A stretch of DNA of 64,000 nucleotides from Dehalococcoidia bacterium (lineage in GTDB: Bacteria > Chloroflexota > Dehalococcoidia > Tepidiformales > Tepidiformaceae). Location of the stretch: positions 36,799 through 100,798 of the forward strand of contig PQAO01000027.1 of the NCBI GenBank assembly GCA_003104995.1. The letters run 5' to 3'. Each line of letters opens with the position of its first letter. Within the stretch, counting starts at the first letter, position 1. Both the position numbers and the translations under genes were made by a program. This document shows positions 1-64,000 of the stretch, in pieces. The notes beneath the pieces were generated by a model, which was not told the origin of the DNA, ran no database searches, and saw only the letters and a list, made by a program, of their open reading frames with translations.

Positions 1-572
1 AGAAGAGCTTCGAGTAGTCGAACTGGTTGGGCATATCCTCGATGTCCGCGATGAAGCCCATCGTGGTGTGACGGTAGGTATGGGTGGTGTAGGCGTGGTC
101 GCGCTGGACTTCGATGAGCTTGGTCAGCGGGTCAGACGCGCTCTTGTTGTATTCGCCGAGGACTGCGCGCGCCTCGGTCTTGAAGTCGGGCTCGGTATAC
201 GCGAGGTTCGCGAACGGGTCGGCCTCAAGTTCCACGATGGTCTCGAGGTCGTCCTTCGCGAAGGTCAGGTGGTAGTTCGTGTAGTCGTCGGTGGTGTAGG
301 CGTTCTGGCGGGCGCCCGAGCGGGTGACGATCTCCTGGTAGAGGTCGGCCGGGTAGCGTGGGGTGCCCCGGAACATCATGTGTTCGAAGAAGTGGGCGAA
401 GCCCGACTTGCCTGGCTCGACTTCGTTCCGGGAGCCGGTCTGCACGGGGATCTGGATGGAGACCAGGTTGGGGTAGCCCGTGTTCAGGGCGATGACCCGG
501 AGACCGTTGGCGAGCGTGTGTTCAAACGCTGGAAACGGGAGGATGTCGGTCGGGTCGGGGACGATCTGCATG
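1..572 (-). CDS. M16 family zinc metallopeptidase (insulinase-like), N-terminal part; runs off the window edge
   Basis: Reverse-strand translation MQIVPDPTDILPFPAFEHTLANGLRVIALNTGYPN...GFAHFFEHMMFRGT...; HxxEH zinc motif (HFFEH) present; open at position 1. Confidence 0.85.
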
Positions 573-749
573 GCACGCTCTCCGGCTGTGGTTGCGGGAA
601 GTGTAGAACAGTAGCCGGGCCGGGGCCCGCAAGCGCCCCCGCCTCGTCCTCATGCGGTACTGCCGAAAGCGCGCCGTACTCCGTTCGTACGAGACGGACA
701 TCTACCTGCCGCCGCAAACCGACGCCGACTGAGGCTTCCGTTGGCTGAC

Positions 750-1967
750 TCAGAACCCGTTGGGGCAGTGGGGCGCGTACTCAGTACGGAAGAGGCCGTC
801 GGCGGTGCGGAGGGCACGCTCATCGCGGGCCACGAGCAGGCCGGCCCGGCTGAAGTAGGTCGCGCTGCGGTGGCCTGCCAATAACGACGCCAGCACGTTG
901 GGCGAGACGGTGATGTCCGCGGCACGATCGGTGCGCGAGACGTCCGCCGTCGGACCGTCCGTCTCCAGCAGATAGGAGCCATCGTTCCACGGGCACATCG
1001 CGTCTCCTTCGACGGCGATGGTCAGGTCGCCGCGCGAGCCGTACGGCCTCCGCATCAGGGTGCGTTCGGCGTCCACGACGCGCATCCAGATGGCGTCGCT
1101 TACGCGCGCGCTGAGCATGCGCGGCTCGAGAAGGAGGCTCGGCGCGGGGTCGTCTTCCGGTGCGCCCTGCATCTCCACGCGCCGGACGAGGTCGTGACGG
1201 CGCAGGTATTCCCACAGGCCCCGGTAGGCTTCCGGATCGAGCGCGATGAAGTCCTGGACCGTGAGCACCTGGTCTGGGCCTGGTTCGGTCCCCGGCTTCT
1301 CCTCGGTGGTGTACACGACGTGACCACGCGGCTCGCCCGCGGCATCGCGGTAGACCGCGCAGTAGACGGGCGCGTCCTTCTTGCGGGGACGGAGGGTGCT
1401 CGCCTGCCACAAGGCGGTTGAGCGGTGGAGGCAGAGGTTTCGTGGGGTCGCCCACTGGATGTAGACCTGCTTGAGGGTCGGCAGGGCGTCCTCAGCGCTT
1501 GCCAGGAGCTCGACCCGCCCGGGAACGGTTGCATCATCTCGGAAGGCCGCGAAGCGCGGGTCAAAGGAGTACTGCATTTGCGTAGAAGCCAAACCGTAGC
1601 CGAAGCGCTGGTAGATGGCGCCCATGCTTGCCCAGAGGATTCCCAGCGGCTGCTCGCGCTCGCGCATTGTCAGCAGCGCCTGCGACATGATGGCGCGCAA
1701 CAGCCCCTGGCGCCGATGCCCCGGGAGCGTCCCGACGGCCGTCACTCCTCCGGCCGGTACCGGCGAGCCGTTCAGCCGCATCGTGAACGGAAAGGCACCG
1801 AGGGTGGCGGCCATCGTGCCGTCGACCCAGCCGCAGGTGGTCCATTCCGGGAGCGTGTTCGCCACCTCGTCGTCAACGCCCTCGGTCGAAGCAAAGACAT
1901 AACTAACGATCTGCCGGTACTGCTGCATCTCCTCCGCGTCGCGACAGGAGCGAATCTCGATCGACAT
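750..1967 (-). CDS. GNAT-family N-acetyltransferase, Eis-like
   Basis: 405 aa from MSIEIRSCRDAEEMQQYRQ; GHRRQGLLRAIM acetyl-CoA-binding-like motif; the longer ORF to 2102 is an unsupported N-terminal extension. Confidence 0.75.
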   Translation of the reverse strand: MSIEIRSCRDAEEMQQYRQIVSYVFASTEGVDDEVANTLPEWTTCGWVDGTMAATLGAFPFTMRLNGSPVPAGGVTAVGTLPGHRRQGLLRAIMSQALLTMREREQPLGILWASMGAIYQRFGYGLASTQMQYSFDPRFAAFRDDATVPGRVELLASAEDALPTLKQVYIQWATPRNLCLHRSTALWQASTLRPRKKDAPVYCAVYRDAAGEPRGHVVYTTEEKPGTEPGPDQVLTVQDFIALDPEAYRGLWEYLRRHDLVRRVEMQGAPEDDPAPSLLLEPRMLSARVSDAIWMRVVDAERTLMRRPYGSRGDLTIAVEGDAMCPWNDGSYLLETDGPTADVSRTDRAADITVSPNVLASLLAGHRSATYFSRAGLLVARDERALRTADGLFRTEYAPHCPNGF

Positions 1968-2025
1968 GTGCCATCTCCGGTGAGTAGAGGAGCGAGTATA
2001 CGTCGCTGGCCGGATGGACGATGCC

Positions 2026-2857
2026 CTATAACGCCTGGAACACCCGCTTGCCGCCGAGCCGGACCAGCCGCCCCAGGCCCGGATGCTCCCAGTGGCCCGC
2101 AAGCCAGGTGCGCTGCTGCCCAGTTGAACAGCCTGTCGCGGGTTTTGGCCGACTGCACGGGGTCGATGTCGAAGGCGGGCGACCAGTCCGGGTGGAGGAG
2201 TTGCGCGGGATGATGCGAGGCGTCGCCGATGATCACCGCCCGTTCGCCGGCCGACATGATCCCGACGGCAACGTGGCCGGGCGTGTGGCCGGGAGTCGGC
2301 ACGCAGGTCAGGTGCTCGTCGATGGCGTGTTCGCCGCCGATGAACTCGATGCGGCCGCTATCGCGCAGAGGCTCGACGCACTCAACAAGGTAGGCGTTTC
2401 CCGGTGCGGCAAGGCGCTCAGGGGTCATCCAGTAGTCCCACTCCGCCTTCTGTACGAAGAACCGGGCGTTGGGGAAGAACACCTCTCTCGTGCCATCGTC
2501 CCGGTCGAAGGTGTTCCAGCCGACATGGTCGATGTGGAGGTGGGTGTTCACCACGGCGTCGATATCCGCGGGGGTCAGCCCTGCATCGCGGAGTGCGAGG
2601 TCGAGGTTCCCGCTCGGGAAGCCGGGCCGTTTTCGCGGCCCCAGCCCTGTATCGACCAGGTAGTTCTTTCCGTTGGAGCGGACGAGGTAGCAGGTCACGG
2701 CCATCTGCATGAGGCCGCGCTCGTCCGCGAGGTGTCCGAACTCGGACAGGAACGCGTCGGCGTGCTGCGGCATGAACTGGCGCGGGTCCATGAGGATTGG
2801 CGCGTCGTAAAGCGCGGTGACCTCGACGTTCCCGATGGCGACGTTGTGCATGGGCAT
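2026..2857 (-). CDS. MBL-fold metallohydrolase with apparent frameshift near the 3' end
   Basis: MPMHNVAIGNVEVTALYDAP...NTHLHIDHVGWNTF (HxHxDH)...PTPGHTPGHV...GDASHHP. After RDRLFNWAAA the natural ending LAGHWEHPGLGRLVRLGGKRVFQAL* is in the next frame (stop at 2026-2028). Confidence 0.7.
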
Positions 2858-2926
2858 CCCTCCAGGGGGCGGATTCTACGCAGGCGCCGCTCCGGTGTCG
2901 TTTGGTTGGCGCGGTATGCTTGGGGC

Positions 2927-3499
2927 ATGCGGCTGGTTGTCATCATCGGAGCGCCGGCGGTTGGGAAGGCCACGGTCGGCAAGGCGCTCGCCGAGCGCTA
3001 TGGGTTCCGGCTGTTCCACAACCACGTGTCGCTGGACGCAGTAGCGGCGGTCTTCGATTGGGGCACACCGTCATTTCAACGCCTGGTCGATGAATTCAGG
3101 CGGCGGGTGGTCGAGGAAGCGGCGGCGAGCGGTGTGGACCTGGTTTTCACCTACGTTTGGGCGTTTAGCGAGCCGGACGACGGAGCGCCAATTCGCCGGT
3201 ACCGGGAGACGGTGTTGAGGGCCGGGGGCGAGGTGTACTTCGTTGAACTGGTGGCGCCGCTCGAAGTGCGGGCGGAGCGAAACGGCCTGGCTTCGCGGCG
3301 CGCCATGAAGGCCCGGAGCGACGAGGCCAGCACACCCGCGTGGCTCCGCGAAATCGATGCGAAGTACAGCTTCGAATCTGGCGGCGCCTTGCCGTTCCCC
3401 GACCCGTACCTGTGCATCGACACCACCAGCGTGGCGCCGAATGCCGCCGCGGACGCCATCGCCCGCGCATTCGGGTTCGAGCCGGTGGCGTTGGCGTAG
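2927..3499 (+). CDS. P-loop NTPase, shikimate-kinase-like AAA family protein
   Basis: MRLVVIIGAPAVGKATVGKALAERYGFRLFHNHVS; Walker A-like GAPAVGKAT; 190 aa. Confidence 0.7.
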   Translation: MRLVVIIGAPAVGKATVGKALAERYGFRLFHNHVSLDAVAAVFDWGTPSFQRLVDEFRRRVVEEAAASGVDLVFTYVWAFSEPDDGAPIRRYRETVLRAGGEVYFVELVAPLEVRAERNGLASRRAMKARSDEASTPAWLREIDAKYSFESGGALPFPDPYLCIDTTSVAPNAAADAIARAFGFEPVALA

Positions 3500-3501
3500 T
3501 C

Positions 3502-4734
3502 CTACTTGGCGGTGGAGCGGGCGGCGACTTCGGCCATCGCTTCGCCGAGTCGATGGATACCTTCCTCGATCTCTTCCATAGCGACATAACTGAAGGCCAG
3601 CCGCAGGTGATTGGTCGCCTGTCCATCGGCGAAGAACTGCGGCCCCTGGCCGACGATGACCCCCCGCTCGTTGGCCGCGAGCTGCACATCGCGGGAGCTC
3701 ATTCCAGGGCGAAGCTGGAGCCAGAGGAAGAAGCCGCCGAGCGGCCGCACGTACGTGGTGTAGTCGGCGCAATACCGGACCAGGGCATCTTCCACGCGTT
3801 CGAGCTTGCGCAAGTAGGTGCGCCGGAGGCCCTCGATGTGCCGGTCGAGATCGCCGTTGCGGATCATCTCGGCGATGACGCGTCCGAGGAACGGGCTGCT
3901 GCCCATGTCGTAGCGCAGCGCGGCGATGCGGGAGACGAGCACCGGCGGGCCCATGATCCAGCCCATGCGGAGGCCCGTAGCGATGATTTTGGAGAAGCTG
4001 GACACCTTGATGCCGTGGTCGGCGTTGCTCATGGCGAACAGGGACGGAGGCGGGGGCGTCTCGAACCAGAGTTCACCGTAGGCGTCGTCTTCGAGGACGA
4101 ACGTCTGGTACTTCCGCGCGAGTTCAAGCAGTTCGTGGCGGCGTTCGAGCGAGAGCGTGCAGCCTGCCGGGTTCTGGTGGGTGGGGATGCAGTAGATGAA
4201 CTTGGCGCGCTTCCCCTGGTCGGCGAGGTTCTGGAGTTCGGCGGCCAGGACTTCGGTGCGCATGCCGTGCTCGTCCATCGGAATCGCCACCTGGTGCGCG
4301 CCGAAGGAGCGGATGGTGCGCATGCTGCCGGGGAAGTTCGGGCTTTCGACCATGACGTAGTCGCCAGCGTCGAGCAGGGTTTCGCAGACCATGCCAATGG
4401 CATGTGCCGATCCGCTCGCGATGATGACGTTGTCGCGCGTCACTGGAATGCCTTCGATGCGTGTTGAACGTTCAGCGATGGCGTCGCGGAGCGGCGCCGG
4501 GCCGTAGGTCCCGCCGTACTCCAGCGCTTCCTTCTGTTCGCGGTCGATGACCGTGCGGGCAGCGCGGAGAAGTTGTTCGCCGGGCAACGAGGGGATGTCG
4601 GGAAGACCACCGGCGAAGGAGATGAGTTGGCGCGGATCGGGCGTCGCCGCTGCCCAGACGGCCGGCCCAAGGATCTTCGAGCGGGCGCTGACCATCTCTT
4701 CGAGGGTTTCCGGTGTCCAGTAGGACTCTGTCAT
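3502..4734 (-). CDS. PLP-dependent aminotransferase (2-aminoadipate/MocR-type class I/II)
   Basis: MTESYWTPETLEEMVSARSKILG...ISFAGGLPDIPSLP...YCIPTHQNPAG...VSSFSKIIATGLRMGWI; 410 aa. Confidence 0.85.
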   Translation of the reverse strand: MTESYWTPETLEEMVSARSKILGPAVWAAATPDPRQLISFAGGLPDIPSLPGEQLLRAARTVIDREQKEALEYGGTYGPAPLRDAIAERSTRIEGIPVTRDNVIIASGSAHAIGMVCETLLDAGDYVMVESPNFPGSMRTIRSFGAHQVAIPMDEHGMRTEVLAAELQNLADQGKRAKFIYCIPTHQNPAGCTLSLERRHELLELARKYQTFVLEDDAYGELWFETPPPPSLFAMSNADHGIKVSSFSKIIATGLRMGWIMGPPVLVSRIAALRYDMGSSPFLGRVIAEMIRNGDLDRHIEGLRRTYLRKLERVEDALVRYCADYTTYVRPLGGFFLWLQLRPGMSSRDVQLAANERGVIVGQGPQFFADGQATNHLRLAFSYVAMEEIEEGIHRLGEAMAEVAARSTAK

Positions 4735-4886
4735 CGCGTGCCTGCCGGTGAGAAGCTGGGGCCAGTATACGCGCCGGGTGGGAATGGATAGGGACCGGTC
4801 ATGGGCGGGAATTCGGAACACGCGGGGTCGACGGACCGGTTGACAGCGCTGCTATACTGCAAACTCACCTAACTGTTCGCCTGACT

Positions 4887-7800
4887 TTGCGAATGTTTTC
4901 ACAATCGTGGGCGGCGAAACCGCCGGCCCCGCGGGGGCCATGGCATTCGCGAAACGGGGGGTGTTTGACACTGCAATTTGGGGGGAAGAGGACGTTGAGC
5001 CAGCCAGGAAAGCCGTCCGCTCAAGGGCTATACCGCCCGGAGTTCGAGCGCGACAGTTGCGGCGTGGGGTTCGTTGTCCACCTGAAGGGCCACCGCTCTC
5101 ACCAGGTGGTTGAGGACGGCCTGACGGCGCTGGAGAACCTGTACCACCGGGGCGCATCGGGCAGCGAGCCAAACACAGGAGACGGAGCGGGCATCCTCCT
5201 GCAGATGCCGCATGAGTTTCTGCGGCGCGAGTGTGCCCAGCTTGGGATCAAGCTGCCAGAGGCCGGCCACTACGGGGCCGGCCTCTTCTTCTCCTCGCGT
5301 GGCGAGCGCGACCGGAACCAGGCCATGGCACTGTTCACGGCGATCGTCGAAGAAGAGGGCCAGCACCTCCTGGGCTGGCGGGAAGTCCCGACCAACAACG
5401 CAATGCTTGGCGCGACCGCCCTCGCGGCCGAGCCAGCCGTCTACCAGGTCTTCATCGGCCGCGGTTCGCGGGTCGGAAGCGACGACGACTTCGAGCGCAA
5501 GCTGTATGTGATCCGCAAGCGGTTTGAGAAGGCTCTTGATCGCTGGGGCATTCGCGATGCCGAGTGGTTCTACTTCTCGAGCCTTTCGTGCCGGACGCTG
5601 GTGTACAAGGGCATGCTGACGGCGATGCAGCTGCGCGGATACTTCCCCGACCTGAGCAGCCGCCACATGATCAGCGCGCTGGCGATGTTCCATTCGCGCT
5701 TCAGCACGAACACGTTCCCGAGCTGGGAGCTGGCCCACCCCTACCGGATGATCGCGCACAACGGCGAGATCAATACGCTCCGCGGGAACCGCAACTGGAT
5801 GGCCGCCCGCGAGGCGCTCTTCGCATCCCCGTTGTTCGACGACATCCACAAGATCCTGCCGGTGATCAACGAGCACGGCAGCGATACCGCCAGCCTCGAC
5901 GAGGCGCTCGAGCTGCTGGTCCTCGCGGGCCGCCCGCTCTCTCACGCGATGATGATGCTCATCCCCGAGGCATGGCAGGCGCACGAGTCGATGCCTCCGG
6001 AGAAGCGCGCATTCTACGAGTACCACAGCTGCCTGATGGAACCCTGGGACGGCCCGGCTTCGGTTGCCTTCACCGATGGCACGAACATCGGGGCGGTCCT
6101 CGACCGTAATGGGCTGCGCCCTTCGCGCTACTACGTAACAAAGGACGACCTGGTCGTGATGGCGTCCGAGGTCGGTGTACTTCCCATTGAGCCGGAGCGT
6201 GTCCTGCACAAGGGGCGGCTCCAACCGGGCAAGATGTTCCTGGTGAGCCTCGAAGAAGGCCGCATCATCGACGACACCGAACTCAAGATGAGGCTCGCCA
6301 CCGAGCATCCATACGAGCAGTGGCTTCAAGCGAACCTGCTCCCCATTGACGATATCCCGGAGGTGGAAGCCCCGCAGCCACCTGCGCCAGAGGTACTGCT
6401 CCAGCAGCAAATGGCCTTTGGGTACACCATCGAAGATCTGAAGTACATCCTCGGTCCGATGGGCCAAAACGGTGAGGAAGCCATCGGCTCGATGGGCACC
6501 GACACGCCCCTGGCCGTGCTCTCGATCCGCGCGCAGCCGCTGTACAACTATTTCCAGCAGCTGTTTGCCCAGGTGACGAACCCGCCGCTCGATGCCATCC
6601 GCGAAGAGCTCGTGACCTCGGTGAAGACGGTCATCGGGCCGGAAGGGAACCTCCTGCATCCGACCCCCGAGAGCTCGCACCTGGTCAGTCTGGACAACCC
6701 GTTCATCGACAACGAGCAACTGGCGAAGCTGAAGTCACTCAAGGAGCATGCCCTCGGGGCGACTGTTCTCCCGATGCTGTTCCCGGCAAAAGCCGGCCCA
6801 GCGGGACTTGCGCCTGCTTTGGATGAGATCTTCGCGCAGGCCGACGAGGCGATCGCCGACGGCGCCAAGATCCTCATCCTCTCGGACCGCGGCGTGGACG
6901 CCGAACATGCGCCGATTCCCTCCCTGCTGGCGGTCGCAGGCCTCCACAACCACCTGGTCCGCACAAAGAAGCGCACACAGGTCGGGCTGGTGGTCGAAAC
7001 CGGCGAGGCGCGGGAGGTCCACCACTTCGCGCTGCTGATCGGCTACGGGGCGGGCGCCGTGAACCCCTACCTCGCGCTCGACTCCCTCGACCAGGTCCAG
7101 AGGGATGGGTATATCAATCCCGAGCTGAGCGTCGACGACCTCCACCATCACTACCTGAAGGCCATCAAGAAAGGCGTGGTGAAGGTGATGTCGAAGATGG
7201 GCATCTCCACCATCCATAGCTACAGGGGCGCGCAGATCTTCGAGGCCATCGGCCTCGCCGAGGAGTTCATCGACCGGTACTTCACCAAGACCGTGTCACG
7301 CATCGGCGGCGTCGGCGTCGACGAGATCGCGGTGGAGGCGCTCTCGCATCACCAGCGGGCCTTCCCGTCGCGTGATGGAGGCCTGCGCGAGCTCCAGTGG
7401 GGCGGGCAGTACCAATGGCGCCGCGACGGAGAGCACCACCTCTTCAACCCGGATACGGTCTTCAAGCTCCAGCATGCGACCCGGACCGGGCAATTCAAGA
7501 TCTTCCGCGAATACACCGGGCTCGTTGATGAGCAGAGCGAGCGGATGGCGACGCTCCGCGGATTGTTCGAACTCAAGTCCGACAGACCGCCGGTTCCCAT
7601 CGAGGAAGTCGAGGCGGCCGAGAACCTATTCCGGCGGTTCGCGACCGGCGCCATGTCCTATGGCTCGATCAGCGCCGAGGCTCATGAGACGCTCGCCATC
7701 GCCATGAACCGCATCGGCGGGCGCAGCAACACCGGCGAAGGCGGAGAGGACCGCAGGCGGTTCGTCCCCGACGAAAACGGCGACCTGCGCCGCAGTTCGA

Positions 7801-9557
7801 TCAAGCAGGTCGCCTCCGGCCGGTTCGGTGTAACCAGCGAGTACCTCGTGAACGCGGACGAGTTGCAGATCAAGATGGCCCAGGGCGCGAAGCCCGGCGA
7901 GGGCGGCCAGCTTCCCGGTGCGAAGGTCTATCCCTGGATTGCCGAGGTTCGGCATGCGACGCCCGGGGTTGGCCTCATCAGCCCGCCGCCGCACCACGAC
8001 ATCTACTCGATCGAAGACCTTGCCCAGCTGATCCACGACCTGAAGAACTCCAACCCGCGGGCCCGCATCAGCGTGAAGCTTGTCGCGGAGATGGGCGTCG
8101 GGACGGTGGCAGCGGGCGTGGCGAAGGCCAAGTCCGATGTCGTACTCATCAGTGGTTTCGACGGCGGGACGGGTGCGAGCCCCCTGACGTCACTCAAGCA
8201 CGCAGGTATCCCGTGGGAACTCGGCCTGGCCGAAACGCAGCAAACGCTCGTGATGAACAAACTGCGCGACCGGATCATCGTCCAGGTTGACGGCCAGATG
8301 AAAACCGGCCGCGATGTGATCATCGGGGCGCTCCTGGGGGCGGAGGAATTCGGGTTCGCAACGGCGCCGCTGGTCGTGATGGGCTGCATCATGATGCGCG
8401 TCTGCCACCTGGATACCTGTCCCGTCGGCATAGCCACCCAGAACCCGGAATTGCGGGCCAGGTTCGCCGGCAAGGCTGAGCACGTGGTGAACTTCTTCCG
8501 CTTCATCGCGGAGGAGGTGCGCGAGTACATGGCCCAGCTCGGCTTCCGGACGATCGAGGAGATGATCGGCCGGAGCGACCTGCTGGACGTGCGTCGTGCC
8601 GTGAACCATTGGAAAGCCCAGGGACTCGACCTCTCGGCAATCCTCTACCGGCCAGAGGTGGGGCCCGAGGTTGCGACGCGGCGTGTGGCGGACCAGGACC
8701 ATGGGCTGGAGCGAGCGCTGGATAACGAACTGCTGCGGCTGTGCACGCCCGCCCTGGAACGCGGCGAGAAGGTCACGCTCGACCTCCCTATCCGCAACGT
8801 GAACCGGACCGTGGGCACGATGCTCGGCAGCGAGCTGACCCGGCGGTATGGCGGAAGCGGACTGCCCGACGGCACGATCGACATCCAGTTCCATGGTTCG
8901 GCCGGACAAAGCTTCGGCGCGTTCGTCCCGAGCGGGATAACGCTTCGCCTGGAAGGTGATACCAACGACTACGTCGGAAAGGGTCTTTCCGGAGGCAAGA
9001 TCGTCGTCTACCCGTCCACAGTCGGCGGGTTCGTACCAGAGGAGAACATCGTTATCGGCAACGTGGCGCTCTACGGCGCGACCAGCGGCGCGGCGTTCTT
9101 CCGCGGGATTGCGGGCGAGCGCTTCATGGTTCGCAACAGCGGGGCTGTCGGCGTGGTCGAAGGGACCGGGGACCATGGCTGCGAGTACATGACGGGTGGC
9201 CGCGCGGTCATCATCGGGAAGACCGGCCGGAACTTCGGCGCCGGCATGAGCGGCGGCATCGCCTACGTGCTGGACGAGGACGGCGACTTTGCGAGCCGCT
9301 GCAACCTGGAGATGGTCGGGCTGGAGCCGCTGGATGAGCATGAGGACCTGGACCTGGTGAAGGGCCTGCTGGAGCGGCACCAGGAGTACACGGCCAGCAC
9401 TGTGGCCGCGCGAGTCCTGAAGGACTGGCCCGAAATGGCAACGAAGTTCGTGAAGGTGATGCCGAAAGAGTACCGGCGTGTGCTCGAGGAGCGGCGGCGC
9501 GAGACCGAGCGACTGGCCGCCATGCCTGCCCCGGCGGCGGAGGTGATCCGTGGCTAA
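4887..9557 (+). CDS. gltB: Glutamate synthase, large subunit; true start may be TTG 4995
   Basis: About 1550 aa; N-terminal [14 protein letters not shown] (Ntn Cys), [31 protein letters not shown]-terminal GXGXG-like repeats ([21 protein letters not shown]). GGGGGGAAGAGG precedes TTG 4995. Confidence 0.95.
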
Positions 9558-10989
9558 ACCCACAGGCTTCCTGGAGTTCGCGCGCAAATTGCCCACCCGT
9601 CGCCCGGTGGAGGAGCGCGTCCACGATTGGCTCGAGGTGTACGAGGACTTCCCGGTTGGCCACCTCAAGAACCAGGCGGCCCGCTGCATGGATTGCGGCA
9701 TCCCGTTTTGCCACCAGGGTTGTCCCCTCGGCAACATCATTCCCGATTGGAACGACCTGGTGTACCGCGACAAGTGGCGTGACGCGATCGACCGGCTGCA
9801 CGCGACCAACAACTTCCCGGAATTCACCGGGAGGTTGTGTCCGGCGCCGTGCGAGGCAGCCTGCGTGCTCGGGATCAACAACGATCCGGTCACGATCAAG
9901 CAGGTCGAGCTGACGATCATCGAGCGCGCATGGTCCGAGGGCTGGATCGAGCCCGAGCCTGCGACGCTGAAGACGGGCAAGACCGTGGCCGTTATCGGAT
10001 CGGGGCCGGCGGGCCTGGCGTGTGCCCAACAACTGGCCAGGGCCGGCCACTCGGTCACGGTGTTCGAGCGCGAGGACCGGATCGGAGGGCTCCTTCGTTA
10101 CGGCATTCCGGACTTCAAGATGGAGAAGCGATTCATCGACCGGAGGCTTGCTCAGATGGAGGCGGAAGGCGTCGCCTTCCGGCCATCGACACACATCGGC
10201 GTGAATATCGATGTCCGCGAGCTGGTGACCCAGTTCGACGCGCTCTGCCTCACGGGCGGCGCCACGCAAGCACGTGACCTGGACGTACCGGGGCGACAAC
10301 TCGCCGGCGTCCACTTCGCCATGGAATACCTGCCGATGCAGAACCGGCGGAACGCGGGCGACGAGATCCCCGAGGAACGATTCATCTCGGCAAGAGACAA
10401 GCGCGTCATCATCCTTGGCGGTGGCGACACCGGGGCGGACTGTCTGGGGACCGCGCTTCGCCAGGGTGCCCGGGAGGTGCTCCAGTACGAACTGTTGCCG
10501 AGACCGCCGGCCTCGCGACCCGACGAGAACCCGTGGCCTACCTGGCCAAACATCTACCGGGTCTCCTCCGCCCACGAAGAAGGCGGAGTGCGCGACTACT
10601 CCATCCTCACGAAGCACCTGGCCGGCCGCGATGGCACGCTCACGACCCTGCACGGTGTCCGCGTGGAGTTCGTCAACGAGGGCGGACGGCAGGTGATGAG
10701 GGAAGTGCCCGGCACGGAGTTCGAGGAGCCGGTAGACCTGCTGCTCCTCGCCATGGGTTTCCTTGGGCCGGAGAAGACCGGGATGATCGACCAGCTTGGA
10801 TTGGACCTCACGGAGCGCGGGAACGTGAAGGCCGACGAGAACAAGATGACCTCGGTCCCCGGCGTGTTCACGGCCGGCGACATGACGCGTGGCCAGTCGC
10901 TGATCGTCTGGGCGATTGCCGAAGGGCGCGCCGCTGCCCGGGGCATCGACGAGTACCTGATGGGGGAGACGCAGCTGCCGGGGAACTAG
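9550..10989 (+). CDS. gltD: Glutamate synthase, small subunit (NADPH)
   Basis: [34 protein letters not shown]...[16 protein letters not shown]...[15 protein letters not shown]; overlaps gltB by 8 nt. Confidence 0.95.
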
Positions 10990-11576
10990 CCCTCACCGGA
11001 GCCGGGTGACCTGCGCGCCGGGCCGAGCGGCGACTCGTGCGGGATGATGCGGGCCGGCACGCCGACCGCCGTACTGTTCGCGGGTACGTCGCTCAGCACG
11101 ACGGCGTTGGCGCCGATGCGGGCGTTGTCTCCGATGCTGATTTGCCCCAGGATCTTGGCCCCGGTGCCGACGAAGACGTTGCGGCCGATCTGTGGACCGG
11201 CCAGCGACGGGGCCGGGCCGCCGGTGTCCAGGCCGATGGTGACGAACGGCGCGACGTTGCAGTGCGGGCCGATCGTAGTGGTGCCATCGATGATCACCTG
11301 GCCGTGGTTCACGAGCAGCCCCGGTCCAATCGTGACGGAGTCGCCGATTGAGACGCCGGCCAGGAGCATGGTCACGCGCCGGCAGAGGTTCGGGACAAGG
11401 GGTATCCGGAGCTGGCGCGTCCATGCTTGGAAGCGGTAGACCAGCACGACCTGGAGTTCGGCGGAGAGCAGGATGGACGCGATGCGCTCGGCGCGGAGCC
11501 CGAGGAGCGCCCGCACGCGCGGTACGCTGTGCCAGTTCACGCCGAGGTCGATGTCGCGGTTAACGTTCTCAAACAC
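10986..11576 (-). CDS. Serine O-acetyltransferase-like hexapeptide-repeat transferase
   Basis: IGPHCNVAPFVTIG...IGRNVFVGTGAKILGQISIGDNARIGANAVVLSDVPANSTAVGVPARII hexapeptide repeats. Confidence 0.75.
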   Translation of the reverse strand: MFENVNRDIDLGVNWHSVPRVRALLGLRAERIASILLSAELQVVLVYRFQAWTRQLRIPLVPNLCRRVTMLLAGVSIGDSVTIGPGLLVNHGQVIIDGTTTIGPHCNVAPFVTIGLDTGGPAPSLAGPQIGRNVFVGTGAKILGQISIGDNARIGANAVVLSDVPANSTAVGVPARIIPHESPLGPARRSPGSGEG

Positions 11577-11613
11577 AGGCCGAAGCTAGGCGAGTGCCGG
11601 GAAACAGGCAAAC

Positions 11614-12618
11614 TCAGGCGTCGCGGTCGATGAGATACGCACCGATGGCGCGCAGGTCATCCTTTTGGATGGCTGCCAGGTCGATAGTGTCGAGAATGGC
11701 GACGGCCGCGGCTGCCTGGCGTTCCGCGGCTTCTCGTGTGAACTCGTCGGCACCAGATTCGCGGAGGGCCGTGATGACTGCTGAAATGTCCGCTTCGGTG
11801 AGCTCCGGGCGCGCGTAGATTTCGCGAATGGCCTTCCCGCCGGGGCCCAGGAGTCCGTGGATGACCGGCAGCGTCTTCTTCTTACGGGCGATGTCATTGG
11901 TGTTGGATTTGCCGGTGAGGTCAGGGTTGCCCCAGATACCCAGGTAGTCGTCGTGGATTTGGAAAGCGAGGCCGATGGTTTCCCCCCAGCGCCCCAGCGC
12001 CTCGGCGGTAGCTGGCGGCGCCCCGGCGAGCGTAGCTCCGATTGCCAGGGGAGCGCCCAGGAGCGCACCGGTCTTCCCGCTGATCATTGCCAGGTATTCG
12101 TCCGTCGTAACGTCGGCTCGCGACTCGAAGGAGAGGTCCGCCCACTGGCCGCCGATCATTCGGCCGACGGCTTCCGTCAGCAGCCGGAGCGCGGCCAGGC
12201 GCCGCTCGGGCGAGGCATTGCCCCCCAGGAGCGCCGAGGTTGCCCTGGAGTAGAGGAAGTCGCCCGCGTTGATCGCCTGTGCGGTGCCAAGGAGGGCCCA
12301 GAGTGTCGGGCGGCCGTGGCGCTCGGCGTCGTGATCCTGGACCTCATCGTGGATAAGCGAAAAATTGTGCACCAGCTCGACCGCGACCGCCCCGGGCATT
12401 GCGGCTTCGGCACTGCCGAAGAGCCCGCCGGCGTAGAGGCAGAGCGCGGGGCGGATGCGTTTGCCGGCGGCACTTGCCGGCCGCCCGGACTGGTCTTCCC
12501 ACCCCATTACATAACGACAAGCAGCAGCGAGTTGCGACCGATCGCTACCCACCGCCGCCCGGAGCGCGGCTTCGAGCGGGGCAAGGTGTGATGCGAGCGA
12601 CTCGGGAAGTCCCGCCAT
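11614..12618 (-). CDS. Polyprenyl (geranylgeranyl-type) diphosphate synthase
   Basis: GKRIRPALCLYAGG, VELVHNFSLIHDEVQDHDAERHGRPT, GLAFQIHDDYLGIWG; 334 aa. Confidence 0.9.
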   Translation of the reverse strand: MAGLPESLASHLAPLEAALRAAVGSDRSQLAAACRYVMGWEDQSGRPASAAGKRIRPALCLYAGGLFGSAEAAMPGAVAVELVHNFSLIHDEVQDHDAERHGRPTLWALLGTAQAINAGDFLYSRATSALLGGNASPERRLAALRLLTEAVGRMIGGQWADLSFESRADVTTDEYLAMISGKTGALLGAPLAIGATLAGAPPATAEALGRWGETIGLAFQIHDDYLGIWGNPDLTGKSNTNDIARKKKTLPVIHGLLGPGGKAIREIYARPELTEADISAVITALRESGADEFTREAAERQAAAAVAILDTIDLAAIQKDDLRAIGAYLIDRDA

Positions 12619-12619
12619 G

Positions 12620-14548
12620 TCAGGGCGCCACGATCGCCGCGCTGGCGCCTGCGGGAGCCGCACGGTGAGCGGGGAGCAATTCGCGAACCCTGGCGGCGAT
12701 GCCGGCGGCATCGACCTGGTAGATCTGGCGGAACACGGTCTGCGGGCCGTGATCGACGATGAGATCAGGCATGGTGAGGTTCGCCAGGCAGCGGTCAGCC
12801 AGGCACGCATCGGCAAGCGCCTCGAGGACGGCATCGCCAAAGCCGCCCGCCCGGACGTTTTCCTCAACGGTCACGAGGCCGCCGGTGGAGCGGGCATAGC
12901 GGGTGAGGAGCTCAGCATCGAGCGGCTTTGCATAACGAGCGTTGATGACCGCCGCGTCGATACCTGCCTCCGCGAGGATGTCAGCTGCTCGCAGGCACTC
13001 GTTCACCGTTACGCCAAAGCCGGCGAGCGTCACGTCCCGGCCCTCGCGGAGCACCTCACCCTTACCGATGGGCAGTTGCTTCATGGGCAGGTCCGTCGGG
13101 GCGCCCGGGCCGGAACCGCGGGGAAACCGGACGGAGAATGGCCCGTCGTGGTGGATGCCGGTGAAGAGGAGGTCGCGAAGCTCGGTTTCGTCTTTCGGGG
13201 CGCTCACAACCATGTTCGGGAGGCAGCGGAGGAAACTGATATCGATGAAACCCTGGTGCGTCTTGCCGTCATCACCGACGAACCCCGCCCGGTCGAGCGC
13301 GAAGACGACCGGGAGGTCCTGGACCACGACATCGTGCACCACGGAGTCGAAGCCGCGCTGGAGGAAGGTCGAGTAGATGGCGGCGATGGGCCGGATGCCC
13401 TGGGTAGCGAGGCCGGCGGCGAAGGTCACGGCGTGCTGCTCGGCGATGCCGACATCGAACACGCGATCTGGGTGCTTGGCATGGACCGGAGCGAGGCCGG
13501 TACCTTCGAGCATGGCCGCGGTGACAGCGACCACGCGCGGATCCGACTCGATGAGTTCCTGTGTGGCCTGGGCGAACACCTGGCTGTATGTCGGGCGGGC
13601 GGGCGGCGTCTCGGCGCTCACCGGCTTCTTCAGCCAGTAGGTGCCGCTGTGACTCTGGATAGGGTCGGCCTCGGCCTCGGGGATGCCATGGCCCTTCTCG
13701 GTGAGGATGTGGAGCAGGACCGGCTTACCTTCGACCTTCTTGATGGAGGCGAGGGTGATTTCGAGTTCCTGGATGTTGTGGCCGTCAACGGGCCCGTAGT
13801 ACTCGAATCCGAACTGCTCCCAGAACCTCGCGGGGACGAGGAGGTCGCGGAAGCTGGTCTTCACGCGTTTCGCGCCTTGCCACATCTGCCTTCCGAGCGG
13901 GACGTGTTCGGCGAACTCACCGATTTGGCGCTTGGCATTCCGGTAGAGCGGGTCGACCCGGAGCTTGTTCACGTTACGGGAGAGGGCGCCGACGTTTGGC
14001 GAGATGGACATCGCATTGTCGTTGAGGACGACGAGGAGGCGCTGGGTGCCGAGGTGGCCGGCGTGGTTCATGGCTTCAAGCGCCATGCCGGCAGTCATGG
14101 CGCCGTCGCCGATGACGGCAATGGCGTGGAAATCATCGCCAAGCAGGTCGCGTGCGGCCGCGATACCAACGGCCGCCGAGATGGATGTGCCAGCATGTCC
14201 AGCACCGAAAGCATCGTGTTCGCTCTCGTGCCGGTCGGCGAAACCGGAGAGCCCGCCGAATTGGCGGATGGTGTTCATCCTCTCCTTGCGGCCGGTCAGG
14301 ATCTTGTGGACGTACACCTGGTGGCTGACGTCCCAAATGATCTTGTCTTTCGGAGAGTCGAACAGGCGGTGGAGAGCGATGGAGAGTTCCACGACGCCGA
14401 GGTTGGAGGCGAGGTGGCCGCCGCCGCCGATGCAATCGACCGTGGCAACGAGAAACTGCCGGACCTCGGTGGCAAGCTCGTCGAGTTGCTCATAGGTGAG
14501 GCTGCGGAGGTCGCGAGGACCCTCGATGCGGTCGAGAATCTGGGTCAA
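12620..14548 (-). CDS. dxs: 1-deoxy-D-xylulose-5-phosphate synthase
   Basis: GGGHLASNLGVVELSIALHRLFDSPKDKIIWDVSHQVYVHKILTGR; VIGDGAMTAGMALEAMNHAG; 642 aa. Confidence 0.95.
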   Translation of the reverse strand: MTQILDRIEGPRDLRSLTYEQLDELATEVRQFLVATVDCIGGGGHLASNLGVVELSIALHRLFDSPKDKIIWDVSHQVYVHKILTGRKERMNTIRQFGGLSGFADRHESEHDAFGAGHAGTSISAAVGIAAARDLLGDDFHAIAVIGDGAMTAGMALEAMNHAGHLGTQRLLVVLNDNAMSISPNVGALSRNVNKLRVDPLYRNAKRQIGEFAEHVPLGRQMWQGAKRVKTSFRDLLVPARFWEQFGFEYYGPVDGHNIQELEITLASIKKVEGKPVLLHILTEKGHGIPEAEADPIQSHSGTYWLKKPVSAETPPARPTYSQVFAQATQELIESDPRVVAVTAAMLEGTGLAPVHAKHPDRVFDVGIAEQHAVTFAAGLATQGIRPIAAIYSTFLQRGFDSVVHDVVVQDLPVVFALDRAGFVGDDGKTHQGFIDISFLRCLPNMVVSAPKDETELRDLLFTGIHHDGPFSVRFPRGSGPGAPTDLPMKQLPIGKGEVLREGRDVTLAGFGVTVNECLRAADILAEAGIDAAVINARYAKPLDAELLTRYARSTGGLVTVEENVRAGGFGDAVLEALADACLADRCLANLTMPDLIVDHGPQTVFRQIYQVDAAGIAARVRELLPAHRAAPAGASAAIVAP

Positions 14549-14663
14549 GCCGGGTTCCCTCCTGGCAGCAACCAGTAGGCCACGAGCCGTGTTGGACTGC
14601 CGTACGGTGGCTTACCTCGATGAGGGTCACCAGAACGGAACGTACGAGCGCCCCCGATGTGGG

Positions 14664-15923
14664 TCAAGACTGGCGGGGTTCGAAGGTCAACGAAGAGTCA
14701 GGATGCGCACCCGTGCGGACGCGCGCGGGGGCTGCGGGCGCCGCTGCCGGAAGCGAGATCGTAAACGTCGTACCTTTGCCGGAAACAGACTCGGCTCCGA
14801 CCGTGCCGCCGAGCGATTCGACCAGCTCCTTCACGATGGACAGCCCAAGCCCGGTGCCCCCTTCGCGGCGGCTCCGGCCCTTATCCGTGCGGTAGAAGCG
14901 GTCGAAGATGCGGTCGATGTCCTGGAGCTCGATACCGACACCGTTGTCAGCGACCTGGACGATTCCGCCGCCCATACCGGAACGGACCGAGATGGTGACC
15001 GTGCTGCCTTCACCAGAGTACTTGATGGCGTTGTCGACCAGGTTCAACACGCAGCGATAGATCAAATCCGGGCTGGTTTCGACCTCGACCGGCTCGGCGA
15101 TTGCCGGGACGAGTGAGACGTGGCGCGCGGACGCGAGCGGTCCGAGCTGGCTCAGGACTTCCAACGCAAGGTCACCCAGGTTCACCGGTTCCTTCTCGAC
15201 ACTGGCGCCGTCGTCATTGGTCAGCAGCAGCAGGTCCTCGCTGAGCCGCGTGAGCCGTTCGGTCTGGGTCTTAATCGTGGCCAGCAGGTCGCGGTACTCG
15301 TCCGTGGTGGCCTCGGGGTCCATTTCGGTGACTTCGATGTTGGTGCGGATTGCGGCGAGGGGCGTGCGCAGTTCGTGGGATGCATCCTGGACGAACTGGC
15401 GCTGGCGTTCGAAGGAGTGTTCGAGGCGGCCGATCATCGAGTCAAAGGTCTGGGCGAGGTCCCAGAGCTCGTCCTGGGGGCCCTCGTAGTTGATCCTGCG
15501 GCTGAGGTTGGTGGCGCTGATTTCCGAGGCAGCCTGGGTGATGTCGCGCACGGGCCGGAGCATCATTCCAGACAGGACATAACCACCGACGCCGGAAGCG
15601 ACGGCCAGCCCGACCACGCTGAGGAGCGACAGGTAACGAAGGCGGTCGATGTTCTCCGAGTAGATCTGGTCCTCGGCCTCGCGAAGGGTGACGTTCTCGC
15701 GGAGGCGCGGGACAAAACCGGTGATGGCCTGCCCCGGCCCGGTTCGTACCGGCTGCCACTCGATGTCGTTGTACTGGACGCCCTCGTAGATGGTACCGGG
15801 CTGGTCGAGCCGCACCGCGATGTTCAGGGCGAGCACGAACGCCACGCCGAACACGAGCAGGAGGCTGGAATACCAGACGGTGAGCCGGAAGCGGATGCTC
15901 CGGGTGAAGGCCGGTAGCTGCAC
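14664..15923 (-). CDS. HAMP-domain sensor histidine kinase
   Basis: TM segments, HAMP region, DASHELRTPLAAIRTNIEV H-box, VLNLVDNAIKYSGEGS N-box, DRFYRTDKGRSRREGGTGLGLSIVKEL; GTG start. Confidence 0.92.
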   Translation of the reverse strand: MQLPAFTRSIRFRLTVWYSSLLLVFGVAFVLALNIAVRLDQPGTIYEGVQYNDIEWQPVRTGPGQAITGFVPRLRENVTLREAEDQIYSENIDRLRYLSLLSVVGLAVASGVGGYVLSGMMLRPVRDITQAASEISATNLSRRINYEGPQDELWDLAQTFDSMIGRLEHSFERQRQFVQDASHELRTPLAAIRTNIEVTEMDPEATTDEYRDLLATIKTQTERLTRLSEDLLLLTNDDGASVEKEPVNLGDLALEVLSQLGPLASARHVSLVPAIAEPVEVETSPDLIYRCVLNLVDNAIKYSGEGSTVTISVRSGMGGGIVQVADNGVGIELQDIDRIFDRFYRTDKGRSRREGGTGLGLSIVKELVESLGGTVGAESVSGKGTTFTISLPAAAPAAPARVRTGAHPDSSLTFEPRQS

Positions 15924-15924
15924 G

Positions 15925-16587
15925 CTAGAGGACGTAGCCCTTTCCGCGGATGGTTTCGATGAGCTGCTCTTCGAAGCCCTCGTTGAGTTTCCTGCGAAGG
16001 TTGTTCATGTGCACCTTCACGGTCTGGGTGAAGGGGTTGGCGTGTTCGTCCCAGATGTGCTCCAGGAGCTCTTCCTGGGGTACGGCGCGGCCCTCGTTTC
16101 GCGCCAGGTAATAAACCAGGGCGAACTCCTTGGGCGTCAGGTGGATGTCCTTGCCCTCGCGTTTTGCCCGGTTGGTGTTCGGGTCGAGTTCGAGGCCGCG
16201 CGTGTTGATCACAGGCTCGCGCAGGCCGCCGTCCCTGCGGGCGATGGCGCGTATCCGGGCGGCAAGTTCGCTGAACGCGAAGGGCTTCACGAGGTAGTCG
16301 TCGGCGCCGTAATCGAGGCCTTCGATACGCTCTTTGATCGAGCTGCGGGCAGTCAACATAATAATGCCCCCGCCGAAGCGATCCTCGCGCAGCCGGCGGC
16401 ACACTTCGAGGCCGTCGATGCGTGGCAGATTCAGGTCCAGGCAGATGACGTCGTAGTTGTTGACGGTGGCCTTGTCGAGGGCCTCGGCCCCGTCACGGGC
16501 AACATCGACGGCGTAGCCCTGCTTGATGAGGCCCCGTTCGATGGCGGTGGCAATGGACTCTTCGTCCTCGACGACGAGAACGCGCAT
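15925..16587 (-). CDS. OmpR/PhoB-family response regulator
   Basis: MRVLVVEDEESIATAIERGL...YDVICLDLNLPRIDGLEV...YGADDYLVKPFAFSEL plus winged-helix C-terminus; directly upstream of the histidine kinase. Confidence 0.93.
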   Translation of the reverse strand: MRVLVVEDEESIATAIERGLIKQGYAVDVARDGAEALDKATVNNYDVICLDLNLPRIDGLEVCRRLREDRFGGGIIMLTARSSIKERIEGLDYGADDYLVKPFAFSELAARIRAIARRDGGLREPVINTRGLELDPNTNRAKREGKDIHLTPKEFALVYYLARNEGRAVPQEELLEHIWDEHANPFTQTVKVHMNNLRRKLNEGFEEQLIETIRGKGYVL

Positions 16588-16766
16588 ATCGAGCTCCGTA
16601 AGGAAATGGTACATCCACCGTATCTGGCCGCGCCCACAGCGAAGGTAAAGATTTGTCCGGGGCGGCGCCGGGCGGGCGCGGGCGGGGATCCGGGCGGAGG
16701 GCGTATCATTGAGGCGCGGAACGCCGCCCATGTGCCGCGCTCCAGACCTGGAACGAGGGACGTCTG

Positions 16767-17870
16767 ATGGTAGTCGCTGACCGGCCCATTCAAGAACTCA
16801 CACTGGAAAACATCGCCGGGCTCCTGGGGTCTGACGCCAAGTACCTGCTCGAGCACCAGTGCCAGACGATCCCGAAGGAGTCGCTCCACCTCCCGGGGCC
16901 GGACTTCGTGACGCGTGTGACGGCAGCATCCGACCGGTCGCCCCAGGTGCTCCGGAACCTGCAGTCGATTTTCGACCACGGACGGCTGGGTGGCACAGGA
17001 TACGTCTCGATTTTGCCGGTGGACCAGGGTATCGAGCACTCCGGCGGCGCCTCGTTCGCCAAGAACCCGGCGTATTTCGACCCGGAATACATCGTCCAGC
17101 TCGCGATCGAGGGCGGTTGCAACGCGGTGACATCGACCTATGGCGTACTGGGCTCCGTCGCCCGGAAATATGCGCACCGCCTGCCGTTCATCGTGAAGCT
17201 CAACCATAATGAGCTGCTGACCTACCCCAACAAGTTCGACCAGATCATGTTCGGGACGGTGAAAGAGGCCTGGAACATCGGGGCAGCCGCGGTCGGGGCG
17301 ACGGTCTACTTCGGTTCGGAGGAGAGCTCGCGCCAGATCGTGGCGGTGGCGGAGGCGTTTGCCCACGCCCACGAGCTCGGCATGGCGACCGTGTTGTGGT
17401 GTTACCTCCGCAACCCCGCCTTCAAGGTTGACGGTGTAAACCACGAGACATCGGCCGACCTTACCGGGCAGGCGAATCACCTGGGGGTGACCATCCAGGC
17501 CGACATCGTTAAGCAGAAGCTGCCCGAGCAGAACGGCGGATTCAAGGCACTCAACGCCAACGGCGTGACCTACGGCAAGAGCGACGACCGCATGTACACG
17601 AAGCTGACGACTGACCACCCGATCGACCTGACCCGCTACCAGGTCGCGAACGGCTACATGGGCCGGATTGGGCTCATCAACTCGGGTGGGGCGAGCAGCG
17701 GCGAGAGCGACCTCTCCGAGGCGGTGAAGACCGCGGTCGTGAATAAGCGTGCCGGCGGCATGGGGCTCATCAGCGGGAGGAAGGCTTTCCAGCGGCCGAT
17801 GTCCGAGGGCATCCAGCTCCTGAATGCCATCCAGGATGTATATCGCTGCAGCGGAGTCACTGTCGCGTAG
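16767..17870 (+). CDS. fbaB: Class I fructose-bisphosphate aldolase (FbaB/DhnA type)
   Basis: [24 protein letters not shown]...[49 protein letters not shown]. Confidence 0.9.
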
Positions 17871-17898
17871 GCCGGCCGCCCGCGGCTTTGAACAAGCG

Positions 17899-17926
17899 GA
17901 GAGCCCGGCCAGTTGGCCGGGCTCTC
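17899..17926. terminator. Bidirectional hairpin between convergent genes
   Basis: Perfect 12-bp stem GAGAGCCCGGCC-AGTT-GGCCGGGCTCTC between fbaB (+) and the - strand regulator; no strong U-tract. Confidence 0.6.
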
Positions 17927-17949
17927 AAGCAATCCGACGGGGGCGTGGA

Positions 17950-18720
17950 TCAGGCGGCTTCGCTGGCGCGGGAAGAATCGCGGCGGTGGCCGCGCCGCTC
18001 GAGCATGTATCCAAAGCCCCGGACGTTGACGATGTAGGAGGGTTCGGCCGGGTCAACTTCGACCTTGCGGCGAATGCGGCGGATGTAGACCTTCACGATT
18101 TCCTGGGCCTCGCGCTCCGAATAGGTGTAGTCCTGGACGGCCCGGAGGATTTCGACCGGGCTGACGACCTTACCGGCGTTCTTCGCGAGGAAGGCCAGGA
18201 TCTTGAACTCGGTTGGGGTCAGCGGGATCGTCTCGTCTTCGCGGACGGCCTGGCAGCGGTCGAAGTCGAGAACGAGGTCTCGTACGGTAATGGTGCTCGG
18301 TCCGTCGTCCTGGGCTTCCTGGGCGGGCACCGCCTTTCGCCGCGACAGGGCGTTGAGCTGCGCGGCGAGCATCTCCGGCCCGTCCGTATCGCGCAGGCAG
18401 ACGTCAGCGCCCGCCTCGAGAGCGAAGCTCAGTCCCGTGGTGTGCGGGCCCGGCGCGAGGACGAGGATGGCGGCTTTGCTGGCACGCGAGACCTGCCGCA
18501 CCAGCGCCACATCGTCGTCATGGCGGGGGTCGACGGCGAGGACGACAAGGTCCGGGTCGAACTGCGTGATCAGGCGCTCCGTTTCGCGGTCGTGCGGGCG
18601 TTCCGTCGTTGTGAACCCGTGGCGCGCGAGTGCTGGCAACACCTCGGACGACCGGTAGTCGCGCGTGTGCGTGACAAACGCAACCTGGCTCCGGTAGCCC
18701 TCGTCGTAGCGGTCCGCCAT
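17950..18720 (-). CDS. Winged-helix transcriptional regulator with degenerate receiver domain
   Basis: C-terminal LTPTEFKILAFLAKNAGKVVSPVEILRAVQDYTYSEREAQEIVKVYIRRIRRKVEVDP...GFGYML; the receiver-like N-terminus lacks canonical acidic residues. Confidence 0.82.
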   Translation of the reverse strand: MADRYDEGYRSQVAFVTHTRDYRSSEVLPALARHGFTTTERPHDRETERLITQFDPDLVVLAVDPRHDDDVALVRQVSRASKAAILVLAPGPHTTGLSFALEAGADVCLRDTDGPEMLAAQLNALSRRKAVPAQEAQDDGPSTITVRDLVLDFDRCQAVREDETIPLTPTEFKILAFLAKNAGKVVSPVEILRAVQDYTYSEREAQEIVKVYIRRIRRKVEVDPAEPSYIVNVRGFGYMLERRGHRRDSSRASEAA

Positions 18721-18929
18721 AGCTTCAACCCCCAATGTTCCAACAGGCCCAATCCGTTCGGGGCCCTCAGAGTGTTTTGATGTCCGGCCCGGGTGCGCTT
18801 GCACGCGCACGATGGCCGAACGGTTGTCATTAACTATCTTCGGCAGGAAGTTCTCCCCTAGTAGGGTCCCGCGGCGGACGGAGTGACAGAAAAGTGTCGG
18901 AGACGCCGCCCTGGCCACCTGATGAAAAC

Positions 18930-18964
18930 GCCAGAGGCCCGGACGGTTGGTCCGGGCCTCTGGC
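18930..18964 (-). terminator. Intrinsic terminator downstream of the sigma factor gene
   Basis: 15-bp perfect stem GCCAGAGGCCCGGAC/GTCCGGGCCTCTGGC, followed on the - strand by GTTTTC. Confidence 0.7.
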
Positions 18965-18993
18965 CGGTGATTGCCAGGTTGCGGGCGGGGTGC

Positions 18994-19764
18994 TCAGGCA
19001 GCGTCACGCAGCAGGGCCCGGCGCAACCGCTTCACGGCCTGGGCATGCAGTTGGCTGACCCGGGTCTCGGAGACCTGGAGAACGGCCGCAATGTCCTTCA
19101 TGGTGAGGTGCTCCACATAATAGAGGCTCACGACGAGGCGCTCGCGCTCTGGCAAGGTCTGGACCGAGCGGGCGAGGTCTTCGTACAACTCACGCTCCTC
19201 GAACGAGCGGGTGAAGTCGATGTCTTCGTCGGCGGTGGGCATCTCGGCGGCAGGGAAGGAGTCGCCGTCGTCATCGCGTTCGAGCATCCGGTCGAGTGAG
19301 ACGGTGACCCAGCGAGAGTGGGAGCTGGCGTCGCGGTACTGGTCGACGCTGATGCCCAGGTGTGCGGCTGCTTCGTGGTCGTTGGGAGAGCGCCCGAGGA
19401 TTGCCTCGAGCTCTCCCTGGGCGCGCTGCACATCCCGGGCTTTCTGGCGCATCGTCCGGCTCAGCCGGTCCATCCGGCGGAAGGCGTCGATCATCGAGCC
19501 GCGGATGCGCTGAACGGCGTAGGCGTGGAAGTTCGTGCCCTTCGACGGGTCGTAGCGGCGAACGGCCTCGACGAGACCGCAGGTGCCGTAGCCAACCGCA
19601 TCCTCGAACTCCAGGAGCCCGGGGATTTCCAGGGGCAGCGAGCGGGCGACGCGACGCACCAGCGGTGCGTACTGCATGACCAGCTGCTGCTGTTCTTCCA
19701 GCGAAAGGCGGATAGGCGTCCCGGTGTCGGTCCCGGGTTCAGACTGAGTGGACGGCCATTGCAT
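18994..19764 (-). CDS. RNA polymerase sigma factor, FliA/WhiG family
   Basis: YAPLVRRVARSLPLEIPGLLEFEDAVGYGTCGLVEAVRRYDPSKGTNFHAYAVQRIRGSMIDAFRRMDRLSR...LPERERLVVSLYYVEHLTMKDIAAVLQVSETRVSQLHAQAVKRLR. Confidence 0.88.
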   Translation of the reverse strand: MQWPSTQSEPGTDTGTPIRLSLEEQQQLVMQYAPLVRRVARSLPLEIPGLLEFEDAVGYGTCGLVEAVRRYDPSKGTNFHAYAVQRIRGSMIDAFRRMDRLSRTMRQKARDVQRAQGELEAILGRSPNDHEAAAHLGISVDQYRDASSHSRWVTVSLDRMLERDDDGDSFPAAEMPTADEDIDFTRSFEERELYEDLARSVQTLPERERLVVSLYYVEHLTMKDIAAVLQVSETRVSQLHAQAVKRLRRALLRDAA

Positions 19765-20056
19765 TTTTCCTGCTCCCCCGAACAAGCACCCTGACCGCAA
19801 CCGGTCTGTAATGGTTGTCGATCTGGTGCACCGATTGTTTAGAGGGTGGTGGTGACAGAACAACGCACAGGCCGTGACACGTCCGTTGTCGTTGGGTTAC
19901 AGCGGAGGACATAAGGGATCTCCCTGAGTGGACAGGGGGTGAATCCCTACCCGGAGGCACCTGTTTGCGGGCCCGTTCTGCATAACTGATATAGTGCGAA
20001 GTTAGTTCGCCGGCCGAGCCGGAGTCCCGGTCGGTGTGGTATAACCACCCGCGGCC

Positions 20057-21226
20057 ATGACCGACCCTTCGGACTTCATCGCGATCGCTGGCGCCGACAG
20101 CGTGACGCGTATCCTCCACGATCGCGGCGACGCCTGGGTCGACTCGGCCGTCACCACCGGGTGGTGGCCAGCCTGGCGCCCGGGCCGGCGCGAGTATGCC
20201 GTCTCACGGGTCGAAATGCCCCGCGGCACCGCTCATGCCGCCCTGCACCTGCAGGGTATAGATGGCGGGGACATCCCCATTCCCGGTTCGATGAGCACCC
20301 CTCCAGCGCTCATTGCCGAACGCATGGCCCACTACGCGCTCTGGGACCCCACGGGCCGTGCGCTATGTTATGTCATGCCTTCCGGGCGGACGCTGGCAGC
20401 CCGGCTGTGGCGGCCCGGCGACTCAGAGGCCGAAACACTGACCGGAGGAACGCCAATCTTCCCGAGCTGGTCTCCCGACGGCCGCAGACTGGTCCTTCAC
20501 TATGGGGACCAGCTCATGTCGGTAGACCAGGAGTCCGGCGAGCGAAGTCAGCTCAGCGCCAACGCCATGGGGTTCCGGACCGCGGCGATCAGCAGTGATG
20601 GCGAGCTGACGGCGTTCGCCGAGGCCAGGACGGCGGGGACAGCGCTCCTTTGCCACCGGGAGGCAGCGGCGGAGCCAACCGAGGCTGCCCGGTTCGATGG
20701 TGGTGTCGCGCTCTCCTTTCGCCCGGGCACCCGTGAACTGACGATCGCCGTCACGACCGGAACAGAAGCCGGCGTGTTCCGGGACCTGTACGTACTCGAC
20801 ATGGACCGGCCGGGTGAACCCCGGCGGTTGATACACGGCCCCATGCTGGCTTACTGGTGGGCGCCCACTGGCGACCGGCTGGCGGTGCTGGTGCCCGCTT
20901 ACACGGGCGATGGCCGCTACCAGTTGCGGTTTCATGGTCCCGATGGGCAGTTCCTCCGGGCGATGGAGCCCCTGACGCTCTCCCCGGATGTGCGGACGAT
21001 GGTGAGCTTCTTCGATCAGTTCGCGCTTTCTCACCGGCCGTGGGCACCGGATGGCCGCCGCTTCGCCTTCGGGGGACGGCTGCTCACCGACGCCATCCCG
21101 GCCTCGTTTGCCGACGGACAGTTGGACGCCGTGGTCGTCGCCGACGCGGTGGCCGGAGGCCCGTGGACGAGGGTGGGTTGGGGATTCGCGGGCTTCTATC
21201 CTCCGCGCGAGGTAAACGGCCGGTAA
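20057..21226 (+). CDS. Beta-propeller (TolB/WD40-like) protein
   Basis: Repeated blade-like WxPxGRRLV motifs: FPSWSPDGRRLVLHYG, YWWAPTGDRLAVLVP, RPWAPDGRRFAFGG. Confidence 0.6.
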   Translation: MTDPSDFIAIAGADSVTRILHDRGDAWVDSAVTTGWWPAWRPGRREYAVSRVEMPRGTAHAALHLQGIDGGDIPIPGSMSTPPALIAERMAHYALWDPTGRALCYVMPSGRTLAARLWRPGDSEAETLTGGTPIFPSWSPDGRRLVLHYGDQLMSVDQESGERSQLSANAMGFRTAAISSDGELTAFAEARTAGTALLCHREAAAEPTEAARFDGGVALSFRPGTRELTIAVTTGTEAGVFRDLYVLDMDRPGEPRRLIHGPMLAYWWAPTGDRLAVLVPAYTGDGRYQLRFHGPDGQFLRAMEPLTLSPDVRTMVSFFDQFALSHRPWAPDGRRFAFGGRLLTDAIPASFADGQLDAVVVADAVAGGPWTRVGWGFAGFYPPREVNGR

Positions 21227-21311
21227 CTGGCCAAATTGAAGCGGCAGAAAGGCCACATGTACACTCAGACTAATCAGTGCGGCCGCGACCGGTGCGGCGC
21301 AAAGGACTCCC

Positions 21312-22637
21312 ATGGAAATCTCGCGTGAACAGCCCCAGCCGGGGCTCGGCGAGCGGGCCGCCCGCACCGCGGTCGTCGTCTTCCTCCTCCTTGCCATCGT
21401 TACGCTCGCCTTCGGGCTAGGCTGGGGCCTCAAGGACCTCATTGGAGACGGCGGCGACAGCCCGGCCGCACCCGTGAATGGGGCCGTCGCAAGTCCCGGC
21501 GGAGGCGACTCCGTCGGTGCGGCGATCATTGACGAAATAGTCGAGCTACTCGAGAACCAGTACGTCGACAAGGCCACTCTCGACGCCGAGACGCTCCGGT
21601 CCGCCGCAATCCAGGGCATCATCACCGCACTCAACGACTCACACACCCAGTACCTGAGCCCGGCCGAGCTGAAAGCGGGCGCGCTCAGCCTGGATTCGAG
21701 CTACGACGGCATCGGCGCATCGGTTTCGGATACGAGCGGGGCGATCACCATCGTCACGCCCTTCCGCAATTCGCCAGCCGAAGAGGCCGGCATCCGGCAG
21801 GGCGATGTGGTCCTCGAGGTCGACGGCGAATCGATGGAGGGCTGGACCACGCAGATGGCCGTGGAGCGGATCCGCGGCGCCCAGGGCACTCAGGTCACGC
21901 TCAAGGTGCGCCACACCGATGGCGTCGAGGAGACTCTCACGATTACCCGCGGTGAGATCCCGGTCGAAAGCGTGTTCATCGAGCCCAACCTCGAAATCAT
22001 CCCCGGCGAGAGCGGCACCGCGCTGGTCGACCGCGACGGCAACGCCGTCACAAACATCGGTTATGTGAACATCTCCCAGTTCCACGACCGCACCGTCAGC
22101 GAACTCAAGGCGAAGCTCGCCGACGTCGAAGACAAGGGCTACATCGGCCTGATCGTCGACCTGCGCGGCAACCCCGGCGGCCTCCTCCAGGCGACCGTCG
22201 AAGTCGCTGATGAGTTCCTGGACCGGGGAGTGATCATCTCGGAGGTGGATGCCGACGGAAAGACGCAATCGTGGTCGGCCCGCCAGGGCGGCATTGCGAC
22301 GTCCATCCCGCTGGTCATCCTGATCGACGGCGGTAGCGCCAGCGGGTCGGAAGTCCTGGCGGCCGCACTGCACGACAACGGGCGCGGGGACATCGTCGGC
22401 GTGCGGAGCTTCGGGAAAGGCACGGTGAACCAGCTGCAGGAGCTGAAGAACTGTGGCGACCCGGCCGGCTGCGGCGCCCTCTACCTCTCGGTGGGCAGGT
22501 GGCTTACACCGAACGGGGAGCAGATCGAGGGTCTCGGCGTGAAGCCGACCATCGAGGTTCCCATGACGTACGACGAGTACCTCGAGCAGGGCGACATCCA
22601 GCTCTTCAAGGCTATCGAAGTCCTGCAGGGGAAGTAG
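21312..22637 (+). CDS. S41 C-terminal processing peptidase with PDZ domain
   Basis: N-terminal TM, IQGIITALNDSHTQYLSP, GDVVLEVDGESMEGW (PDZ), GYIGLIVDLRGNPGGLLQATVEVADEFLDRGVI, IDGGSASGSEVLAAALHDNGRGDIVGVRSFGKGTVN. Confidence 0.93.
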   Translation: MEISREQPQPGLGERAARTAVVVFLLLAIVTLAFGLGWGLKDLIGDGGDSPAAPVNGAVASPGGGDSVGAAIIDEIVELLENQYVDKATLDAETLRSAAIQGIITALNDSHTQYLSPAELKAGALSLDSSYDGIGASVSDTSGAITIVTPFRNSPAEEAGIRQGDVVLEVDGESMEGWTTQMAVERIRGAQGTQVTLKVRHTDGVEETLTITRGEIPVESVFIEPNLEIIPGESGTALVDRDGNAVTNIGYVNISQFHDRTVSELKAKLADVEDKGYIGLIVDLRGNPGGLLQATVEVADEFLDRGVIISEVDADGKTQSWSARQGGIATSIPLVILIDGGSASGSEVLAAALHDNGRGDIVGVRSFGKGTVNQLQELKNCGDPAGCGALYLSVGRWLTPNGEQIEGLGVKPTIEVPMTYDEYLEQGDIQLFKAIEVLQGK

Positions 22638-22662
22638 CCGGGGGCTACACTAACAGGAGACT

Positions 22663-22693
22663 AAGCGGCCCCGACCGTGCGCCGGGGCCGCTT
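22663..22693 (+). terminator. Hairpin terminator after the S41 peptidase gene
   Basis: 11-bp stem AAGCGGCCCCG/CGGGGCCGCTT followed by CGCTTTCC. Confidence 0.6.
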
Positions 22694-22707
22694 CGCTTTC
22701 CACACTT

Positions 22708-23160
22708 ATGGCTGACTCCACGATTGCGCAGAACCGGCGGGCGCGCCACGACTACGAGTTCCTCGCGAAGTTCGAGGCCGGCATCGTGTTGTCCGGCAGC
22801 GAAGTCAAATCGGTGCGCGAGCACAAAGTGCAGCTCCAGGGTTCGTACGCCAGGGTCAAGGGGGATGAGGTCTGGCTGCAGGACGCGCACATCGCGCCGT
22901 ACGCGAACGCCGGTTACGCCACCCAGGACCCGACCCGCGACCGGAAGCTCTTGCTCCGCAAGAAGGAAATCCGGCGCATCCAGGAACTGCTGGGCGAGAA
23001 GGGCCTGACCCTGGTGCCGCTGTCGATGTACTTCAAACGGGGCAAGGCGAAGGTCGAGCTGGGCGTTGGGCGCGGCCTCAAGCATTATGACAAGCGAGAG
23101 AAGATGAAGGAGCGCGACCAGCAGATGGATGTGCGGCGGGCGCTACGGCGAGGCGGCTGA
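22708..23160 (+). CDS. smpB: SsrA-binding protein
   Basis: IAQNRRARHDYEFLAKFEAGIVLSGSEVKSVREHKVQLQGSYARVKGDEVWL...HIAPY...RDRKLLLRKKEI. Confidence 0.96.
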   Translation: MADSTIAQNRRARHDYEFLAKFEAGIVLSGSEVKSVREHKVQLQGSYARVKGDEVWLQDAHIAPYANAGYATQDPTRDRKLLLRKKEIRRIQELLGEKGLTLVPLSMYFKRGKAKVELGVGRGLKHYDKREKMKERDQQMDVRRALRRGG

Positions 23161-23177
23161 TCGGCGAACGCCTGTGC

Positions 23178-23183
23178 TATACT
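23178..23183 (+). promoter_or_regulatory. Probable -10 element for ssrA
   Basis: TATACT 13 nt upstream of the tmRNA 5' end (GGGGACG); no convincing -35. Confidence 0.45.
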
Positions 23184-23196
23184 GAGTGCATCACAC

Positions 23197-23562
23197 GGGG
23201 ACGAAGGGAATCGACAGGGAGCTAGGTAGCCGGATAGCAGGCCGAGGTTGGGCGTCACCCTCGTAAATCAGGCGGCCAAAAACAAATGGCACTAATCGCC
23301 AACTCGCACTCGCTGCTTAAACCACAGTAGAGGCTGTCCCTCCCGAAGCCCGGCCTGGTAGCGTCGGGAAGGGGCATCGCAAAAGCCAGGATGCCGCGAG
23401 CTCACGCCGATAGCGCTCGCGAAAGATGTATCGGCTGGCTGACGGACGTGAGGACCACCATCGCAGTTCGCCAGTGAGACCCCCATCGGTGGGAAAGCCT
23501 GTAGGACAATTCGGAGCCAACCTTCGCTGGACCGGGAGTTCAACTCTCCCGCGTCTCCACCA
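23197..23562 (+). ncRNA. ssrA: tmRNA (SsrA)
   Basis: 5' GGGGACGAAGGGAATCGACAGGGAG and 3' GGGAGTTCAACTCTCCCGCGTCTCCACCA; acceptor GGGGACG/CGTCTCC; tag reading frame ends CTC GCA CTC GCT GCT TAA (LALAA*); adjacent to smpB. Confidence 0.95.
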
Positions 23563-23574
23563 ATTTCTGAATCT

Positions 23575-23603
23575 GGGGCCGGTGCAAACCGGCCCCTTTT
23601 CTT
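23575..23603 (+). terminator. Rho-independent terminator of ssrA
   Basis: GGGGCCGGT-GCAA-ACCGGCCCC followed by TTTTCTT. Confidence 0.88.
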
Positions 23604-23611
23604 GATCGGGC

Positions 23612-24079
23612 TTACCCGCGCAGGTTAGTCGGGACCCAACCTTCCGGCCGCTTGCCTTGCTCGAACGCGAGACGAACAGCTTCAGTGTCATCTGGGTTCA
23701 AGACCTGGGCGCTCGCGGGGTAGAGAATCTGCTCTTCCTTGCTGTTGTGCGAATCGAGCACCGAGACCATCCTCGCCATCGCGGCTAAGGCGCGCCCAGC
23801 GTCTCGGCCCACTTCGGCCTCGATGGCGTCGAGTGACCGCCAGATCTCGGCGTGCTCCGCCAACATGACGAACACAGGCGCAACCAGCCCGCCGACGCGC
23901 AGGACGGGGAACAGCCCTTCCTCTTCCACGTAGATGTGGTGTCGCAGCGCGTCGGCGGCGCGCTGGAACGGTTCGCTGAGCCATTCATCCCGTTCGAGCC
24001 CCTCCTTGAACCGCTGGAAGTCCGCATCGATCAGCCGGTGGTCGTGCTCCAGCACCTGTCCAACGACGAATTTGCTCAT
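23612..24079 (-). CDS. Hemerythrin (HHE) domain protein
   Basis: MSKFVVGQVLEHDHRLIDADFQRF...ALRHHIYVEEEGLFPVL...LAEHAEIWRSLD...LDSHNSKEEQILYP. Confidence 0.85.
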   Translation of the reverse strand: MSKFVVGQVLEHDHRLIDADFQRFKEGLERDEWLSEPFQRAADALRHHIYVEEEGLFPVLRVGGLVAPVFVMLAEHAEIWRSLDAIEAEVGRDAGRALAAMARMVSVLDSHNSKEEQILYPASAQVLNPDDTEAVRLAFEQGKRPEGWVPTNLRG

Positions 24080-24243
24080 GTCTTGCCCTCGTTTCGTTGC
24101 GGGCATGGCCAAGCCCCACCCGTTCCGCTTTCTATTGCTACAAGAGCGTGGGCTATCCCGGTACACCTGGGCGGTGACTTAAGTCGCATTTGACTTCTGG
24201 CATCGCGGGATCATGCTTCGGAAGACCCGCCTCGCCCCGGGCG

Positions 24244-24930
24244 CTATGCGATGGCCACCCCGTCACCCACGCGGACCACACCCGGCACCAGCACCGACCC
24301 GTACACGCCCGCGTAGACCTCGTTCAGCTCGCCCGCAGCCTTCAGCACCGCCGGGGCCGCGGCGCCGGTTTCCGGGTCGAGCGTGATCATCTGGCAGCGG
24401 CGGTCCTGCTCGTGGACCGCGATGACTGCGTCGCCGAGGCGCACCTGCCGGCCCACCCAGGCCTTCTCCGCGAATGGCACCTCGCCTAAGTCAACCACGA
24501 AGTTCATGCGGAAGCGGCGGTGGTCGACCGGCACGCCGGCTGCCTCCGTCAGCGCGCGGATGGTCGCGGTGGAAATCACCGAGACGTAGGCGACATCCTG
24601 GCAGCCGCGGTAGTCGGAGTGCAGGACCGCCCGGCGACCGCTCCAGTTGTGGAGCTGAGCCGCGAATTCAGCCGAGCCCAGCTCGAATTCGCCCGCGGGA
24701 GAGTGGACTCGCATCTCCGGCCAACGGCCCTCGCCGGCGATCGGCCGGCACTGGAGCAGCTGCGGGCACTCCCGCCCCGTGAGCCAGGGGAACGGCGTAT
24801 GCACGCCTTCCTGGACGAACGCGAATGAGCGATCGAGGGGGAGGCCCTGGAAGCCGACGGCGGCGGAGGCGAGTTCCTCCCCTTGCATCGATTTCACGGG
24901 ATAGCGGGCGATGTGCAGTAACCGGCTCAC
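24244..24930 (-). CDS. MOSC domain-containing protein
   Basis: MSRLLHIARYPVKSMQGEELASAAVGFQGLPLDRSFAFV (MOSC N-barrel) ... RCQMITLDPETGAAAP. Confidence 0.85.
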   Translation of the reverse strand: MSRLLHIARYPVKSMQGEELASAAVGFQGLPLDRSFAFVQEGVHTPFPWLTGRECPQLLQCRPIAGEGRWPEMRVHSPAGEFELGSAEFAAQLHNWSGRRAVLHSDYRGCQDVAYVSVISTATIRALTEAAGVPVDHRRFRMNFVVDLGEVPFAEKAWVGRQVRLGDAVIAVHEQDRRCQMITLDPETGAAAPAVLKAAGELNEVYAGVYGSVLVPGVVRVGDGVAIA

Positions 24931-24974
24931 GTGTGTAGTCTGCGCCAGCGCCTACAACGGGTCGAGGATCAACA

Positions 24975-25373
24975 ATGTCCCGGGAACAGTTCTCGCTCCA
25001 CACGCGTTTAGCCTGGCTCGTCCTGGTTGCGGTGCTGCTGCTCGCCGGTTGCAGTTCGAGCGGCGGTGAGGGACTGAAGGACCTTGCCGATGGCAAGCTC
25101 GCACCGGAATCGGCCACGCTCAAATGGGAGCGCGAGATCCAGGCGACGGCGACTCCACGCCATATCATCCGGCGATACACATCGCCAGAACCGGCGGCGG
25201 CAGTGGCCCGCTACTACAACGGTGCGCTCACCGACCGCGGCTGGGAGGCGGCGCCCGGTGCGGACGCCAACTATGCGGAGTGGACACACGACGGGATGGT
25301 CATCTCGCTCGTGTTCGAACCAAAAGGGGGCGCGGGCAGCGAATGGTCGCTGGCGCTGTTCGCGGCTCCGTGA
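24975..25373 (+). CDS. Small lipoprotein, unknown function
   Basis: Signal peptide with lipobox LLLAGC; 132 aa; stop codon TGA abuts ispG stop (TGATCA). Confidence 0.65.
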   Translation: MSREQFSLHTRLAWLVLVAVLLLAGCSSSGGEGLKDLADGKLAPESATLKWEREIQATATPRHIIRRYTSPEPAAAVARYYNGALTDRGWEAAPGADANYAEWTHDGMVISLVFEPKGGAGSEWSLALFAAP

Positions 25374-26540
25374 TCACGCGGTCGCCAGGCTCTGCTTTTT
25401 CTCTTCGATGATCGCGTCGAGTTCGGCCTTCAGCCGGTCGAGGACGACGTCGTAGGGGAATGCGCCGAGCTCCTGTTCGCCCTTCTTCAGGTTCACGAAG
25501 TTCGGGGCGCACCAGAGGCCCAGGTCGGCATCGTCGGTCTCTCCGGGACCGTTGACGCGGCAGCCCATGATGGCGATCGTTATGTCGTATTCTTTCGCGT
25601 AGGCCGACATCTCCTTCACCTTGAAGGCGAGGTCCACGAACGCTTCGTTCTCGACGCGGCTGCAGCTGGGGCAGCTGATGATGTTGAGCCCGTGGTCCTG
25701 GAACACCGGGACCGAGCGGAAACGCCCAGCCTCGACATCCGCGATGATCTGCTTCCCGGCTTCGACTTCGCGCCACTTCTCGGCGAACGGCAGCGTGAGC
25801 GAAACGCGCAGGGTGTCGCCAACGCCCCGGCTCAGGAGTTGTTCGAAGGCGATGCGGGTCTTGATGACCCCGTCCGGGAGCATGCCGGCCTCGGTGACGC
25901 CCAGGTGTAGGGGGACGTCGGGCCGGGCGGCGGCGAAGCGGGTGTTGCCTTCGATGACTTTGCGCGGGTCACTGTCTTTCATCGAAACGACGTAGCGGAT
26001 GAAGCCAAGGTCGTCCAGGATGCGACAGTGCTCGAGGGCGCTCTCGACCATGGCGCTGACGCCGTCGAGCTCGCGGGGGTCGGCCCCTTCGAATTTCGCG
26101 GCCATCCCGGGGTCGACCGAGCCGCAGTTCACGCCGACACGGAGCGCGAGGTCGTGCTTCACGGCGGTCTCGGCGATGAGGGCGACCTTATCGCGCACGG
26201 GCTTCTGCTTTTCGTGGTGGTAGAGGTGGCCGGGGTTGTAGCGCACCTTGTTCACGTGCGGTGCGACCTGGGTCACCAGGCGGTAGTTCTCCTGGAGGTC
26301 GACCACCAGGTTGGCACCGGGCACGCGGGCACGGATTTCGGCGAGCGCTTCTACGTCCTTCGTGCTATCAACGGCGATCCGGACCAGCCCGGCGCCGGCT
26401 TCGTGCAGCATGCGGGCCTGGTCCGTGGTGGCATCGAGGTCGGTGGTCCTGGTGGCGCACATCGACTGGACGACGATGGGGTTGCCGCCGCCGATGGTGA
26501 CGCTGCCAGCGCGGACGGGGCGCGTGTTTGCTCGCTTCAT
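25374..26540 (-). CDS. ispG: (E)-4-hydroxy-3-methylbut-2-enyl-diphosphate synthase
   Basis: [34 protein letters not shown]...RYNPGHL...VNCGSVDP...[14 protein letters not shown]...[18 protein letters not shown]. Confidence 0.95.
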
Positions 26541-26606
26541 GCGCCAAGTGTATCAATCGGCCCGGTTGCGCGTGGTTAGCGAAGCAGCCAGGGCCAGGAG
26601 GATTCA

Positions 26607-27575
26607 ATGGAGACGATTCCGCTCAAGGCAGCCGAGGCGCTGGAGATCACAGTGCTCGTGGACAACACGATCGACGCGCTCCTATCGGGTGACGAGGAGG
26701 TGCGGCGAAACCCGTGGGTACAGGTCGTGAACCCGGTGATCGAGGGCGGGCTCACGAATGCGACGCTCCGCGCCGAGCACGGGTTCTCGGCGTTGGTGAC
26801 CGTGACCATCGAAGGTGAACGCCACCGCCTGCTGTTCGACGCGGGCGTCAGCCCGGACGGGCTGGTCGAGAACATGGACCGGCTCCAGATCGAGGGGAAG
26901 GACCTTGAAGCGGTCGTGCTTTCGCACGGGCACTTCGACCACACCGGGGGACTCGACGGACTGTCGCAACGGCTCGGGAAGGCGGGGATGCCCCTGCTGG
27001 CGCACCGCAAAGCCTATACGAAGCGGCGAAGCGCGCCGCCCGGCGGCGAGCCGCTACCCCTGCCGCCGCCCTCGCGGGCCGCGCTGGAAGGAGCGGGGTT
27101 CGAGCTCATCGACAGCGATGACCCGTCGCTGTTGTTTCGCGAGAGGCTGTTGCTGACCGGGGAAGTGCCCCGTGTGACCGCGTTCGAGCAGGGGTTCCCG
27201 TTCTTCCAGGAGGAGACAGACCATGGCTGGGAACCGGAGCCCCACCTCGCGGACGACCAGGCGCTCGTGGTGAACGTAGCCGGCAAAGGGCTGGTGGTGC
27301 TCACCGGGTGCGGCCATTCGGGCATCGTCAACATCGTGGCCCGGGCGAAACAGGTTACCGGCGTCGAAGTTGTTCACGCGGTTATCGGCGGCTTCCATCT
27401 CCCGGGCGCCTATTTCGAGCAATTCATCCCGCGGACGGTGGACGCACTGCGTGGCTTTGGGCCCCGGCTGGTGGTGCCTGCCCACTGCACCGGCTACAAA
27501 GCCACGCATGCGATCGCTGCTGCCATGCCCGACGCATTCGTACAGAACGCCGTCGGCACGACCTTCGTCATGTGA
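26607..27575 (+). CDS. MBL-fold hydrolase of the 7,8-dihydropterin-6-methyl-4-(beta-D-ribofuranosyl)aminobenzene-5'-phosphate synthase-like type
   Basis: ITVLVDNTIDALL...EHGFSALVTV...LLFDAGVSPDGLVENMDRL...LSHGHFDHTGGL...VVLTGCGHSGIVNIV. Confidence 0.82.
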   Translation: METIPLKAAEALEITVLVDNTIDALLSGDEEVRRNPWVQVVNPVIEGGLTNATLRAEHGFSALVTVTIEGERHRLLFDAGVSPDGLVENMDRLQIEGKDLEAVVLSHGHFDHTGGLDGLSQRLGKAGMPLLAHRKAYTKRRSAPPGGEPLPLPPPSRAALEGAGFELIDSDDPSLLFRERLLLTGEVPRVTAFEQGFPFFQEETDHGWEPEPHLADDQALVVNVAGKGLVVLTGCGHSGIVNIVARAKQVTGVEVVHAVIGGFHLPGAYFEQFIPRTVDALRGFGPRLVVPAHCTGYKATHAIAAAMPDAFVQNAVGTTFVM

Positions 27576-27576
27576 A

Positions 27577-27594
27577 CCGGGTCAGTTGACCCGG
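27577..27594. terminator. Hairpin between convergent genes
   Basis: CCGGGTC-AGTT-GACCCGG between the MBL gene (+) and copA (-). Confidence 0.35.
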
Positions 27595-27671
27595 AAATCC
27601 GTTGCCATTCCTTCCGCGGCGTGCGCGAAATGGGACGAGGTGGGCGGTTAGTTCGAGTACTGGGTGCCGCG

Positions 27672-30062
27672 CTACGGCTGGTTGTGCGAGCTGTGATCCT
27701 CGGCCTGTCCCCCCGGGCTGTCGCCGCCCCACCATCCCCGGTCGATGCCGGTGAAGACGGTCAACGGGAGCACAAGGACCACGGCGGCGGTGACCATCGC
27801 AAAGATCGGGCCCCGGTTGGCGACGAGCGTGTTCTGGACGGGAGCGGAGTATTCGTTGCCACTGGCACGGGCCAGGTGCCTCGACTTCGTGCGCAGGCGC
27901 AGGCTGTTGGCCATCACGCTGACGGAGCTGAACGCCATCGCAGCGCCCGCCAGGATGGGGTTCAGCAACCCCAGGGCCGCTACCGGGATGGCGACAACGT
28001 TGTAACCGAACGCCCAGACCAGGTTCTGGCGAATGGTCGTCAGGGTCGCCCGGCTCAGGGCAATCGCTTCGGCGATCTTCGAAACGTCACCGTTGAGCAG
28101 CGTTATGTCTCCAGCTTCGATGGCGACATCGGTGCCGGTACTCATCGCGATGCCGACATCGGCCTGGGCGAGGGCTGGCGCGTCGTTGATCCCGTCGCCG
28201 ACCATCGCCACGAACAGACCCTCGGCCTGCAACTCCCGCACGAGGGCGAGCTTATCTTCCGGCTTGGCCCCGGCCCGGAACTCCGTGATGCCCACCCGGC
28301 CGGCGACCGCGGCTGCCGCGCGCTCGTTGTCGCCGGTCATCATGATGACGCGGAGGCCCTGGGCACGGAGCGCCTCGACGGCGCGGCGGGCGTTCTGCTT
28401 CACATCGTCGGCGATACCAAATAGCCCCTCTATGCGGCCGTCCACGGCGACGGCGATGACGGTCCTTCCGGCGGCTTCCATGGCTGCCACCCGCTCGCGG
28501 AAGTCGTCTGTAAGCGGGAAGCCGTACTCCTCGAAGAGGCGGAGGTTGCCAGCCAGCACGAGTTGTCCCTCCACCATCGCCTGGACACCCCGGGCGGTGA
28601 CCGCTTCGAAATTACTGGCGGCGCCGATCGGCAGGTTCGCGTCCACCGCGGCGTCGACGATGGCACGGCTGAGGGGATGTTCGCTTGGCGACTCCGCGGT
28701 GGCTGCCAGCGAGAGCAACTGATCGGTTGAGAGCGCACCGAGGGTCACGACCTCGAGGACCTGGGGGCGCCCCTCGGTGAGGGTGCCCGTCTTGTCGAGC
28801 ACGACAGCATTCAGCTTCCGGGTGCGCTGGAGGACTTCGGCGTTCTTGATGAGGATGCCGCGCTCTGCGCCCATGCCGGACCCAACCATGATGGCGGTAG
28901 GGGTGGCCAGGCCAAGGGCGCAGGGGCAGGCAACAACGAGGACTGCCACGGCCGCGACCATTCCGGCTTCCCAGTTCCCGGCGGCGAGTCCCCAGGTAAG
29001 GAACGTGGCCGCGGCGATCACGATGACGACCGGCACAAACACCGCCGCAACCTGGTCCACGAGCTTCTGGATGGGCGCCTTGGAGCCCTGCGCTTCCTCG
29101 ACCATGCGAGCCATGCGGCGCAGGGCCGTATCCTCACCTACCGCCGTTGCTTCGACCTGGATCACGCCATTCTGATTGATCGTGCCGCCGATGACGTGCT
29201 CGCCGGCGCGCCGCTCCACCGGGATGGACTCGCCGGTGAGCATCGATTCATCGATGGTGCTGTGGCCTTCGCGGATGATGCCGTCGACGGCGATGCGCTG
29301 GCCCGGGCGGACGACGAAGATGTCGCCGCGGACGACCTGCTCGATGGGCACTTCGGTTTCCACGCCGTCGCGGAGGACCTGCGCCGAACGGGCGCTGAGC
29401 CCGAGAAGCGCGCGGATGGCGCTGGAGGCGGCGCCCTTCGAGGTTTCCTCGAAGTACTTGCCCATGGTGATAAACACCAGCACGGCCGCGCTCACATCGA
29501 AGAACATGTGCTCATGGCTGTTGGTTATGACAACCCAAACGCTATAAACGAACGCCACGCTCGTCCCGAGCGCCACGAGGACATCCATGTTCGGGTTGAG
29601 GTGGCGAAGGCTCGTGTACGAACCCTTGTAGAACCGCCAGCCCAGCCCGATCTGCACCGGTGTCGCGAGCAGCATGACTATCCAGCCGTGCAACCGGGGG
29701 TCATCGTTGATGTGCATCCCGGCGATGTCCATCGACATCGCCAGGATGATGGTGGGGATGGCCAGGACGGACCCGGCGATCAGCTGGATCAGGGTGTTTC
29801 GGGCGTGGACCGCGCGCTCTTCCTTCCGGTCCTTGCCGGCGGCGGCGGGAGCCGCACCATAGCCGGCCTTTTCGACGGCGGCGACCAGCGCCTCGACGGG
29901 CACGGCCGCCGCGAGGGTGACACGGGCGTTCTCGGCGGCGAAGTTTACGCTGGCCGTTTCGACCCCCTCGACCTTGCCGAGCGCCCGCTCGACGCGCCGG
30001 ACGCACGAAGCGCAGGTCATTCCGCTGATGTCGAGGGTGACGGCTGTGGTATCGGCTGGCAT
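27672..30062 (-). CDS. copA: Copper-translocating P1B-type ATPase
   Basis: HMA GMTCASCVRRVERAL, TGES, VVACPCALGLATPTAIM (CPC), VLDKTGTLTEG, MVGDGINDAPALAQADVGIAMSTGTDVA; 796 aa. Confidence 0.95.
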   Translation of the reverse strand: MPADTTAVTLDISGMTCASCVRRVERALGKVEGVETASVNFAAENARVTLAAAVPVEALVAAVEKAGYGAAPAAAGKDRKEERAVHARNTLIQLIAGSVLAIPTIILAMSMDIAGMHINDDPRLHGWIVMLLATPVQIGLGWRFYKGSYTSLRHLNPNMDVLVALGTSVAFVYSVWVVITNSHEHMFFDVSAAVLVFITMGKYFEETSKGAASSAIRALLGLSARSAQVLRDGVETEVPIEQVVRGDIFVVRPGQRIAVDGIIREGHSTIDESMLTGESIPVERRAGEHVIGGTINQNGVIQVEATAVGEDTALRRMARMVEEAQGSKAPIQKLVDQVAAVFVPVVIVIAAATFLTWGLAAGNWEAGMVAAVAVLVVACPCALGLATPTAIMVGSGMGAERGILIKNAEVLQRTRKLNAVVLDKTGTLTEGRPQVLEVVTLGALSTDQLLSLAATAESPSEHPLSRAIVDAAVDANLPIGAASNFEAVTARGVQAMVEGQLVLAGNLRLFEEYGFPLTDDFRERVAAMEAAGRTVIAVAVDGRIEGLFGIADDVKQNARRAVEALRAQGLRVIMMTGDNERAAAAVAGRVGITEFRAGAKPEDKLALVRELQAEGLFVAMVGDGINDAPALAQADVGIAMSTGTDVAIEAGDITLLNGDVSKIAEAIALSRATLTTIRQNLVWAFGYNVVAIPVAALGLLNPILAGAAMAFSSVSVMANSLRLRTKSRHLARASGNEYSAPVQNTLVANRGPIFAMVTAAVVLVLPLTVFTGIDRGWWGGDSPGGQAEDHSSHNQP

Positions 30063-30083
30063 GGTGAGAACTCCTTGCGTGGG

Positions 30084-30293
30084 CTAGCGGACGGTGGCCG
30101 CGTAGCCCTCCTCTTCGACCGCTTCGATCAGCTTCGCGACATCGACTTCGTCCGCGGTGACGGTGGCCTTCTTGTCCTCAAGACTGACGACGGCGTCGGC
30201 GACGCCGGGGACATCCTTGAGGGCGTTGGTGACGGAGCGGACGCAGTGATCGCAGGTCATGCCGGTGACGTCGAGTTCGATGGTTGTTGCCAT
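30084..30293 (-). CDS. copZ: Heavy-metal-associated domain copper chaperone
   Basis: 69 aa, GMTCDHCVRSVTNALKDVPGV. Confidence 0.92.
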   Translation of the reverse strand: MATTIELDVTGMTCDHCVRSVTNALKDVPGVADAVVSLEDKKATVTADEVDVAKLIEAVEEEGYAATVR

Positions 30294-30324
30294 GGCTATG
30301 GTCTCCTGGTGTGATTCTTTGCAC

Positions 30325-30600
30325 TCAAGCTTCAGCGGGACCCTGGACCTTATAGAGCCGCAGGAGTTCGGCGATTGCTTTCTCCTGCTCGCCCCCGGTC
30401 ATCATCTCGATGACGTGGGTCCGGAGGTGGCCCTCGATCACCAGTCCGTCGAGGCTCCGGAGCGCCTTCTGGATCGAGAGCGACAGGTCCAGGATGTCCA
30501 TGCAGTAGCGGTCATCTTCGAGCTGCTTCTGCAAGGCCTGCACCTGGCCCGCGATGATCTTCATGCGGCGGAGTGCCTGGCGGCGGGTGTCTGGGGTCAA
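30325..30600 (-). CDS. csoR: CsoR/RcnR-family (DUF156) metal-sensing repressor
   Basis: RRMKIIAGQVQALQKQLEDDRYCMDILDLSLSIQKALRSLDGLVIEGHLRTHVIEMM; TTG start with AGGTGG upstream; heads the copZ-copA unit. Confidence 0.88.
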   Translation of the reverse strand: MTPDTRRQALRRMKIIAGQVQALQKQLEDDRYCMDILDLSLSIQKALRSLDGLVIEGHLRTHVIEMMTGGEQEKAIAELLRLYKVQGPAEA

Positions 30601-30614
30601 CTGGGTCCACCTGA

Positions 30615-30631
30615 ATAGGGTACCCCCCTAT
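30615..30631. promoter_or_regulatory. Putative CsoR-family operator
   Basis: Inverted repeat ATAGGG-TACCC-CCCTAT immediately upstream of csoR, with a GC-rich TACCCC core typical of Cu-operon operators. Confidence 0.6.
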
Positions 30632-30705
30632 CCTACGTACAGAGGGGCAGCGCGCGCAAGGGAGAAATCTTCAGAATTTGGACGGAAATTTGACGGTAGC
30701 GGAGG

Positions 30706-31908
30706 CTAACGGCCACCGATGGCGCGGTGGTGACGCAGGGCCTCGATCTCCTGCCATTCGAAGCCGAACTCGAGCAGGACTTCTTCCGTGTGTTGCCCGA
30801 ACTCCGGGGCGCCCGTGCGGATGCTCCCTGGAGTTGTCTCGAGTTGGACTGCCGGCCCGACGATCTTGCGGCGCTCCCCCGGCGAGTGCTCGTATTCGAC
30901 GATGTACTCGTTCGCGACCACCTGCGGGTCTTCGATGATCTGGGCGTAGTCCTGCACCGGCGCCACCGGCAGCCCCTTGTTGCACAGGTACTCGACCCAG
31001 TCCCACTGGTCGCGGGTGGCGAACATCTTGTCCAGTTCCGCGATGAGCTCCGAACGATGCTCGTAGTGGTCGGGGAGGCGGCAGAACCGAGGGTCGTCGC
31101 GAAGGTCTGGCCGTTCCACTGCCTCGCAGAACGGGATCCACCAGCGCCCGATCTGGGACATGCTGAGGGCAATCCAGCCGCCATCGCGGCACTGGTAGAC
31201 GTTCCACATCGGCGCGGCCTGCTCGCGTGCGCGGCGCGGCGGGACAGCGCCGGTGAACAGCGTGCCGGTGATGTTGAACGACTGGAGCATGACCTGGCCG
31301 CCGAGGAGGGAGGCATCGAGGTGTTGGCCCTCTCCGGTGCGGGCACGGTGCCAGAGTGCCAGGAGGATGCCATATGAGAGCGAGATCGCGCCCACCTGGT
31401 CGGCCATGCCGCCGAACGAGAAGACCGGAGCGAGGTCCGGCGGCCCCTGGGTCATCATGGTGCCCCCGCGAGCCTGGCCGAGGATGTCCATCGCCGGCCA
31501 CGTGCGGTGCGGGCCCTTTATGCCGTAGCCGGATGCGGAAGCGTAGATGATCGCCGGGTTGCGGGCTTTCACCTCGGCGTAGGCCAGCCCGAGCTTTTCC
31601 ATCACGCCCTGGCGCATGTTCTGGACGAACACGTCGGCTTTCTCCGCCAGGCGGAGCACCGTCTCGCGCCCTTCGGGCGTTTTGAGGTCGACCACGATGC
31701 CGCGCTTATTCCGGTTATGGCTTTCGAAATAGGCCTCGCTGACGCCCCGGCCGGGGTCGGGAGAGTCGGGTCCCTCGACCTTAATGACATTCGCGCCAAA
31801 ATCCGCGAGCATCGCGGTGGCATAGGTGCCTTGCTGCCAGATGGTGCAATCGATCACGGTCAGACCGGATAGAGGCAGACCTGTGTGTGGGACATCCGGA
31901 AACATCAC
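30706..31908 (-). CDS. CaiB/BaiF family III CoA-transferase
   Basis: LPLSGLTVIDCTIWQQGTYATAMLADFGANVIKVEGPDSPDPGRG...NRNKRGIVVDLKTPEGRETVLRL. Confidence 0.92.
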   Translation of the reverse strand: MMFPDVPHTGLPLSGLTVIDCTIWQQGTYATAMLADFGANVIKVEGPDSPDPGRGVSEAYFESHNRNKRGIVVDLKTPEGRETVLRLAEKADVFVQNMRQGVMEKLGLAYAEVKARNPAIIYASASGYGIKGPHRTWPAMDILGQARGGTMMTQGPPDLAPVFSFGGMADQVGAISLSYGILLALWHRARTGEGQHLDASLLGGQVMLQSFNITGTLFTGAVPPRRAREQAAPMWNVYQCRDGGWIALSMSQIGRWWIPFCEAVERPDLRDDPRFCRLPDHYEHRSELIAELDKMFATRDQWDWVEYLCNKGLPVAPVQDYAQIIEDPQVVANEYIVEYEHSPGERRKIVGPAVQLETTPGSIRTGAPEFGQHTEEVLLEFGFEWQEIEALRHHRAIGGR

Positions 31909-31987
31909 CCCTCCGGGGCCCGGGGAGGACGGGCATGCCCGGGATTCTCTGGAGGTGCGCCGGGGATGTCAATGAGGAGGGAACGAG

Positions 31988-32617
31988 ATGGCAACGCGCT
32001 CAGGCCACAGGGGATTCGCCGCCGTTTGGGACTGGATGAGCCGGCATGAGCCCAGGAGTGAGAAGGAATTGCGGGCCCGGACTGCCGGCGGGTGCCGCGG
32101 ACTGACCCTCGAATTCGGTTTCGGCGTGGGTGCGAACTGGTCGTTTCTCCCGCCCCAGGTGGACTATGTTGGCATCGAGCCGGATGCCTATATGAGGTCC
32201 CGGGCCGCCCACCACGAGCGGCCGAAGACCCGCAGTTTCGACTTGCGGGACGGCGACGCCCAGGCGTTGGAGATCCCGGATGCGAGCGTGGACACCGTCC
32301 TGGCGACGTTTGTCTTCTGTACGATCCCGGATGCGGCGGCAGCCCTGCGGGAGGCCCGGCGGGTGCTTCGGCCCGACGGGCAGTTGCGGTTCTGCGAACA
32401 CGTGCGGCCCGCGGGGCGGGTGTCGGGGCGGGCCACGGATGTCCTCGCTCCTCCCTGGTCGAGGCTGGCTGGCGGCTGCCACCCGAACCGGCGCACGCTT
32501 GCAGTGATCGAGGCAGCCGGGTTCGAACTGACGGAGCTTGAGCGGACAAGGATAGGGCCGCTCCCGGCCATACTCGGGGTTGCCCGGCCAGCGCCGGGAG
32601 CCCCGCAGGAGGGTTGA
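31988..32617 (+). CDS. SAM-dependent class I methyltransferase
   Basis: LTLEFGFGVGANWSFLPPQVDYVGIEPD...DAQALEIPDASVDTVLATFVFCTIPDAAAALREARRVLRPDGQLRFCEHVR. Confidence 0.88.
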   Translation: MATRSGHRGFAAVWDWMSRHEPRSEKELRARTAGGCRGLTLEFGFGVGANWSFLPPQVDYVGIEPDAYMRSRAAHHERPKTRSFDLRDGDAQALEIPDASVDTVLATFVFCTIPDAAAALREARRVLRPDGQLRFCEHVRPAGRVSGRATDVLAPPWSRLAGGCHPNRRTLAVIEAAGFELTELERTRIGPLPAILGVARPAPGAPQEG

Positions 32618-32619
32618 CC

Positions 32620-33522
32620 GTGCGAATTGGCGCCCATGTTTCCAGCGCCGGGGGCCACCACCTCGTCTTCGAGCGTGCCCGCGCGATCGGCGCAGAAGCG
32701 GTCCAGCTGTTCATTTCGGCGCCGCAGCAATGGAAGCTGCCGGACCCCGGCGACGAGCAGGTCGGCCTCTTTTGCCGGCAGCGGGATGCCGCCGGGATCC
32801 CGGCGTTCTTCCACGGCGTCTACCTGATCAACTTTGGGAGCCAGGACGAGGCGCTCCTGGGCCGCTCAATCGCCTCACTCAAGGCGTACCGGCATTTCGC
32901 CGGCCAGATGGGTGTGGTCGGCACAATCTTCCACGTCGGCAGCCACCTTGGGGCCGGGTTCGATGAGGCGATGGTCGAGCGCATCGCCCGGATGCTGGGC
33001 GATGTCCTCGATGACGAGCCCGACAATCCGTCACTCCTGATCCTCGAAAACAACGCCGGCCAGGGGAACTGCATCGGCGGCAAGTTCGAAGAACTCGGGA
33101 CCCTCATCGGCGGGCTCGGAGGGGACCCGCGCGTCGGCGTCTGTATCGACACCTGCCACGCCTATGCCATGGGCTACGACCTCGCGACCGACGAAGGCTG
33201 CGCCACAGCCATGGAGGAGTTCGACCGGGAAGTGGGCTTCGGACGCCTCGTGGCCGTCCACGCGAACGACACAAAGCAGCCGCTCGGCACGTTCCGGGAC
33301 CGGCACGAGAATATCGGCGAGGGCCACATTGGGATCGACGGCTTCAGGACGTTGATGGCTCACCCGGCGTTCCGGGAAGTGCCCTTCTTGCTGGAAGTGC
33401 CCGGGTTCGACGGCAAAGGGCCGGACGCGAAGAACATCCGGCGCCTGAAGAAGATCCGCAGCGAGCTCGGCATCGAAGCGCCGAAGCTTCCGCCGATTTC
33501 CCGGTTGGCGCAGGCCCGATAG
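32620..33522 (+). CDS. nfo: Deoxyribonuclease IV (endonuclease IV family AP endonuclease)
   Basis: VRIGAHVSSAGGHHLVFERARAIGAEAVQLF...NFGSQDEAL...FHVGSHLGAG...VGVCIDTCHAYAMGYD...VHANDTKQPLG..RHENIGEGHIG. Confidence 0.93.
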   Translation: MRIGAHVSSAGGHHLVFERARAIGAEAVQLFISAPQQWKLPDPGDEQVGLFCRQRDAAGIPAFFHGVYLINFGSQDEALLGRSIASLKAYRHFAGQMGVVGTIFHVGSHLGAGFDEAMVERIARMLGDVLDDEPDNPSLLILENNAGQGNCIGGKFEELGTLIGGLGGDPRVGVCIDTCHAYAMGYDLATDEGCATAMEEFDREVGFGRLVAVHANDTKQPLGTFRDRHENIGEGHIGIDGFRTLMAHPAFREVPFLLEVPGFDGKGPDAKNIRRLKKIRSELGIEAPKLPPISRLAQAR

Positions 33523-33561
33523 GCTGGGTGCATCAACACCAGAGCGGCGAGGACAGGACAC

Positions 33562-33867
33562 GTGCCCCTGACAGGGAAGCTCCAGGGGGAGCTCTTTACC
33601 GAATGCGCAGGCTGGATCTGGGAACAGCTCCAGGAAGACGGTTACCAGCTCCAGGGCGAGCTCGTCGAGCTGATCCTGGAGACGGAGCGCGAGCTCGCCG
33701 TGCATACCCGGCCGCTGGACGAGATCGCGCAACTGCTCGAAGACGAGTTCCGGGTCCGCGGGATCAAGGCGGAACCATTCGGGATCGAGGCGCCGCTCAT
33801 CCGGGCAGTGCTCGAGTGGGAAGAGGACTTCCTCGGCTTCGCGGGGATCTCGCGCGCGGAGAGTTGA
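33562..33867 (+). CDS. Conserved-looking small hypothetical protein (101 aa)
   Basis: GTG start; MPLTGKLQGELFTECAGWIWEQLQEDGYQLQGELVELILETERELAVH...; acidic, helix-rich. Confidence 0.5.
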   Translation: MPLTGKLQGELFTECAGWIWEQLQEDGYQLQGELVELILETERELAVHTRPLDEIAQLLEDEFRVRGIKAEPFGIEAPLIRAVLEWEEDFLGFAGISRAES

Positions 33868-33966
33868 CCTCGCGCCCCGGGGTGGCCGAAACTCGGGGCA
33901 CCCTACCCGCTGGAGGTGAGCCGCCCGGCCTACCAATACCCACGGCACGCAGAGAGCACAACACCA

Positions 33967-34106
33967 AGCGCCAGGTCCGCCATTACGGCGGATGACGAGG
34001 CGGGGGCAGCATCGAAAGACTCGGCGGATGGCCCCCCGGCAGGCACAGCCGCAGGACGCACACAAACCAGCACGGGCAACCGGCTGACAAAGGTGGTCCA
34101 GGTGCC
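33967..34106 (+). ncRNA. glmS self-cleaving ribozyme/riboswitch in the 5' leader of glmS
   Basis: Conserved core blocks in the right order: A|GCGCC (33967-33972), P1 TCCGCC-ATTAC-GGCGGA, TGACGAGG, GGGGGC, ATCGA, CGGCGGATG, GCCCCCC, then possible distal stem GGCAC (34042-34046)/GTGCC (34102-34106). Lies 124 nt upstream of the glmS ATG. Confidence 0.88.
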
Positions 34107-34229
34107 AGGGGTTCGCACCCCCTTCGCTCTTCACATCGTCCCCTTCCGGAACGAACAGCGCCCTTCCCGGGCGTGCCGCGTGCTGCCGTCCGCTCCCTAC
34201 GGGGAGCCAGGCAAAGGGAGAACCTCGGA

Positions 34230-36077
34230 ATGTGTGGAATCGTCGGATATGCGGGTGAACGCCCCGCCATCCCGGTCCTGCTGCGCGCGCTGACGGACCT
34301 GGAATACCGTGGCTATGACTCGGCGGGCATCGCCGTGCTCGACCCGACAAGCGCAGGCCTTCGGATCACGAAGCGGCAGGGCAAGATCGCCAATCTCGAA
34401 TCGGCGCTCAACGGGAGCATCGGGCAGGCGACCACCGGCATCGGTCACACTCGCTGGGCAACGCACGGGAAGCCGAGCGACCAGAACGCCCACCCCCACC
34501 TCAGCTGCAACGGCGAGGTCGTGGTCATTCACAACGGCATCGTTGAGAACTATGCCGAACTTCGCGCCGGCCTTATCGCCGCCGGTCACCGCTTCGCGAG
34601 CGAGACCGACACCGAAACCATCGCCCACCTGATGGAGGACCGGCTGAAGGCGGGTGACTCCCTCCTGGAGGCGCTGCGCCAGACGGCATTACGGCTCCAG
34701 GGTTCGCAGGCGATTGTCGCCATGGCGGAGCGGGATCCGGGCGCCATGGTGGCGGCCCGAGTGGGGAACGCCGGCGGCGTGGTGATCGGATATGGCGACG
34801 GCGAGATGATGCTGGCGAGTGACCTCGCGGCCGTGCTCCCGCTGACGCAGGAGGTCGCCTTCCTGGCGGACCAGCAGCTGGCCCGGCTGGACCGGGCTGG
34901 AGCAGTGTTCATCGATGCGGCGGGGTCTCCAGTGGATGTCCCCCGGCGGAAGATCCCCATCGACCCGGTCAGCGCACTCAAGGGCGAGTACCAGCACTTC
35001 ATGCTCAAGGAGATCATGGAGCAGCCGGAGGCACTCTCCGACACCATCTGGAGCCTCGGCACCCTTGACCCGGCGGAGCTGTACCTGGATGACCTGGGGC
35101 CGGCGCTCGAACGGCTTGGGCAGGTCGAGCGTGTCGTGCTCATCGGCATGGGTACCAGCCTTCATGCGGCCATGATCGGCCAGAGGTACATCGAGGCGTT
35201 TGCCCAGGTGCCCGCCGATACAGACAACGCCAGCGAGTTCCGGTACCGCGACCCGATCGTCGGTCCGAACACGCTCGTCATATCGGTCAGCCAATCGGGG
35301 GAGACGGTCGATGTGCTCGAAGCGATGGCCGTGGCGAAGGCGAAAGGGGCGTTGCAGGTGACCATCTGCAACACCGAGGGGGCCCAGACCACGCGGGTGG
35401 CCGACGGCACGGTGTACACGCGTGCGGGCCTAGAGCGGGGCGTGGCCAGCACCAAGTGTTTTACGGCGTCGGTGGTTGCGCTCTACGTGCTGGCCCTCCG
35501 GCTCGGCCTGGCGAAGGGCAGGATCACTCCCAGTGTGCTCCAGGAGCGGATGCATGAGGTCGCCCGAGTCCCCGAGGCAGTCGCCCGGGTGCTCCGTCAG
35601 GCTCCGGTCTACAGGCGGATGGCCAGGCATTTTGCGACCACCCAGCACCTCCTGTTCCTCGGACGGGGACTTGCCTTCCCGGCCGCCATGGAAGGGGCAC
35701 TGAAAATGAAGGAGATCAGCTACATCCATGCCGAGGGATACGCGGCTGGCGAAATGAAGCACGGTCCGATCGCGCTCATCGACCCCAACTTCCCAACGAT
35801 CGCCATAGCCACGAAGCACGCATTGCGATCGAAGATCGTGTCGAACATCGAGCAGGTCCAGGCCCGCGGGGGCGAAGTCACCGCGGTTGTCACGGAAGGC
35901 GACGAACAGATTGCGAAACTCGCTGATGCGACGATCACGGTGCCGGAGGTGTCGGCGCTGCTTGAGCCGGTGGTGGCTTCGATTCCGCTTCAACTGCTCT
36001 CGTACTATGTGGCGGTGCAACGCGGATGCGATGTCGATCAGCCACGAAATCTGGCAAAAACCGTAACAGTAGAGTGA
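34230..36077 (+). CDS. glmS: Glutamine--fructose-6-phosphate aminotransferase (isomerizing)
   Basis: MCGIVGYAGERPAIPVLLRALTDLEYRGYDSAGIAVLD...GIGHTRWATHGKPSDQNAHPH...SIPLQLLSYYVAVQRGCDVDQPRNLAKTVTVE. Confidence 0.97.
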   Translation: MCGIVGYAGERPAIPVLLRALTDLEYRGYDSAGIAVLDPTSAGLRITKRQGKIANLESALNGSIGQATTGIGHTRWATHGKPSDQNAHPHLSCNGEVVVIHNGIVENYAELRAGLIAAGHRFASETDTETIAHLMEDRLKAGDSLLEALRQTALRLQGSQAIVAMAERDPGAMVAARVGNAGGVVIGYGDGEMMLASDLAAVLPLTQEVAFLADQQLARLDRAGAVFIDAAGSPVDVPRRKIPIDPVSALKGEYQHFMLKEIMEQPEALSDTIWSLGTLDPAELYLDDLGPALERLGQVERVVLIGMGTSLHAAMIGQRYIEAFAQVPADTDNASEFRYRDPIVGPNTLVISVSQSGETVDVLEAMAVAKAKGALQVTICNTEGAQTTRVADGTVYTRAGLERGVASTKCFTASVVALYVLALRLGLAKGRITPSVLQERMHEVARVPEAVARVLRQAPVYRRMARHFATTQHLLFLGRGLAFPAAMEGALKMKEISYIHAEGYAAGEMKHGPIALIDPNFPTIAIATKHALRSKIVSNIEQVQARGGEVTAVVTEGDEQIAKLADATITVPEVSALLEPVVASIPLQLLSYYVAVQRGCDVDQPRNLAKTVTVE

Positions 36078-36203
36078 GAGGACCGATGGGGATGGTATGT
36101 TCGGGCCGAACGGAGGGGAGCATGTTGCGCCCGAACCGGTCTATAATCGGGCGACCGAAGCCATCGGTCTGCACTATGCGCGGTCCGTGGAGGTATAGGC
36201 AGA

Positions 36204-38498
36204 TTGGTTAGCATTACGCGTTCGGTAGTGTGGTTCTCAGAGGTTGGAAGGGAAGATCTTGGCCTCGTTGGTGGCAAAGGCGCCAACCTGGGAGAGCTCA
36301 CCCGGGCATCCATTCCTGTCCCCCCGGGATTCGTGGTCACGGCTGACACGTACTTCCGCTTCATCGAACAGGCTGGTCTTGAACCAGCCATCAGGAAAGA
36401 ACTGTTCAACCTGGATGTCCACGATTCGAGGACACTGAGCGACCGGGCAGCCAACATCCGCAGGCGCATAATCGAGTCGCCAATGCCTCCGCACCTTGCC
36501 GACGAGATCCGGGAGGCCTACCGCGAGCTCGGTGAAGGCCCCGTGGCTGTCCGCAGTTCGGCCACCGCGGAAGACCTGCCCGACGCGAGCTTCGCGGGTC
36601 AACAAAGCACCTTCCTCAACGTGATCGGCCCCGACAACGTCGTTCGGGCGGTGCAGGCATGCTGGGCCTCGTTGTTCGAGGGCCGCGCGATCTTCTATCG
36701 CGAAGAAGCTGGCTACGACCACATGAAGGTCGGCCTGGCCGTCCCCGTCCAGCGGATGGTGCAATCTGAGAAATCCGGCGTGATGTTCACGGTCGAGCCG
36801 GTGACGTCCGATGAGACACGGATCACCATCGAGGCCGTCTACGGCCTCGGCGAAGGGATCGTCTCGGGCGAGATCTCCCCCGACCTGTATATGGTGCACA
36901 AGGAATCGCTGCAGATTCTCGACAAGACCGTTACGCCACAGGACCGCATGTTCGCCCGGGCGATGGAGTCGGACGGGGGCCACGAAGGCGCGAATGCGTG
37001 GCTGCCGGTGCCGGAGCACCTGCGCGAAGCGCAAAAACTGAGCGACGACGAGATCCGTGAACTCGCGCGCATCGGGCGTTCGGTCGAGGAGCACTACGGC
37101 TCGCACCAGGACATCGAGTGGGCTTACGAGGGCGGGAAGTTCTACCTGACCCAGGCACGCCCGGTGACCACCATGCGGGCAGGCCACGACGAAGAAGACG
37201 ACATGGGCGACGACGAAGTCGCACCGCTGCTCCTGACCGGTCAGCCGGCCAGCCCGGGTGTCGGCATCGGCGTGGTGCGTGTCGTGCACGATCCGCAGGA
37301 CATCGACATCGTCCGGCCGGGCGATGTCCTGGTCGCGGAGATGACGACGCCGGACTTCGTGCCGGCCATGAAGCGCGCCTCGGCCATCATCACCGAGCGC
37401 GGCGGGCGCACCTGCCACGCGGCCATCGTGAGCCGGGAACTCGGCATTCCGTGCGTCGTTGGCGCCGGGGGCGCCACGACGGGCCTGGGCGAAGACCGCC
37501 TGGTGACCGTCGATGGGTCGGCGGGCAAGGTCTACGAAGGCCGGGCCGAATCGCGGCTGGCCTGGTTCGAACGCCAGAAAGAGCGATACGCCCGCTCTTC
37601 AGGTCTGAAGACGACCACCAAGCTTTATGTGAACCTGGCCGAACCAGAGCTGGCGGACCGCATCTCGCAGCGGACCGTCGACGGGGTTGGGCTACTCCGG
37701 GCCGAGTTCATCGTTGCGCAGATTGGTACCCACCCCCGCACCTTCATCCAGGAAGGACAGCCGGAGGAGTACACGAGGCAGATCGCCGAAGGGCTGCGCG
37801 AGTTCTGCCGTGCCTTCAACCCGCGTCCGGTCGTCTATCGTCTCACGGACTTCAAGACGAACGAGTACGCGAACCTGCGCGGTGGCGGCGAGTTCGAGGC
37901 AAACGAAGAGAACCCGATGATCGGCTACCGCGGCGCCAGCCGGTACATCCGCGAGCCCGACATTTTCCGGCTCGAAGTCGATGCCATCAAGCAGGTCCGG
38001 GCCGAGTTCAAGAACCTCTACGTCATGGTCCCGTTCGTTCGTACCCCGGCGGAGTTGAAGGGCGTGAAACAGCTCCTGGCCGAAGAGGGCCTGGTGCGAA
38101 GCGACGAGTTCAAGCTCTGGATGATGGTCGAAGTGCCTTCGAACGTCATCATCCTCGACAAGTTCATCGATGTCGGCATCGATGGGATTTCGATAGGCTC
38201 GAACGATCTGACACAGCTGGTACTCGGCATCGACCGGGATAGCGAGGCGCTCGCCGACACCTTCGACGAGCGCGACGACGCGGTGATGGCGGCCATCCAG
38301 ACGGCCGTGGCCGTCGCCAGGCGCCGGGGCATCACCGTGTCGATTTGCGGCCAGGCTCCAAGCGTTTACCCCGAGGTTACGGAGAAGCTCGTCGAGTGGG
38401 GCATCACCAGTGTCAGCGTCAGCCCGGACATGATCGATCGAACGCGTGAGATCATCGCGAACGCTGAAGCGAAGCTGGGCCGGGCTCCGGCGAGCTAA
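36204..38498 (+). CDS. ppsA: Phosphoenolpyruvate synthase (TTG start)
   Basis: VGGKGANLGELTRASIPVPPGFVVTADTY...AVRSSATAEDLPDASFAGQQ...RGGRTCHAAIVSRELGIPCVVG...ICGQAPS. Confidence 0.93.
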   Translation: MVSITRSVVWFSEVGREDLGLVGGKGANLGELTRASIPVPPGFVVTADTYFRFIEQAGLEPAIRKELFNLDVHDSRTLSDRAANIRRRIIESPMPPHLADEIREAYRELGEGPVAVRSSATAEDLPDASFAGQQSTFLNVIGPDNVVRAVQACWASLFEGRAIFYREEAGYDHMKVGLAVPVQRMVQSEKSGVMFTVEPVTSDETRITIEAVYGLGEGIVSGEISPDLYMVHKESLQILDKTVTPQDRMFARAMESDGGHEGANAWLPVPEHLREAQKLSDDEIRELARIGRSVEEHYGSHQDIEWAYEGGKFYLTQARPVTTMRAGHDEEDDMGDDEVAPLLLTGQPASPGVGIGVVRVVHDPQDIDIVRPGDVLVAEMTTPDFVPAMKRASAIITERGGRTCHAAIVSRELGIPCVVGAGGATTGLGEDRLVTVDGSAGKVYEGRAESRLAWFERQKERYARSSGLKTTTKLYVNLAEPELADRISQRTVDGVGLLRAEFIVAQIGTHPRTFIQEGQPEEYTRQIAEGLREFCRAFNPRPVVYRLTDFKTNEYANLRGGGEFEANEENPMIGYRGASRYIREPDIFRLEVDAIKQVRAEFKNLYVMVPFVRTPAELKGVKQLLAEEGLVRSDEFKLWMMVEVPSNVIILDKFIDVGIDGISIGSNDLTQLVLGIDRDSEALADTFDERDDAVMAAIQTAVAVARRRGITVSICGQAPSVYPEVTEKLVEWGITSVSVSPDMIDRTREIIANAEAKLGRAPAS

Positions 38499-38522
38499 GG
38501 CGGCCCGAGCCCGGGCACCGGC

Positions 38523-38834
38523 TCATGCTGCGGCTCTGACGGTTCGCGCTTCGTCAGCGCTCTCTTCTGCGATCTCATCGTCGTCGCGAAGGTTCACAAC
38601 GTGGGGGCTCAGGACGAAGCGCGCATAGGTCTCGGAGTGGCGGAATGCCCTGAGTGCCTGGCGCGATTCCCAGGTGCAGAAGATGACGTAGCGGCCACTG
38701 GAAGGGATGCGCACGCGCGCCTGGGCCGCAAGCCCGCCGAATTCGCCAAATCCCAGGCGAAGCGATTCGACGTACCAGTCTGCCTGCTTCTCGCTCATGC
38801 CGGTTACGTTGAAGGTGATGGTCTGGATGTTCAT
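38523..38834 (-). CDS. Small alpha/beta-barrel monooxygenase-like (ABM fold?) protein
   Basis: MNIQTITFNVTGMSEKQADWYVESLRLGFGEFGGLAAQARVRIPSSGRYVIFCTWESRQALRAFRHSETYARFVLSPHV; family assignment tentative. Confidence 0.5.
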   Translation of the reverse strand: MNIQTITFNVTGMSEKQADWYVESLRLGFGEFGGLAAQARVRIPSSGRYVIFCTWESRQALRAFRHSETYARFVLSPHVVNLRDDDEIAEESADEARTVRAAA

Positions 38835-38993
38835 TTCTCTCCTCCGGACGGTATTGCGACCGTCCGGTAGAGAGCGTTTCACCGGTGGGCATGCTGCACC
38901 ATGGCCCAGTTCACACTCACCAGGGCTGATGTGACGGGCGCCACACACACAGGGCGCGACATACCCTGGCGCAAAGCGGCCTAGAATCGCTGT

Positions 38994-40046
38994 GTGGACC
39001 TGCATGTGGTACGCCGCCGGCTCGAAGAGGACGAACAGCGCCTGAGCCCCTTTGCCGCCCGGAGCTCGACTTCCCGTGGGCGCGGACAGCCGGAAGCGCC
39101 GTCACCGGTGCGGACGGACTTCCAGCGTGACCGCGACCGGATCCTGCACACCAAGGCGTTCCGGCGCCTGAAACACAAGACCCAGGTCTTCATCGCCCCG
39201 GCCCAGGACCACTACGTCACGCGCCTGACGCACACGCTTGAGGTGGCCCAGGTAGCCCGCACCATCACCCGCGCACTTAACCTGAACGAGGACCTTGCGG
39301 AAGCAGCCGCGCTTGGGCACGACATTGGCCACGGTCCGTTCGGACATGCGGGAGAGGAAGCCCTCGCCGAGTGCCTGCCCGAGGGATTTCGGCACAACTA
39401 CCAGTCGGTGCGCGTGCTGGACAAGCTGGAGAACGGTGGCCACGGTCTGAATCTGACGTTCGAAGTGCTCGAGGCGATCGAGAAGAGCTCGAAGGCGCGT
39501 GAGGACATCTTTGCGGAAGGCTGGGGCATCCCTGAGACACTCGAGGGACAGGTGGTGAAGACCGCCGACGCCATCGCCTATGTCAACCACGACATCCTCG
39601 ACGCCATCCGGGCAGGGCTCATCACGGAGGAGGACCTCCCGCGCGCTGCCAGGACCGAGCTGGGCCAGAGCCATTCCGAGCGCCTGAACAGCCTCGTCTG
39701 CGATATCGTGGAGGCAAGCTGGGCGGCGACGGGGGCGGGCGGCGATCCGGTGATCCAATTTAGCCCGCGGATACACGCGGCCGCGAATGAACTCCGGGAG
39801 TTCATGTTCCGGAGGGTCTACCTCTACGACGCGACCCGCCAGGAGGCCGAGCGGGGGAAGCGGATCGTGCTCTTCCTGTTCCGTCACTTCGCGAACAATC
39901 CCGATGGGATCTCGCCAGACTATTCGCTCCCGGGGGACCCGGTGGAGCGGCGCGCGGCCGACTACGTCAGCGGGATGACCGACCGGTACGCCATCCGCCA
40001 GGCGAGGGAGCTTGGGTGCCCCGAGGCCGAGGGATGGCACGTCTGA
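38994..40046 (+). CDS. dgt: Deoxyguanosinetriphosphate triphosphohydrolase-like HD protein
   Basis: RTDFQRDRDRILHTKAFRRLKHKTQVFIAP..DHYVTRLTHTLEVAQVARTITRALNLNEDLAEAAALGHDIGHGPFGHAGEEAL. Confidence 0.93.
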   Translation: MDLHVVRRRLEEDEQRLSPFAARSSTSRGRGQPEAPSPVRTDFQRDRDRILHTKAFRRLKHKTQVFIAPAQDHYVTRLTHTLEVAQVARTITRALNLNEDLAEAAALGHDIGHGPFGHAGEEALAECLPEGFRHNYQSVRVLDKLENGGHGLNLTFEVLEAIEKSSKAREDIFAEGWGIPETLEGQVVKTADAIAYVNHDILDAIRAGLITEEDLPRAARTELGQSHSERLNSLVCDIVEASWAATGAGGDPVIQFSPRIHAAANELREFMFRRVYLYDATRQEAERGKRIVLFLFRHFANNPDGISPDYSLPGDPVERRAADYVSGMTDRYAIRQARELGCPEAEGWHV

Positions 40047-40138
40047 TCACCCGGCGGTTTGCTTTCCCAAACCGTTATGTAGATTGGGGCTCGGATTGCT
40101 GGTAGGTAAGGTCGGCCAGATACTCGGACGTATCCGCC

Positions 40139-41701
40139 ATGAGTGACCGCTACGGGAACGACCCGGACGACGAGCCTGTCATCGGTGCAACGTATCCGCC
40201 TCCACCCCCGCCGCCGGCTGGAGAGGTGTACATCGGAGCGCCCGGCGCCCAGCCCTTCACGGATGACGACGAGGACTGGGACGACGAGTACGACGACGAG
40301 TATGACGACGACTACGAAGAGCCGTACTTCGACTACGATGCGCCACCTGTACGTCAGCCGATGTTTTACGTGTTCGTTGCGCTCGCGGCGCTGGTTGGCG
40401 GGATCGTGGTCTTCTTGCTCTTCAGCATCGTGAGCGGCGGTGGCGGGGATGGCGGCAACGGTGGCTCAACCAGGTTGGAAGTGCAGGTCGACTCGCCGGC
40501 GCGTGACACGCTCATCAACGTCGGCGAGCCGGAGGATGTGATCGTCCAGGCGACCGCCACAGAAGCCATCGTGCGGTTCGAGCTATTCGTCGGGGACCGT
40601 TCCGCGGACTTCGTTGATGTTTCTGAAACACCGGACGACAACCGCTACCGCGCGACGCTCCGCCTCGTCCTGGATGAGAAGGGCACGTACGAGATCTTCG
40701 TCCGTGCGACCGCCTCGTCAGGCGCGACGAAGGATTCCGCAAAGGTCCGCGTGAAGGTGGTGGAACCGGTCGGGGAACGGCCCCAGAGCATCAAGGGGCG
40801 GGCGGTGGCAGATACGACACTCCGTGCCGGACCGGGTGAGGATTTCGCCGAAGCCGGGACCCTCAAGGCCGGTGAGGAAGTGACCATCGTTGGCAAGAGC
40901 AGGTCGCTCGAGTGGCTGCTGATCGAGGTTGGTGGGCGGGATCCCCGCTGGGCTCGGCGGAGCGCCATCGACCCGCTCGACACACTCGACCTTGTGCCGA
41001 GTCGCGACGTCACGCCGACGCCCGGTCCGACATCGACCAACACCCCGGAACCGTCCCCCTCACCATCGCCCTCGCCGAGTGTGAGTCCTTCGCCCAGCGC
41101 CAATTCGCCCGACTTCGTGCCGACGAACGCGGTGCTCATCGACGGTGGGGCCGTACTCCGCGTCACCGTCTCAAACGTCAGCAACAACGCATACAACGGG
41201 CCGCTCGTAGTGGCGGTCGGCGGGGGCGATGTCCCGCAGCAGGAACTCGTGGTCGATGCGACGATGCGGGCGAATGGTGGCACCGCGGTCATCGAGTTCG
41301 AGGTGGCCCCGCCCATTACGGACCAGGGCAAACGCGCCGTGGTGACGGTAGACCCGATGGACGCGATCAAGGAGCTTCGCGAGGACAACAACGTGGCGAC
41401 GTTCGTTCTGTTGCCGCCGCAGGAGTCCCCCGAAATCGTCATTGCCTCGGCGGAAGTGCTCGCCGACCGGATCGCGGTGGCGGTGAAGAACACGGGTGGT
41501 GCGCTCAGCGCCACCAACGTGACCGTGCGGGTGACGCTGGGGAGCCAGACCATCAGCAACTCCATCACGATAGCGCTGGCGAAAGACCAATCGTCGCCAA
41601 CCATCGAGGTCGCGCGGCCAGCGGGCACCGGTCTGGCGACCATCGAAGTGCTCATCGGCGGCCAGGTCCAGGCCTCCACCCAGGTGCAGCTCGGTCCGTG
41701 A
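40139..41701 (+). CDS. Single-pass membrane protein with acidic/Tyr-rich N-tail, SH3-like and CARDB-like extracellular domains
   Basis: PPPPPPP; DDDEDWDDEYDDEYDDDYEEPYFDYD; TM MFYVFVALAALVGGIVVFLLFSIV; SH3b-like VADTTLRAGPGEDFAEAGTLKAGEEVTIVGKS; PS/TP linker; CARDB-like repeats. Confidence 0.65.
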   Translation: MSDRYGNDPDDEPVIGATYPPPPPPPAGEVYIGAPGAQPFTDDDEDWDDEYDDEYDDDYEEPYFDYDAPPVRQPMFYVFVALAALVGGIVVFLLFSIVSGGGGDGGNGGSTRLEVQVDSPARDTLINVGEPEDVIVQATATEAIVRFELFVGDRSADFVDVSETPDDNRYRATLRLVLDEKGTYEIFVRATASSGATKDSAKVRVKVVEPVGERPQSIKGRAVADTTLRAGPGEDFAEAGTLKAGEEVTIVGKSRSLEWLLIEVGGRDPRWARRSAIDPLDTLDLVPSRDVTPTPGPTSTNTPEPSPSPSPSPSVSPSPSANSPDFVPTNAVLIDGGAVLRVTVSNVSNNAYNGPLVVAVGGGDVPQQELVVDATMRANGGTAVIEFEVAPPITDQGKRAVVTVDPMDAIKELREDNNVATFVLLPPQESPEIVIASAEVLADRIAVAVKNTGGALSATNVTVRVTLGSQTISNSITIALAKDQSSPTIEVARPAGTGLATIEVLIGGQVQASTQVQLGP

Positions 41702-41787
41702 CGTAACCCCGGGGCCTTCGTTCAGAGGTCCCCTGCAGCCCCGATCGCGACGCTTCAAGTCGGGAACGGCCCGTAGGATGAGTGGCG

Positions 41788-43635
41788 ATGGACGTTGTCG
41801 AGGCAGTCAAGCGCCAAATTGACCTGGCCGAATACGTCGGCCGGGTGACGCAGCTCCAGAAGTCGGGCCGGAGCCTCAAGGGGCTTTGCCCCTTCCACAC
41901 GGAGAAGACGCCCTCGTTCTACGTGTTCCCCGAAAAAGGGACATGGCGGTGCTTCGGAAGTTGCGGCGAAGGTGGCGACTTGTTCTCGTTCGTCCAGAAG
42001 CGCGAAAGCCTGGACTTCAAATCCGCGCTGCGTGTCCTGGCCGCGGAGGCTGGCATCCAGCTGACCCCGGAGGACGGCCGCCGGCGGAGCCACACCGAGC
42101 GCCTCTCCGCCCTCATGTCGGCTGCGGTGGACCACTACGAGCGCTGTCTTGAGTCGGACGAAGGCCAGGCGGCCCGCCAGTACCTCGCGGGGAAGCGGGG
42201 TCTCACGCCGGCAACGCTCCAGGCCTGGCATATCGGCTGGGCGCCTGAAGGGTGGCGCGGTCTGCGGGACTTCCTGCGCAACCGAGGATACGAGGACCGG
42301 GACATGGTCGACGCGGGCCTGCTCGTGGAAGGCGAGGCCGGGCGGGAGCCCTACGACCGGTTCCGTGGCCGGATCATCATCCCGATTGCGAACGAGCGCG
42401 GCGAATTCGTGGCCATGGGCGGGCGGGGACTGCAGGGTGAGGAGCCGAAGTACCTCAACTCCCCCCAGACGGAGCTGTTCGACAAGAGCCGCACCCTTTT
42501 CGGGCTCGACCACACAGCCGCGGGCATCCGGGAGTCCGGGACCGTCGTCGTGGTCGAGGGGTACATGGACGTGATTGGCCCCTGGCAGTCGGGCTTCACG
42601 AACCTTGTTGCGACCATGGGTACGTCGCTCACTGAATCGCACGCGCGGTTGCTGCGGCGGTTCGCGCGCAGGATCGTCCTGGCGATGGACCCCGATGCGG
42701 CCGGGCTGGCGGCCGCCGAACGCGCCGGGGGACTCTTCCTCGGGCTTGATTCGCCCGAGAGGATGGCACAGGCCGCGCGCTCAGCCGACACGCTGGCGGG
42801 GGCGGTCGACGTCGATCTCCGGGTTGCACCACTGCCGCCAGGCCGCGACCCGGACGAGATCGCTCGCGATGCGCCCGAAACCTGGCGCGGTGCGATTGAC
42901 GGCTCCCTGCCGTTCGCGGAGTTCCTCCTGATGCGAATCATGGGGCCGGAGCGGCCGGGCTCGCCGATGGATGCGCGCGCGGTAGTCGACCGGCTTCGGC
43001 CCGTGCTCGTGGCTGTCCGCGACCCTGTGGAACGGGCTATGTACGTGCAGCGGGTGGCACGCCACCTGGGTGTGGGTGAGGAGGCCGTGCTGGAGCGCAT
43101 CCGCGCGCTTTCGCCCGGGCGGGGGCCACGGCCGCCGGTTCGCCAGGTAGAGGCTCCGGTGACCGCCGAAGACGTGCTGCTCGCGATCCTCCTGCGCTAC
43201 CCGCACCTGCGCTTGCAGTTCCGAAGCTACCCCGAGTCCCTCTTCAGCGGAGCGGTCAACCGCGAGGTCTTCCGGCGATGGCTCCACAGCGAGGACTTCT
43301 CCCAGCCGGCGGAAGACGATCCCGTTGGGGACAGGGCACGGGCGCTGATTGCGCGCCGCCTGCCGCCACTTTCCGACGCCGAAGCCCGCCAGGCTGCCGA
43401 CGAGAAGGTCCGTGAGATCCTGAAGGAGCGAATCATCCAGCACCAGGCGGCGCGGTCTGAAGAACTGGCGGACGCGGAGCGAACGGTGGGCGCGAACCGG
43501 CTGGCGGAACTCGCGCTGAGTGTGTGGCGCGGCGCGATGCCCGCCGACGAGGATCGAGAGCTGGCCGAAGCGCTAATCGAGGAGCTTCAGCTGGGGCTAA
43601 GCATCCACCGGCGTGAAGTGCCCCAGGGCCGCTGA
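41788..43635 (+). CDS. dnaG: DNA primase
   Basis: MDVVEAVKRQIDLAEYVGRVTQLQKSGRSLKGLCPFHTEKTPSFYVFPEKGTWRCFGSCGEGGDLFSFVQK; Toprim VVVVEGYMDVIGPWQSGFTNLVATMGTSLT. Confidence 0.96.
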   Translation: MDVVEAVKRQIDLAEYVGRVTQLQKSGRSLKGLCPFHTEKTPSFYVFPEKGTWRCFGSCGEGGDLFSFVQKRESLDFKSALRVLAAEAGIQLTPEDGRRRSHTERLSALMSAAVDHYERCLESDEGQAARQYLAGKRGLTPATLQAWHIGWAPEGWRGLRDFLRNRGYEDRDMVDAGLLVEGEAGREPYDRFRGRIIIPIANERGEFVAMGGRGLQGEEPKYLNSPQTELFDKSRTLFGLDHTAAGIRESGTVVVVEGYMDVIGPWQSGFTNLVATMGTSLTESHARLLRRFARRIVLAMDPDAAGLAAAERAGGLFLGLDSPERMAQAARSADTLAGAVDVDLRVAPLPPGRDPDEIARDAPETWRGAIDGSLPFAEFLLMRIMGPERPGSPMDARAVVDRLRPVLVAVRDPVERAMYVQRVARHLGVGEEAVLERIRALSPGRGPRPPVRQVEAPVTAEDVLLAILLRYPHLRLQFRSYPESLFSGAVNREVFRRWLHSEDFSQPAEDDPVGDRARALIARRLPPLSDAEARQAADEKVREILKERIIQHQAARSEELADAERTVGANRLAELALSVWRGAMPADEDRELAEALIEELQLGLSIHRREVPQGR

Positions 43636-43702
43636 ACTCTTTAGCACACACTTTTTACAATCCGCGTCGAATCCAATTGGCCTCGCGCATACGTCCACGG
43701 TA

Positions 43703-43732
43703 TTGACACCGTTCCTCCACCCCGAGTATTAC
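43703..43732 (+). promoter_or_regulatory. Sigma-70-like promoter for the small ORF
   Basis: TTGACA (43703-43708), 18-nt spacer, TATTAC (43727-43732). Confidence 0.55.
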
Positions 43733-43776
43733 ATACCGGCCGGTCGGCAAACGGCCGGATAAAGCGGGAGGTGCCT

Positions 43777-43869
43777 ATGGCTAGGCTCCGGACGCTCCTC
43801 GTAGTTGGTGCCCTGGCGGCGGTGGCGGTCGTTTCGACGGCTGTCCCGGCCCTCACCATCAGCTGGTAA
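43777..43869 (+). CDS. 30-aa hydrophobic small protein (candidate)
   Basis: MARLRTLLVVGALAAVAVVSTAVPALTISW*; GCGGGAGGTG Shine-Dalgarno 5' of ATG; promoter-like elements upstream and intrinsic terminator downstream; absent from the supplied ORF track because of length. Confidence 0.55.
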   Translation: MARLRTLLVVGALAAVAVVSTAVPALTISW

Positions 43870-43888
43870 CGGGAGCAATACCAAAGGG

Positions 43889-43915
43889 AAAGCGGGCCGC
43901 AAGGCCCGCTTTCTC
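43889..43915 (+). terminator. Intrinsic terminator
   Basis: AAAGCGGGCC-GCAA-GGCCCGCTTT then CTCT, 19 nt after the small ORF stop. Confidence 0.7.
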
Positions 43916-43938
43916 TATGCCTCGTCGGGCGAGCCAGT

Positions 43939-44469
43939 TCAGGAGGTAGCCTCCGCCGGAGCCTCTCCCAGGCGGCGATAGAGCACCTCGGCATCGATCA
44001 GCCGCGCAACCGTACCGGCAAGCCGCAGCGCCTCGGCTGGCGAAGCGCCCCCATCGACGGCGCCCCTGCCGAGTAGCGCGCTGCGCCGTTCGAGGTAGTT
44101 ATCGAGCACGGCCCGGACAGGCGGGTAGTCTGACGCAGTGCGCCAGAGCTCCGCGAGGAGCGATGCATGCTCCGTATCGCCGCCAAGGCCGAAGTACCTT
44201 TGGGCGGCGGCCAGGGGGTCGCTCGCCTCCGATAGCGCGCTGGCCACGCGTTCGAGCCGGAACTCGGCCTGGTCGATGAGGCTGCCGAGCACGCCGAGGT
44301 AGAGGTCCAGCTTGGTCGGGAAGTTTGCGTAGACGGCGCCTTTGGAGAGGCCGACCGAGGCCGCGATGGCATCGACTGATGCACCGTCGTAGCCGCGCGT
44401 GGCGAACACTGCCGCAGCCGCTTTGAGCAAAGCGGCCCGCGTCCTAGCCCGCCGCTCTTCCTGGCGCAT
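43939..44469 (-). CDS. TetR/AcrR family transcriptional regulator
   Basis: MRQEERRARTRAALLKAAAAVFATRGYDGASVDAIAASVGLSKGAVYANFPTKLDLYLGVL. Confidence 0.92.
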   Translation of the reverse strand: MRQEERRARTRAALLKAAAAVFATRGYDGASVDAIAASVGLSKGAVYANFPTKLDLYLGVLGSLIDQAEFRLERVASALSEASDPLAAAQRYFGLGGDTEHASLLAELWRTASDYPPVRAVLDNYLERRSALLGRGAVDGGASPAEALRLAGTVARLIDAEVLYRRLGEAPAEATS

Positions 44470-45868
44470 CCTGATCCTGCCTCCAGGCAGGAAGATAGAG
44501 CGGACGCCGGGGCGCGCCGTGATCTTCCTCCCGCCACCGTGGGAACGCCGCTTCGAAGGCCTCGACAACCTTTGGGTCGAACTGCGTTCCCGCGCAGCGC
44601 AGTATCTCAGCCAGCGCAGCGTCTGGCGACTGGCCTGCACGGTAAGGCCGGTCAGAGATGATGGCATCGTAGGTGTCGCAAATCGCGAAGATGCGCGCGC
44701 CAAGGGGGATGTCCTCGCCCTTGAGCTTACGAGGGTAGCCATCGCCGTCCCAGCGTTCATGGTGGGCGAGCACGATCTTCGCAGCGGGACGCAGGTAAGG
44801 CACCTGTGCCAGGATCCGATAGCCCAGCGCGGGGTGCCGGCGCATAAACTCCCATTCCTCTTCGGTGAGCTTGGCCGGCTTCAGGAGGATCGCGTCGGGC
44901 ACACCGATCTTCCCGACATCATGCATCAGGGCCCCCCGATACACGGTGAGCAGCTCCTCTTCAGTCTTGATACCCAGCATCTGTGCGATATCCAGCGAAT
45001 GCTGGGCAACCCGGACCGAGTGGCCGCGCGTTTCCTGGTCGCGTACGTCGAGTGCCGTGACGAGTGATTCAAGGGTGCCGGTGTACGCATCCTTCAGTTC
45101 GTCCGACATGTCGCGGATTTCGACGTAGGCGCTCTGGAGCTGCTCGTTCGAGCGCTCGAGCCGCATGACATTCTCGCGGGTGCGGTCGACGAACTGGGCG
45201 ATCGAGTAGCGGCTCAGGAGCAGGGGCAGCGCGAGGACGAGAATGGCGGCGATGCCAAGCTGTCCGTAGACGACGGCGAGACCGCCGCCGACCACGCCGA
45301 GCACCAGGTAGTGCGGCAACAGCCAGCCGAAGTTCTCCCTATAGCTCGCCTTCAGGGAGCGGCCGGATGTGAGGGCGATGATTGCGGAGACAGACCACGC
45401 ATCGACCGTGAAGAGGATCGCGGCGCCGGAAACACCCCCGAAGAAAGCCCCGAACGGCCGGTCGATGGCGTACTGCGTGCCAGTCGCGCCCACGGGGGAG
45501 AGGAACGCGGCGGCAAGGAATGCGGCGAGGACCTCGTGGCCGAAGTTGAACGCGAGCTTCCGCGCATTGTGGCTGGCCACCATGTAGCCGGTCATAGCCA
45601 CGCAGGCAGCGGCAAGCACGCCGCCGGGAGGCCCGAATAGCATCGCCGCCACGAGCGTGCCTACGAAGGAGATGGAAACGCGGCCGTCGAAGTAGAGGCG
45701 GACGGAGAGTCCCTCGCTCAATGCTGCGAGCAACACGACGGCGCCGAGCGCCACCGGCTCTTCTACCTGTTCGAGGAGGAATGCGGTGACGAAGGCCAGG
45801 ATGCCGGCCGCGCACATCACCCCGATGAATGCGCTTTCGCGCGCGTTGGAACCCATTGGATTCTTCAT
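44444..45868 (-). CDS. Multi-pass membrane HD-GYP domain protein
   Basis: N-terminal multi-TM region from MKNPMGSNARESAFIGVM; HD-GYP: TRGHSVRVAQHSLDIA, LMHDVGKIGVPDAILLKPAKLT, HHERWDGDGYPRKLKGEDIPLGARI, DTYDAIISDRPYR. Confidence 0.9.
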   Translation of the reverse strand: MKNPMGSNARESAFIGVMCAAGILAFVTAFLLEQVEEPVALGAVVLLAALSEGLSVRLYFDGRVSISFVGTLVAAMLFGPPGGVLAAACVAMTGYMVASHNARKLAFNFGHEVLAAFLAAAFLSPVGATGTQYAIDRPFGAFFGGVSGAAILFTVDAWSVSAIIALTSGRSLKASYRENFGWLLPHYLVLGVVGGGLAVVYGQLGIAAILVLALPLLLSRYSIAQFVDRTRENVMRLERSNEQLQSAYVEIRDMSDELKDAYTGTLESLVTALDVRDQETRGHSVRVAQHSLDIAQMLGIKTEEELLTVYRGALMHDVGKIGVPDAILLKPAKLTEEEWEFMRRHPALGYRILAQVPYLRPAAKIVLAHHERWDGDGYPRKLKGEDIPLGARIFAICDTYDAIISDRPYRAGQSPDAALAEILRCAGTQFDPKVVEAFEAAFPRWREEDHGAPRRPLYLPAWRQDQDAPGRAAG

Positions 45869-46166
45869 CTCACCTACTCTATCGGCGCGCCTTCGCGAGT
45901 CTGACAGCGGCAACGGGTCCGCGCGTTGCCATTTGGTAGCAAATGCAAGTGGAAACTCTGGCGTGGCGCTTGCAAAGTGAACGCCCGGGACTCCCAAATC
46001 TGCGTGCGCGCATGGCCGCTCCAGATTCGCTGGTAGCCTTCTGGAATGCTCCACCAGCCGGACTCTCCGGTGACCGGGCTGGCGAAGGTGACAAAGGTGA
46101 CAACTGAGTGACTGCTCAGCCCGTTGCGCAACCTTCAGCACCATGGAACCGCGTAGACTGGCCGGT

Positions 46167-47369
46167 ATGCCCAAGCCACTGTCTGGAATCCGTGTTCTCG
46201 ACTTCACTCGATACCAACAAGGGCCGTTCGCGACGGTGATTCTTGCTGACTTCGGGGCCGAAGTGATCAAGGTCGAGGAGCCGAACGGCGACTTTGGCCG
46301 TCGCATGTGGCGGGAGCCCGACGGCTTTTCCGCATTCTGGGAAGCACTCGACCGGGGCAAAAAGTCCGTGTGTATCGACCTCCGGACAGGGGAGGGCCAG
46401 GAGCTCGCCCTGCGGCTCGGTGATGGCTGCGACGTGGTGGTGGAGAACTTCAGACCCGGGACGATGGAGCGGTGGGGCCTGGGCTACGAGGCGTTTGCGG
46501 AGCGGAACTCACGGGTGATCTACGCGCAAGCAACGGGCTGGGGCACGAAGGGCCCGATGGCGGACCTGCCTTCGTTCGACCAAATCTCCCAGGCGTTTAG
46601 CGGATTCGCCCAGCATTCCGGTGGCGGGCCGGGCTCGCGCCCGGAAGTACCGTATCCCGGGATAGCCGACCAGACCGGCGGCATGAACCTGGCTCTCGGC
46701 ATCATGACCGCCCTCTTTGTCCGCGAGCGGACGGGCATCGGCCAAAAGGTGGAGGTTTCGCTCCTGGGGACTCAGCTTGCACTGCAGTCGCCCGAACTTT
46801 TGCACTACCTCCACTTCGGCGAGGAGCGGCCGCGCGAATTCCGGGCATCGCCCACCGTCGGGCACTACCAGTGCAGCGACGGCAAGTGGGTGATGGTCGT
46901 GGGGATCGACCAGAAGTTCTGGCCGCGCCTGCTTGCCGCGCTCGGGCGCGAAGAGTTGACCGAAGACAGCCGCTTCGCGCGCGGCTACGGGCGCTGGGTG
47001 AACCGCCGGGAGCTGGAATCCCTGCTTGAAGACGCCTTCCGCACGAAATCCTCCGGGGACTGGCTGGAGCGACTGCGCGAGGCGGATGTGCCAGCGTCGC
47101 TCGTGCTGGACTACGCCGGCCTGGCCCGGGAGGAGCAGCCGGCGGCCAACCAGTACATCGTGGAACAGGACCACCCAAGATTCGGGCGGCAGCGAATCGT
47201 AGGGCTGCACATCCAGCTTAGCGAGACCCCTGGCGAACCGGGCGCGCCCGCACCACTACTCGGCGAGCACACGTGGGAGAGCCTGCTGGCACTCGGACTC
47301 AGTCCGTCAGAGGTAGAGGCGCTCGAGGGGCGCGGGGTGGTTGGGCCGGCAGGGGGGTCTAAGGGGTAA
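46167..47369 (+). CDS. CaiB/BaiF family III CoA-transferase
   Basis: MPKPLSGIRVLDFTRYQQGPFATVILADFGAEVIKVEEPNGDFGRRM...LDRGKKSVCIDLRTGEGQEL. Confidence 0.92.
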   Translation: MPKPLSGIRVLDFTRYQQGPFATVILADFGAEVIKVEEPNGDFGRRMWREPDGFSAFWEALDRGKKSVCIDLRTGEGQELALRLGDGCDVVVENFRPGTMERWGLGYEAFAERNSRVIYAQATGWGTKGPMADLPSFDQISQAFSGFAQHSGGGPGSRPEVPYPGIADQTGGMNLALGIMTALFVRERTGIGQKVEVSLLGTQLALQSPELLHYLHFGEERPREFRASPTVGHYQCSDGKWVMVVGIDQKFWPRLLAALGREELTEDSRFARGYGRWVNRRELESLLEDAFRTKSSGDWLERLREADVPASLVLDYAGLAREEQPAANQYIVEQDHPRFGRQRIVGLHIQLSETPGEPGAPAPLLGEHTWESLLALGLSPSEVEALEGRGVVGPAGGSKG

Positions 47370-48579
47370 GGTCGCCAGTTGCCGGCCCGCGCGCGCCGGC
47401 GAAGGCGAACCCGAGAGTTGCCAGCGCGGTCCTGATCTCGGCTGCTGAGGTTGCATTGCCCGGCCCGGATTGGAGGCGGTGAGCGGCCTCGTCAAGCACG
47501 TCCAGGGCCTCAGGCACGTTGAAGTCGGCATCCATGGCTTCGCGGAAGGCGCGCAAAATCGGGCCATCCGCCGCCGCGGGCCCGGCATCTTCTCGCGTGG
47601 CGACGGCCTTCAAGCGTGTATACCGATCGGTAAGGGCATCGAGATCGCCTTCGTGGTAGTTCGCATCGGAGCGCAGATGGTTACTGAGAAGGTAGAGCCG
47701 AAGGTGGTCGGGCTCGTAAGTCATCATGAGGTTTCGAGCGAGCACCAGGTTGCCCAGCGACTTGCTCATCTTGACGCCATCGAGCTGCAGCATGCCGTTA
47801 TGTAGCCACCAACCACTGAATGGTTCGACGCCGTATGCGCCTTCGGCCTGCGCGATCTCGTTCTCGTGGTGCGGGTAGATGAGATCGTGGCCACCGCCAT
47901 GGATATCGATCTGCTGGCCCAGGTGACGCACGGACATCGCGGTGCATTCAATGCTCCAACCCGGCCGTCCTGGCCCCCACGGGCTCTCCCAACTGGGGTC
48001 GCCCGGGTCGACCTGTTGCCAGAGGAGAAAATCGAGCGGACCGCGCTTCTTGTGGGCGCGCTTCGACTCCGGGTTCTCGAGCTCCCCCAGCTCCGCCAGT
48101 GACAGGGCGTTGAGCCGGCCATAGCGCGTGAAGGACTCAGCCTCGAAGAAGACATCGCCGTCGACCACGTAGGCGTGACCGCGATCGATGAGCCTTGCGG
48201 TGGTTTCAATGATCTCCGGAATGTGGTCGGTGGCGAACGGATAGGCGGAGGGCCGAAGGACGTTCAGCCGGTCCAGGTCGTTCCGGAAGATGGCGTCGTT
48301 TTCGTCGCGGATCTCGGAGATTGGCCGCCCGCCCTGCCGTTTCGAAACCATGATCATATCGTCGTCGATGTCCGTAACGTTCTGGACGTACTTGACGGCG
48401 TAACCCTGCGAGAGGAGGTAGCGGCGGAGGGTGTCGAACTGGACGTAGGAGAAGGCATGCCCGAGGTGCGTAACGTCGTAAGGCGTAACGCCGCAGACGT
48501 ACATCGACACGCGACCGGGCGAAACTGGCCGGAACTCTTGAATTTCCCGGCCAAGTGAAGAATAGAGACGAAGGGACAC
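47359..48579 (-). CDS. cysS: Cysteinyl-tRNA synthetase / MshC-like class I ligase
   Basis: MYVCGVTPYDVTHLGHAFSYVQFDTL (HIGH-type), QNVTDIDDDM, WSIECTAMSVRHLGQQIDIHGGGHDLIYPHHENEIAQAEGA, GVKMSKSLGN; 406 aa with GTG start. Confidence 0.82.
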   Translation of the reverse strand: MSLRLYSSLGREIQEFRPVSPGRVSMYVCGVTPYDVTHLGHAFSYVQFDTLRRYLLSQGYAVKYVQNVTDIDDDMIMVSKRQGGRPISEIRDENDAIFRNDLDRLNVLRPSAYPFATDHIPEIIETTARLIDRGHAYVVDGDVFFEAESFTRYGRLNALSLAELGELENPESKRAHKKRGPLDFLLWQQVDPGDPSWESPWGPGRPGWSIECTAMSVRHLGQQIDIHGGGHDLIYPHHENEIAQAEGAYGVEPFSGWWLHNGMLQLDGVKMSKSLGNLVLARNLMMTYEPDHLRLYLLSNHLRSDANYHEGDLDALTDRYTRLKAVATREDAGPAAADGPILRAFREAMDADFNVPEALDVLDEAAHRLQSGPGNATSAAEIRTALATLGFAFAGARGPATGDLTP

Positions 48580-48870
48580 GGGCAGCTCCGCGGGAGACTC
48601 CGTGTAGCGTAGCAGAGGGTTACACCGGGCGCGTGCCCGCCCGGCTCGTCCAAACGGGGAAACACCCGCAGCCCTGGAGACCCTCAAGCAACTGCCCTCT
48701 CGCCCCTGATTTTCGCGGCCATCCTGCTGGCTGGGGACACCAGTGCGAACCCGCTGGGCATCCGGCTGGTTGGCCCGGTGGCAGGCCTGCTCGTGCTCAT
48801 CGCGTTCCTGAGCTTCCGCAGGTACTCGCTGGCACCAGACGTTCCCGCGCCATCCGTTCCCTGATCGCCG

Positions 48871-50001
48871 CTACTCCTCCACGGCCGCGAGGAGCGCCTG
48901 GATGGTTGCGGTGAACTCAACGAGTTCCCTGGCGCGCGCCAGGGGGTTTCTCGGTGGCCGTGCCTCCCGTGAGCGCGTGTGCCCGAACAGGCGTGTAATC
49001 GTCACCCGGCGAAGCGCTGCAGCCGGCAGGTGCTCCGCCAGCCGAAGTGATTCGGTGAAGGGAATGAGGCGGTCGGCCCGCCCGTGCAGAAGCACAAGCG
49101 GGAGCCGGAGCTGCTCGAGGCCGGCCGTGCTGGTCAACAGCGGGTAACGCTCAACCGCGGCCGTCGCCATTTGCCTGGCGAGTTCGCGGGCGGTTTGCCT
49201 GTCGCCGACCTGCTCGAAGGAACGCGGGGCCAACAGATCCCATACCGGGCGGACCGTTGCCGGGAGCCCCGCCCGGAGGCTCGCATTGAGCGAGTCGTAG
49301 ACCCTGGTCCTGGCCATCGCGCCGTTCTGCCCCGCTGTGCGCACAAGGCGGTGGAGCGCTTCCGCCGCCCGGGTGCGGTCCGGTTCGGACCCAAACCGGT
49401 CGCCCTGGAGCAACGGCAGGAGGTTCGCCCCCATGATCCAGCGCCCGTAGGGGTCGGGGTCATACCGGTAGCGCTGTCCGTCCCAGTCGTGCTCGCCCAC
49501 GACCATTGCCACCAGTGTGCGCTCGATGTCCCAGTAGCCGCCCATCGCGGCCACTGCCTTCAGCCGGGGCTGCTCCTGGGCCGCGACGCTGAATGCCCAC
49601 CGCCCGGCCACGCTGAAGCCGATAAGCCCAATCCGGTTCATGTCGGCATCTGTCCGGGCCGCGAGACCGGCAAGGCCCGCGTGGACCGCGGGCAACGATT
49701 CGCCCGGGTCGACCCTCAATTCACGCCATGGGCGTACTTCCGGCGCGATGACGTAGTGCCCGGCAGCCGCCAACGAGCGCGCCATGAGGCGAAGCGCGTC
49801 ATGGTGGCGTCCCGGCACGGTGATTCCGTGCAACAGGATCCAGCCCGGCCGGCCCCGGGGCCAACCGTTCGGGGCGAAGACCGTCGCGTTGTGGCTACCG
49901 TCGGCCGTCTCGACCAGGACCTCGCGTTCGTGCGCGAGGTCCCGGGGGGCATGGGCGAAGCGCCAGAGGAAGCGCGCTGTGCTGATCGAGCCGAATACCA
50001 T
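48871..50001 (-). CDS. Alpha/beta hydrolase
   Basis: WILLHGITVPGRHHDALRLMARSLAAAGHYVIAPEVRPW...IGLIGFSVAGRWAFSVA...LPLVLLHGRADRLIPFTESLRLAEHLP. Confidence 0.82.
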   Translation of the reverse strand: MVFGSISTARFLWRFAHAPRDLAHEREVLVETADGSHNATVFAPNGWPRGRPGWILLHGITVPGRHHDALRLMARSLAAAGHYVIAPEVRPWRELRVDPGESLPAVHAGLAGLAARTDADMNRIGLIGFSVAGRWAFSVAAQEQPRLKAVAAMGGYWDIERTLVAMVVGEHDWDGQRYRYDPDPYGRWIMGANLLPLLQGDRFGSEPDRTRAAEALHRLVRTAGQNGAMARTRVYDSLNASLRAGLPATVRPVWDLLAPRSFEQVGDRQTARELARQMATAAVERYPLLTSTAGLEQLRLPLVLLHGRADRLIPFTESLRLAEHLPAAALRRVTITRLFGHTRSREARPPRNPLARARELVEFTATIQALLAAVEE

Positions 50002-50159
50002 GGGTGTTACCGCCGTGCAGTCCCGCCAGCATCTCCCGGCCACCCGAAGTCCGCAATGATCCGGGCCAGCACGCTCATACAAGGGCGAGGTTTGGATGCC
50101 CGCGCCCCGGCCCGTAACGTTTTCGTCCTGCGACGCGTCTCTCCTAGGTCTGCGAGGAC

Positions 50160-50522
50160 ATGACGACACTGCGGGTGAAGGGCAGCGGTACCGTACTGGC
50201 AGCCGATGTGCGGCATGCGCGAAGCGTGGTCAGCCGCACTCGGGGTCTCATGCTGCGCCCTGCGTTGGAACCGGGATGCGGCCTGGATATTCGTCCCTGC
50301 GGTTCAATCCACATGATGTTCATGCGATTCTCCATCGACGCGGTGTTCTACGACCGCGAAGGACGGGTGACGCGCGTTGCGCACCGGCTGCGGCCCTGGA
50401 TCGGCCTCGCGTTCGGCGGACGTGGCGCTCGCGGAGTGGTCGAGCTCCCGGCGGACGCGGCCGATGGCGTGCAGGTAGGCGATGTTCTCGAGTTCGACGA
50501 CACCGGGGGAGCGTCGCCATGA
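50160..50522 (+). CDS. DUF192 family protein
   Basis: ARSVVSRTRGLMLRPALEPGCGLDIRPCGSIHMMFMRFSIDAVFYDREGRVTRVAHRLRPW; stop overlaps the next start (ATGA). Confidence 0.85.
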   Translation: MTTLRVKGSGTVLAADVRHARSVVSRTRGLMLRPALEPGCGLDIRPCGSIHMMFMRFSIDAVFYDREGRVTRVAHRLRPWIGLAFGGRGARGVVELPADAADGVQVGDVLEFDDTGGASP

Positions 50523-51478
50523 CGCGGCAAAGGCAGCCCGCCCGCGTCCGGCGAGGACGCCAGGCTCCGCCCCAGCGCCGTTGGCCCCTGGTTGCCGGGG
50601 TCGCGGTTGCGCTGGGAGTCGCAGCTTCCGTTGCCGTTCTCGCGTTCGGAGGGGGACATGACAGCCCGGCAGGCGAAGACGGTCAGGGTGTGGCAGCAGT
50701 CACTACCCGGGGAGCCAATTCGCAAGCTGGCGAACCGAGCCTTTCGAAGCGCGCCGGGGGGCTATCCGAAGGAGCGGTCATCGCTCCCGCGAGCGGCCCG
50801 GTGCCGCCCGCGGCCGAACTCCGTGCCAGCGGTGGCGAACGCTTCAGCCTTCCCCTGCGAGCCCACGCCGGGGTGGAAGACTACTTCGGAACGCCGCGCC
50901 TCTACGGCCAGGTCCACGGTGGAGTGGACTTCTCCCTGGCCGGCCTCGCGGAGATTCCCGTGTTTTCCGCTTGCGCCGGAACGGTTGCCAGCGTGGGCGA
51001 GTCGCCGACGCTCGGCACCCACGTCGTGGTTGACTGCGGAGACGGCTGGAATTTCGTCGCCGGGTTCCTCGCCCAAACCACGGTCGGGGCCGGCGACGGC
51101 GCGTCCCCCACGACGGAGATCGGCAAGGGCACGCCTGGTGGTCACCTGCACGTAGAACTCCGCTACCAGGATGTCGCCGTAGACCCTGCTGGGTACATGG
51201 ACTTGCCCCGCCGCGTGATCCTCCCCACGCCGACACCCACCCCGACGCCGCGCCCGACGAGTACGGAGACGCGGGTAGCTTCGACGGGCGCCGGCAGCGC
51301 CGGGGCTGCGACTGCCACTGCGACTCCGCGGCCGAACCAGCCGACAGCTACGCCAACCGCCACGCCAACGATCACGAACACGCCCACGATAACCCCGACG
51401 CCGACGTGGACTCCGACTCCAACTCGCACGCCCCGGCCGGCCGCACCAACGCCCACACCCCTTCCGAGGCTGCAGTGA
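50519..51478 (+). CDS. M23 (LytM-like) peptidase with Thr/Pro-rich C-terminal tail
   Basis: N-terminal TM; YGQVHGGVDFSLAG (HxxxD) and GGHLHVELR (HxH); tail PTPTPTPTPRPTSTETR...TPTITPTPTWTPTPTRTPRPAAPTPTPLPRLQ. Confidence 0.82.
   Translation: MTRQRQPARVRRGRQAPPQRRWPLVAGVAVALGVAASVAVLAFGGGHDSPAGEDGQGVAAVTTRGANSQAGEPSLSKRAGGLSEGAVIAPASGPVPPAAELRASGGERFSLPLRAHAGVEDYFGTPRLYGQVHGGVDFSLAGLAEIPVFSACAGTVASVGESPTLGTHVVVDCGDGWNFVAGFLAQTTVGAGDGASPTTEIGKGTPGGHLHVELRYQDVAVDPAGYMDLPRRVILPTPTPTPTPRPTSTETRVASTGAGSAGAATATATPRPNQPTATPTATPTITNTPTITPTPTWTPTPTRTPRPAAPTPTPLPRLQ
51226..51470 (+). repeat. Low-complexity CCNACN tract coding for Thr-Pro repeats
   Basis: ACGCCGACACCCACCCCGACGCCG... and later ACCCCGACGCCGACGTGGACTCCGACTCC...; coding low complexity. 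Confidence 0.7.
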
Positions 51479-53412
51479 TGGGGCGACGAGCCAGGCCGGG
51501 TTCGTGGCTCGTTCTTGGGCTCGCGGCGCTGCTTGCCTCGTTCCCGGCGGGACTCTCCGGCGCCCAGCAGGGGGCGGACCGGGTGGAGGTCACCGCAACG
51601 CGGGTAGAAGGCACCCGGCTGACCGTGGCCGTCGCCGTGCTCGATGCAGCGAGCAACCCGATAGGCGGGCTCGCCATCGACGCGTTCACCGTAACCGTCG
51701 ACGGGGCCGCCATCGCGCCGGATACGGTCGCGAGCGGCGTAGACGCCGCACTGCCCCTCGGGATCATCCTCACGGTCGACACGAGCGGCAGCATGCAGGG
51801 AACAGCCATCGCCTCGGCGAAACAGGCCATCCTCCCGGTCGTGAACGCGCTCAAAACCGGGGACCAGGCTGCCCTGTTGACGTTTGCCCAAACGGTGAAC
51901 CTGCCGGTGCCCTTGACCGGCGAGACCGGCACGCTTGCAGCTGCGATCCAGGCGATGACGGCGACCGGCAATACAGCCCTTTTCGCGGGAGTGACGCGCG
52001 CCGCTGAACTGGCCTCGGCCGCCCCCCAGCCCCGGCGAGCGGTCGTGCTTCTCTCGGATGGCGAGGACTTCGGCGCCGCTTCCGGCGGGATCACGCGCGA
52101 CCAGGCGCTGGAAGCCGCCCGGGCGTCGGGGGTGCCGTACTTCGTCGTGGGCCTGGGACAGGAAGTCGACCAGCAGTTCCTCACGTCTCTGGCGAGTACC
52201 ACTGGCGGGCAGTACTTCGGTGCCGCCGACCCGGCCCAGCTGGGTCGGTTGTACGCGCGCATATCGGACCGCCTGCGCCAGCAGTACACCATCAATCTGC
52301 AACTCCCGGAGGGCCTGGCGGGTGGGTCTCACCGGCTCACCGTCTCGGCGGGAGGTGCCACAGCCGTGGCGACCTTCGAAACCGAGGGACCACCGCCGCC
52401 GCAGGCGCGACTCAGCGCCATCCCGGACGGCCTCGCGGAGGAGATGGTGGTGTCGCTCAGTGGAGTCCCCGCTGGCGCCACCGTGCGGTTCAGCATCGAC
52501 GGCGAGCCCGCGCCGCTGCTTGCCGACGGGCGTTCGGTCCGCCTCGACCCGTACGCCTTCGAGCCCGGCCGCACCTATACGCTGTCGGCCGCAATCGAGG
52601 GCGGGGACACGCTGGAGCAGACGTTCACGGTAGCCCCGCTGCCCCCGCTGTTGTTGGCGCCGCGCGAGATACCGAACCTGCAGCCGGGCGATTTGGTCCG
52701 GCTCACCATCCAGTCGCAACCCGGCGGCGTCACGGCCGCGTTCCTGGTGGACGGTGTCGAAGTGGGGCGTGTTACCGGCCCACCCTACGAATTCGTGGTT
52801 CCGGACACGAGCTACGCCGCCGGCGACCACGAACTGCGCGTGGTTGTTTCGAACGGAGCGGGTTCGGCGGAAGCCAGCTTCGGGTGGGCCGGCCCCTCTG
52901 AGCCAGGCCCGAACTACGCCGCCTACGTGCTCTTTGCGGCGCTTGGGGCGGTCGTCCTGGCAGCGATGGCCTTTGGCAGCTATCGGGCGTTCGCATGGTA
53001 CCGGGCACGGCCGGAGCCGCTCGACACTTCCGGCGTTTCGGATCAACTCGCGGCATGGGCGGAGTTGCGGCGAGGGGGACGGGACGAGCCCATTCCTGAA
53101 GATGCGCCAGTGCCAATGGCCGAACCCTGGGGGGCGCTCACGGTGGTCTCCGGCCCGGACGCGGGCAAGGTCTTCGAGCTACGTGACGACGTCGAGCTGG
53201 TGGGACGGGGTAAGTTCTGCACGGTGCGCCTGAGCGACCCCGGGTTGCAGGAGGCCCATTTCGTGATATCCCCCGACGGCCGCCTCAACGCCTCGACACC
53301 GCAGTGCCGGGTAGAGGTGGACGGCGAGGCGGTGCGTTCGGCTGTCGTCGGTCGAGGCTCGCGGATCCGGGTTGGAGGAACTGAATTCGCCCTGGAGAGG
53401 CACTCACCGTGA
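51478..53412 (+). CDS. Secreted/transmembrane VWA domain protein with C-terminal FHA-like domain
   Basis: Signal peptide; ILTVDTSGSMQGTAIASAKQAILPVVNAL (MIDAS DxSxS); TM YAAYVLFAALGAVVLAAMAFGSY; FHA-like LTVVSGPDAGKVFELRDDVELVGRGKFCTVRLSDPGLQEAHFVIS; ATG overlaps the preceding TGA. Confidence 0.85.
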   Translation: MGRRARPGSWLVLGLAALLASFPAGLSGAQQGADRVEVTATRVEGTRLTVAVAVLDAASNPIGGLAIDAFTVTVDGAAIAPDTVASGVDAALPLGIILTVDTSGSMQGTAIASAKQAILPVVNALKTGDQAALLTFAQTVNLPVPLTGETGTLAAAIQAMTATGNTALFAGVTRAAELASAAPQPRRAVVLLSDGEDFGAASGGITRDQALEAARASGVPYFVVGLGQEVDQQFLTSLASTTGGQYFGAADPAQLGRLYARISDRLRQQYTINLQLPEGLAGGSHRLTVSAGGATAVATFETEGPPPPQARLSAIPDGLAEEMVVSLSGVPAGATVRFSIDGEPAPLLADGRSVRLDPYAFEPGRTYTLSAAIEGGDTLEQTFTVAPLPPLLLAPREIPNLQPGDLVRLTIQSQPGGVTAAFLVDGVEVGRVTGPPYEFVVPDTSYAAGDHELRVVVSNGAGSAEASFGWAGPSEPGPNYAAYVLFAALGAVVLAAMAFGSYRAFAWYRARPEPLDTSGVSDQLAAWAELRRGGRDEPIPEDAPVPMAEPWGALTVVSGPDAGKVFELRDDVELVGRGKFCTVRLSDPGLQEAHFVISPDGRLNASTPQCRVEVDGEAVRSAVVGRGSRIRVGGTEFALERHSP

Positions 53413-53642
53413 ATCTCCGCGGGAGCACCCGGGGATGGCACCGCCTTCATCGGGGGATGTGCTAGCGGCATGAGCGGCGACAGGACCCCGGACTTGTAAA
53501 AGCGCTGTGTGAACCACCTCACATAGGGGAAAACCCTGACGAATTCGGTGGATAACCCGTAACAAACGAGTGACTGCGGCGTCTTACCCGTACAGGGCAC
53601 CGTGGGTGGGTCGAGTCACCCCGTTGTCCAGGCGGGGGAACT

Positions 53643-54221
53643 ATGGGGAGCCTGGCTGCGGCAATTGCGCCGTCCTCTGGACGGCGAGCGACCACCGGAC
53701 CGGAGACTGTGCGCGACACGCTCTGGTTCAGCGGCCTCTACGAAGAGACTGTCGACAACGTCTACCGCTACGCCTACGTCCTGATGCGCAACGCCGACCA
53801 GGCGGAAGACGTCACTGCTGACGCATTCCTGAAGGCATGGCGGAGCCGCCACAACTTGCGCAGCGAATCGAGCGCCCAGGCGTGGCTGCTCTCCATTGCG
53901 CACAACTCGGCCATGAGCCTGCTTCGTTCGAACCGCGAGGTCGCCGGGCTCGATGACATCGACGAGCAGGAAGACACGAGCGCTGACCCTGAGTCCGAGG
54001 TCTTCGCCGGGATGGAAGCCGGCCGCTTGCAGGCAGCCATCCGGCGGCTGACCGCCGAGCAGCAGCAGGTGGTGTTCCTGCGGTTCTTCGAAGGGCTGCA
54101 CCACGAAGACGTCGCCCGCCGGCTTGGCAGCAACGCGAATGCGGTGCGCGCAGTCCAGTTCCGTGCGCTCACGCGCCTTCGAAAGCTGCTTGAGGAGGAC
54201 TACGTTGGCGTCACCGCATGA
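53643..54221 (+). CDS. ECF-type RNA polymerase sigma factor
   Basis: YRYAYVLMRNADQAEDVTADAFLKAWRSRHNLRSESSAQAWLLSIAHNSAMSLLRSNR...LTAEQQQVVFLRFFEGLHHEDVARRLGSNANAVRAVQFRALTRLRKLL. Confidence 0.9.
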   Translation: MGSLAAAIAPSSGRRATTGPETVRDTLWFSGLYEETVDNVYRYAYVLMRNADQAEDVTADAFLKAWRSRHNLRSESSAQAWLLSIAHNSAMSLLRSNREVAGLDDIDEQEDTSADPESEVFAGMEAGRLQAAIRRLTAEQQQVVFLRFFEGLHHEDVARRLGSNANAVRAVQFRALTRLRKLLEEDYVGVTA

Positions 54222-54510
54222 GCCGCTGAAGGAGATCGCCCTCGACCGCTGTATCGATCGGCTGCTCGCCGGCGAGGCCTGGGAGCGTGCACTTCCTCCC
54301 GACCCCCTCCTCCGCGAGGAAGTGGCGTCCCTGATGGAAGTCGCCGAGGACCTGCGCGTCCTTGCCGGGCGCACAACCCATCTGAGGACAGCCCGCAAAG
54401 AGCGCATCTGGCGGCGGGTCAGCACCTCGCGGCGAGGGGTCATCCGGCGGATTGCGTTCTACCGGCTGCCCTACCTCCCGCCGCTCTGGATCCGGCCGGA
54501 GGCCTGCTAA
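54205..54510 (+). CDS. Small protein translationally coupled to the ECF sigma gene (unknown; possible anti-sigma-like)
   Basis: TTG start at 54205 with GAGGAGG upstream, overlapping the sigma gene by 17 nt; LASPHEPLKEIALDRCIDRLLAGEAWERALPPDPLLREEVASLMEVAEDLRVLAGRTTHLRTARKERIWRRVSTSRRGVIRRIAFYRLPYLPPLWIRPEAC. Confidence 0.6.
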   Translation: MASPHEPLKEIALDRCIDRLLAGEAWERALPPDPLLREEVASLMEVAEDLRVLAGRTTHLRTARKERIWRRVSTSRRGVIRRIAFYRLPYLPPLWIRPEAC

Positions 54511-54608
54511 ACCGACGACGCGCAGGGTCCGCTGGCGCGTTTGCCGGGAGGCACAACGTGCGGACACACGATTCTCGCAAGGAAACATAAAACAGGAGGC
54601 AATATCAA

Positions 54609-54803
54609 ATGCGGGATCTCATGTTGAAGGCAGCGGCCTGGCAGCAGGCGCGCCAGCCACGCGAAGAGGGCCAGACGGTCGTCGAGTACGCCCTCGTCGT
54701 GGCACTCGTATCGCTGGTGATCATCGGCGTGCTTGCGACTGTCGGTAAGGGCGCCATCAACGCAGTTGGTGACGAAATCGACGCCGCGCTTGGCATCGTC
54801 TAG
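54609..54803 (+). CDS. Flp/Fap-type pilin 1
   Basis: REEGQTVVEYALVVALVSLVIIGVLATVG; class III prepilin motif G|xxxxEY. Confidence 0.88.
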   Translation: MRDLMLKAAAWQQARQPREEGQTVVEYALVVALVSLVIIGVLATVGKGAINAVGDEIDAALGIV

Positions 54804-54849
54804 CAACACTAGTGAAGCCCCGGAGAGCGGACGGGGCCCACACCACCGA

Positions 54850-55050
54850 ATGTTGGAGTGCACCGTGAAACCGCCCCGCAGCGTACGATGCCCACGTTCC
54901 GAGCAGGGCCAGACCGTCGTCGAATACGCGCTGGTTCTCGCACTCGTGTCCGTGGTCGTCGTGGCGGTGCTGGGGACCGTCTCGATGGCGGGAATGAACT
55001 CCATGGCCAGCTACATCTCCTCGGGGCTCGCTGCGCTGGGACTGTCATGA
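54850..55050 (+). CDS. Flp/Fap-type pilin 2
   Basis: SEQGQTVVEYALVLALVSVVVVAVLGTVS; same G|QTVVEY motif. Confidence 0.85.
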   Translation: MLECTVKPPRSVRCPRSEQGQTVVEYALVLALVSVVVVAVLGTVSMAGMNSMASYISSGLAALGLS

Positions 55051-55472
55051 GCCATCACGACAAAGGACAGGCGATCCTTGAGTTCGCGCTGGCGATGCCG
55101 TTTCTGCTCGCCTTCATCTTCTTCATCGTCGACTGCGGGTTCTTCGCGTTTTCCTACGTCAGCCTCACCAATGCGGTCCGCGAGGGGGCGCGTTGCGCGG
55201 CGGTCGGCGGTACCCCAGATGCAGTCGAACTACGCGTTACGGGCACCTACGGCGGGCCCGGCGAACCGACCGTCGACAAGCCGCTCGACTACGTCGATGA
55301 GTTTGGCGGGACGGCACCGGTCATCGGCGGAAGCGTCACAGTGACCGCGCACCACACCTACCAGTGGATAACGCCCATCGGCCTCGTCCCGGGCATCGAC
55401 TCGAGCACCGCCTACACCAAGTCCGCGACTATGCGGATGGAGACCAACACCGTGGCGAAGGCGACATGCTAG
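55047..55472 (+). CDS. TadE-family pseudopilin
   Basis: MSHHDKGQAILEFALAMPFLLAFIFFIVDCGFFAFSYVSLTNAVREGARCAAVGG. Confidence 0.88.
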   Translation: MSHHDKGQAILEFALAMPFLLAFIFFIVDCGFFAFSYVSLTNAVREGARCAAVGGTPDAVELRVTGTYGGPGEPTVDKPLDYVDEFGGTAPVIGGSVTVTAHHTYQWITPIGLVPGIDSSTAYTKSATMRMETNTVAKATC

Positions 55473-56572
55473 CGGCACGCATCCAACGAATCTGCCGGCG
55501 CGTCCACGCCGAGGAGAGCCAGTCCATCGTGACGGTGGCCCTGATGAGCCTGTTCATCCTGGCTATCCTCGCCGTGGTCGTGGAATCGAGCGCGGTCTAC
55601 ATCCAGCGCAGGAACCTGCAGAACGCAGCCGACGCGGCGGCCCTGGCGGGCGCCCAGGAGCTGGATGGAACTAATGCTGGTTTCGTTGCAGGGACACTCG
55701 AAGCCGCAGCTTATGCGGAGGATAATGTCCAAGATCTCGAGAGTTTCGGTGCCGTTCCACTTGAGGGCAATCGCGCGATAAGAGTGGAGGTGCGCAAGAA
55801 GGCCGCGACAGCCTTCGCGGGGTGGCTCAGTTTCGGCGAGCCGGTGGTCAGCGCGAAGGCGACCGCCCGGATTGCGGCACCGCTGTACGGCGGCCCGGGG
55901 GTCGTCCCGCTGGCCATCGCTCACGGGGCAATCGAGTACGGAACTTCGGTGGCCATCAAAGTACGGGCGCAAAACTCGAACACGGGGAACTTCGGTTTCA
56001 TCGACTTCGGAAGCGGAGCGAACGACCTCTGCAACTTCATTCGCGAGGGCTCCGATACCTCCGTTACGGATCCGCAGCCCTCTGAGCCGGGCAACGTATC
56101 CCGCATCCGAAACACCGACTGCCTTCCCCACCGACTCAATGCGGCCCGCGCCAACGCTTGCCTAACGTTTCAAGAAACCGTGGAGGTCATCGGCGACAAG
56201 GAGTACGTGCGACCTGAGTGCAACCCGTTGGAGGGGGCCGGCCTAGGCTCGTTCCCGGACTACGCGGACACCCAACCTACCGCGATCATCGTCGTGCCGG
56301 TAATTACGACATGGGAGGGCTGCAATGGCCATTGCTCTCTGGACGTTGTTGGTGATGGCGCCGCATTGCGTGAGTTCGCCTTCTTCCTGGTGGATGAGAG
56401 TACCGTATTCGGCCCCAATCCTACCTGCCGGCAGGGCGGACAGAACCAGTGCCTTATCACCGGACGGTTCATCGAATTTCATTACGCCCCCGTCAGCACC
56501 CGTTACGAACTTCCAACGGGCGAGTACGACCCGAACCTCGCTCTCCTCAAGATCATCCAGCTCATTGACTAA
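55466..56572 (+). CDS. TadG-like pilus-assembly protein
   Basis: ESQSIVTVALMSLFILAILAVVVESSAVYIQRRNLQNAADAAALAGAQELDGT. Confidence 0.82.
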   Translation: MLAARIQRICRRVHAEESQSIVTVALMSLFILAILAVVVESSAVYIQRRNLQNAADAAALAGAQELDGTNAGFVAGTLEAAAYAEDNVQDLESFGAVPLEGNRAIRVEVRKKAATAFAGWLSFGEPVVSAKATARIAAPLYGGPGVVPLAIAHGAIEYGTSVAIKVRAQNSNTGNFGFIDFGSGANDLCNFIREGSDTSVTDPQPSEPGNVSRIRNTDCLPHRLNAARANACLTFQETVEVIGDKEYVRPECNPLEGAGLGSFPDYADTQPTAIIVVPVITTWEGCNGHCSLDVVGDGAALREFAFFLVDESTVFGPNPTCRQGGQNQCLITGRFIEFHYAPVSTRYELPTGEYDPNLALLKIIQLID

Positions 56573-56599
56573 CCCCCAATCCCCGCCGGAGGACCAGCC

Positions 56600-57463
56600 A
56601 TGACACAAGCACGAACCTTTGCACTCGGCGGCAGCAGTCGGCTCGGGCTGTTGCTCGCAGCCGTGCTTGCGGTGCTCACCGGGCTGCTCGTCTTCGCGGC
56701 GCTCCGCGGGAGCGACAGCGGACCGCTGGTCACCACCGCCACGGGCGGGGCGGAGACGACCGTGGTGACGGCGAAGCAGGACATCGCGGCTCGCGCTGAG
56801 ATCACCGCCGAAATGCTGCAGCTGACGAAGGTGCCGGCCAACGCCCTGCTCGGGGGCGCCTACTCCGATAGCACGCTCGTCGTCGGCCGCGTTGCCCGCA
56901 TCCCGATCTACGCCGGAGAGCAGCTGGTCCAGGAGAAGCTGGCGTCCGAGCGGAGCGATCTCGGGCTGAGCTACATCGTCCCGCAGGGCATGCGCGCCAT
57001 GGGCGTCAAGGTCGACAAGGTCATCAGCCCCGGCGGCCTCATCCGCCCCGGAGACCGCGTCGATGTGGTTGCGGTGGTCGACGTGCAGTACAAGGACCTG
57101 ATCACGGACAAAGAGTTCACTGAGACGCGGGCGTTCACGATCGCGCAGAACATCCAGGTGCTCGCGGTCGAGCAAAGCCTCGAACGGCAGCTCGCGCCGG
57201 TAGATGGAGGGACCGCGACCGAGTCCAAAGCCGAGGGCTCGCCGGTGGACCAGCCAGAACCAGAACCTGAAGGCACGGTGGTCACCCTGGCGCTGACGCC
57301 GGAGGCCACCCAGCAGGTGTTGTTGACCGAGACCAAAGGCAAGATCAGGCTGGTGGTCCGGGCGCCTGGCGATACGGAGATCGTCGAGACCGAGGACTCG
57401 ACGTTCCTCTCGCTGGCGGACCCCACGTTCCAGCAGCTCATCATCGACGCGTTGCGTCGATGA
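56600..57463 (+). CDS. cpaB: Flp pilus assembly protein CpaB (SAF domain)
   Basis: TTVVTAKQDIAARAEITAEMLQLTKVPANALLGGAY...MRAMGVKVDKVISPGGLIRPGDRVDVVAVVD. Confidence 0.88.
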   Translation: MTQARTFALGGSSRLGLLLAAVLAVLTGLLVFAALRGSDSGPLVTTATGGAETTVVTAKQDIAARAEITAEMLQLTKVPANALLGGAYSDSTLVVGRVARIPIYAGEQLVQEKLASERSDLGLSYIVPQGMRAMGVKVDKVISPGGLIRPGDRVDVVAVVDVQYKDLITDKEFTETRAFTIAQNIQVLAVEQSLERQLAPVDGGTATESKAEGSPVDQPEPEPEGTVVTLALTPEATQQVLLTETKGKIRLVVRAPGDTEIVETEDSTFLSLADPTFQQLIIDALRR

Positions 57464-58686
57464 CAGACCCGGGAAGAGGAAGGGAGGCTGGTATGGGACG
57501 CAACCCACTGGTGATGATCATCGACGAAGACCCGATCTTCCGGCAGGAGCTGCAGGCGATGCTCACGCCGGCGCGCCTGGCGGTGGTGGCCGACTGCGGC
57601 TATGGCGTGGAGGCAGCATCGCTCGCGGAGGAACTCAAGCCGGACCTCATCCTGGCGTCCATCGAGGAACCGATCGCCCGGGCCATCCAGACGGTCGAGG
57701 CGGTCCGCGGGATCCGGCCGAACGCGCCGGTCATCGCCTATTCGAGTTCGACGGAACTGCCGCTGGTCCGGCAAGTGATGCACGCGGGTGCGCGCGATCT
57801 GCTGGTGCACCCGTTCAAGGTCGGAGAGCTATTGGCGGCCATCGAGGCGGTGATGCGGACGGTACCCAGCGGGGGAGCGGCGGCCCAGCCCCAGGCAGCC
57901 GGCACCATCCTGACGGTGTTTGGCGCGAAGGGCGGTATCGGCAAAACCACCATCACCACCAACATTGCCACCGCCATCGCGCGCGACACAGACAACTCCG
58001 TGCTCGTGATGGACCTGGATACGCGCTTTGGCGACGTCGCGATCATGCTCGATATCGAACCTGCGGTGACCGTCGCCGAGATGGCCGCGCAGGTCGCAAC
58101 GCTCGACCGGGCAACCTTCAAGTCCGCGCTGGTCGAGCATTCCTCAGGAGTGTTCGTGCTGCCATCGCCCAAGCACCCGAACGACTGGCGGCAGGTGCAG
58201 GCCGAGGACGTGAAACAGCTCGCGCGGTTTGCCAGCCGTATGTTCGATTATGTAATTCTCGACACGCCCGGTGCGTTCAACGACATCGTCGGAGCGGCGC
58301 TGGAGGTTGCCACCCAGGTGCTGGTGGTGACCAGCGTCGACATGGCGAGCATCAAGGACACGTCGTTCATCCTGGATGTCCTCGAGAGCGAGGGATTCCC
58401 GGACGAACGGCTCTTCCTCACGGTGAACCACCCGAACGGTGCGAACACGATTCGCTCGGCCGACATCGAACGGGTCCTGCGGAAACAGGTGTTCTGGGAA
58501 ATCCCGCACGACTCTCAGATGACGATGGCGACGCAGGTCGGCCTGCCGGTGGTGCTGGCGCGGCCGAAGTCGCGCGCTGCATCGAACCTCACGGGCCTGG
58601 CAGGCAAAATCACCGGGCGCGATGCCCCCGCGCGCGAGAGTAAGGGCTTTCTCCGGAGACTCATTCCCGCCGGGTCGCGGAACTAG
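57460..58686 (+). CDS. CpaE/TadZ-like protein: receiver-like domain plus MinD/ParA-type ATPase
   Basis: MGRNPLVMIIDEDPIFRQELQAML...; GTILTVFGAKGGIGKTTITTNIATAIARDTDNSVLVMDLDTRFGDVAIML. Confidence 0.92.
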   Translation: MTDPGRGREAGMGRNPLVMIIDEDPIFRQELQAMLTPARLAVVADCGYGVEAASLAEELKPDLILASIEEPIARAIQTVEAVRGIRPNAPVIAYSSSTELPLVRQVMHAGARDLLVHPFKVGELLAAIEAVMRTVPSGGAAAQPQAAGTILTVFGAKGGIGKTTITTNIATAIARDTDNSVLVMDLDTRFGDVAIMLDIEPAVTVAEMAAQVATLDRATFKSALVEHSSGVFVLPSPKHPNDWRQVQAEDVKQLARFASRMFDYVILDTPGAFNDIVGAALEVATQVLVVTSVDMASIKDTSFILDVLESEGFPDERLFLTVNHPNGANTIRSADIERVLRKQVFWEIPHDSQMTMATQVGLPVVLARPKSRAASNLTGLAGKITGRDAPARESKGFLRRLIPAGSRN

Positions 58687-58712
58687 TGGGACCGAATGAC
58701 AAGGAGCCAACG

Positions 58713-60098
58713 ATGAGTGACTCGCTGAGAAGCGACGGGGGAGCCGGCCTCCGCTTTGGCGGAGCGCGCGACGGCCTGGCCAGCATGATGTCGGCCAGCG
58801 CCCGGCCCGTGCTCAAGCCGTCGACTGGTCCCGACCTCCCAACCATGGTTGGCGCATTGCACGAGGCGATGATCAACAGCCTGGACTCTGACAAACTGGC
58901 CGCGGCAGCGCCTGGCGAGGCGCGAAAGCTGGTGGAGGAGACCATCGCCACCCTCATCGCCACCGGGGACTACCCGGTCTACGGCGAGGTTCGGCAGCGG
59001 CTGGTTTCGCTCGTCGCGGACGAGGTTCTCGGGCTCGGCCCCATCCAGGCGCTGGTCGACGACAGCAGCGTCACCGAAGTGATGGTGAATGCGCCCGACC
59101 AGGTGTACTTCGAGCGCGACGGCGTCATCCATCCCAGCGACATTACCTTCCGCGACGACGGGCACGTGCGGCGCGTGGCGGAGCGCATCCTTTCGCAAAT
59201 CGGGAGACGGGTCGACGAAGGCACGCCGATGGTCGATGCGCGCCTGAATGACGGATCACGCGTGAACATCACGATCCCGCCGGCCACCCCGGTGCATTCG
59301 ACGATCACCATCCGGAAATTCCGGCGCGACCGGTACCGGATCGAAGACCTGATCGCGGCGAAAACCCTCGACGAAAAGATGGCCGAGTTCCTGGGCGCCT
59401 GCACGACTTACAAGCTGAACATCCTCATCTCTGGCGGCACAGGCAGCGGCAAGACGACGTTCCTCAACGCGCTCTCCGCCTACATCCCGCGAAGCGAGCG
59501 GATTGTGACAATCGAAGATCCCGTCGAACTGGCGCTTCAACAGCGGCATGTCATCAAGATGGAGGCCCGGCCGCCCGACATGACCGGCGCGCACGCTATC
59601 GCCCAGCGCGACCTGCTCCGGAATGCGCTTCGCATGCGCCCGGACCGGATCATCATCGGGGAGATCCGCGGGGCCGAAGCCTTCGAGATGTTGCAGGCGA
59701 TGAACACGGGCCACGAAGGGTCGCTTTCGACCGTCCATGCCAACAGCCCCCGGGATGCCCTCGCCCGGATCGAGAACATGGTGCTGATGGCCGGGGTGGA
59801 GCTCCCGGTGACCGCGATCCGCGAACAGGTGGCGTCGGCACTGCACCTGATCATCCAGCTTCAGCGATTCCCCGACGGCGTTCGCCGCATAGTCCGCGTG
59901 AGCGAGGTCACCGGTATGGAAGGATCGACGGTGACCCTGCAGGACCTCTTCGTGTTCAAGCCCGAGGGGATTGGCGAAGGCGGCCAGGTGATCGGACGCT
60001 ACCGGCCCACCGGGTTGCGCCCAACGTTCTCCGAACAGCTCATGCTGATGGGCTGCCAGCTGCAACCGGAGCTGTTTCTCGACGGAGCGACGCGGTGA
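58713..60098 (+). CDS. TadA/CpaF secretion ATPase
   Basis: DDSSVTEVMVNAPDQVYFERDG...NILISGGTGSGKTTFLNALSAYIP...RNALRMRPDRIIIGEIRGAEAFEMLQAMNTGHEGSLSTVHANSPRDALAR. Confidence 0.95.
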   Translation: MSDSLRSDGGAGLRFGGARDGLASMMSASARPVLKPSTGPDLPTMVGALHEAMINSLDSDKLAAAAPGEARKLVEETIATLIATGDYPVYGEVRQRLVSLVADEVLGLGPIQALVDDSSVTEVMVNAPDQVYFERDGVIHPSDITFRDDGHVRRVAERILSQIGRRVDEGTPMVDARLNDGSRVNITIPPATPVHSTITIRKFRRDRYRIEDLIAAKTLDEKMAEFLGACTTYKLNILISGGTGSGKTTFLNALSAYIPRSERIVTIEDPVELALQQRHVIKMEARPPDMTGAHAIAQRDLLRNALRMRPDRIIIGEIRGAEAFEMLQAMNTGHEGSLSTVHANSPRDALARIENMVLMAGVELPVTAIREQVASALHLIIQLQRFPDGVRRIVRVSEVTGMEGSTVTLQDLFVFKPEGIGEGGQVIGRYRPTGLRPTFSEQLMLMGCQLQPELFLDGATR

Positions 60099-61066
60099 TC
60101 GCCGCGCTGGCTGGACTGTTCGGCGCGCTGAGTGTGTTCGTGGGCATTGGCGCACTGACGGGGCAGTTCTCCTACAGCCAGCGCAGGGTGGCCGCCCGAA
60201 CCGTCAGCCTGCAGCGTGGGGGTATCGACGAGAAACCGCGTGACCTGGTGTCGATGGGACTTCTCAAGGACGATGCGGTTGCCGGTAGCGCCCGCGTGAG
60301 CGCTGTGCTGCGCAAGTACAGCTGGGTCGCTTCCCGGGCAGCCCTCCTCGAACAGGCCGATCTGCCGCTGAAAGTCAGCGAGTATGTCCTGGTGTTGGTG
60401 GTCACGTTCGCCGGTTTGACGGCGCTTGTCACCCTGACGTCCGGGATGATCCTCATTGGGCTCTTGTTTGGCGTGGTGGGAGTCTTGGTGGTGGAGGTGT
60501 GGGTGCGCTCCCGGGCGCGGCGCCGGCTCGAACTCTTCAACAAGCAGCTCCCCGTGGCGCTGCAGGTGATGGCGACCTCGCTGCGCAGCGGCTTCGGCGT
60601 GATGGAGGCGGTCCAGACGGTGAGCCGCGAAATGGATGACCCACTTGCCGGCGAATTCGGCCTCATCATCGACCAGTCGCGGGTGGGGGGCTCGTTCGAG
60701 GCGGGCGTGGCGGCGATGGTCGCCCGTGTGAAGAGCAACGACCTGCGGATCGTGGCGCGGGCGCTGGAGATCCACCGGAAGGTGGGCGGCGACCTTGCTG
60801 CAATCCTCGATAGCGTCGCCAGCACCATGCGGGAGCGAGAAGAGCTGCGGGGCCACATCACGGCCCTCACCGCTCAACAGCGGCTCGGCGGCATGATTGT
60901 TGGGCTGCTACCCGCGTGGGTGGTCGGATTCTTTCTGGTCGTGAACCCGGAGTTCATTTCGCCACTGTGGCAGGAGCCCCTGGGACGGGTGTTTCTTGCG
61001 GCCGGCGCGAGCATGGAGTTGGTGGCCTTCGTTGCCATGCGAAAAATTATGACGATCGAGGTGTAG
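60095..61066 (+). CDS. TadB-like inner membrane pilus assembly protein (GspF superfamily)
   Basis: ARRRLELFNKQLPVALQVMATSLRSGFGVMEAVQTVSREMDDPLAGEFGLIIDQSRVGGSFEAGVAAM; multi-TM. Confidence 0.9.
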   Translation: MIAALAGLFGALSVFVGIGALTGQFSYSQRRVAARTVSLQRGGIDEKPRDLVSMGLLKDDAVAGSARVSAVLRKYSWVASRAALLEQADLPLKVSEYVLVLVVTFAGLTALVTLTSGMILIGLLFGVVGVLVVEVWVRSRARRRLELFNKQLPVALQVMATSLRSGFGVMEAVQTVSREMDDPLAGEFGLIIDQSRVGGSFEAGVAAMVARVKSNDLRIVARALEIHRKVGGDLAAILDSVASTMREREELRGHITALTAQQRLGGMIVGLLPAWVVGFFLVVNPEFISPLWQEPLGRVFLAAGASMELVAFVAMRKIMTIEV

Positions 61067-61068
61067 CG

Positions 61069-61959
61069 ATGATCGTGCTTGCCGTCTTGTGCGGGGCAGC
61101 GGCCGCGTTTCTTGGCGTGTTCTCGCTGTTCGGCGCCCGGGCCTCTGTCGTGCCTCATCGGCTCAACCGGCTGGAGCGCACAGGACAGGCGGACCGGGAT
61201 GAGCTGCTCGCGGAACCTTTCGCCGCTCGCGTCGGTATGCCGCTCGCGCAGCGCGTCCGCGGCCTGCTGACGCGCTTGCTCCCGGGATCCTGGGTCAGTG
61301 GAATTGAGTACCGCCTGATGCTGGCCGGGGAGCCGTTGAGCCTGCATGGGATGCTGACGATCCAGGCAATGGCGGTCGCGAGCGGGGTGTTCGTTGCGAT
61401 CGCCGGTATCTCCGCAGGCGGCGGCCCGCTCCGGGTGATTGCAGTGGTGGTGGCAGGCCTTGCACTGGCGTCAATGCCTCTGTACTGGCTACGGATGCGC
61501 GTCGCATCCCGCAAACGGGCACTCTTGAAGGCGCTCCCGGATGCGGTCGACCTGATCGTAACAACCGTCGAGGCGGGGCTGGGCCTCGACGCGGCCCTCT
61601 CGGAGGTCGGACATGAGACCGAGGGCCCGCTGGGAGCGGAACTCCGCCTGACCGTGCGTGAGACTACGCTAGGCCGGAGCCGGCGCGATGCGCTGACGAG
61701 GCTGAACGAGCGGACGGACGTGCCCGAACTCAAGACCTTCGTGCAGGCCATCATCCAGGCGGAGCAAACGGGTATCCCTGTGGGGCAGGTGTTGCGTACC
61801 CAGGCCGCCCAGATTCGGTTGAAGAAACGACAGCGAGCGGAGGCGGAAGCGCAACGGGCACCGGTCAAGATGGTCGTGGTGCTCGCCCTGCTGGTGCTGC
61901 CGGCGATGCTGCTCATGGTGATCGGCCCGGCTGGAATCCGGATGACCGAGCAGTTCTAG
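61069..61959 (+). CDS. TadC-like inner membrane pilus assembly protein
   Basis: ALLKALPDAVDLIVTTVEAGLGLDAALSEVGHETEGPLGAELRLTVRETTLGRSRRDALTRLNERTDVPELKTFVQAIIQAEQTGIPVGQVLRTQA. Confidence 0.9.
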   Translation: MIVLAVLCGAAAAFLGVFSLFGARASVVPHRLNRLERTGQADRDELLAEPFAARVGMPLAQRVRGLLTRLLPGSWVSGIEYRLMLAGEPLSLHGMLTIQAMAVASGVFVAIAGISAGGGPLRVIAVVVAGLALASMPLYWLRMRVASRKRALLKALPDAVDLIVTTVEAGLGLDAALSEVGHETEGPLGAELRLTVRETTLGRSRRDALTRLNERTDVPELKTFVQAIIQAEQTGIPVGQVLRTQAAQIRLKKRQRAEAEAQRAPVKMVVVLALLVLPAMLLMVIGPAGIRMTEQF

Positions 61960-61964
61960 AATGG

Positions 61965-62456
61965 TCAGGCGGCGCTCGGTTCTCCTCGTTCGAGACGGCG
62001 ATAGTCTTCGAGGCGCACCAGGGTTGCCGGGCGCATGTCCGCCACGAGAGCGGCATGGCGCGACCGCGCGACCATCCGCATCTGCAAAATGCTGAACGGG
62101 ACGAGCATCGGGAGCACAGTGAAGGGCGAGATGCCAGCGCCGCTGAAGTGCGAGACACCGGCAGCGAAGTAGGCGCCGGCGAAAACGCCAGCCACCATCA
62201 GCCAGTCCAACCGGTCCTGGCGCTCGAGGGGGAGCCTGCGGCCAAGCCGCACATTGAGGACGGATTGCGCCAGGGAGAGGACCGTGCGGATCGCCGCGAC
62301 CGGGGCAAAGAGCCAACCGAGCGGCCCCATCAAGAGCACCGTGCCCCAGAGGCTCAGGAGCGACGCGATGCGGCACCGTGCCGACAGGCGCCAGGTCCAG
62401 TGAGATTCGACGGTGCCGACCACTGTTCCCACACACTGAAAGTCGGCAGTCGGCAC
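61965..62456 (-). CDS. Small membrane protein, unknown function
   Basis: 163 aa with several hydrophobic segments; start uncertain. Confidence 0.5.
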   Translation of the reverse strand: MPTADFQCVGTVVGTVESHWTWRLSARCRIASLLSLWGTVLLMGPLGWLFAPVAAIRTVLSLAQSVLNVRLGRRLPLERQDRLDWLMVAGVFAGAYFAAGVSHFSGAGISPFTVLPMLVPFSILQMRMVARSRHAALVADMRPATLVRLEDYRRLERGEPSAA

Positions 62457-62554
62457 CGAAACCCACAGCCGGGATCGAGTGAATTGCGGCCAGCCTCAAC
62501 GAGAAACGAGGGCCCGCCATCGAACCACCTCCGCCCGGTACGTTTCCCAGTGAG

Positions 62555-63817
62555 TCAGGCGGCGCTGCCGGCGGCCTCCACCGCTTTCTTCGCGGCTTCG
62601 AAGAGGCCGCTGGCCCGAATAAGAGGCAAGCCGGATTCCTCGACCAGTTTCTCGCCTTCGGCCAGGTTCGTGCCGATCAGCCGCATGACCACCGGGACGT
62701 CGATCTTCAGCTGCCTGTGAGCATCGATGACCCCCTGGGCGATGATGTCGACCCGGGCCATGCCACCGAAGATGTTGACCAGGATGGCCTTCACAGAGGG
62801 GTCTTCGAGGATGACCTGGAGGGCGCTGACGACCCGCTGTGGATCGTTCACTGTCCCGATGTCGAGGAAGTTGGCTGGCTCCCCGCCAGCAAGCTTGATC
62901 GTGTCCATCGTCGCCATGGCCAGTCCGGCGCCATTGACGACGCAACCGATGTTACCGTCGAGCTTGATGAAGTTGGCGACACCGAGTTCCTGGGCCTTGA
63001 TTTCGAGGGGGTCTTCCTCGTCCTTGTCGCGCAAGGCCTCGAGGTCCTTGTGGCGGAACAGGGCGTTGTCGTCGATGGTCAGCTTGGCATCGACCGCGAC
63101 CACGCGGCCGTCCGTGGTGAGCGCGAGCGGATTGATTTCGACGAGGCTGGCGTCGGTGGCGACTAACGTGTTGTAGAGCCCGTGCGTGATTTTCGCGAAC
63201 TGGTCTGCCTGGTCGCCGGTGAAGCCGAGCCGGGCAGCAAGCAGGCGGCCAACGTACGGTTGGAAGCCGGCACTGGGGTTGACCGGCACGCGCACGATGG
63301 CGTCGGGGTTGGTGTGGGCGACGACCTCAATTTCCTGGCCGCCTTCGGCAGAGGCCATGATCAGCGCCGAGCTTTGCATGCCATCAATAATGGCCGCCAG
63401 GTAGTACTCCTTCGCGATGTCGGTCTGCTCGGCGACGAGGACGTTCTTGACGAGCTTGCCTTCGGAACCGGTCTGAATCGAAACCAGGTGCTTACCCAGG
63501 ATGGCGGCGGCGGCCTGTTCGGCTTCTTCCGGCGTGTCGGCCAGGCGGACCCCGCCGATGCGGTCGCCCTTGACCTGGCCGGAGTTGTTGGCAGGGTCCG
63601 TGGTGAGCTTGTGGAACATGCCGGCGGTCTCGCTCTCAGCGACGAGGCGGCCCTTGCCGCGCCCGCCAGCGTGGATCTGGGCTTTGACGACGACTTTGCC
63701 GCCAAGTTCAGCGGCGATGGCCTTCGCCTCCGCGGGCGTGGAGGCGACGCGGCCGCCTGTAACCGCTACACCATTCTGCGCCAGGAGATCGCGCGCCTGG
63801 TATTCGTGAAGTTTCAT
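62555..63817 (-). CDS. sucC: Succinate--CoA ligase (ADP-forming) subunit beta
   Basis: MKLHEYQARDLLAQNGVAVTGG...GGKVVVKAQIHAGGRGKGRL...EINPLALTTDGRVVAVDAKLTIDDNALFRHKDLEALRD...ANFLDIGT...ILVNIFGGMARVD. Confidence 0.96.
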   Translation of the reverse strand: MKLHEYQARDLLAQNGVAVTGGRVASTPAEAKAIAAELGGKVVVKAQIHAGGRGKGRLVAESETAGMFHKLTTDPANNSGQVKGDRIGGVRLADTPEEAEQAAAAILGKHLVSIQTGSEGKLVKNVLVAEQTDIAKEYYLAAIIDGMQSSALIMASAEGGQEIEVVAHTNPDAIVRVPVNPSAGFQPYVGRLLAARLGFTGDQADQFAKITHGLYNTLVATDASLVEINPLALTTDGRVVAVDAKLTIDDNALFRHKDLEALRDKDEEDPLEIKAQELGVANFIKLDGNIGCVVNGAGLAMATMDTIKLAGGEPANFLDIGTVNDPQRVVSALQVILEDPSVKAILVNIFGGMARVDIIAQGVIDAHRQLKIDVPVVMRLIGTNLAEGEKLVEESGLPLIRASGLFEAAKKAVEAAGSAA

Positions 63818-63882
63818 GGGGAGCTCCGGAAGAGGTTGCGCGCGCGATCGTAGCGCTGCAGGGCGCTAGCCGATAGGGAAGT

Positions 63883-63970
63883 TGGCGGAGAGGGGGAGAT
63901 TCGAACTCCCGGTGACTTGCGCCACGGCCGTTTTCAAGACGGCTGCATTAAACCACTCTGCCACCTCTCC
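63883..63970 (-). tRNA. tRNA-Ser (anticodon UGA), CCA encoded
   Basis: Reverse strand GGAGAGGTGGCAGAGTGGTTTAATGCAGCCGTCTTGAAAACGGCCGTGGCGCAAGTCACCGGGAGTTCGAATCTCCCCCTCTCCGCCA; long variable arm; acceptor GGAGAGG/CCTCTCC. Confidence 0.95.
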
Positions 63971-64000
63971 ACCTTCGATTCTCGAAGGTAGCGCGGGCCC

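Follow-up and report, generated by a model that had tools for sequence, protein, structure and literature searches.

The locus described here raises two questions: whether the leader of glmS in a high-GC Chloroflexota genome contains a functional glmS ribozyme, and whether such an RNA would differ from the known members of its class. It lies in a window of 64,000 nucleotides, which is the whole stretch of DNA that was analysed. A first-pass annotation, made without database searches, had proposed a glmS ribozyme with an unusually short P1 and a long spacer to the start codon. Judging from its sequence, we are highly confident that the element is a standard glmS ribozyme, probably active, located in the 5' leader of glmS. 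The window copy is structurally ordinary and represents a further example of a known ribozyme class.

Identification of the glmS ribozyme

We scanned the window with cmscan against all 4227 families and found three matches above the gathering scores, namely a tmRNA, a tRNA and the glmS family RF00234. The tmRNA match at 23197-23562 (+) is an ordinary tmRNA gene (RF00023, 129.1 bits). The RF00234 match is full-length (model positions 1-167 of 167) and scores 47.0 bits with an E-value of 8.6e-8, the curated gathering threshold being 37 bits; this comparison was the check that the first-pass annotation had itself suggested. The ribozyme is single-copy in the 3.24 Mb assembly (E-value 1.0e-9). All sequence elements listed earlier are present at their positions (Table 1), and the identification is supported by the family match as well as by the core segments and the link to glmS. 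The proposed cleavage between A33967 and G33968 also holds as an assignment, with AGCGCC aligned to an invariant segment of the model.

The local GC content is high and the cmscan score carries a 10-bit bias correction, which could speak for a resemblance by chance alone in this GC-rich intergenic stretch. However, the E-value stands after this correction, 20 other members of the family carry the ribozyme at the same place, and the covariation described below is better than that of all 500 shuffles. Chance resemblance, to which we assign practically no probability, is already refuted. Among 14 control genomes only two, B. subtilis and Deinobacterium, have an RF00234 match.

The catalytic residue of GlmS is the cysteine right after the initial methionine. 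The N-terminus of the encoded GlmS reads MCGIVGY with this cysteine adjoining the methionine, which fixes the ATG at 34230 and confirms the start codon given before.

Table 1. Elements of the glmS ribozyme, the spacer and glmS in the window, with the evidence for each
Feature	Position	Strand	Evidence
glmS ribozyme, full RF00234 match	33956..34109	+	cmscan, 47.0 bits
Predicted cleavage site A(-1)/G1	33967..33968	+	AGCGCC (33967-33972) on invariant model segment; invariant in 22 relatives
P2.2 5' strand (C2 G3 C4 C5, bulged A6, G7)	33969..33974	+	Pairs with 34022-34026 (C33969-G34026, G33970-C34025, C33971-G34024, C33972-G34023, G33974-C34022; bulge A33973); layout per PMC7125110
P1 hairpin, 7 bp, loop ATTAC	33975..33993 (33975-33981/33987-33993)	+	97.4% paired; both-sided changes in 4/7 pairs
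TGACGAGG	33993-34000	+	Core segment seen in sequence
GACGAGG	33994..34000	+	Invariant in relatives; C33996-A33998 is P2.1 5' strand, partner 34012-34014 (C33996-G34014, G33997-C34013, A33998-U34012)
P2, GGGGGC/GCCCCC	34002-34007/34031-34036 (span 34002..34036)	+	99.2% paired; both-sided changes in 3/6 pairs
ATCGA, inside P2	34011-34015	+	Core segment
TCGGCGGATG, inside P2	34021-34030	+	Core segment
CGGCGGATG	34022-34030	+	Core segment seen in sequence
P3 hairpin	34037..34051	+	98.9% paired
P3.1 5' strand GGCAC (P3 loop)	34042..34046	+	Partner 34102-34106; 97.1% paired; both-sided changes in 3/5 pairs
P4, internal loop ACAAAC/ACAAAG	34054..34099 (34054-34061 with 34093-34099)	+	Both-sided changes in 6/7 pairs
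P4.1, GCAA (GNRA) tetraloop 34076-34079	34068..34086	+	Both-sided changes in 5/7 pairs
P3.1 3' strand GTGCC, 3' of P4	34102..34106	+	Pairs with P3 loop
Spacer between ribozyme and glmS, 123 nt after P3.1	34107..34229	+	Sequence
AAAGGGAG, possible ribosome-binding site	34213-34220	+	Sequence; plausible
glmS, glutamine--fructose-6-phosphate transaminase (isomerizing), 615 aa	34230..36077	+	TIGR01135, 731.6 bits (cut-off 418)

Architecture of the ribozyme and the leader

The paired elements follow the published layout, in which P2.2 consists of C2-G56, G3-C55, C4-G54, C5-G53 and G7-C52 with a bulged nucleotide 6, and P2.1 joins residues 28-30 to residues 43-45 (PMC7125110). GGCAC and GTGCC had been noticed as pairing segments and are indeed present, but they do not form the distal stem that was supposed; they are the two strands of the known P3.1 pseudoknot. 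Contacts through P3.1 and between L4 and P1 have been described for the glmS ribozyme class (PMC11602151). The window copy fits both, with a complementary P3.1 and GCAA in L4, a tetraloop that is GNRA in all 22 relatives. P1 contains two invariant C-G pairs which fit a tetraloop receptor and could be that receptor. P4 is less regularly paired than the other elements (81.7%).

Relatives do not bear out the view that P1 and the spacer are special. P1 has 7 bp and a 5-nt loop here and only 6 bp with a 4-nt loop in the relative at L018, and other relatives likewise have a P1 of equal or shorter length and similar spacers. The coding sequence begins 120 nt past the end of the match; spacers range from 82 to 143 nt in the window's family, so that the one in the window is typical, and from 21 to 567 nt across the phylum.

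The window copy shares with the RF00234 glmS ribozymes of Bacillus subtilis, B. anthracis and Thermoanaerobacter tengcongensis the cleavage site, the GCGCC/GACGAGG/AUCGA/UCGGCGGAUG core, P1, P2, P3, P3.1, P4 and P4.1, the GNRA tetraloop in L4, the location in the glmS leader and, as predicted pairings, P2.1 and P2.2 with the bulged A6. It differs from them in its high GC content, the short P1 of 7 bp, the spacer of 123 nt and the Chloroflexota host, none of which alters the mechanism.

Conservation and covariation among relatives

We aligned 22 homologues, 20 of which belong to the window's family (window included) and two to sister families. When all pseudoknots are included in the structure, standard pairs make up 95.1% of its cells and both-sided changes occur at 21 of the 44 pairs. 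None of 500 shuffles reached any of the five pairing measures, and in a control with slid partners the pairing falls to 32-40%. Compensated pairs occur in P1, P2, P3.1, P4 and P4.1, indicating ongoing selection; compensated variants of P3.1 are, for instance, GCGC/GCGC in L010 and GGTAC/GTACC in L007. The core (A-1 G1 C2 G3 C4 C5, GACGAGG, AUCGA and UCGGCGGAUG) is invariant in the 22 relatives except for A/G at 34028. P2.1 and P2.2 are complementary in all 22 sequences (100% paired, with a bulged A6 or U6), and their pairs never vary, so there is no covariation and their pairing rests on identity and the family model instead. Such invariance is expected for an active site, yet it is no independent proof of pairing.

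Loss of catalysis, leaving either a decaying relic or a GlcN6P aptamer working without cleavage, might be suggested by the score of 47 bits, which is among the lowest in the family, where intact relatives reach up to 72 bits. A competing fold in the GC-rich leader points the same way: the nearest-neighbour fold favours a competing pairing of the ends, GCGCC with GGTGC. The single-sequence fold is more stable than shuffles (z -2.56), and known glmS ribozymes are also reported to form less compact folds that compete with the core pseudoknot (PMC11602151). Against a loss of catalysis, all core positions are intact and identical to the consensus of the active class, no catalytic nucleotide is changed, and the compensatory changes in P1, P2, P3.1, P4 and P4.1 speak for continued selection. 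We therefore consider this reading very unlikely and retain that of an intact ribozyme.

Proposed regulation of glmS

Known glmS ribozymes use GlcN6P as a cofactor to cleave themselves, and RNase J1 degrades the resulting 3' product (PMC7125110). By analogy, we infer GlcN6P sensing, self-cleavage and mRNA decay at the window locus: GlcN6P made by GlmS would bind a pre-formed pocket and serve as cofactor, cleavage of the mRNA would follow between A33967 and G33968, the downstream fragment would thereby gain a new 5' end and be degraded by RNase J, and GlmS synthesis would drop after this decay, which amounts to product feedback on glmS. The genome encodes a protein of the RNase J family (TIGR00649, 618.5 bits, cut-off 400, G000:C21:166128-167750).

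No terminator-like site was found on the + strand of the glmS leader, which led us to reject terminator-based control. Together with the long spacer, this fits control by cleavage and decay of the mRNA rather than attenuation. Alternatively, the ribozyme may cleave while repression does not proceed via RNase J, with the leader altering translation or another nuclease acting. The RNase J pathway is proven in Bacillus and not in Chloroflexota, and a 123-nt spacer in a high-GC leader leaves room for other control, but the RNase J family gene and the leader free of terminator-like sites on its + strand make this alternative the less likely one. The same two observations make the standard feedback by self-cleavage and decay the best explanation.

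Distribution in Chloroflexota

The guess of a Chloroflexota host was right: the closest named GlmS is found in a MAG labelled 'Chloroflexota bacterium' (95%), and the next closest are in MAGs of Dehalococcoidia and Tepidiforma (71-73%); these named relatives also carry a glmS ribozyme. An assignment to Tepidiforma is suggested by GlmS similarity only. The other Dehalococcoidia copies (L054-L058, named MAGs including Tepidiforma KatS3mg062 and KatS3mg064) have the same architecture and occupy the same place upstream of glmS; they differ from the window copy only in the sequence of the loops, P1 and P4.

A match over the threshold was found in 19 of the 25 genomes labelled as own, same genus or same family, and in one further genome the match is cut by the contig end. 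The copy at L022 (G004, 110 nt) was considered as a truncated variant and dismissed, as the contig ends there. glmS lies downstream in every same-family copy whose contig extends far enough. Its apparent absence at L039, L040, L043, L146 and L171 came from too narrow a motif search, and the gene is present.

Across the phylum, about a third of the sampled Chloroflexota genomes (125 of 400) have an RF00234 match. glmS ribozymes are thus a normal feature of Chloroflexota, and the earlier framing of a mostly Firmicutes class with an outlier here does not apply. A canonical glmS ribozyme is now documented in a high-GC, thermophile-related lineage of Dehalococcoidia, whose glmS leader receives a named annotation. 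In the literature searched, with class surveys outside that search, there was no prior glnA-linked or Chloroflexi glmS ribozyme.

Variant RNAs linked to glnA

All assessable matches in the phylum lie upstream of glmS except for some in one different class, which is tentatively assigned to Anaerolineae because the closest named GlmS (63%) belongs to an Anaerolineales MAG. In one family of this group (f74), most of the genomes listed carry a glmS-linked copy together with a second one on a type I glutamine synthetase gene (glnA). About 60 glnA-linked copies (in ~60 genomes) were found, spread over some 25 genera within a single Chloroflexota family (L134:2830-3047, L136:2889-3108, L138:395-602, L139:3662-3879 (-), L142:2805-3008 and ~55 more among L229-L357). 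At the first loci examined, the RNA is located 52-99 nt upstream of glnA, and glutamine synthetase was confirmed by TIGR00653 in three of three cases tested.

The variants (model R1; L134-L144, L229-L383) share with the window-type ribozyme A-1/G1 in most copies, ACGAGG, AAUCG, GCGG and the stems P1, P2, P3 and P4.1. They differ in two extra stems inside P2, in an apparently shifted P2.2 bulge and in having copies on glnA or on an AraC/O6-methylguanine-methyltransferase gene besides glmS. Extra core stems are reportedly known from Deinococcus-Thermus glmS ribozymes, through work by McCown in 2011. For the glnA-linked RNA, compensatory changes occur at 32 of 48 predicted pairs, and the model R1, which was built from it, matches 177 of 298 genomes of the variant class versus 1 of 294 of the window's class. 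As a side observation, the glnA-linked RNAs show covariation between a GGAG-like stretch immediately before the cleavage site and a CUCC-like stretch on the 3' side of P3 (A5 columns 5-8 with 171-174), which would connect the portion lost on cleavage to the RNA body.

The glnA-linked copies have AGCG[G/A]CUG with AUCAGCGG, and the glmS-linked copies of the variant class have AGCGCCUG with AUCGGCGG, or AGCGCAUG/AGCGCAAG with AUCAGCGG. Core position 4 is C in every readable glmS-linked copy and a purine in every glnA-linked copy, and therefore separates the two groups. On a simple reading of these sequences, the P2.2 bulge would have shifted from its place at nucleotide 6 to nucleotide 5 or 4, with U6-A53 and C5-G54 formed. 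A displacement of this bulge has been inferred from in vitro mutant rescue, and covariation of nucleotides 4, 5, 6 and 53 was suggested to stem from bulge shifts (PMC7125110). As a full account, a simple bulge shift fails for the AGCGCAAG/AUCAGCGG copies, in which nothing pairs with A53.

With moderate confidence, we propose that glmS-type RNAs with two additional core stems, in which the P2.2 bulge has shifted from position 6 to 4, came to be used at glnA and, in one family, at the gene for an AraC-type O6-methylguanine methyltransferase. If the variants are active, either they extend GlcN6P feedback to the supply of glutamine for GlmS, or they are variant ribozymes of a class that responds to a different effector. 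RNAs with a displaced bulge that are conserved on glnA in ~25 genera would offer a ready-made test of ribozyme retuning or effector change. This lead outside the window is more interesting than the window ribozyme itself.

Variant copies at other genes

In the family f45, purine-4 copies are found upstream of a gene for an AraC-type helix-turn-helix and O6-methylguanine methyltransferase protein, in some cases followed by an EamA transporter (L359:1501-1784, L370:1501-1805, L377, L358, L361, L363, L367 and L378). One f45 genome has a glnA link. Some f45 copies differ at AUCGA (AUCGG) and before ACGAGG.

Two pyrimidine-4 copies, both with C at position 4, lie upstream of DegT/DnrJ-type sugar aminotransferase genes in G050 and G590 (L204:2502-2743 (-) and L372:1501-1754); at L204 the aminotransferase gene is followed by a Gfo/Idh-like ORF. 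Another pyrimidine-4 copy, in G570, precedes an FAD-linked oxidase gene. G457 has a third copy (L339:287-501), which is purine-4 and has ACAACGAGG in its core; it has no same-strand gene downstream and is adjoined by ABC transporter genes on the opposite strand.
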